Source of the DNA: a virus
DNA: 27,433 bases
IMG/VR virus record: IMGVR_UViG_3300045978_000135
Location: 1-27,433 of that record
Strand: one strand, 5' to 3'
Within the stretch, counting starts at the first letter, position 1. The number at the start of each line of letters is the position of its first letter. Positions 1 through 27,433 of this stretch are shown here, piece after piece. A model generated the notes under the pieces. It searched no databases. It saw only the letters and a program-made list of their open reading frames with translations, and was not told the DNA's origin. A program made the position numbers and the translations under genes.

Positions 1-98
1 TGCTTGCCGGTGCCGTCGTCGAGACGGCCGCCGGTCGTGTCCATGCCCTGCCACGGCTGGCCGGCAGGGCGCGTCGGGATCGGGGTCCACTTCGTCAC
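1..98 (-). CDS. Partial phage structural protein, N-terminus only
   Basis: Only the first 32 codons lie in the window; the gene continues past position 1. It starts at GTG (98), whose bases overlap the TGA of the preceding gene in a GTGA junction, with GGGGTGG a suitable distance upstream as a ribosome site. The visible residues begin VTKWTPIPTRPAG and later read GGRLDDGTG. Position directly after the head-tail adaptor suggests a tail or neck component, because podovirus-like phages often place tail proteins there. That role is inference from context; the fragment is too short to assign a family. Confidence 0.6.
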   Translation of the reverse strand, partial: MTKWTPIPTRPAGQPWQGMDTTGGRLDDGTGK

Positions 99-1792
99 GG
101 CAGCCACCCCAAGCCGTTCAGCTGATCGACGCGCAGGAGCGGCATGCCGATGCCGGGGCCGAACTGCGTGATGTCGCGCACGACTTCAGGCTCGTTGGTC
201 GCGCCGCGCATCTGCTCGCGCACGAGGCTCGCCAGCTTCGCCTGGAAGACGCGCGACGTCGCCGCGTTGTTCTCGGCGTCGGTGTCGAGGATCATCGCGT
301 GCGCCGCGGCGCCCCAAACCAGCACGTCGATGTGCTCCTGCGGGATGTAGGGGATCTGCTGCGAAGGCACCGTCGGTCGAACGCGACGCGCGTAGTATTC
401 GACCTGGATGTAGGGATCGGCGAGCAGCGAGACTTCGTTCGGGACTCCGTTGGGGAACTGCGTCGACTGCGAGTTGTTCTGCGTCGCCGTCGACGGCGTC
501 GGGAACACGAGGATCTGCTTCTGGTTGTTGACCGACTCGCCCTGGTCGATCCACACGCGCGGCGGGCCGCTCGAGCCGCTGACCGAGCCGACGCGGGAGC
601 GGAAGAACTTCGACTCGACGCGCGACAGCGCGGGGCCGCTGTAGTTGCCGGGACGGATGACGTCGATGATGCCGCAGTCGGCCGGCAGCTCGTAGACCGC
701 GATGCCGTTCTGCAGATAGATCGAGCTCGAGCGCCACAGCCAACGCCAGAAGCCGACCGCTCGCATGATCTCGGCCTCCGCGTCGCACACGAAGCCGAGG
801 TAGGTCGCCATCTTCGTCTGCCCCGACGTCGTCGCCGTGTATTTGGCGTCGCCGTTCTTCTCGACGAGCGCGATCACTCGCTTCGTCACCTCGTCGTAGG
901 TGTAGAAGTTGTCCGGCTGCGGCATCGTCGGCTTGACGAAGTCCTTCGCCGTCTGCACAGCGAAGAGGCTGCAGCGCATGAGCGGCGTGCCAACGAGGTC
1001 GTAGGGACTGACGCCGGCCGGCTGCACGTTGTCGAGCGCCGAGAGGAACTCGAAGCCGGGAACACCGATGATGCTCCACAGCGGGTCCTGCTTGTCGACG
1101 AACTGCAAGACCGGCGTGTTGAGGTGTCGGTCGTTGAGGAAGGCCTCGAGCACCACCTCGGACTCACCGCGGCGAATGCGAAGCCGCATGTCCTGCCAGA
1201 AGCCCTGATAGGGCATCGGCCCCGACGGAACGGTAGTGGCGGTCGGCGTCATCCAGCCAGGCTGCAGGTTCAGGTCGGCCGCCTGCAGCGTGATGCTCGC
1301 GAGCACCGTCGCGCCGTCCGGCTCCATGCTCGACGGCCGCGAGAGGTTCGGCGCGCGCCGCGTCGGCGAGAACTTGATGAGCTTGAGGATCGGCGCCGAG
1401 CGATCGAGCGGACACGTCACACGAAGTCCGTAGCCCTGGTCGTAGCACGACGGGTCCTCGTCGCCGTGCAGATCGACGATCAGCGGGTCCTTCGTCATGC
1501 GCGCGAGCAGCGTGAACGACGGGTCGCCGTTGATGCCGACGACGGTCGTGACCTGGTCGAGGTCGCGCGCCCACACGCCGCGGATCACGGCGTCGGCGTT
1601 GTCCATCGCGGACGCCGTGAAGAGCACCTGCGTCTTCTCGCGCGTCGGCAGGTAAGTCTCCGGGCTCGTGCCGGAGAGTCCGACCGGGATCACCGCTTCG
1701 TCGCTGATCGAAACCAGACCGCACGCGATCGTGTAGTTGGCGCCGATCGGCCCGTCCTCGCGGTCGAACTTGTCCTGCCACGTTGCGGTCAT
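95..1792 (-). CDS. Head-tail adaptor with N-terminal lectin-like domain
   Basis: 565 aa, ATG start overlapping the previous stop as ATGA. The N-terminal half (about residues 1-285) opens with WQDKFDREDGPIGANYT, the usual entry of concanavalin A/LamG-like beta-sandwich modules found in phage tail proteins. The C-terminal half (about 290-565) looks like a podovirus head-tail adaptor: YTYDEVTKRVIALVEKNGD, an AEIMRAVGFWRWL helix, and a late region with VEYYARRV, IPQEHIDVLVWGAAAHAM and a basic helix. Such adaptors sit beneath the portal and are normally far shorter, so the first half appears to be a fused domain. Its neighbours (FmdB-like gene upstream, another structural start downstream) fit the neck region. 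The adaptor role is fairly likely; the lectin fold is a motif-level inference. Confidence 0.65.
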   Translation of the reverse strand: MTATWQDKFDREDGPIGANYTIACGLVSISDEAVIPVGLSGTSPETYLPTREKTQVLFTASAMDNADAVIRGVWARDLDQVTTVVGINGDPSFTLLARMTKDPLIVDLHGDEDPSCYDQGYGLRVTCPLDRSAPILKLIKFSPTRRAPNLSRPSSMEPDGATVLASITLQAADLNLQPGWMTPTATTVPSGPMPYQGFWQDMRLRIRRGESEVVLEAFLNDRHLNTPVLQFVDKQDPLWSIIGVPGFEFLSALDNVQPAGVSPYDLVGTPLMRCSLFAVQTAKDFVKPTMPQPDNFYTYDEVTKRVIALVEKNGDAKYTATTSGQTKMATYLGFVCDAEAEIMRAVGFWRWLWRSSSIYLQNGIAVYELPADCGIIDVIRPGNYSGPALSRVESKFFRSRVGSVSGSSGPPRVWIDQGESVNNQKQILVFPTPSTATQNNSQSTQFPNGVPNEVSLLADPYIQVEYYARRVRPTVPSQQIPYIPQEHIDVLVWGAAAHAMILDTDAENNAATSRVFQAKLASLVREQMRGATNEPEVVRDITQFGPGIGMPLLRVDQLNGLGWLP

Positions 1793-2217
1793 CAGCCCAC
1801 CTTGAAGTCTTTGTGTCGATCGACGTTCTTCGGGTCCTGCCAGTATTGCTTGTCCTTCGTCTCGCGGATCTTGCCGTGGTAGAGCTCGGCAGGGATCGCG
1901 TGCGTCTGCTTGACCGAACCCTTGTTGCCGCCATCGCGCAGCTGCTCTCGACGCTGCTTGACTCCCTCGGCGATCTTCGCCTCTCGCTTGTCGGCGTCAC
2001 CCCTCGAGCCAGGGACGTAGACGCGCTTCTCGCGCGGGATCACGTTGTGGTCGCGGCATCCGCTGGTGTCGAACTGGACGGTTGCGAAGTCGGCGGCGAA
2101 GTCTCGCTGCTTGGTGCCGCCACAGGCGCAGGCGAAGGTGGCTTCGCACTCTTCGACGGGTCGCCGTTGGAGTTCTGAATCACCACAGGCTTCGCACTTG
2201 AAGGTGTAGTTCGGCAT
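1792..2217 (-). CDS. FmdB-like zinc-ribbon protein
   Basis: The protein begins MPNYTFKCEACG and carries a second pair at FACACGG, the pattern of the FmdB/CxxC_CxxC_SSSS zinc-ribbon family, whose members start with MPxYxFxC. The rest is a hydrophilic, charged tail ending in FKVG. I chose ATG at 2217 (141 aa) on family grounds. The same frame stays open to a TTG at 2262 (156 aa), which overlaps the TGA of the 42-aa gene upstream, sits just after an AAGGGG ribosome site, and would add another CxxC (ACRRC). The molecular role in phages is unknown; these small ribbons are common near head genes. Confidence 0.7.
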   Translation of the reverse strand: MPNYTFKCEACGDSELQRRPVEECEATFACACGGTKQRDFAADFATVQFDTSGCRDHNVIPREKRVYVPGSRGDADKREAKIAEGVKQRREQLRDGGNKGSVKQTHAIPAELYHGKIRETKDKQYWQDPKNVDRHKDFKVG

Positions 2218-2258
2218 GGCTTGGCACCGACGGCACGCGCCGGTTTGGCGCACTTCCT

Positions 2259-2387
2259 TCAACCCCCCTTGGAGGTGAAGACCTTGGTCTCTCGATGATG
2301 GCAGAGCGTGCAGGCCAGGATCAGCGTCTTCTTAGTCTTCGTGACCAAGATCGCGCCGCCGCAGTGCCTGCACGCTCTGCCTGACAT
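2259..2387 (-). CDS. 42-aa zinc-ribbon mini-protein
   Basis: A short frame starts at ATG 2387, overlapping the stop of the HNH gene by one base (TGATG), and ends in TGA at 2259-2261, overlapping the TTG that may start the next gene. The product begins MSGRACRHCGG and has a second pair in ACTLCHH, giving a compact two-knuckle CxxC...CxxC ribbon. The tight junctions on both sides and the paired cysteines argue that it is real. Function is unknown. Confidence 0.6.
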   Translation of the reverse strand: MSGRACRHCGGAILVTKTKKTLILACTLCHHRETKVFTSKGG

Positions 2388-2797
2388 CAAGCCACATGCG
2401 GCCAAGTGCGCCGCTTGACGATGTTCTGCACAGCTCCCTGCGACACGTCGAATGCTCGAGCGGTATCCCTACTGCTCATCACACCAATCGCTCGCACCTT
2501 GCGAATCCAAACAACGTCATCCTCGGAAAGGATGGCTCGATTCGTTTTCTCGCCCCACGGCGATCGCTCTCGCAGTCGCCGGTCGTTGTGGTTGTCCTGC
2601 GCGGTTCCCAACCGAAGGTGGTCGATGTTGACGCAAGACGGATTGTCGCACGAGTGAAGCACCATGAGGCCTTTGGCGATGCTGCCAAAGGCCTCACACC
2701 ACGCCAGCCGATGCGCTCGCCACTGACGGCCATCTTTCCAGACAAGGCCGTAGCCGTCGTCATCGAATCGGCCAACGTGGTTGATGCACTCGCTCAT
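2387..2797 (-). CDS. HNH homing-type endonuclease
   Basis: 136 aa. It contains the HNH_3 signature of phage free-standing homing endonucleases: AHRLAW near residue 28, then VLHSCDNPSCVNIDHL (residues 46-61) and LGTAQDNHND. Residues H48, D51, N57 and H60 form the expected metal-binding ensemble. The C-terminal 45 residues (about 90-136) read as a helix-turn-helix (SSRDTARAFDVSQGAVQNI), a common DNA-recognition module in this group. The gene sits three bases after the major capsid stop and before tiny zinc-ribbon genes, so it looks like a mobile insertion in the head operon. It probably cleaves related phage genomes lacking it; the target site is not known. Confidence 0.88.
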   Translation of the reverse strand: MSECINHVGRFDDDGYGLVWKDGRQWRAHRLAWCEAFGSIAKGLMVLHSCDNPSCVNIDHLRLGTAQDNHNDRRLRERSPWGEKTNRAILSEDDVVWIRKVRAIGVMSSRDTARAFDVSQGAVQNIVKRRTWPHVA

Positions 2798-2800
2798 GGA

Positions 2801-3832
2801 TCAGGGGCAGCCGGCAACTCCGGTGCACAAGCTATCAATGTAGCCGATGGCGTTCGGGGCGAGCACCTCGAGCGTGCCCTCCCACTCCATCATGCCCTTC
2901 GTGCTCGAGCCGATCTTCGCCAGCTCGACCGCCAGGACGGGACGGAGCACGGCGACGCGGATCTTGTTGGACTCCGCGGTCGCGATGCGATCGTTCGCCT
3001 GGTAGCGGTGCAGGAAGACCCGCTGCGTCCCGAAGTCGCTCTGGTAGAAGTCGACCGTGTTGATGACGGTGCGCTCCGCGACGTTGATGTTGTAGCGGAC
3101 CTGGCTGTTCGGGTTCAGCACGAGGTTCGAGATCGACCGCTTCTGCGCGGCGTTGACCCACAGCGTGTCGGTCATCGCGCCCTTCTCCCACATCGCTTCG
3201 AGGTGCGCGTTGAGCACGCACTCGTCGATGCAGTTCACGGGGCTCGAGCCGGCGACGGTGGTGACGGTGCCCATCTCCTCTTCGGAGAGACCGAGCGTCG
3301 TCACGCACGTCGGGTCCTGGGCGGCGGCGAAGGCGTAGAAGCCGTCCATCTTGCGCGGCAGCACGCCGATCGAGTTGCCCTGCGCCGTCTGGAACTGGCG
3401 CTGGCTGTGCACGATCGCGAACTCGATGAAGCGAGCGAGCTCCATCGCCGCCTTGCGCATCTGGTAGACGTATTCGTCGCGGATGCCGGCGGTGTTGACG
3501 TCACGCTGCGTGTCCGACACGTCGAACGTGCGGCGGATGATGTGCGTGAGGTTGCAGAGCCGCTTGCGCGGCACGAGGGGATCGAAGGTCGCATCCGAGC
3601 CTTCGGCCACGGCCTGCACGTCGGCGTTGCCAACGTCCGGATCGCCGAAGTCGGCGAGGATGTCGACGAGCCACTCGTGGGTCGTGTTGCTGGCGGGAAC
3701 CTTCTCGAGGTTGGACAGCATCAGCGTGTCCATCGGCGAGATGTTCGTGATGACGTCGAGGAGATCCTCGCGGTTGCCGCGTTCGACGTCGAACGTGGAG
3801 AGGATGGCGGTGTCGCCAACGAAGCTGCTCAT
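2801..3832 (-). CDS. Major capsid protein, SU10/DUF5309-like
   Basis: 343 aa. The N-terminal segment NISPMDTLMLSNLEKVPASNTTHEW followed by LVDIL (about residues 30-58) matches the SU10-type major capsid family (DUF5309), in which a serine-proline-threonine loop precedes a Thr-rich strand and HEW. Later features, NLTHIIRRTFDVSDTQ, a conserved-looking helix with ELARFIEFAIVH, and WVNAAQKRSISN, also fit the HK97-fold capsid layout. It follows the scaffold gene by about 50 bases, with AGGA upstream of the ATG. Length is normal for the family. It would form the icosahedral head shell. Confidence 0.9.
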   Translation of the reverse strand: MSSFVGDTAILSTFDVERGNREDLLDVITNISPMDTLMLSNLEKVPASNTTHEWLVDILADFGDPDVGNADVQAVAEGSDATFDPLVPRKRLCNLTHIIRRTFDVSDTQRDVNTAGIRDEYVYQMRKAAMELARFIEFAIVHSQRQFQTAQGNSIGVLPRKMDGFYAFAAAQDPTCVTTLGLSEEEMGTVTTVAGSSPVNCIDECVLNAHLEAMWEKGAMTDTLWVNAAQKRSISNLVLNPNSQVRYNINVAERTVINTVDFYQSDFGTQRVFLHRYQANDRIATAESNKIRVAVLRPVLAVELAKIGSSTKGMMEWEGTLEVLAPNAIGYIDSLCTGVAGCP

Positions 3833-3880
3833 GAGGTCGTGGTCCTGAAGTCGCTGTTGGACCGCCGACCTCCGGCGCCG

Positions 3881-4927
3881 TCACCGCCGACCGGGCAAGC
3901 GGCCCTGCAGCTTCTTCGCGATGTAGGCGTCCATCGCCCGGCCGGCGATGCGCCGGTCGTTCGGGTCGGTGGAAGCTGCCAGTCGGAAGGCCCGCTCCCG
4001 TTCCTCGGCGACTTCCTGTTCGGGAGTCTTCTGCTGAGGAGGCGGGGCCGGGACGTAGCGCGGGGCTGCGGACACGGTCTGCGGAACTGCGATCGGAGGG
4101 ACGGCGGGCGCACGCCCCGACCGACTTGGAGCCAGCTCTTCGGGTTCCGCAACGGCGCGGAACGCCTGCTCGATTGTGCAGCGCGGGTTCTGCTGTCGGA
4201 ACATCTCGATCAGCGGACCGTGCACCTCTGCAGAGAAGGCCGGATACTTCGCGGCGACGGCGATGAGTTCGGACTCGATCGCTTGTGACGTCACACGCTG
4301 GATCACCGGCTGCATCGTCTGCATGACGCGCTGTTCGATTCGCGCGGCCGACTCGTCGATCGCGGCCTGCTGCAGCACCTGCGAGCGGGTTTCCGGATCG
4401 AGCGAGTCGAGGTTCTGGCTGACCACCTGGTTGAAGCGGGCCTCGATCGCCTGCAGACGAGCGTTCGTCTGCGCTTGCGTCTCCTCGAGCTGCTTGCTTC
4501 GAGCGAGAGCCTGCTGCAACTCCTGGTCTTTCTGACGGAGGGTGTTCGTGAGTTCGCTGAACCGACGCTGTGCGTTCGGCGAGAGCTGGTTCTGGTCCTG
4601 CGGCTGCTGGTGGCCGTTCGCGGCGCCGTTTTGCTCGTGCTGTTCCTGCGGCGGAGACAGGTCGTCCTGCGTCTGCAGCTGCGCGGTGGCGCGTGCTTGC
4701 GCCGCCGCTCGTTGCCGTTCGATCGCCTGACGTGCGTAGCTGCCTTCGGGAGGGAGCGGGGGAGCGGGCTGTCCGTTGGGGCCGACCGGCACGCTTCGCG
4801 GTTGGATCTCCGGGCGAGAGTCGATCTGCCGACGGTCGGCGAGGTTTCGATTCTGCTGGTTGATCTGTCCCTTGAGAGCGAGCGCCGCAGAGTCGGTGCG
4901 TGCTGAGAAGTTGGAAGGGGTGGTCAT
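3881..4927 (-). CDS. Capsid scaffold-like protein
   Basis: 348 aa, rich in Gln, Ala and Pro. Residues about 1-115 are disordered. About 118-175 form a predicted coiled coil (FSELTNTLRQKDQELQQALA). About 180-245 are helical with AAKYPAFSAEVHGPLIEMFRQQNP. The C-terminus is proline-rich and then helical and basic (YIAKKLQGRLPGRR), as in scaffold proteins that touch the capsid through a basic tail. Its place between portal and major capsid genes is the classical scaffold slot. There is no clear family motif, so the call rests on composition, coiled coil and order. About 113 bases separate it from the upstream gene. Confidence 0.72.
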   Translation of the reverse strand: MTTPSNFSARTDSAALALKGQINQQNRNLADRRQIDSRPEIQPRSVPVGPNGQPAPPLPPEGSYARQAIERQRAAAQARATAQLQTQDDLSPPQEQHEQNGAANGHQQPQDQNQLSPNAQRRFSELTNTLRQKDQELQQALARSKQLEETQAQTNARLQAIEARFNQVVSQNLDSLDPETRSQVLQQAAIDESAARIEQRVMQTMQPVIQRVTSQAIESELIAVAAKYPAFSAEVHGPLIEMFRQQNPRCTIEQAFRAVAEPEELAPSRSGRAPAVPPIAVPQTVSAAPRYVPAPPPQQKTPEQEVAEERERAFRLAASTDPNDRRIAGRAMDAYIAKKLQGRLPGRR

Positions 4928-5040
4928 CGGTTGTTCGGCGTGAGCGACTTCGCCTCGTCTTCAGCTCGTGCGGCGCACGACTCCGCGATTCGTGCCAATG
5001 GCGCAGCCGATACAAGGCCTCGGCGGCTGGGCCTCGTCGA
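4928..5040 (-). other. Short gap with no convincing gene
   Basis: This 113-base stretch between the 71-aa gene and the scaffold holds no start-plus-ribosome-site combination I trust. Open frames crossing it are Arg-rich shadows. No clear hairpin-plus-T-run was found; it may hold the scaffold leader. Confidence 0.4.
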
Positions 5041-5256
5041 TCAGTAGGACTCGGGCATGCCCGCGCCGGTCGTCACCGGGGCGAGGTTGGGGTCCTGATA
5101 CTTGTAGTTCGGACCGCCGGCGCTGTTGTGCGGCGAACGGGTCTTGCTGCCCATCGCGCCCATCGTCTGGCTCGCCTGCATCGAACGGTCGAGGGGGAGT
5201 GCCTGGTCGCCGGTCTTCGCCTGCGCGCCGCCGGCACCTTCGGTGTTCTTGCTCAT
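5041..5256 (-). CDS. Unknown 71-aa head-region protein
   Basis: The product begins MSKNTEGAGG and ends GAGMPESY; it is hydrophilic, Gly/Ser/Asn/Gln-rich and probably disordered, with no Cys. ATG 5256 overlaps the preceding TGA (ATGA) and has GGAG nine bases upstream, which decides the start over the longer open frame that extends upstream. Position between portal and scaffold suggests a minor virion or assembly factor, but this is only context. No family recognised. Confidence 0.65.
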   Translation of the reverse strand: MSKNTEGAGGAQAKTGDQALPLDRSMQASQTMGAMGSKTRSPHNSAGGPNYKYQDPNLAPVTTGAGMPESY

Positions 5257-5660
5257 GGTTTCGTCTCCGGAGTTGGTTTGAAGGATCGCTCGATCTCGCG
5301 GAACCGATCTTCCGCTTCCTTGACCGCGTTGGCAAGGGCTTCTCGGTTCTGCCTCGCGTTGCTCATCAGGGACAGGATCGCACGCAGTTCCTGGCAGCGA
5401 CCTTGCAGCACGGCAGCCGGCCGGTCCTCCCTCGCGGAGAGCAGCTCGATCGTGCGGTGCTTCAGCATGTCCTCGAACGTGGCGAAGATCGCCTTGTGCG
5501 CGCTGCTGTTCTCGCCCTGCAACACGGCGTCGCAGAGCTTGATCGCCGCCTGCATGTTCGCGAGGAAGTCGGCGTGATCCTGTCGCGTGCGACGCTCGAC
5601 CTCTCGAACGTCCTCGAAGCCGCCGGCCCAATCCTGCGCGTTCGGTCGTTGCTGGTTCAC
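5253..5660 (-). CDS. Unknown 135-aa helical protein after portal
   Basis: Starts at GTG 5660, overlapping the portal stop (GTGA). The sequence is almost entirely helical and charged: VREVERRTRQDHADFLANMQ near the N-terminus and an AVKEAEDRFREIERSF coiled-coil-like stretch near the end, with only two cysteines. Proteins of this size and character directly after a portal gene are often minor head or assembly factors. No family was recognised, so it stays unassigned. Confidence 0.7.
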   Translation of the reverse strand: MNQQRPNAQDWAGGFEDVREVERRTRQDHADFLANMQAAIKLCDAVLQGENSSAHKAIFATFEDMLKHRTIELLSAREDRPAAVLQGRCQELRAILSLMSNARQNREALANAVKEAEDRFREIERSFKPTPETKP

Positions 5661-8041
5661 TGTGCACCACCGTTCGGAGCGTTGCGCATCGCCTCGCTCT
5701 TCACTTCCTTGTTCTCACCGCCGCCCTCGTTCTCGTCGGCACGCACCTTCGGCGAGTCCGGTTCCTGTCCCGGCTCCGCCGCTCCGTCGGGGCCGACGCC
5801 GCCTTCACCGCCGGTGCTGATGCCCTGCGCGTTCGCGGCCTGCTGCATCTCCATGAGCATCTTCTCCTGCTGCTCCTGCAGGAGCGCCAGCTTGCGCAGG
5901 TGGTCGGCGATGTGCGCGCGCGCCTTCGCGGCCGTGCCGGGATCGCGGCGCTCGAGCTCGACGAACCGCTCGGTGACGATCTCCTCCTGGTGAGCGAGCG
6001 CGTGCCGCATGTCGTTGTCGTCGGGACGACGCGGCGGCACGTTGCCGTGATACCACATCTCCTGCTCTTCGATCGCGGTCAAGAGCTTCGAGTCCTCCGG
6101 CGGCAGCGAGACGAACTCGTCCACGTTGCGGATGTCGAAGCCTTGCTCCATCACGTAGGCAGCGAGCTTGAGCGTCTTGATCGCGTTCGGCCCATACATC
6201 TGATTGATGATCGGCGCGCGGTCGAGCAGGTTGAGCAGCTGCTGCACCTGCGTCTGCTTCGTCGTCAGGCGGAAGCCGGACAGCGGCTGCACGATGAACT
6301 GGCCGATCAGATCCTCGGGACGGATCGTGAAGCGATCGCGGAAGCGGACTCCCATCGGGCCGACGTCGCGAATCACCTTCTCGTGGTTGCAGAACTGCAT
6401 GTTGTTCCATGCCATCTGCTCGAGCATCGGCGTCGTCACCTCGTTGTCGAAGTTCGTGATCGCGCCGCTCAGGCGCATGTTCGCTTCGTCGAGGTCGTTG
6501 TTGCTCTGCGTCGCCGTCTTCGACGCGCCGCTCATCGGGTCGTTCACGCCAATCACGGGCGCCGTGACGCCGGTGACCTCGCGCATCTCCGCCTCGAGCA
6601 GGTTCTCCGCCTTCAGCGGCGCGTCGGTGACGTCGGGGAACGCCAGCGGCACGATCGAGTTCTTCGGGTCCGGGCAGCGCACAACGAGGCCGGGCTGCGC
6701 GACGAGCTGACCGGGCGGGATGTTGCTCTGGTCACTGACCGCCCACATCGGGTTGCCGGACAGCTGCGCGCCGTTCAACGTGAGCGCGCGCTTCTTGTCC
6801 TTCTCGCGGCTCAGGCGCGCGATCATCTCGATCGGACCCATGCCGAAGAGTTCATCCTCGACGTCGATGTAGCGCCACACCTGGTAGGGCTTCTGCCCGT
6901 GCCAGAACGGATTCACGGTGACGCGCGCGATCAGTGCCTTCCCCTCGGGCTGCAGCATGACCACGTTGCACATGCGCGTCTCGTAGCTGTCGCCGTCCTT
7001 GCGGATCACCAGCGGGCCCCACCAGTCGATCACTTGGTAGTGCGGGACGTGCGGCGCCTGCACCGCGTTCCGGCCATCGAAGACGCCGTAGGCGTAGGCC
7101 TTCCGTTCCTTGAACTCGTCGGCGAAGTTGCCGTCGTCGCTGCCGGGATCGTCCTTCAGTGACTCGAGCCCGATCCAGTGACCGAGCTCGACCATCTGCT
7201 TCACCTTGTAGTCGGCCCACAGCGAGCGATCGCAGGCCCACTCCGCTTCCTGCACCGAGTTCGCTCCCGGCGGCGCGATGAAGTCGAAGATCGACACGGT
7301 GACGGCGTCGTTGCCATCGAACATCAACTCGCGCCGCTTCACGTCCTGCAGCTCGACCTTCGTCGTGCCAGGCGACTCTGGATTCGGCACGCGCCGAGCC
7401 TTGCGATACGCGCGCTCTGCAACCTCCTGCTTCCAGTAGGTCTTCTGCACCGCGGTCCCGTAGATGCAGCCACCGCGCACGAACCGGCTCGCCTTGCTGC
7501 GGTAGCGCATCGCGCGGAACTGATCGCGGCACACCGCTTCCTGCGCCTTCGATGCGACGTCGTCTTCCTCGCCGACGCCGTAGAGCTGGAACCACCGCTC
7601 CGAGCCGAAGATCGTCCGCATGATGCGCGGATGGATCGTCTCGACGATCTTCAGCGGTGTCGGCGAATGCACGTTCTGCCCGAACGCCGCGCTCGTGATC
7701 TCGCCGCGCCACAGCCGGTAGAGCACCAGCCACTTGTTGCGCAGGAACTCCATCGTGCCGAGCGTTTCCTTCAAGCACGACAGCACGGCCGTCTTCGCCT
7801 GCTCGGCCACGTAGGGATCGTTCGCGAGGTTCTCGAACCCGACCATCTCCTCGTAGAGGCGCGCGACCTTCGGCGGGTCCTGGTTGTCCTCGTAGCTCTC
7901 GTCGAGGTCGTAGCCGGTGTAGATCGGCGTCGTCCCCGCGAGCTTCTTCGCGGTGCCCATGCCGCGACCTGGGGCGGCATACGAGTTCACCCGCGTCATC
8001 GGCGGGTTCGTCGTGTTACCGAGCGTTGCGCGGTCGGCCAC
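5657..8041 (-). CDS. Phage portal protein, large form
   Basis: 794 aa, GTG start with AAGGAAGG upstream, located inside the end of the 58-aa gene. Portal proteins form the dodecameric ring at the head vertex through which DNA enters and leaves. Features typical of large podovirus-type portals include an N-terminal region with FLRNKWLVLYRLWRGE, WQ/WF-rich wing segments (ERWFQLYGVGEEDD), a central stretch with ARLSREKDKKRALTLNG and PGLVVRCPDP, TGVTAPVIGVNDP followed by ASKTATQSN, and a long C-terminal helical barrel (about 690-750: ELERRDPGTAAKARAHI, LLQEQQEKML). It ends in a disordered acidic tail. Size and its slot before the scaffold and capsid genes support the call. Confidence 0.9.
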   Translation of the reverse strand: MADRATLGNTTNPPMTRVNSYAAPGRGMGTAKKLAGTTPIYTGYDLDESYEDNQDPPKVARLYEEMVGFENLANDPYVAEQAKTAVLSCLKETLGTMEFLRNKWLVLYRLWRGEITSAAFGQNVHSPTPLKIVETIHPRIMRTIFGSERWFQLYGVGEEDDVASKAQEAVCRDQFRAMRYRSKASRFVRGGCIYGTAVQKTYWKQEVAERAYRKARRVPNPESPGTTKVELQDVKRRELMFDGNDAVTVSIFDFIAPPGANSVQEAEWACDRSLWADYKVKQMVELGHWIGLESLKDDPGSDDGNFADEFKERKAYAYGVFDGRNAVQAPHVPHYQVIDWWGPLVIRKDGDSYETRMCNVVMLQPEGKALIARVTVNPFWHGQKPYQVWRYIDVEDELFGMGPIEMIARLSREKDKKRALTLNGAQLSGNPMWAVSDQSNIPPGQLVAQPGLVVRCPDPKNSIVPLAFPDVTDAPLKAENLLEAEMREVTGVTAPVIGVNDPMSGASKTATQSNNDLDEANMRLSGAITNFDNEVTTPMLEQMAWNNMQFCNHEKVIRDVGPMGVRFRDRFTIRPEDLIGQFIVQPLSGFRLTTKQTQVQQLLNLLDRAPIINQMYGPNAIKTLKLAAYVMEQGFDIRNVDEFVSLPPEDSKLLTAIEEQEMWYHGNVPPRRPDDNDMRHALAHQEEIVTERFVELERRDPGTAAKARAHIADHLRKLALLQEQQEKMLMEMQQAANAQGISTGGEGGVGPDGAAEPGQEPDSPKVRADENEGGGENKEVKSEAMRNAPNGGAQ

Positions 8042-8975
8042 CGATCACCCTTCCTTGTGGCCGCTGTGGCCGCTTCGGCTGTGGCTCGGGCCGTCGAGCG
8101 ACGTCAAGTTCGCGTCGGGCTTCGGGTCGACTTGCGACTTGGTCGGCATCTTGACGGTGCGCGACTGGTTCGTCTCTTCGATCGAGGGGAGGTTGGTCGC
8201 CGGCGGTTGCTTGTCGCGCATCGAAGTTCGCCTTCGGGAAGACGTCGTAGATCGGACCGCTGAAGCTCGGGTCGAGCAGCACTCGACCGGGGTGCATCTT
8301 GGCATACCACCGGCACCATGCAAGAGCACGCTCATGCTGGTAGATCGTCGTGCGCCTGGTGACCGGGTTGGTCCGGCCGAAGAAGTAGCCGATGCCGTTC
8401 TGCAGCGTGAAGCCGACGAGGTAGATCGGGTTCGCACCCATCAAGTGCGCCAGCTGAATCGCGAAGCACAGCGAGTTGCCGCCGTGATGGAAGTCCTCGC
8501 GGAGAGAGCGGGGCAGGAACGGCTCCATGATCGCGTATTCGACCTCGCCGCTCTTCTGGTTTCGCTTCGCCCCCTTCAGCTGACGGATGCCGATCTCGGA
8601 GAGACGTCGCTCCTTCCCGCCAACGATGCGCACTTGCCGTCCTCGAGCGACGGAGAAAACTCCGCCGCCGAAGATGCCGCGGTTCACCACGGCTGCGCAA
8701 TCGGTGGAGCATCCAGCGAGGAGGCTTGACTCGGACTTCCAAACGTCCGAGTCAACGACAAGCCAGATGCTGGGCTCCACGGCTCGGAGCGTCCAGTTTG
8801 TTCCGATGACGATGTTGCCTTCAGCAGCTCGGAATCCTGGGGAGTCAACCAGTCCCCCTGCTCCCCCAAAGATGAAGCAACTACGTCCTGCACATGCTTG
8901 TTCAAGCCAGCTCGGATCAGAACCTCGAGAGCTCGGTGCCGGTAGGTGTGCCGCTTTGAAACCAGGACAGAGCAT
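8016..8975 (-). CDS. MptE/DUF115-like sugar or phage protein
   Basis: 319 aa as the frame stands. Residues about 28-85 carry SCFIFGGAGGL, NIVIGTNWTLR and WLVVDSDVW, and residues about 185-200 carry ANPIYLVGFTLQNG. This order (Gly-rich loop, xGTN strand, VVDSD, then LxG) resembles the Rossmann-like MptE/DUF115 proteins, which are linked to glycan or motility-accessory glycosylation and occur in phage sugar clusters. The start at ATG 8975 has GAGGAG upstream but lies 292 bases inside the CgeB frame. The last 57 residues are Arg-rich, overlap the 58-aa gene in another frame and run 26 bases into portal, so the true end is uncertain. Confidence 0.62.
   Translation of the reverse strand: MLCPGFKAAHLPAPSSRGSDPSWLEQACAGRSCFIFGGAGGLVDSPGFRAAEGNIVIGTNWTLRAVEPSIWLVVDSDVWKSESSLLAGCSTDCAAVVNRGIFGGGVFSVARGRQVRIVGGKERRLSEIGIRQLKGAKRNQKSGEVEYAIMEPFLPRSLREDFHHGGNSLCFAIQLAHLMGANPIYLVGFTLQNGIGYFFGRTNPVTRRTTIYQHERALAWCRWYAKMHPGRVLLDPSFSGPIYDVFPKANFDARQATAGDQPPLDRRDEPVAHRQDADQVASRPEARRELDVARRPEPQPKRPQRPQGRVIGGRPRNAR
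8045..8221 (-). CDS. Unknown 58-aa hydrophilic protein upstream of portal
   Basis: ATG 8221 has GAAGG nine bases upstream; the stop lies three bases before the portal start. The product begins MRDKQPPATNLPSIEE and ends SGHSGHKEG, Ser/Pro/His-rich and probably disordered. In the same bases the upstream gene's frame gives an Arg-rich sequence typical of a wrong frame, so this frame looks like the coding one here. It could instead be the true C-terminus of the upstream protein reached by a +1 frame change. No family recognised. Confidence 0.55.
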   Translation of the reverse strand: MRDKQPPATNLPSIEETNQSRTVKMPTKSQVDPKPDANLTSLDGPSHSRSGHSGHKEG

Positions 8976-10030
8976 ATGCGTCCGATCTCCTCTGCTTCGT
9001 TCGTGTGCTCGAGGTAGTAGCGAACCAGCTCGACGAAGCGTTCCTTCGTGGCTGCTCGAGGTGCCATCGGGAACATGCGTTCGAGTTCGCTGCGCGTATC
9101 GTCACTGACGACGAGCGTCCCGCACGCGAAGAACTCGAACGCTCGCGGATTGACGTGGCTCGCCGGAAGGTTGAAGTCGTTCCAGAAGCCGGTGCCTTCC
9201 TGCGCCGGCATCTTCGTGCACAGCTGCGCACCGTTCGGAATCGGCATGCTCGCCATGCGGCGCTGAATCCGCGTCGTGTAGCACTCCCTCGTGATGCCGG
9301 GGTGCCGGTGCACGTTGAGCCCGACGACGCAACCGGCGTAGTGCTTCGGATGGTCTTCGTGCCCGACCCATTCCTTCGAGCCCTTCGCAACCGGCCTTCC
9401 GCCCTTCGGCCAGTAGCGGACGTCGGCGCCTGGAACAGCAGCTTCGACAGCTCGCAGCCACGGCTCGCGCGGAATCAGTGTCGGGTTCCCGAGGAAGAAC
9501 GCTGGCACGTTGCGCGCTTCGTAGCCGCGCCGCACGAACAGATCCTCGTCGGCGCACGGCGGGAGGTAGAAGACTCCGCCGCGGTGCGCAGCTGCTCGCG
9601 CCTGCTTGTGAGTCTCGAGCGTGCACCAGTCCATCGAGAACACGAAGTCGAACCTCGGCGAGTAGCGCGCGGTCTCGCCGACCTCGTATGGCTCGTCGCA
9701 GAGGTAGACGGCCGTCGGGATTCCTCGACGCCTGAACTTCGAGAGGAAGAACTCGTTCGACGCCGCCCGACCGTGGTGACACCAGATCAGATCCGGCTTG
9801 TGCGAAACGATCGCGTCGGCGAGCGCCGCTGCGTTCCCCTGCCCGCGCACGCTGTAGGGACCGCCGCCCATCGCGCGACGAAGCGACGAGATGTCGACGA
9901 TGCTGACGTTGCAGTGCAGATCGCGGAAGCCCTTGATCCACCCACGACGCCAGTCGTCGGAGTAGATCAGGCCGGCGTCGTCCGCGATCACAATGCGCGG
10001 CGAACGGGTCTTCTCGATCACCCGCGTCAT
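8684..10030 (-). CDS. CgeB-family glycosyltransferase
   Basis: 448 aa from ATG 10030, which overlaps the previous stop as ATGA; an upstream in-frame ATG at 10063 is less likely. The layout fits CgeB/GT-B-type sugar transferases: N-terminal Rossmann half with KPDLIWCHHG, IPTAVYLCDEPYE and FSMDWCTLETH; C-terminal half with FFLGNPTL, RYWPKG, VGLNVHR, and the donor-site signature RAFEFFACGTLVVSDD (about residue 315), ending in the family's closing HTYRHRALEVL helix. The remaining 75 or so residues overlap the next gene in another frame and may not be functional. It would move a sugar from an activated donor to an unknown acceptor. Confidence 0.82.
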   Translation of the reverse strand: MTRVIEKTRSPRIVIADDAGLIYSDDWRRGWIKGFRDLHCNVSIVDISSLRRAMGGGPYSVRGQGNAAALADAIVSHKPDLIWCHHGRAASNEFFLSKFRRRGIPTAVYLCDEPYEVGETARYSPRFDFVFSMDWCTLETHKQARAAAHRGGVFYLPPCADEDLFVRRGYEARNVPAFFLGNPTLIPREPWLRAVEAAVPGADVRYWPKGGRPVAKGSKEWVGHEDHPKHYAGCVVGLNVHRHPGITRECYTTRIQRRMASMPIPNGAQLCTKMPAQEGTGFWNDFNLPASHVNPRAFEFFACGTLVVSDDTRSELERMFPMAPRAATKERFVELVRYYLEHTNEAEEIGRICSVLVSKRHTYRHRALEVLIRAGLNKHVQDVVASSLGEQGDWLTPQDSELLKATSSSEQTGRSEPWSPASGLSLTRTFGSPSQASSLDAPPIAQPW

Positions 10031-10635
10031 CGCCACTCGGCCAGCATCTGGTTCACGCGGCACGACGGGACCGCCCAGCAGTTCGCGCCGACGGTGCGCA
10101 GCTGGTCACGCACGGCCGTCGCCAGGTCGTCGCCGTCGAGGTCGAGCGCGGCGCCGCGAACGGTGCCCATCGACGTCCGCTGCAGCATGAAGAACTTCGA
10201 CGGCACCGGCTGACGCCACTCCCACGGATGCGCGGCGCGCGTGTTCGCGGCCTCGTCGTCGGGAGCGAACGTCATCGCGCACATCGGCGCTCGGACCATC
10301 GGCAGCTGCATCTTGCCGAACCACTCGCGATCGACGATCCGGTGCGTCACCGGAAGGACGACGGTGTATTGGAAGTCGCTCGTTCGCAAGACCTCCATGA
10401 CGATCCCGTTGTAGCCGAGCTTCGGATCGACGCAGGTGATGACGAGGCCGGAGCGGTCGTAGACCGACCTTGCCTCCGCGACGATCGCACCGACCTTGTC
10501 TTCGATCAGCGCCTGCCCGATCGCGACGTTCACGACGTGATCGACCGGCGTATGGTCCTTGATCGAACGGAGGCAATCCGCGAGGAGGTGCAGCTTCTCG
10601 TGCGTCACCGGGACAACGATCTGGATGATGCTCAT
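10027..10635 (-). CDS. GT-A-like (family 2-type) protein
   Basis: 202 aa from ATG 10635, which overlaps the previous stop as ATGA; the open frame upstream of it is a shadow of the zinc-ribbon gene. The start IIQIVVPVTHEKLHLLADCLRSIKDH is a typical first strand and helix of GT-A glycosyltransferases. Later come VVLPVTHRIVDREWF and PVPSKFFMLQR. A clear DxD metal motif is not obvious, so it may be a divergent or non-catalytic member. It is embedded with CgeB and MptE-like genes, supporting a role in the same sugar pathway. Confidence 0.6.
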   Translation of the reverse strand: MSIIQIVVPVTHEKLHLLADCLRSIKDHTPVDHVVNVAIGQALIEDKVGAIVAEARSVYDRSGLVITCVDPKLGYNGIVMEVLRTSDFQYTVVLPVTHRIVDREWFGKMQLPMVRAPMCAMTFAPDDEAANTRAAHPWEWRQPVPSKFFMLQRTSMGTVRGAALDLDGDDLATAVRDQLRTVGANCWAVPSCRVNQMLAEWR

Positions 10636-10838
10636 GGAGTTGGCTTCTTCTGCTTCAGGAGTTCGTCTTGCGCCTTCCGGCCGTTGATCGCCACGAAGAG
10701 CTGGTTGCAACGACGACTGCAGAAGTCGGGCTTGTTGATGCCGAGCCTACGCTCCCGCCGGCGACGCGCAGCTGGAACCTTGAACTTCCCGCGGCACTGC
10801 ACACACACCGCGTCGATCGTCTCCCACGGCTGGCTCAC
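10632..10838 (-). CDS. 68-aa zinc-ribbon protein
   Basis: GTG 10838 overlaps the stop of the upstream gene (GTGA), and the stop overlaps the next ATG. The product contains CVQCRGKFKV, a basic stretch RRRRERR, then FCSRRCNQLF and a Lys-rich tail, giving two cysteine pairs that could bind one zinc, similar to HNH-associated or MYM-type ribbons. It may bind nucleic acid; no specific function can be named. Confidence 0.65.
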   Translation of the reverse strand: MSQPWETIDAVCVQCRGKFKVPAARRRRERRLGINKPDFCSRRCNQLFVAINGRKAQDELLKQKKPTP

Positions 10839-11332
10839 AGGAGCCACTCGTTGCCGGCCTTCTTCGGCGGCGGCACCGGCGCCGGCTGCTCGACGGGATC
10901 GGCGAGCTCGCCCTCGGGGATCTCGACCTCGTCCGGCCGCTGACGGTAGCGCGGCACGCGCTGCGGGGCCCGCGACGTCGCCCCCTCCTCGGCAGCCATC
11001 GTCTCGCGGATCTCCTGCGCGCTGCGCGCGAACTCTCGGTAGTCGCTCCCGTGCGTGATCGGTCCGGCGTTCTGCGGCGTCGGCGTGCCGCTGAAGCTCT
11101 CGATGCACCGCTGCAGGTAGACCTCGAGCCCGTCGACGGCCTGGTCGATCCACTCCGCTTCGCCGAAGTCCTGGCGGAGAGAGTCTGCCGCGGCGGCTGC
11201 CGCTCGCTTCACCTCGGGGATGCGGTAGCCCTTCTTCGGCGTCGCTCGAGCGCGCTGCTGCCCTACCTGGGCTTGTTGCGGCCCCACAGGTCGTCCGTTG
11301 ACGAGGATGCGTCGTTGGGGTTGTTGTTCCAT
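10835..11332 (-). CDS. Unknown 165-aa protein after terminase
   Basis: Begins MEQQPQRRILVNGRPVG. The frame is open further upstream but is an Arg-rich shadow of terminase there, so ATG 11332 is taken; it overlaps the terminase end by 70 bases and lacks a strong ribosome site. The middle (about 55-85) is helical and acidic (FGEAEWIDQAVDGLEVYLQ), and the end is Pro/Glu-rich. The N-terminal Gln-rich region looks disordered. No family recognised; minor packaging or head factors often follow the terminase gene. Confidence 0.6.
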   Translation of the reverse strand: MEQQPQRRILVNGRPVGPQQAQVGQQRARATPKKGYRIPEVKRAAAAAADSLRQDFGEAEWIDQAVDGLEVYLQRCIESFSGTPTPQNAGPITHGSDYREFARSAQEIRETMAAEEGATSRAPQRVPRYRQRPDEVEIPEGELADPVEQPAPVPPPKKAGNEWLL

Positions 11333-12945
11333 ATGTCGTGCTGCTGATGCTTCGCGCGATCGCGAGCGTCCTGTTGGTTCCGCGGGTTGAACTTGCCGTC
11401 GATCGTCGGTGGCTCCATTCGCTTCACGAACGCGGGCGACCACGAAGACGGCGGCGCGGGCATGTAATACTTGCCTTCCTTGTCCTGCTTGTCGAGGTCG
11501 CTCACCGCATCGGGGATGTCGTCGTGCGCCGAGAACGGCCATTCCGTCATCTCGTCGAACATCGGCTTCCACTTGTGCGTGTAGCTCTCGCGCAGCGACC
11601 GAGCGAAGTAGATGTCGCCGCGTCGGAACCGAGGCTCTGCAGCCTCGATTCGCATGTCCTTGACCTCTTGGTTGCGACCTTCGATCTCGACGAACTGCGG
11701 GCGCACAAAGGTCTGCCGGCGGATCTCCTCGAAGAGCGACATGAGGAGTTCCTTGTGCGTCACCTTCTCGACGGCGACACCCTTGCACTCGATCCCCTGG
11801 TAGCGGCTCCACAGGTCGCAGCAGATGCGGCAGCTGTCGCTCGGCTTCCACCGACCGATCACGATGTCGCGAACGTAGGCGACGCGGTTGCAGTCGAGGC
11901 TGACCACCCAAAAGACCGTTCGGTCGGCTCGCTGCGTCTTCTTGTCCTCTGCGATGAAGGCCCAATCGGTCAGGATGTAGGTCCACACCGCGGTCGGGAT
12001 GTCGCGATCCTCGATCACGCGGAAGTAGTCGGCCTTGAAGATTTGATCGTCGCCGGTCTGCGGACGGTTCTCGTAGAAGCAGGCGTAGAGGCGCGGCGTC
12101 TGCTTCAGCTTGCGGTCGGCGATGAACGCGCGCGTGAGACGCTTCGGGAAGAACAGCTCCGTCGGCTCGTTGCTCGCAGGGTCGACGATCGGATCGCACC
12201 ATGCGTGCTTGCTGATCTCGAAGGTCCGAGCGATCGCCTCGTCCTTCATGATGCGGCAGTAGATGTCGGCGTAGTGGTGGAGCGTGCCGATCATGAACAG
12301 CTTCGTGCCGGGGTCGAGCTGCGACTGCACCTCACCGAACCAGTTCCAGAGCTTGTCGATCGACTCCGGCGTCTGCGTGTTCTCCTGCGAGCACACGTCG
12401 TCCATGATGACGACGTCCCAATGCGCGCCGGTCTGGACTTCGCCGACGCCGGCGGCGGCGAGCGTCGGGTCCTTGACACCCTTGCGCGTGCGCAGCGCCG
12501 AGTAGAAGACACCGCTGCCTTCCTTCCACTGCTTGCCCTTGTGGACTCCGAAGCGGTCTTTGAACCACTGCGAGTCGATGATCTTCATGATCTCGCCGAC
12601 GAACTTCTGCGCCTGGCGAGCAGTCTCCGAACAGATCAGGATTCGGATGTTGGGGTCGCGCGCGATGAGCCACGCCGCTTGCCCGATCGTGAACACCTGC
12701 GACTTGAAGGAGCCGCGAGGCCACAGGGCCATCTTGGACTTGTAGATCGTGATCTCGGGGTTGTCCGGATCAGGATCTCCGTTCCAGTGAATCAGGTCCT
12801 GGCAGTAGCGGCCGTGCGGCTGGTATTCGGCGTCCGGCGCCGCGCCGCTGTCGCGCACGAAATCGAGGAAGCCCTCCTCTGAAAGGTAGAACTCCCGCTC
12901 GCGCCGGAGACGTTCGCCACGAATGTCTTCGGCGCTGACGGTCAC
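11263..12945 (-). CDS. terL: Terminase large subunit
   Basis: 560 aa. Starts at GTG 12945, seven bases after GGAGG and overlapping the previous TGA; the open frame upstream is a shadow. The ATPase half has a Walker A-like loop PRGSFKSQ (about residues 76-83), a Walker B VVIMDD (about 178-183, with Asp in place of the usual Glu) and a coupling motif FMIGTLHH. The C-terminal RNase H-like nuclease half shows YILTDWAF, FVEIEGRN and HDDIPDAVSD, supplying the acidic triad. It cuts and pumps the genome into the prohead through the portal. The gene is separated from a possible small subunit by four sugar/methyl genes. Confidence 0.93.
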   Translation of the reverse strand: MTVSAEDIRGERLRREREFYLSEEGFLDFVRDSGAAPDAEYQPHGRYCQDLIHWNGDPDPDNPEITIYKSKMALWPRGSFKSQVFTIGQAAWLIARDPNIRILICSETARQAQKFVGEIMKIIDSQWFKDRFGVHKGKQWKEGSGVFYSALRTRKGVKDPTLAAAGVGEVQTGAHWDVVIMDDVCSQENTQTPESIDKLWNWFGEVQSQLDPGTKLFMIGTLHHYADIYCRIMKDEAIARTFEISKHAWCDPIVDPASNEPTELFFPKRLTRAFIADRKLKQTPRLYACFYENRPQTGDDQIFKADYFRVIEDRDIPTAVWTYILTDWAFIAEDKKTQRADRTVFWVVSLDCNRVAYVRDIVIGRWKPSDSCRICCDLWSRYQGIECKGVAVEKVTHKELLMSLFEEIRRQTFVRPQFVEIEGRNQEVKDMRIEAAEPRFRRGDIYFARSLRESYTHKWKPMFDEMTEWPFSAHDDIPDAVSDLDKQDKEGKYYMPAPPSSWSPAFVKRMEPPTIDGKFNPRNQQDARDRAKHQQHDIWNNNPNDASSSTDDLWGRNKPR

Positions 12946-13667
12946 TGCACCACCTCCCAATCGAAGCGCAGCGGCTTCCCGATCACCTTTGCGACGAACT
13001 CGCGCCAACCGAGCTTCTTCAGTCGCGTCATCTTGGCGATGTGGATCGCCTTGTTGCGCTTCACGCTCCGATCGAGCGACGTCACCTGCGCATCGGGCAC
13101 TTTCTTGTTCCCGTGGTGGAACCAGAACCAGAGGTCTTCGCGCGTGCGATTCACCATCGACTTCTGGATCACGCGCAGCAGCTGCACGTCGGACCACCCC
13201 TTCGCGCCGCAGTAGTCCTCGTCGTAGCCGCCCAGCTTGTGGAAGTCCTCGAGCAGGATCAGGTGCACGTTCGGCGACGTGTGGTCGAGCTCACTGGTCG
13301 CGATGTGGCGCAGCGCCGGCCGGAACATCAGGCCGGGACGAAGGAACCGCGACTCTTCGACGAGCTTCTGCAGCATGCCGTCGGCCAGTGTCATGTCCGG
13401 GTCGATGAGCATCAACCTCTTCGTCGTCGCCAGGTGCGCAACGAGGTTGCGGGCCCCTGGTTGGTTCCAGGGGATGTCCTTCTTCACTCGAGCGAGCCGG
13501 ATGCCTTCCAGCTGCGGGACCTCTGCCGGCGGCTTCCCAGCGTCGTCGACGACGATGACCTCGACGCACGCGCGCCACTCCTCCGGTTGCGCGAGGAACC
13601 TCTCGAACCAGAAGGCGAGCATCTTCGGCTGCCCGTAGGTCGAGAACCCGATCGTCAGCTCACGCAT
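12942..13667 (-). CDS. Family 2 glycosyltransferase (GT2)
   Basis: 241 aa, ATG 13667 with GGAGG five bases upstream. GT-A fold signs in order: ELTIGFSTYGQPKML (first strand), VEVIVVDDAG (donor strand), NQPGARNLVAHLATTKRLMLIDPDM (the DxD-type metal site is DPD, about residue 93), then FHKLGGYDEDYCGAKGWSDVQLL, a typical acceptor-side ED/D motif. It would transfer a sugar from a nucleotide donor. It lies directly between the methyltransferase and terminase genes with overlaps on both sides, so it is co-expressed with packaging. Confidence 0.85.
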   Translation of the reverse strand: MRELTIGFSTYGQPKMLAFWFERFLAQPEEWRACVEVIVVDDAGKPPAEVPQLEGIRLARVKKDIPWNQPGARNLVAHLATTKRLMLIDPDMTLADGMLQKLVEESRFLRPGLMFRPALRHIATSELDHTSPNVHLILLEDFHKLGGYDEDYCGAKGWSDVQLLRVIQKSMVNRTREDLWFWFHHGNKKVPDAQVTSLDRSVKRNKAIHIAKMTRLKKLGWREFVAKVIGKPLRFDWEVVQ

Positions 13668-14199
13668 GACGCCTCCACAGAGTCAGGTGCCGCGCGTGGC
13701 GCGTCGCGCGGTGCTCCATCGTTCCCCACTCGGAGAGGGTCTTGTCGAAGACGTCGGGCGCTCCGGCGAGCTGCGTCTCCGCGTGACGGTCGTGCTGACT
13801 CGGGATCGCGGTCACGATCCACTTCGCGCGCTTCGCCCACTCGATCATTCCCAGCGGGTCCTTGACGTGCTCGAGGGAGTCGGCGAACAGCGCGACGTCG
13901 ACGATCACCGATGACGGGAACGTCGAATACTCGATCACCGCGTGCGGACACATCCGGCGAGCCATGTTGATCGCAGCGACGTCGATCTCGCTTCCCATGC
14001 ACTTCCAACCGAGGCGCAGCGCGATCTGGTTCAGGATCAGCCCCTCGCCGCAACCGACCTCGAAGACGCTCTTGCCGTAGCCGTCGCCGATGAACTCGGC
14101 GAGTCGAACGAGGAGGTCGTCGACGTGCTTCGCGTAGTCCGTTCTGGCGTCCGAGAACTCGGCGAAGTGGTAGGCGCCGCGTTGCTGATACTTGCTCAT
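13660..14199 (-). CDS. Class I SAM-dependent methyltransferase
   Basis: 179 aa from ATG 14199, which overlaps the previous TGA (ATGA). Motif I is VFEVGCGEGLI (about residues 45-55), followed by GSEID (end of strand 2) and ALFADSLEHVKDPLGMIEWA, as in UbiE/Methyltransf_11-type enzymes; later IVTAIPS and HLTLW. Members modify small molecules, sugars or lipids, and are frequent in polysaccharide clusters. Sitting between two glycosyltransferases, sugar O-methylation is plausible but not shown. It overlaps the GT2 gene downstream by 8 bases. Confidence 0.82.
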   Translation of the reverse strand: MSKYQQRGAYHFAEFSDARTDYAKHVDDLLVRLAEFIGDGYGKSVFEVGCGEGLILNQIALRLGWKCMGSEIDVAAINMARRMCPHAVIEYSTFPSSVIVDVALFADSLEHVKDPLGMIEWAKRAKWIVTAIPSQHDRHAETQLAGAPDVFDKTLSEWGTMEHRATRHARHLTLWRRHA

Positions 14200-14831
14200 G
14201 TGTGAGGCCTGAACTCGAAGAGTCTGTTCTCGCGCACGTTCATCTCGATCGTCTTGAAGCGGCCTGCGGGGACCTTCGAGCCCATCAGGTGGAGCGCGAG
14301 CGGAAGCCACAGCTGATCGCGAACGACGCCGGACTCGATGATCCCCTCCATCCATGCGGTCTGCAGATCCTCGACCCACGGCGCGTCGCAGCGGCGGAGG
14401 ATGATCCCGCACTCCCACAGGCCGAAGTTCTTCGGCAGCTTGTGCTTCTTCAGGATGTCGAGCGCGCGGTTCGCCTGCTCCTCGTTGATCTTCTTCCGAC
14501 CGACGCACGCTTCGATCTCGACGTAGGCACACCTGCGCGCGGCGTGCCTGCAGATCGCAACGTCGGCGTCCTTCAGCTCGCTCTCGACCCACTCGTGCAG
14601 ATCGTGAATCGGGATCGCCGGCGAGATGTTCCCGTCCATGTAGACGGAGTAGTCGGCGTAGTTCGGCGCGTTCGTGATCTTGTAGTAGCGGTTCCAGAAC
14701 GGCGCGCGCTCCCTCTTCACCGCGCCAGCGATGCAGGTGTAGTCCGCGTGCTCGCAGAACTTGGCGGGGAACTTCGGCTTGTCGTAGCCGTTGTTGACCG
14801 CGTGATAGAAGGTCGTCGAGGTCTGCTTCAC
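14196..14831 (-). CDS. DUF616/TOD1-like glycosyltransferase
   Basis: 211 aa from GTG 14831, overlapping the previous stop (GTGA). Matches the bacterial DUF616 (TOD1/MUCI70-type) layout: RYYKITNAPNYADYSVYMDGNI (about residues 50-70, with DGN taking the DxD position), then a DADVAICRHAARRCAYVEIEAC region, the KLPKNFGLWECGIILRRC stretch and SGVVRDQLWLPLAL near the end. The domain is related to glycosyltransferases. Its acceptor is unknown. Context among GT2 and methyltransferase genes supports sugar transfer. Confidence 0.72.
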   Translation of the reverse strand: MKQTSTTFYHAVNNGYDKPKFPAKFCEHADYTCIAGAVKRERAPFWNRYYKITNAPNYADYSVYMDGNISPAIPIHDLHEWVESELKDADVAICRHAARRCAYVEIEACVGRKKINEEQANRALDILKKHKLPKNFGLWECGIILRRCDAPWVEDLQTAWMEGIIESGVVRDQLWLPLALHLMGSKVPAGRFKTIEMNVRENRLFEFRPHT

Positions 14832-15586
14832 TTGAGTCGGTGCGCTCGCATCCACTTCTTCAGATCGGAGAGGAGTTCCGGTGTTCCGGCTTTGACGTGC
14901 AGCTCGTTCGCGGTCTGCGCCTTCAGGTGCCGGACCCAGCTTCGATGCACCACCTTGAACGGCGTCGCGCCGTAGAGCTGGCGAAGGATCGCGGCCGTCG
15001 CGTCGTCGCTGCCGTAGTTCGTGAACGACGGATTGAACAACGGCCAGCCCCATCGCGGTTCGATCGCGTTGATGACGCGCCGCGGCACCAGCCAGCAGAA
15101 CGCGGACACCTGGCCGACGCGCTGCGCCGGCAGCTCGGCCTGGTGCGGTTGTCGCGCCTCCGGCGTCGCGGTGACGTCGGTGCGCGGCGAGAGCACGTAG
15201 GGCGGCGAGACTTCCTCGAGCAACTTCACCAGCCAGTCACGCTGCGGGAACTGAAGGTCGTTGTTGAAGACGAGAACGTGGTCAACCGGCCACCGCTCGG
15301 CGAGGAGCGCGAGGTTGATGCCACGGTTCACACCGACGCCGAAGCCGTTGTTCTGCGTGTCGATCAGCTGCTCGACCGGCTCCCACGCGCACGCGCTCGG
15401 CTGCTGCTGCGCCAGCGCATCGAGCTTCTTCACGTCGATCGGCCGCTTCGCCGCGTTGTTGACCGCGAGCACGCGGACGTGCACGCCGACCGGCACCTCG
15501 CACTGCATGAGGCCTTCGATGCAGTCCTCGGTCATCGAGACGAGCTGCTCGCTGCCGGTGAACGGTGTGATGGCGAGGATGTTCAT
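14828..15586 (-). CDS. Family 2 glycosyltransferase, WbbL-like
   Basis: 252 aa, ATG 15586 overlapping the previous TGA (ATGA) with AAGGA close upstream. Visible motifs: NILAITPFTGSEQLVSM start, VLAVNNAAKR, QNNGFGVGVNRGINLALL and VLVFNNDLQFP (about residue 110), the NND triad that replaces DxD in rhamnosyl-type GT2 enzymes, followed by SAFCWLVPRRVINAI and a FTNYGSDDATAAIL acceptor-site region. It transfers a sugar from a nucleotide donor. It lies directly after the HTH protein and before the DUF616 gene. Confidence 0.85.
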   Translation of the reverse strand: MNILAITPFTGSEQLVSMTEDCIEGLMQCEVPVGVHVRVLAVNNAAKRPIDVKKLDALAQQQPSACAWEPVEQLIDTQNNGFGVGVNRGINLALLAERWPVDHVLVFNNDLQFPQRDWLVKLLEEVSPPYVLSPRTDVTATPEARQPHQAELPAQRVGQVSAFCWLVPRRVINAIEPRWGWPLFNPSFTNYGSDDATAAILRQLYGATPFKVVHRSWVRHLKAQTANELHVKAGTPELLSDLKKWMRAHRLK

Positions 15587-16320
15587 GCTTCCTTCTCGAA
15601 CTCGAGCTGCGGCACCGCATCGAGCGTAGCGCCGCTGGCGGTCTCGATCTCGATGCGCCGGCGCTGCTTCTTCCGCTCGATCTCGAGGATCGCGTCGATC
15701 TCGGCTTGGCGGTTGTCTTCGATCTTGTGCGTCACCTCGACGCGATGGATCGCCTGGTCGACGATGCCGAGCGACTGCAGCACCTTGACGACGTCGCGCT
15801 GCACGCCGAAGTAGCCCTTCCAGTCGCCGGCGGCCTTCAAGCCTTCCATCGCGCGCTCCGCGGCGATCTGCACATGCCCGGCGATCGTGGACAGGCGAAT
15901 CTGCGTCACCTGCGCGCCGATGCGATCCGCATACTGGTCGCGCACTTCGCGCACCCTCACGGAGGAGATGCCGAGCTCGCGGCTGATGATCTCCGGCCGG
16001 AAGCCTTCGTCGCAGAGCGTGACGATCATCGCGATCTGCTGCGGCTCGAGGAGCTGCGCGAACCACGCGGCGCGCTCCGGAGCGAGCACCTGCTGCAGCT
16101 CGGCCCACATCCTCTTGCCGAGGTCGCCGAGCGTCAGCGTCGTCGTGATGCCGTCGTCCGCGTCGGGCGGCGTCGACATCGCACCGGAGTCGTGGACGAG
16201 GTCCACCAGCTGCGCCAGCGTGAGGCCTGCCGCTTCCGCGGCGGCTTCGAGCTTCTGCCTTGCGGCAGGGTCGACGAGCGCAGAGGCGGCCGTCGCTGCT
16301 TGATCGCGACGGCGCCCCAT
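15583..16320 (-). CDS. HTH protein, possible terminase small subunit
   Basis: 245 aa. Residues about 105-130 form a helix-turn-helix (GFRPEIISRELGISSVRVREV), and the centre is helical with AERAMEGLKAAGDWKGYFGVQRDVVKVLQSLGIVDQAI. The C-terminus is a charged coiled-coil-like stretch with IEDNRQAEIDAILEIERKK. An HTH, a helical oligomerisation-like core and an upstream position in the packaging block suit a small terminase subunit that recognises the genome. No family motif is decisive, so this is inference. ATG 16320 follows the preceding stop by one base. Confidence 0.55.
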   Translation of the reverse strand: MGRRRDQAATAASALVDPAARQKLEAAAEAAGLTLAQLVDLVHDSGAMSTPPDADDGITTTLTLGDLGKRMWAELQQVLAPERAAWFAQLLEPQQIAMIVTLCDEGFRPEIISRELGISSVRVREVRDQYADRIGAQVTQIRLSTIAGHVQIAAERAMEGLKAAGDWKGYFGVQRDVVKVLQSLGIVDQAIHRVEVTHKIEDNRQAEIDAILEIERKKQRRRIEIETASGATLDAVPQLEFEKEA

Positions 16321-16321
16321 G

Positions 16322-16522
16322 TCACTTCTCGACGACGTTCACCTGCACCTGCTCGATCGTGCCGCGACAGTCGTGGTTGATGCCCTTCGGCATCACCTGT
16401 CGCAGCGTCGAACGTCGCGCCGGCCTGATGCCGAACGCGACGTGATGGATCTCGCGCAGCTCGCGCACGCGCATGCAGGTTTCGACTTCGATCGTGAGAA
16501 CGACTTTGCGCATCCGAGGCAT
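16322..16522 (-). CDS. Unknown 66-aa basic protein
   Basis: Begins MPRMRKVVLTIEVETCMRV and ends VQVNVVEK. ATG 16522 is chosen because AGGAG lies six bases upstream; a GTG at 16543 would extend it by 7 residues but includes that ribosome site. It alternates beta-like strands with basic stretches (RPARRSTLRQ), so a small beta-rich fold is likely. No family recognised. It follows the Acb2-like gene after 30 non-coding bases. Confidence 0.6.
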   Translation of the reverse strand: MPRMRKVVLTIEVETCMRVRELREIHHVAFGIRPARRSTLRQVMPKGINHDCRGTIEQVQVNVVEK

Positions 16523-16552
16523 CGTTGGCTCCTGAGTCGGCACAGTGGCCGA

Positions 16553-16837
16553 CTACTCGTCGGTCGTGGAATCGCAGGCGATCGACTGGTTCGCCCACAT
16601 CCGCGCCTCCTCGAGCGCGGTGAGCGCGCACGAGAGACCGCGGCCAGGCGAGCAAACGTCTCGGAGTTCCTTCGCCAGCGCAAGGGTCAGCTCGGTCACC
16701 TTCGCATGGCGTGCGACGCGCTGTGGCGTCTTCGGCGGGTGGTAGCTGAAGCGGTTCTCGAGTTCCGCGTCCGTCGGCTTCGCCGGAGGAGCAGGCCGCT
16801 TCGGCCAGTCCTCCGGGTTCTCGGTTCCGTTGCCCAC
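16553..16837 (-). CDS. Acb2-like anti-CBASS protein (DUF7681-like)
   Basis: 94 aa from GTG 16837, seven bases after the preceding stop; an open stretch before it is a shadow. Residues 28-36 read NRFSYHPPK and residues 71-87 read ALTALEEARMWANQSIA. This pair is the hallmark of the Acb2 (T4 Vs.4/DUF7681) family: a short hairpin start with F-x-Y-H-x-P and a closing L-E-E-A-x-M-W-A-N-x-x-I-A helix, about 90 aa. Acb2 sponges cyclic di- and trinucleotides made by CBASS, and related hairpin proteins act on Thoeris signals. Here the central segment reads CSPGRGLSCALT. Binding ability is not shown. It lies two genes into the late block. Confidence 0.82.
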   Translation of the reverse strand: MGNGTENPEDWPKRPAPPAKPTDAELENRFSYHPPKTPQRVARHAKVTELTLALAKELRDVCSPGRGLSCALTALEEARMWANQSIACDSTTDE

Positions 16838-16844
16838 GGCCCGC

Positions 16845-17261
16845 TCAGTTCGTCGAGGGGGCCGCGGTGCCGGCAACCGGCGTCGCGCCGTCGACGGGTC
16901 CGGCGACCTGTTGGCGCGGCTTGCTCTCGATCGAGATCCGCGGCTTCGTCTCGACGACGATGCGCACCATCTCGACGCCGCGCCAGATCATGAGGGTCTT
17001 GCCGGCGAGCTTCTCGCCGTTGGCGCGGAGCGCCTTCTTCGCTGCGATCGCCGTGTCGTAGCCGGTGAAGTCCGGCAGCGGCACGAGAGCCCCTTGCGGA
17101 AGGGTCTTGTGGCCGGCGCCGATCACCTCGTAGACGCGGAAGTCGCCGCCACCGTCGTCGAACAGCTTGAAGCGACGCGGCTTCGCGCGCTTCTTCTTGC
17201 CTTCGCCAACGGGGGCATCGGTGGGGGTCACGGGAGCGGGGGGAGATTGGGTCGCGTTCAT
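16845..17261 (-). CDS. Unknown 138-aa protein with basic N-terminus
   Basis: ATG 17261 overlaps the previous TGA (ATGA). The first 30 residues are disordered and then Lys/Arg-rich (GKKKRAKPRRFKLF). A compact core follows (about 28-120): GDFRVYEVIGAGHKTLPQGALVPLPDF, TAIAAKKALRANGEKLAGKTLMIWRG and MVRIVVETKPRIS, which reads as mixed alpha-beta. The C-terminus is disordered and Pro/Ala-rich. No family recognised; the basic N-terminus might bind nucleic acid. Confidence 0.65.
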   Translation of the reverse strand: MNATQSPPAPVTPTDAPVGEGKKKRAKPRRFKLFDDGGGDFRVYEVIGAGHKTLPQGALVPLPDFTGYDTAIAAKKALRANGEKLAGKTLMIWRGVEMVRIVVETKPRISIESKPRQQVAGPVDGATPVAGTAAPSTN

Positions 17262-17803
17262 GGTTCGTTGCTTGGAGCAGACCACAGTGGAGTCTTCAAG
17301 GGTGGCGGTTGTTCTTTTTCACGCGCCTTCGACTCCTCGAGCGCCTGACGGGCCGCGCTTTCCTCCGAAGAAGCAGCTTCGTCGGCCGCGGTAGGCCTTC
17401 CGACCTTCGATCCGATCATCGGGTCCATGCCTCCCTGGTCGAGATACTCGTCGACGAGCGTCTTCGACGGGTTCTTGATGCCGAGGCGAAGGATGATCTG
17501 CTGCACGACCATCGCGCGCTGCTCCGGCGTCGCCTTGTGGCACGGTCTCGCGTGTCTGCGAACCGGGTCAGGCCTCATCGACATCGCCTGGACGATCAGA
17601 TCACGGTAGGCCTTCGCCTGGGAAGCTGGGTCGGCGATGTTCGAGATCGGGTAGGCCTCGTCCGAGACCTTCTTCACGAACATCAGCAGGTAGGTCACCA
17701 GTCTCGAGATCGAGTAGTGACACCCTTGCTTCGCCATTCGATGCTGGAACGCCGAGAGTTCAGCGAACGCATCACTGTTCATCGCGATGGTGTGTTGCGG
17801 CAT
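17258..17803 (-). CDS. Unknown 181-aa protein, first gene of leftward block
   Basis: ATG 17803 has AAGGGCGGC just upstream and no open gene before it, so it opens the leftward block. The product is helical: residues about 8-60 (SDAFAELSAFQHRM, ISRLVTYLLMFVKKV) and a second helical part about 90-125 (ATPEQRAMVVQQIILRLGIK, KTLVDEYLDQGGMD). The last 50 residues are Glu/Ala/Pro-rich. It lacks a recognised family. The first position suggests a regulatory or small structural role, which is speculation. Confidence 0.65.
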   Translation of the reverse strand: MPQHTIAMNSDAFAELSAFQHRMAKQGCHYSISRLVTYLLMFVKKVSDEAYPISNIADPASQAKAYRDLIVQAMSMRPDPVRRHARPCHKATPEQRAMVVQQIILRLGIKNPSKTLVDEYLDQGGMDPMIGSKVGRPTAADEAASSEESAARQALEESKAREKEQPPPLKTPLWSAPSNEP

Positions 17804-17969
17804 GCCGCCCTTCTACCACGCCAGGAGTAAGTATGCAATGAGCCACCCCCTGGCCGGAAACGGATCGTGTAACACTCTCGAAGGGGACCTCTCTCACACG
17901 GTCATAACCCCTTTATTCTCAACGAGAGCGCGTCGATTTCTGACGTAAGTCTTATCTCCCACGAGAGTT

Positions 17970-17998
17970 ATGACACATGGGCGTATTTCCCATACTAT
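17970..17998 (+). promoter_or_regulatory. Sigma70-like promoter for the rightward block
   Basis: A -35-like ATGACA (17970-17975; 5 of 6 to consensus) is separated by exactly 17 bases from a -10-like TACTAT (17993-17998; 4 of 6). Start of transcription would be near 18005, giving a long leader before the first gene at 18667. No experimental support. Confidence 0.5.
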
Positions 17999-18014
17999 AG
18001 AGAGTATACTCTCT
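17999..18014. promoter_or_regulatory. 16-bp perfect palindrome at expected start site, possible operator
   Basis: AGAGAGTATACTCTCT is its own reverse complement over 16 bases. It begins right after the -10 of the promoter above, so a bound dimeric protein would sit on the start site. The overlapping TATACT also resembles a -10 on either strand, so it could alternatively be part of a divergent promoter. Confidence 0.45.
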
Positions 18015-18143
18015 CTCCTCTCTCTCTCTTCAACTAGATGGAGTGTGGTGTCTGGTGGTGTATTGTATAGCATAGGAGACAGAAAAGAGACGGGCTGTTA
18101 GGTGAAGGTTGGTGGAATGTTAGGAGCATGTCAGGTGGAAGCG

Positions 18144-18311
18144 GCTCGAGGGCTGATCCTGTCCGGTTGGGCTGCCATCCTGCCAGTGCAGTATCCTGCA
18201 TGGGGAGAAACGGGGGAGAGCGTAGTGGAATCTGCCACCTAAGAGGGTGGGGGCTATGCACTAATGAGCTCGCGAGGTGGGCCCCGGACCGATCGGACCT
18301 CGCCCTCGAGC
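18144..18311. repeat. Hairpin-rich segment enclosed by a 10-bp inverted repeat
   Basis: GCTCGAGGGC (18144-18153) pairs perfectly with GCCCTCGAGC (18302-18311). Inside are smaller hairpins: TGCAG-TATC-CTGCA (about 18187-18200) and TAGTGG paired with CCACCTA with one bulge (about 18224-18242). Such nesting could be a folded leader RNA or a DNA site. No known RNA family was recognised. Confidence 0.35.
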
Positions 18312-18360
18312 GGTTCGGCCGGCGGGAAGTCGAGGCACCTGGTCGAGGCATTGCGCCCTA

Positions 18361-18413
18361 CTCGCACATGCAGTTTACTGCAGTTAGCCTCCCGTTAGCC
18401 TCGCACGCTGCAG
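18361..18413. repeat. Short interleaved direct repeats
   Basis: GTTAGCCTC occurs at 18383-18391 and 18394-18402 (11-base period). It is flanked by CTCGCAC-A-TGCAG (18361-18373) and CTCGCAC-GC-TGCAG (18401-18414). The hairpin CATGCAGTTTACTGCAG also lies here. Possible protein-binding iterons; low certainty. Confidence 0.35.
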
Positions 18414-18666
18414 CGTATCGCTCCCGAACGCTCGACCTTCCCCTCATCGCTCCCGTCTTCCCGCGAAGCGCCGCCAGGTTGCAACTAGCACGGGCTCGAG
18501 GATGTCGTGCGCGCCTTCCTTCGTGCGAGCGCGCTTGCGTTCCGTTCTCCTGTGCGCCGGCGCCTTGCGAGCGCGCTCGACCTCGCTACTTGACTTGCTC
18601 GACCTTCGTGCTAGCCTTCCCGACCTTCCCTCTTTGCAGCCTAGTCCGCTGCCGGAGCTACTGACA

Positions 18667-19206
18667 GTGAACGCACAAGCCTCTTTCCTGTGGCTCGCCG
18701 AGCTAGCGAAGACGCTACAGGCATCGCTCGACCTACCGTGTTCGGTCGAGCCCCGACCGTTGCACGTCTGTATCACTGTCGACGCGGAGACGTGGCTAGC
18801 CATCGGTGACGCCAACGGGCCGATCGGTTTCGACATCACGACAGCTGCAGGCGAGGCAGGCGCCTTTCACGAGAGCGAGCGATACATCGGTGACGATGTC
18901 GCCACGGTCGCGCGCGAGCTACTGCCGCTCCTGAAGCTAACGATTGCTCGCACGCCGCGCGCTTGCCTTGCAGCTGCAGGCTTCACTGTCGCCGAGGTCG
19001 AGAGCATCACGCTCGCCGAGGAATGGGAAGACGCTTACATCTCGGCAACGCACAGGCTGCAAGGTCGAGACTTCGGCGGTCCGCTGACCGCGAATGCGTT
19101 CGCTTGGCGCATCGTTCGCGAGGCAATCGCGCACGTCGCGATGAGCATGGCCGATGACGCTTCCGGTTGCTATCTCGGCGCCGTTCGCGAGGTGTGCCGT
19201 GAGTGA
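18667..19206 (+). CDS. Unknown 179-aa protein, first rightward gene
   Basis: GTG 18667 has GGAG nine bases upstream; the open frame before it is Arg/Leu-rich and not convincing, so the shorter form is chosen. The product reads VNAQASFLWLAELAKTLQASL, then VCITVDAETWLAIGD, ERYIGDDVATVARELLPLL and FAWRIVREAIAHVAM. It looks like a soluble mixed alpha-beta protein. No family recognised. It opens the rightward block and overlaps the next gene by 8 bases. Confidence 0.6.
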   Translation: MNAQASFLWLAELAKTLQASLDLPCSVEPRPLHVCITVDAETWLAIGDANGPIGFDITTAAGEAGAFHESERYIGDDVATVARELLPLLKLTIARTPRACLAAAGFTVAEVESITLAEEWEDAYISATHRLQGRDFGGPLTANAFAWRIVREAIAHVAMSMADDASGCYLGAVREVCRE

Positions 19207-20011
19207 CATCCTCTGTCGCGTCTGTTCGGAACCGTGGGACGCTTACGGCGTGCATCACGGCGATATGATGGCGTGGGAAGCCAAGCTATTCAAAGCCGGT
19301 GCCGGTTGCCCGAGCTGCAAGGGAATCCCTCCGGAAGGGGAAGCCGACGCGGACGCGGAGGATCGGTCGCTCAAGTCGGCGGAGAGCATGGCCGATGCAT
19401 GGGACGATCCCGACAGCTTCCCGCACGTTCTCGACACGTTCGCTTCAGCTTGCGGCGCTCGAATGCCGAAGCGCGCGCCGTGGGTCGAGCCAGCGCGCGA
19501 GGTCGTTTGGACGTGCGAGGGATGCAAGGCGCAAGCTGTGCGACCCCTGCAGTATTCACTGAGCGAGCCTAACCGTGGGTCGAGCGCATGGCTCGAATGG
19601 GCGAACGGCGAGCGAGTGCACTACTCGCACGGCATCGCGTTCGCGCGCGGTGACTCGCTCGACAGCGAGCTAGTGCATGATCCCGACGCGAACCACGGGC
19701 GCGGCGGCACAGTGCGCGCGACCGTTGCACACGACAAGGATGACGCTTTCACGATTGCCGGCAAGCTGTATTGCAACCGGTGCGCGGGAATCTGTGACGG
19801 TGACGATTGCTCGACCCCCGTGTTCCTTCGTTCGGATCTCGATCCCGGCGACCCTTACGCTCCCGGTGCATCGTTCGCGAGCGAGGGGAACGTCGGACAC
19901 TACGGCGATACGCTGTGCGTCGAATGCATGGAAAAGGACACTGCCGATCCCCGTTGCCGCTACTGCGGGCAACCGGACGAAAGCGGCGAGTGCGGGTGCA
20001 CCGATGAGTAA
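19199..20011 (+). CDS. Cys-rich protein with several zinc-binding pairs
   Basis: 270 aa from GTG 19199, with GAGGTG upstream and an 8-base overlap with the previous gene. Cysteine pairs appear in order at LCRVC, CPSCKG, CEGCKA, CNRC, CVEC and CRYCGQ...CGC, so there are probably two or three zinc ribbons. The middle (about 90-190) has YSLSEPNRGSSAWLEW and ELVHDPDANHGRGG. Such proteins often bind nucleic acid. No family is recognised, so the function is open. Confidence 0.68.
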   Translation: MSDILCRVCSEPWDAYGVHHGDMMAWEAKLFKAGAGCPSCKGIPPEGEADADAEDRSLKSAESMADAWDDPDSFPHVLDTFASACGARMPKRAPWVEPAREVVWTCEGCKAQAVRPLQYSLSEPNRGSSAWLEWANGERVHYSHGIAFARGDSLDSELVHDPDANHGRGGTVRATVAHDKDDAFTIAGKLYCNRCAGICDGDDCSTPVFLRSDLDPGDPYAPGASFASEGNVGHYGDTLCVECMEKDTADPRCRYCGQPDESGECGCTDE

Positions 20012-20330
20012 GCTCGAATGGCGGAAGGTCGAGGGCGAGCCCGATGCTGTGATGGCGTTCGGCGAGCGTTCCCGCAGCTACGTCATCACGACGCGACACT
20101 TCGGAACCTGCAGGCGGAAGCGCCGCTATCGTGGCTTCGCGTTGCGATTGCCGATCGGGACCGAGATGCACGCTCGCACGCTTGGCGAGGCGAAAGCCTA
20201 CGCTCAGGGAACAGAGGCGACGCATTGCGAGCGTGACGTTCGCGCCGCGCACGAGCTGCCGGCCGCTTGTCCGAGGTGCGGCGAGTCCCTGCACTGCAGA
20301 GGATGCGCGAACGAAGAGGTGCGGCGATGA
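20004..20330 (+). CDS. Unknown 108-aa protein with C-terminal Cys pairs
   Basis: ATG 20004 overlaps the TAA of the previous gene. It begins MSKLEWRKVEGEPDAVMAF and has a basic segment GTCRRKRRYRGFALRLP (about 37-53). The end is ACPRCGESLHCRGC, a tight CxxC-x5-CxxC knuckle that could bind one zinc. No family recognised. It may pair with the neighbouring Cys-rich proteins. Confidence 0.65.
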   Translation: MSKLEWRKVEGEPDAVMAFGERSRSYVITTRHFGTCRRKRRYRGFALRLPIGTEMHARTLGEAKAYAQGTEATHCERDVRAAHELPAACPRCGESLHCRGCANEEVRR

Positions 20331-20623
20331 GCGACGGAACGGGCTACGTGCACTGCGCGCATCTGTATTGCTTCGCGATCCTCATCGGCAAGCCCGGTGA
20401 TCTGTGCGAAGACTGCCGAGCTGAAGACGAAGACGGCGACGCTCGCGAGTGTGCCGGTTGCGACAATGACTCCGTCGTGACGTGCGAGCGTTGCGACGCA
20501 CTGTTCACGAGCAAGAACGGCCCTTACCTCGAATGCGATTGTGGGCGCAAGCTGCCGCCCAATGCTCCGCCTCCACAGCGGCGAGGCGACGACGAAGCTG
20601 CACACTTCAGGTGCGAGGGATGA
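20327..20623 (+). CDS. Cys-rich 98-aa zinc-binding protein
   Basis: ATG 20327 overlaps the previous TGA (ATGA); the longer open frame is a shadow. Cys groups occur as HCAHLYC, LCEDCRAED, CAGCDNDSVVTCERC and LECDCGRK, giving at least two likely zinc sites; GKPGDLCEDC resembles a recurrent phage/bacterial ribbon start. It is otherwise acidic. Function unknown. Confidence 0.65.
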   Translation: MSDGTGYVHCAHLYCFAILIGKPGDLCEDCRAEDEDGDARECAGCDNDSVVTCERCDALFTSKNGPYLECDCGRKLPPNAPPPQRRGDDEAAHFRCEG

Positions 20624-20823
20624 CGACACTTCGCGAGCTAGCTAACCAGGCCGTCGACGCGAGCGACGTGCGAGCTGCCGCCAGGCTCGTCGACGCGATG
20701 CGAGCGCGAGGCTTCACCTACGCTTGCGTCCTTGCGTTCGTGCAACGCTCGAGGCCGAACGTGACGCCGGCCGAATGGGATGCACTGCTTTACCAAGCTG
20801 ACGAGGCAGAGGTGCAAGAATGA
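20620..20823 (+). CDS. Unknown 67-aa helical protein
   Basis: ATG 20620 overlaps the previous TGA (ATGA). It begins MTTLRELANQAVDASD and contains RLVDAMRARGFTYACVLAFVQ and TPAEWDALLYQADEAEVQE, so it is a small all-helical protein. No family recognised. It is the last gene of the first rightward run, ending five bases before the tRNA-like element. Confidence 0.65.
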   Translation: MTTLRELANQAVDASDVRAAARLVDAMRARGFTYACVLAFVQRSRPNVTPAEWDALLYQADEAEVQE

Positions 20824-20827
20824 ACAC

Positions 20828-20898
20828 GGGCCGTCCTGACGGGAGCTGCGCGAGCGTAGAATCATGCGGCGGTGGTTTGATTCCCCCACGGTCCACCA
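20828..20898 (+). tRNA. tRNA-like or degenerate tRNA element
   Basis: The ends behave like a tRNA: GGGCCGT (20828-20834) pairs with ACGGTCC (20888-20894) over seven positions with one G-U, followed by A and CCA (20895-20898). A T-arm-like GGTGG-TTTGATT-CCCCC (20871-20887) has one mismatch and U in place of the near-invariant C in the loop. The interior is only 36 bases. GCGT/ATGC (20854-20857, 20864-20867) gives an anticodon-like arm with a 6-base loop, and no proper D-arm forms. I cannot read a normal anticodon, so it may be a decayed tRNA or a tRNA mimic. Confidence 0.42.
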
Positions 20899-20904
20899 TG
20901 CACA

Positions 20905-20992
20905 CCGCCGGAGGTCGTCGCGCGACGCGACGTAAAGGGATGACTCTCCTTCTTCCCCTTTTCCCGATCCCTTCCCTCCGGCATTTTCTCTA
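20905..20992 (+). terminator. Branched terminator-like element
   Basis: An outer GC stem GCCGGAGG (20907-20914) with CCTCCGGC (20975-20982) is followed by ATTTTCTCT. Inside lie GTC-GCGC-GAC (20917-20926) and AAAGGG/CCCTTT (20934-20939, 20956-20961), so it can fold as a three-way junction. The T-run is weak, so efficiency as a terminator is uncertain. It closes the first rightward run. Confidence 0.45.
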
Positions 20993-21033
20993 CTCCTGAC
21001 GCGAGACTAGTTACCTCGCAAGGCTACTGACCC

Positions 21034-21465
21034 ATGAAGACCGAACAGAAAACAGACGCCGAGAAGGCGAACGCTGTGCGCACCTATGCTGCACAGTGCA
21101 ACGGTTCCGAAGACTTCCACCGTCACGCGCTCGCGAGGCGACTGGTCTACACGAACGGCGTGCGCTACGTTGCGGAGACGTGCGGCGCGTGGTGGCTCGT
21201 CGACGCGATCGCGAGCTACATCGCGACGACGAAGCGCGTGCAGGCGGAAGACTTCCAAGTGTGGACGCTGAAGCATCACGACGTGTGCGGGAAGACGCTC
21301 CTGCTTTGCACGAACGGCAACGACGATTCCCCCGTGATCGCGAGCCAGGACATCGGCTATACCGACTTCCCGCGCGAGCTGATGCCGTTCCGATTCTTCT
21401 GCGAGCGTGGCGAGCTGGAACCCGGCACCGCTGGCTTCGTTCTCATGCTGCCGGAGGAACGCTAG
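21034..21465 (+). CDS. DUF6876-like protein
   Basis: 143 aa. Segments FHRHALARRLVYTNGVRYVAE, CGAWWLVDAIASYIATT, FQVWTLKHHDV and SQDIGYTDFPRELMPF match the pattern I know for DUF6876 proteins of phages and plasmids: a His/Leu start, a WWLxDxIAS helix, an FQxWxL strand and an IxYTDFP element. Their biochemical role is unknown. The ATG follows about 40 bases after the branched terminator-like element. The gene opens run 2. Confidence 0.7.
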   Translation: MKTEQKTDAEKANAVRTYAAQCNGSEDFHRHALARRLVYTNGVRYVAETCGAWWLVDAIASYIATTKRVQAEDFQVWTLKHHDVCGKTLLLCTNGNDDSPVIASQDIGYTDFPRELMPFRFFCERGELEPGTAGFVLMLPEER

Positions 21466-21467
21466 CC

Positions 21468-22244
21468 GTGGCGCATCCTCACATCCTCGACGTGCGTCTA
21501 GTGCCGCCAGGCATCCCGCACGCTTGCCGAACGTGCGCCGATCAGAAGCGAGCCAGCGGCCGACTGCAGCTGACCGAGCTGGCGCTCGCCTATCGGAGGG
21601 GAGCGTTGCGATTGCACGCCACCGATCCGGAGCACTTCGCATGCGTCAAGGTCGACACTAGCGACGAAGAGGTCGCGAACATGGCTGCGATGCTGAACGC
21701 GGCGAAGCACGATCCGACGTCGGCAGCTGTGATGATCCCGAAACCGGTCTACAAGGCGCTTCGCAAGAGCAAGGCGCCCTTCTGCCTCGAGCGCGTCGGT
21801 GAAGCGTGGTTCCTTAAGGAATACGGTGGCGCGCTGCATCCGGTGCGAGTAGAGGCAGTGCCTCGCCAGGTCGAGTTCCTCGAGCGCATCCTCGACGAAG
21901 AGAAGGATCGCGCAGAGCTCGGAGCGATCAGGTTCAAGCCAACGCACGCGCTCGAGTGCCTGGCTGCGCTGCATCCGGACCTCGACGTCGATGGAATGCC
22001 GGCGCTCGAGGTGCCGCTCGACGAGCGGAAACCGATCATCGTTCGCAAGGACGATAACGTCGCCGTGTTCATGCCGATCAGGTGCGACGAAGAGCGACCG
22101 ATCGACAAGGCGATCGCGCTGTGCAAGGAATCAGTCGTCAGCGGCAACGCTGCAAGCGGGCTCGCTGCAGAGGTGTTGCGCTTGCTCAAGGTGCCGCTGC
22201 CGGCATCTGTGGAATCGGAGAACGTCGCGCCGACCGGTCAGTAG
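21468..22244 (+). CDS. Unknown 258-aa protein
   Basis: GTG 21468 lies two bases after the preceding stop, with GGAGG ten bases upstream; the open frame before it is a shadow of the DUF6876-like gene. It has HACRTCADQK near residue 20, then DPTSAAVMIPKPVYKALRKSK, FCLERVGEAWFLKEYGG, VEFLERILDEEKDRAEL and DNVAVFMPIRC. It looks soluble and mixed alpha-beta. No family recognised. It ends run 2, 15 bases before a strong terminator. Confidence 0.65.
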   Translation: MAHPHILDVRLVPPGIPHACRTCADQKRASGRLQLTELALAYRRGALRLHATDPEHFACVKVDTSDEEVANMAAMLNAAKHDPTSAAVMIPKPVYKALRKSKAPFCLERVGEAWFLKEYGGALHPVRVEAVPRQVEFLERILDEEKDRAELGAIRFKPTHALECLAALHPDLDVDGMPALEVPLDERKPIIVRKDDNVAVFMPIRCDEERPIDKAIALCKESVVSGNAASGLAAEVLRLLKVPLPASVESENVAPTGQ

Positions 22245-22259
22245 TGGCGCAGCGTTCCG

Positions 22260-22339
22260 TCGGCCCCGGTGTTCGTGGGGAGTGACTCTCCTCGCGAGCC
22301 ATGCACTAAACTGCATGGCGCCGGGGCCGATGTTTTTTC
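22260..22339 (+). terminator. Strong terminator folded as a three-way junction
   Basis: A perfect 10-bp GC stem (TCGGCCCCGG 22260-22269 with CCGGGGCCGA 22321-22330) is followed by TGTTTTTTC, a classic intrinsic terminator tail. Within it lie two further hairpins: GGGGAG-TGA-CTCTCC (22277-22291, one G-U) and an 8-bp GCCATGCA-CTAAAC-TGCATGGC (22298-22319). Most terminators are plain hairpins; this nested form could also be a structured RNA or processed 3' end. Confidence 0.75.
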
Positions 22340-22350
22340 TTCGGTCTCGC

Positions 22351-22379
22351 TTGACGCAAGCGCGAGCCATCGTTCTAGT
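22351..22379 (+). promoter_or_regulatory. Sigma70-like promoter for helicase run
   Basis: A -35-like TTGACG (22351-22356; 5 of 6), exactly 17 bases, then -10-like TCTAGT (22374-22379; 4 of 6). It begins about 12 bases after the terminator T-run and about 64 bases before the helicase start, so a separate transcription unit is likely. The -35 overlaps a small GCTTG-ACG-CAAGC hairpin. Confidence 0.5.
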
Positions 22380-22442
22380 CGCGCCCCTCCGAGTTTCGCG
22401 AGCCCCGCACGATGCGAGGCGAGCCCTTCGTGAGTGTGGTGC

Positions 22443-24458
22443 ATGACTCAAGTCCGCGTCGAGCTCGTTCTCCGTGCCTCGCCATCCGGCTCCGAGCAGT
22501 GGCTCGAGCTGACCGGTGGCGACCCCCGCGGCAACGACACGCTGCACAAGACCGTCTCCGGATGGGCTGGCTGGCGCCGGTGCCCGCAGCTGGGCGTGCA
22601 CAACGGGCAGAGCGCGAGCCGGTATCAGGCGCGCGCCTGGCTGGCTGCGCTGCAGCCGCTCGTCGCGTCGGGGTTGGCGATCGCCTGGGCGCCAGCGGCG
22701 CAGGTGTGGTGTCAGGGACAGCTCGAGGGTTACCGGCGCCGGGAGCTGGACCTCCGCGCCGAGTGCGTGCGCGAAGACGGTGCGCCGTGGCGCGCGGCGA
22801 CCGCCGGCCGGCAGCCGATGCCGCACCAGACGCAGGCGCTCGAAGCGATCGCGGCGCAAGGCGGGCAGTGCCTGCTGACCGACGATATGGGTCTCGGCAA
22901 GACGACGACGGCCGTGCTCGCGTGGCTGTTCAAGGGTGCAGGCCCGAGGCGCGCGCTCGTGATCTGCCCGAAGAGCGTGAAGCTGAACTGGCAGGATGAA
23001 GTGCAGGCCTGCTACGGCGTCGAGGACTCGCAGATTCCAGGGCGCACCGTTCCGCTGATCTACCTGATCGACGGCACGCCAGCGCACCGCGCGAACGTGA
23101 TCGGCTACATGCGAGCGGCGATCGACGAGAACTCGCTCGCGATCGCGATCGTCAACTACGACCTCCTGCGCTCGATGAATGAGGTGGCTTGGCGCACGCT
23201 CGAGGCATGGTGCACGAACCAGTGCGTGATCGCGGACGAGTTCCACTACTGCAAGGATCGTGACTCCAAACGGACGAAGAGCGTGCAGGCTCTGATGTCG
23301 CGCACCGTGTTCCGGCTCGGTCTCACGGGAACGCCGGTGCGCAACACGGTCGAAGACCTCTTCGCACAGATCGAGCTGCTTCGACCGGGAACGTGGGTCA
23401 GCTACCACGACTTCGCGAACCGGCACCTCGTGCTGTCGCAGGTGAAGTTCGGGAACAACAAGCGGCAGACGACGATCGTGCGCGGTGGCAAGAACCTCGA
23501 AGAGCTGAACCGCGTGGTCAACACGCTGCGCATCGGCAGGAAGAAGGAAGACGTGCTGTCGCTGCCGCCGCTGATGAGGACCAAGCCGCAGCTCGAGCTC
23601 GATGGGCTGCACCTCGACGTCTACAAGCAGATGAAGGACTTCGCGCGCGTCGAGCTCGAGAAGCTGATCGGCGGCGCGACGATCGCAAGTGAAGAGCGGA
23701 AGCCGTCCGACGTCATGAAAGACCTCGGCGTCGATCACTTCAGGCATGGCTCGCAGATCGTCACCGGCGCCGACGTCGATCAAGCGATGGGCGTGAACGG
23801 CGCCGTCTCGATGTGGCACCCGCTCGCGCGGTCAGCGGTCGAAGCCGCGATGCGCTGCGAGATGATCGCGCAAGGCTTCCTCTCCGGGCTGCCAGAGCAA
23901 TACGCCGAAGCCGTTGCACCGATGATCGCCGGCAAAGCCGAGCGCGTCGATGGCTACCCGAACGCCTTCGTCTTCCCTGACTCGCCGAAGATGGCGTGGC
24001 TGATCGAGACGGTCGAGAACGAGCTGCGAGATCGCCCTGTGGTGATCTTCTCTCGCTTCAACGCGCCGATCCTGTGGCTCGAGAACAAGTTCTCGACGCA
24101 AGGTGGCGCCGTGAAGCTCGTCGGCTCGATGGACACCGTAGCCAGGCAGGAGGCGATCGACGCCTTCCGCCAGGGGAAGCAGCGGATCATGCTCGTGCAG
24201 GTGAAGCTTGCCGAAGGCTTCAACCTCACCAACGCGAGCGACGTGCTCTTCCTCGGTCGCGACTGGTCGCCGGCGATCAACGCGCAGGCTGAAGCGCGGT
24301 GCCATCGCATCGGCTCGAAGGGGACCGTGAACGTGCAGATCCCGATCGTGCACAACTCGGTCGAGAAGTTCATCGAACGGAAGCTCGCTGCGAAGGACGC
24401 GGACGCGCAGCAAGCTCTCAAGGTAGTCACGCTCCGCGAACTGCTCGAGGCACTGTGA
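22443..24458 (+). CDS. SNF2-type superfamily 2 helicase
   Basis: 671 aa from ATG 22443; a GTG three codons earlier (22434) is an alternative. Ordered SF2 motifs: Walker A DDMGLGKTTT (about 148-157), motif Ia RALVICPKSVKLNW, motif II ADEFH (about 264-268), motif III GLTGTPVRN (about 293-301), and in the second domain VVIFSRFNAP, QVKLAEGFNLTNASDV (motif V) and AQAEARCHRIGSKG (motif VI). The box is DEFH where SNF2 proteins usually have DEAH. The N-terminal 120 residues have no clear motif. Members move along duplex DNA; here a role in replication, recombination or early takeover is inferred. Overlaps the GroES-like gene (GTGA). Confidence 0.88.
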   Translation: MTQVRVELVLRASPSGSEQWLELTGGDPRGNDTLHKTVSGWAGWRRCPQLGVHNGQSASRYQARAWLAALQPLVASGLAIAWAPAAQVWCQGQLEGYRRRELDLRAECVREDGAPWRAATAGRQPMPHQTQALEAIAAQGGQCLLTDDMGLGKTTTAVLAWLFKGAGPRRALVICPKSVKLNWQDEVQACYGVEDSQIPGRTVPLIYLIDGTPAHRANVIGYMRAAIDENSLAIAIVNYDLLRSMNEVAWRTLEAWCTNQCVIADEFHYCKDRDSKRTKSVQALMSRTVFRLGLTGTPVRNTVEDLFAQIELLRPGTWVSYHDFANRHLVLSQVKFGNNKRQTTIVRGGKNLEELNRVVNTLRIGRKKEDVLSLPPLMRTKPQLELDGLHLDVYKQMKDFARVELEKLIGGATIASEERKPSDVMKDLGVDHFRHGSQIVTGADVDQAMGVNGAVSMWHPLARSAVEAAMRCEMIAQGFLSGLPEQYAEAVAPMIAGKAERVDGYPNAFVFPDSPKMAWLIETVENELRDRPVVIFSRFNAPILWLENKFSTQGGAVKLVGSMDTVARQEAIDAFRQGKQRIMLVQVKLAEGFNLTNASDVLFLGRDWSPAINAQAEARCHRIGSKGTVNVQIPIVHNSVEKFIERKLAAKDADAQQALKVVTLRELLEAL

Positions 24459-24730
24459 ACATCCGTCCAACGTGGCATCGCGTTCTCGTTCGTCCCGAAC
24501 CGCCGAAGGACACCAGCGAGGGAGGCATCGTGCTCCCGCAGAGCATGCAGTCGAAGGGCGAGGCTGGCGTCCTGTTCGGCGAGATCGTTGCGATCGGGCC
24601 CGTGAAGGACGAGCGCAAGCTGATCCCTTTCGGAGTCGGTGAGCGCGTCGCCTACGTGTTCAAGGCAGCGCCGAAGTTCGGCGATTGCATCCTGCTCGAC
24701 TTCGAGAACATCCTCGCCGTGGTGCCGTGA
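24455..24730 (+). CDS. GroES-like co-chaperonin
   Basis: 91 aa from GTG 24455, overlapping the helicase stop (GTGA). It matches the Cpn10 layout: IRPTWHRVLVRPEPP at the start, SEGGIVLPQS, then GEIVAIGPV, GVGERVAYVF and a closing FENILAVVP. The section around residues 24-40 (mobile-loop region) is short: LPQSMQSKGEAGVLFG. Co-chaperonins cap GroEL; phage versions such as T4 gp31 help fold capsid protein. No GroEL is in the window, so it would act with the host chaperonin if functional. Alternative: a structural GroES-fold protein. Confidence 0.8.
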   Translation: MNIRPTWHRVLVRPEPPKDTSEGGIVLPQSMQSKGEAGVLFGEIVAIGPVKDERKLIPFGVGERVAYVFKAAPKFGDCILLDFENILAVVP

Positions 24731-25050
24731 TGCCGAAGACTCTCGATCGCGCTGCACTGCACGCGCTGCTCGACGTCGTGATCGACGAAGCAGAGAAGGA
24801 CCTCGGCGCCGCTGACGGTTCAGGTCTGAGTCTTCAAGGCGCGCACGGACCCTACGCTTCGATCATGTTCGTCGCTGGCGAGCACTCCGAATACTCGCCG
24901 CAACAGGTGGTCAAGATGTCGCTGAAGGCCTTCGACATCTTCTGCCGCGTGCAAGGAACCAGGATCGAAAACAGGCGCGGCGTCAGCTCCAACGAGATGC
25001 AGGATCGGATGGAGAAGAACCTCGCTCCAAAACCGCCAAGCAAGAACTAG
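24730..25050 (+). CDS. Unknown 106-aa protein
   Basis: ATG 24730 overlaps the previous TGA by one base; the longer open frame is a shadow of the GroES-like gene. Reads ALHALLDVVIDEAEKDLGAADG, then YASIMFVAGEHSEYSPQQVV and FDIFCRVQGTRIENRRG. Helical ends around a beta-like middle. No family recognised. Part of the run 3 operon, two bases before the next ATG. Confidence 0.65.
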   Translation: MPKTLDRAALHALLDVVIDEAEKDLGAADGSGLSLQGAHGPYASIMFVAGEHSEYSPQQVVKMSLKAFDIFCRVQGTRIENRRGVSSNEMQDRMEKNLAPKPPSKN

Positions 25051-25052
25051 CC

Positions 25053-25370
25053 ATGAGCCGACGTCAACAGGAAGAGCTGCGCCAGCTCGCGACTCGCGTC
25101 GCCATCGAAGCCACAGGTCGCGAGCGTGCACGGTGCGTGTGGGTGCTCGATCGCATGCTGCAGCAAGCGAAGGTCGGGCTCGAGAAGAAGCTGATGACCG
25201 CCGCCGAGACGCAGCTCGCACAGGTTCGCTTCGAGCTGACGAAGTCGATCGTGCAGGCCGCGAAGGTGCTCATCATGAGCGACGCACGGCCGCCGGCTGT
25301 GACCGTGAAGCCGGCACCTGGTCAGGAGAACCCGCCCACGCCACCGACGTCGGAGATCATCGTCCCGTGA
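25053..25370 (+). CDS. Unknown 105-aa helical protein
   Basis: Starts ATG 25053, two bases after the previous stop. Residues about 1-75 are helical and charged (QQEELRQLATRVAIEATGRE, LMTAAETQLAQVRFELTKSIV), with a short proline-rich tail (ENPPTPPTSE). Possible dimerising coiled coil. No family recognised. Confidence 0.68.
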   Translation: MSRRQQEELRQLATRVAIEATGRERARCVWVLDRMLQQAKVGLEKKLMTAAETQLAQVRFELTKSIVQAAKVLIMSDARPPAVTVKPAPGQENPPTPPTSEIIVP

Positions 25371-25543
25371 AGCCTTTCTACGTCGACGACATCCGCATGA
25401 CCAAGGAAGAGCTGACACGCCACCGGGAGGCGATGATCGTTCTTCGCGACGCTGCGATGCGCGCGAGCATGCTCGACTGGTCTTTCCAGATTTCACTGGT
25501 GATTGCGATCCTCGCTCGCGTGATCGAGCAGGTGGAAGAATGA
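25367..25543 (+). CDS. Unknown 58-aa protein
   Basis: GTG 25367 overlaps the previous TGA (GTGA), and its own stop overlaps the next ATG. It begins VKPFYVDDIRMTKEEL and ends with a hydrophobic segment SFQISLVIAILARVI. That segment could be membrane-associated but is short and may be an amphipathic helix. No family recognised. Confidence 0.6.
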   Translation: MKPFYVDDIRMTKEELTRHREAMIVLRDAAMRASMLDWSFQISLVIAILARVIEQVEE

Positions 25544-25716
25544 AGACCAAGTGCGTCGACAAGGCCGGGAAGACGATCCGGATCTACGACTACGAGATGA
25601 AGCTCGTGCAGGTCGGTGCCTCGTTCTACGTCGATCAGGTCGAGCACATCGTCGTTAGCGTCAAGCGCGACGAAGAGTTCGTGACCGTCGAGCTTCTTCG
25701 CAAGGTGCAGCCGTGA
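25540..25716 (+). CDS. Unknown 58-aa beta-rich protein
   Basis: ATG 25540 overlaps the previous TGA and its stop overlaps the next GTG, so the reading frame is well placed. It reads MKTKCVDKAGKTIRIYDYEM, then KLVQVGASFYVDQVEHIVV and FVTVELLRKVQ: short beta strands with charged turns. No family recognised. Confidence 0.65.
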   Translation: MKTKCVDKAGKTIRIYDYEMKLVQVGASFYVDQVEHIVVSVKRDEEFVTVELLRKVQP

Positions 25717-25944
25717 GAACCGTCTCCGAAACCGTCGTCCGCTGCGACGTCTGCGGACTTCTGAAGGAACGCGAGGTGCGGGGCTGGCGCACGCTGAAGC
25801 TCTCGTTCCATTCCAACGAGGACACCAACGACTCGAACAAACGGCGCGACTGGTCGCGAGAGTTTTCAAGACCTGTGCCCGAAGTGCTTCGAGATGATGC
25901 TGAAGCGAGCGTGCGACGCGCTGCATTGGGCGGTGACGCTGTGA
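25713..25944 (+). CDS. Zinc-ribbon mini-protein with apparent +1 frameshift
   Basis: GTG 25713 overlaps the previous TGA. The zero frame gives VVRCDVCGLLKEREVRGWR and runs to REF (about residue 51) at TTT-TCA (25863-25868). Past that point the zero frame turns Arg-rich. Reading TTT then CAA, one base on, gives QDLCPKCFEMMLKRACDALHW and a stop at 25942-25944 that overlaps the next gene's GTG. The joined product has CDVC and CPKC and would be a normal two-knuckle ribbon. Cause may be a real +1 slip on TTTT before the rare-looking TCA codon, an indel, or a sequencing/assembly error. Confidence 0.6.
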
Positions 25945-26159
25945 GAGAAGGCCGCCACCAAAGCGTCGATCGCTCTCCGACCATCGAGCCGCTGAAGCGT
26001 CGCGTCGCTGCACTGCACCCGAACCTGTGCGTTCGCTGCAATCACAACAGCTACGACGAGCGTCGTCTCACGCACTGCCGCCTGTGCGGGAGCGCGCTGA
26101 AGCTGCCGGCCGGCTGGGAGCTCTCCGGCACAGACCCCTACGGCTACCACAAGGGCTGA
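25941..26159 (+). CDS. 72-aa zinc-ribbon protein
   Basis: GTG 25941 overlaps the shifted stop of the previous gene (GTGA), like its neighbours. It has PNLCVRCNHNSYDERRLTHCRLCGSALKLP: CxxC...CxxC, a DZR/rubredoxin-like knuckle arrangement. It ends YGYHKG. If the upstream frameshift is not used, the two regions would instead read as one 148-aa protein. No specific family. Confidence 0.65.
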   Translation: MREGRHQSVDRSPTIEPLKRRVAALHPNLCVRCNHNSYDERRLTHCRLCGSALKLPAGWELSGTDPYGYHKG

Positions 26160-26161
26160 CC

Positions 26162-26368
26162 GTGCAATCGACGTGCGCAATCTGCGATCGAGTCGCCATC
26201 GCCTATTGGGGCGCCGGCGCCTACTGCGCAACGTGCCTGCCCATCGAGCAGCGCGAAGAACCGCACGCGCACCGCTGCATCCGCTGTGAAGAGGTCCAAC
26301 CGACGAACGTCTCGTGGCACCGAACGCACGAGTGCCGCAAGTGTCAGGAGAGCAGGAACCGGCAATGA
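26162..26368 (+). CDS. 68-aa protein with two zinc knuckles
   Basis: GTG 26162 follows the previous stop by two bases. Cys pairs: TCAICDR and YCATC in the first half, RCIRCEE and ECRKCQE in the second, suggesting two zinc sites. It is probably a nucleic-acid or protein adapter. No family recognised. Confidence 0.65.
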   Translation: MQSTCAICDRVAIAYWGAGAYCATCLPIEQREEPHAHRCIRCEEVQPTNVSWHRTHECRKCQESRNRQ

Positions 26369-26631
26369 AACAGTGCTCGCGCTGCAGCTGCCTCGTCATG
26401 CAACCGAACGTGATGGTTGACGGCGTGTGCACGGTCTGTCGCGAGGAACCTCTCTACGGCACGCCACTGCGCTTGTCCGAGAGACTGACCGTGATCGCAG
26501 CTGCGCAGCGCGCTTCGTCCGGCAACCGGTTCCTGCAGTGCCTCGCCGACGGCTGCACCGAGATGGCGCTCGACTGGTGGTATGTCTGTTCGACGAAGTG
26601 CCGCGATCGCTTGGTGGAGTCGATGCCATGA
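26365..26631 (+). CDS. 88-aa Cys-rich protein
   Basis: ATG 26365 overlaps the previous TGA (ATGA) and has AGGA upstream. It starts MKQCSRCSCLVMQPN and has VCTVCREE, followed by a second part with LQCLADGCTEMAL and CSTKCRDRL. This looks like two small zinc-binding units, the first resembling ribbons seen in phage proteins. No function known. Confidence 0.65.
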   Translation: MKQCSRCSCLVMQPNVMVDGVCTVCREEPLYGTPLRLSERLTVIAAAQRASSGNRFLQCLADGCTEMALDWWYVCSTKCRDRLVESMP

Positions 26632-26882
26632 AGAAGAACAACCGCACGCCGCTCACTGGCACCGACCTCATGCCGTTCGGCCAGTTCAAGGGAACGGCGA
26701 TGAAGGATCTGCCGATCGACTACCTCGACTTCCTGCTTCGGCAGACGTGGCTGAAGGAATGGCGCGGCGTGTGGAGCTACGTCATCTCGCGCGAACAGGA
26801 GATCATCGCCGCGAGGCCGAAGATCGAGACACCGAAGACGCTGCGCACCTACGACGACTACCTCCGTTGGGGGCGCTCGTGA
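26628..26882 (+). CDS. DUF3820-like protein, first copy
   Basis: 84 aa from ATG 26628, overlapping the previous TGA. Motif LMPFGQFKGTAMKDLPIDYLDFLL (about 14-37) matches DUF3820 (MPFGKYKG...LPxxYLxWL), a short domain also found at the C-terminus of exodeoxyribonuclease X-like proteins. Its function is unresolved. The gene overlaps the following related gene (GTGA). Confidence 0.72.
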   Translation: MKKNNRTPLTGTDLMPFGQFKGTAMKDLPIDYLDFLLRQTWLKEWRGVWSYVISREQEIIAARPKIETPKTLRTYDDYLRWGRS

Positions 26883-27265
26883 GCGAGACGGTCGAGAAGC
26901 TGAAGAAGGCTGCCGCGCTCGCGCTCGCGCCGGCGACTCCCCTGGCGGAGCAACAGGCGGCGTGGATGGGCGCGCTGCGCATCTGCCGCGCGCAAGGCTG
27001 GACGAATCTCGATCAGCTCCTCGGCGCGCTGGGAACGCCGGTGAAGCCGGAGAGCTTCTTCAACAAGCCAGTCGACGATGTGCCCTACGGCTGGGAGTTC
27101 GTGATGCCGTTCGGCAAGCACCAGGGCGACACGCTCGGCGTGATCGCGCGAACAGACCGCAACTACATCGAGTGGCTGCACGGCCAAGAGCTGCGCAGCG
27201 GTCACCTGCGCAAGGCCGTCGCCTCGGTCTACGAGTGGTGCGAGGAGAACCCCGATGAAGCCTGA
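26879..27265 (+). CDS. DUF3820-like protein, second copy
   Basis: 128 aa from GTG 26879 (GTGA overlap). The first 70 residues are helical, with LRICRAQGWTNLDQLLGALG. The C-terminal part has FVMPFGKHQGDTLGVIARTDRNYIEWL (about 75-101), the same MPFGKxxG...YIxWL pattern as its neighbour but with a longer insert. The pair probably arose by duplication with domain gain. Function unresolved. Confidence 0.7.
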   Translation: MSETVEKLKKAAALALAPATPLAEQQAAWMGALRICRAQGWTNLDQLLGALGTPVKPESFFNKPVDDVPYGWEFVMPFGKHQGDTLGVIARTDRNYIEWLHGQELRSGHLRKAVASVYEWCEENPDEA

Positions 27266-27419
27266 AATGCGTGAGTCGCTGCTGAAGCACCTGCGCGACT
27301 ACCTCAAGAGCTACACGGATCGTGGAGCAACGATCGAAGGCGCTGCCCTGAACTACGTGCGAGAGTTCCCGGCACGCCTACACCTCGTGATCCTCGCACT
27401 GATGGAGATGCAACGATGA
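27255..27419 (+). CDS. Unknown 54-aa protein
   Basis: ATG 27255 has GAGGAG seven bases upstream and overlaps the previous gene by 11 bases. Reads MKPEMRESLLKHLRDYLKSY, then ALNYVREFPARLHLVILALM: small, helical and amphipathic. The stop overlaps the next ATG. No family recognised. Confidence 0.6.
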   Translation: MKPEMRESLLKHLRDYLKSYTDRGATIEGAALNYVREFPARLHLVILALMEMQR

Positions 27420-27433
27420 GAGTCAACGTCTAC
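27416..27433 (+). CDS. Start of next gene, cut by window end
   Basis: ATG 27416 overlaps the previous TGA (ATGA). Only MRVNVY is visible. Nothing can be said about its product. Confidence 0.45.

Follow-up and report, generated by a model that had tools for sequence, protein, structure and literature searches.

Does the short leftward gene that lies ahead of the terminase genes in an uncultured phage encode a protein that traps the cyclic nucleotide signals of CBASS, and if so which of those signals would it be suited to hold? The gene sits in a 27,433-nucleotide viral stretch, here called the window, and belongs to a leftward unit that follows a divergent intergenic region (Table 1).

Table 1. 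Genes of the leftward unit around the acb2-family gene, in window coordinates
Feature	Coordinates	Strand	Length	Remarks
Gene that opens the leftward unit, past the divergent intergenic region	17258..17803	(-)	181 aa	no named family
gp16845, upstream flank of the slot	16845..17285	(-)	146 aa	precedes acb2 in related phages
acb2-family gene	16553..16837	(-)	94 aa	starts with GTG; residues 31-88 form the hairpin domain; Pfam PF24729, PHROG 1454, AlphaFold
Small downstream gene	16322..16543	(-)	73 aa	tblastn; retained by some relatives (91% in L098)
Downstream flank, conserved	15583..16320	(-)	245 aa	putative small terminase subunit
Large terminase subunit	11263..13197	(-)		PHROG 38, E 6e-74

A member of the Acb2 hairpin family

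The reading frame opens with GTG at 16837 and closes with a TAG ending at 16553, giving 94 residues plus the stop. A TTG further upstream, at 16876, would extend the product to 107 aa, and the GTG is preferred because the syntenic copies in two related phages (L105 and L098) also open with MGNG(T/S) and the preceding stop codon lies 7 nt before it. G+C by codon position (0.67/0.54/0.84) is similar to that of the adjacent genes. A preliminary description, made from the letters alone, had placed an Acb2-family protein here, and its coordinates and quoted motifs (NRFSYHPPK, CSPGRGLSC and LEEARMWANQSIA) prove exact.

Two of the checks proposed there, a profile search against the Acb2 family and a comparison of the predicted structure with solved Acb2, come out in favour. 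The Pfam hairpin family PF24729 (Acb2_Tad1_hairpin) matches the product at E 4.6e-15 with 56 bits, above the curated cut-off of 27 bits and over the entire profile (1-58), and PHROG 1454 matches at E 7e-19. A family HMM from whose training the window protein and its near relatives were left out scores the protein at 88.4 bits, the top of 2000 shuffles being 13.2; the match is far above chance. The single sequence gave no match in a PDB search and no NCBIfam model matches it, while a profile of 10 family sequences retrieved the PDB entries for 'Acb2 homolog 43', Tad1 and T4 Vs.4. By tblastn the product finds matches in 271 phage records. One Acb2-like frame of 71 aa, MSITNDELHTRFTYHP...REQSTALTKVEEACFWANAGVARRT, stands unannotated in the diaminopurine-DNA cyanophage S-2L (L008:5016-5231; MW334946.1, about 35199-35414), where it lies between the tail genes S2L_47 and S2L_48 and overlaps the annotated start of the latter.

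The AlphaFold model, for which the input alignment held 58 sequences (the window protein and viral contigs), has a mean pLDDT of 91.4, helices at residues 23-29, 38-61 and 66-88, and zero strands. Solved Acb2 protomers consist of one short N-terminal helix and two long antiparallel helices (PMC12043709, PMC10419184), and it is this shape, a short helix followed by a two-helix hairpin, that is predicted for the window protein. Foldseek places T4 Vs.4 (Acb2) with bound cGAMP at the top of its PDB matches; the match is weak (E 3.6, TM about 0.5), a common outcome with small helical hairpins, and the leading matches among the viral models of BFVD are mostly proteins labelled Acb2/Tad1 hairpin. Tad1, the Thoeris anti-defence protein 1, shares the two-helix hairpin and hence the joint Pfam family, but carries in addition an N-terminal antiparallel beta sheet (PMC12043709). 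Such a beta domain is absent from the model of the stand-alone 94-aa window protein, in which 22 residues precede the first helix, and the Tad1 architecture is not found here. Family membership as first proposed is therefore supported by both profile families, the predicted fold and the conserved contact residues considered below.

Contact positions and a sub-branch without R48, E67 and R88

In alignment with T4 Vs.4, Y8 falls on Y32 of the window protein, T68 on T73, F82 on A87 and K23 on T48; with PaP2 gp26, Y11 falls on Y32, K26 on T48 and R67 on R66. For T4 Acb2 it is known that Y8A disrupts cyclic dinucleotide binding and that F82C also impairs the protein (PMC12657218), and that T68M leads to weaker binding (PMC12657230). 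The window protein retains the tyrosine, the threonine and the invariant arginine; the ligand-stacking position of T4 F82 is alanine, as it is in PaP2, and the basic residue of T4 K23 and PaP2 K26 is gone, with threonine at position 48. We take PaP2 K26, with which T4 K23 is aligned, to be a cyclic-dinucleotide contact and R67 to have a trinucleotide role. A basic residue at 48 is usual in the family and not universal; it is not treated here as family-defining, and its absence is taken as functional variation among members. All the invariant family positions (R66, T73, W81 and N83) are kept.

Compared more broadly with Acb2 of the Pseudomonas phages PaP2 and PaMx33 and with T4 Vs.4, the window protein is likewise a small stand-alone protein of the hairpin family with the same predicted protomer shape, but its identity with PaP2 Acb2 and Vs.4 is very low, a loop about 20 residues shorter joins its long helices, and the protein begins with a Pro-rich leader of about 20 residues. 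Closer in sequence are the hairpin proteins of actinobacteriophages and Paenibacillus phages (PHROG 1454), which share the pattern NRFxYHPP...SREKSLALTxLEEAxMWANAAIA at 37-50% identity, and whose genes are often beside terminase or portal. These differ in keeping R48, and mostly also E67 and R88, where the window protein has T, G and C.

On this evidence the product of the window gene is very probably a stand-alone sponge of the Acb2 type, trapping cyclic nucleotides of the CBASS kind. If it behaves as solved Acb2 does, its protomers would form a hexamer, the hexamer would hold cyclic oligonucleotide alarm signals, and CBASS or related effectors would be kept off, allowing the phage to complete its cycle.

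The three substituted positions set the protein within a distinct part of the family. In a set of 128 relatives, Arg stands at position 48 in 104 (another residue in 24), Glu at position 67 in 107 and Arg at position 88 in 98, and Arg66, Thr73 and Asn83 are nearly invariant. Seventeen sequences, the window protein included, lack all of R48, E67 and R88, and these form a single clade (support 99/90) on a tree built on 67 columns, in which many other forks are open; one change suffices to explain them. An idea that the three positions form a coupled pocket was dropped, since with a single shared origin the joint loss is one evolutionary event and so provides no independent evidence of residue contact. 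NG86 dN/dS is below 1 in all 10 sub-branch pairs tested, and therefore purifying selection, not decay, acts on the changed version. The middle segment CSPGRGLSC had been singled out as differing from the family pattern. It does depart from the SREKSLA majority, but it is not peculiar to this protein, for the sub-branch relatives carry RGLS, RNLS or RGLA where the window protein has RGLSC, and solved PaP2 Acb2 departs as well, with PGRWLAIG.

An altered signal preference, suspected from that segment, is plausible as judged from sequence. The protein may prefer other ligands than T4 Acb2 does, with a possible lean toward cyclic trinucleotides, as would be expected from loss of the basic residue at the K23/K26 position together with retention of the Arg aligned with PaP2 R67. 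A stronger form of this idea is a re-tuned sponge on the Acb2 fold, which would hold, for example, cyclic trinucleotides only, type III CRISPR cyclic oligoadenylates or the gcADPR of Thoeris, and be of little use against cyclic-dinucleotide CBASS. This is a narrower version of the Acb2-type sponge, so the weights given to the two overlap, and we regard it as a serious but minority possibility. The joint loss of R48, E67 and R88 in a supported branch of 17 proteins speaks for it, R48 being the position aligned with PaP2 K26 and T4 K23, as does the retained Arg. The hairpin-sharing Tad1 binds gcADPR and cyclic trinucleotides (PMC12043709). However, Y32 and T73 are retained and are aligned with T4 residues that are important for cyclic dinucleotide binding, and PaP2 Acb2 itself is without counterparts of E67 and R88, so that neither of these changes necessarily affects binding. 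The roles of K26 and R67 are, moreover, putative.

A variable slot ahead of the terminase

Searches with the terminase and capsid proteins recovered related uncultured phages that make up one clade, their contigs reaching about 49 kb; the capsid protein found no match in bacterial genomes, which were searched for a host. The slot holding acb2 is bounded by gp16845, for which Pfam and PHROG gave no match, and by the 245-aa protein, called a putative small terminase subunit because of where it lies and a weak, below-cut-off match to HTH_23. The true start of the large terminase gene is probably downstream of the listed ORF start. Counted by the terminase search, which is blind to acb2, 10 distinct lineages show both flanks. 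The slot is filled with acb2 in half of these (L094, L096, L100, L105 and L114), remnant-like in one (L098, with a very divergent 74-aa copy) and without acb2 in four (L101, L106, L107 and L111), the surroundings being intact. Further filled slots (L163-165, L168 and L172) were found through the acb2 sub-branch search and stand outside this count. The copy in L114 has Arg at 48 and falls with the common type instead of the sub-branch, and therefore the same slot hosts sponges of different origin. This mixture of filled, remnant-like and empty slots among close phages fits what a counter-defence gene would be expected to show.

L098 is the closest relative phage, its portal, scaffold-region and capsid genes being 100% identical to those of the window, but its region from terminase to acb2 has diverged, marking a mosaic boundary. 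Its acb2-like copy (L098:5445-5669) is called a remnant because it scores just 16 bits with the family HMM, lacks R66, T73 and W81, has no match in a Pfam search, and yet occupies the slot position and shares the start. In L175 (4334-4816) two acb2 copies stand in tandem, the second without the invariant R66 and T73. Such copies raise the thought that the window gene too encodes a sponge in decay, one that has lost ligand binding, which may be the state of the L098 copy. This is very improbable, given that the window copy keeps all the invariant positions and that dN/dS between sub-branch pairs is below 1.

An Acb2-type sponge thus remains the favoured reading, and its place among packaging genes needs comment, as the preliminary description had found that location odd for an immunity gene and had taken it to suggest late expression. 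The packaging neighbourhood stands, but the oddness largely disappears, for the slot is conserved in the clade and elsewhere, too, a terminase or portal gene is often next to an Acb2 gene. In a raw tally of 105 genes immediately next to Acb2 genes on other viral contigs, terminase, portal and head-morphogenesis proteins are the commonest known families, and Acb2 genes of Nergal, Schomber, L002 and L003 are likewise associated with packaging genes. Late expression is not to be assumed, since acb2 is the third gene of the leftward unit, counted from the divergent intergenic region, and comes before the terminase; a promoter scan of the minus strand ahead of the operon gave no sigma-70-like site. 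That the gene encodes an accessory packaging or head protein, kept for its place beside the terminase, is the least probable of the readings and is rejected, for although the slot before the putative small terminase is conserved and many Acb2 relatives have a terminase, portal or head gene next to them, acb2 is missing from several close relatives with intact surroundings, the nearest sequence relative of the window protein (L166) adjoins a RecT-like gene and a DNA methylase as read from its ORFs, and the T4 and PaP2 genes sit in non-structural gene runs.

Other genes were seen in passing. Tad2-like (PF11195) genes directly adjoin Acb2 genes in 2 of the 105 neighbours, which suggests small counter-signalling clusters. 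Within the window, glycosyltransferase-like and methyltransferase genes (PF13524, PF00535, a weak PF04765 and Methyltransf_23; 8684-15620, minus strand) lie in two intervals, one from portal to terminase and the other from terminase to the putative small terminase, an HNH endonuclease gene (PF13392; 2387-2797, minus strand) directly follows the major capsid gene, and a GroES-like co-chaperonin (Cpn10, E 1.1e-8; 24299-24730, plus strand) lies in the rightward block just after an SNF2-type helicase gene.

What the sub-branch offers

Overall the window gene is a genuine new member of the known Acb2 family, in a sub-branch with altered putative signal-binding residues; the analysis shows its membership, its predicted fold, the conserved contact positions, a sub-branch under purifying selection and the variable slot. 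Bacteria can make Acb2 sponges a trigger of defence, as in Panoptes (PMC12657218). A speculative and rather unlikely extension is that the R48/E67/R88 set was lost once and that this changed which alarm nucleotides are trapped, possibly letting the sponge escape decoy sensing of the Panoptes kind while keeping some anti-CBASS range, with the copies lacking R66 and T73 (L098 and the second of L175) as further tuning steps. Taken alone, the window gene adds one more ordinary member to a family that has annotated examples in many phages. Acb2 sponges help determine whether CBASS stops a phage, and a supported sub-branch with changed putative ligand positions and a variable slot supplies natural variants for tests of sponge specificity.
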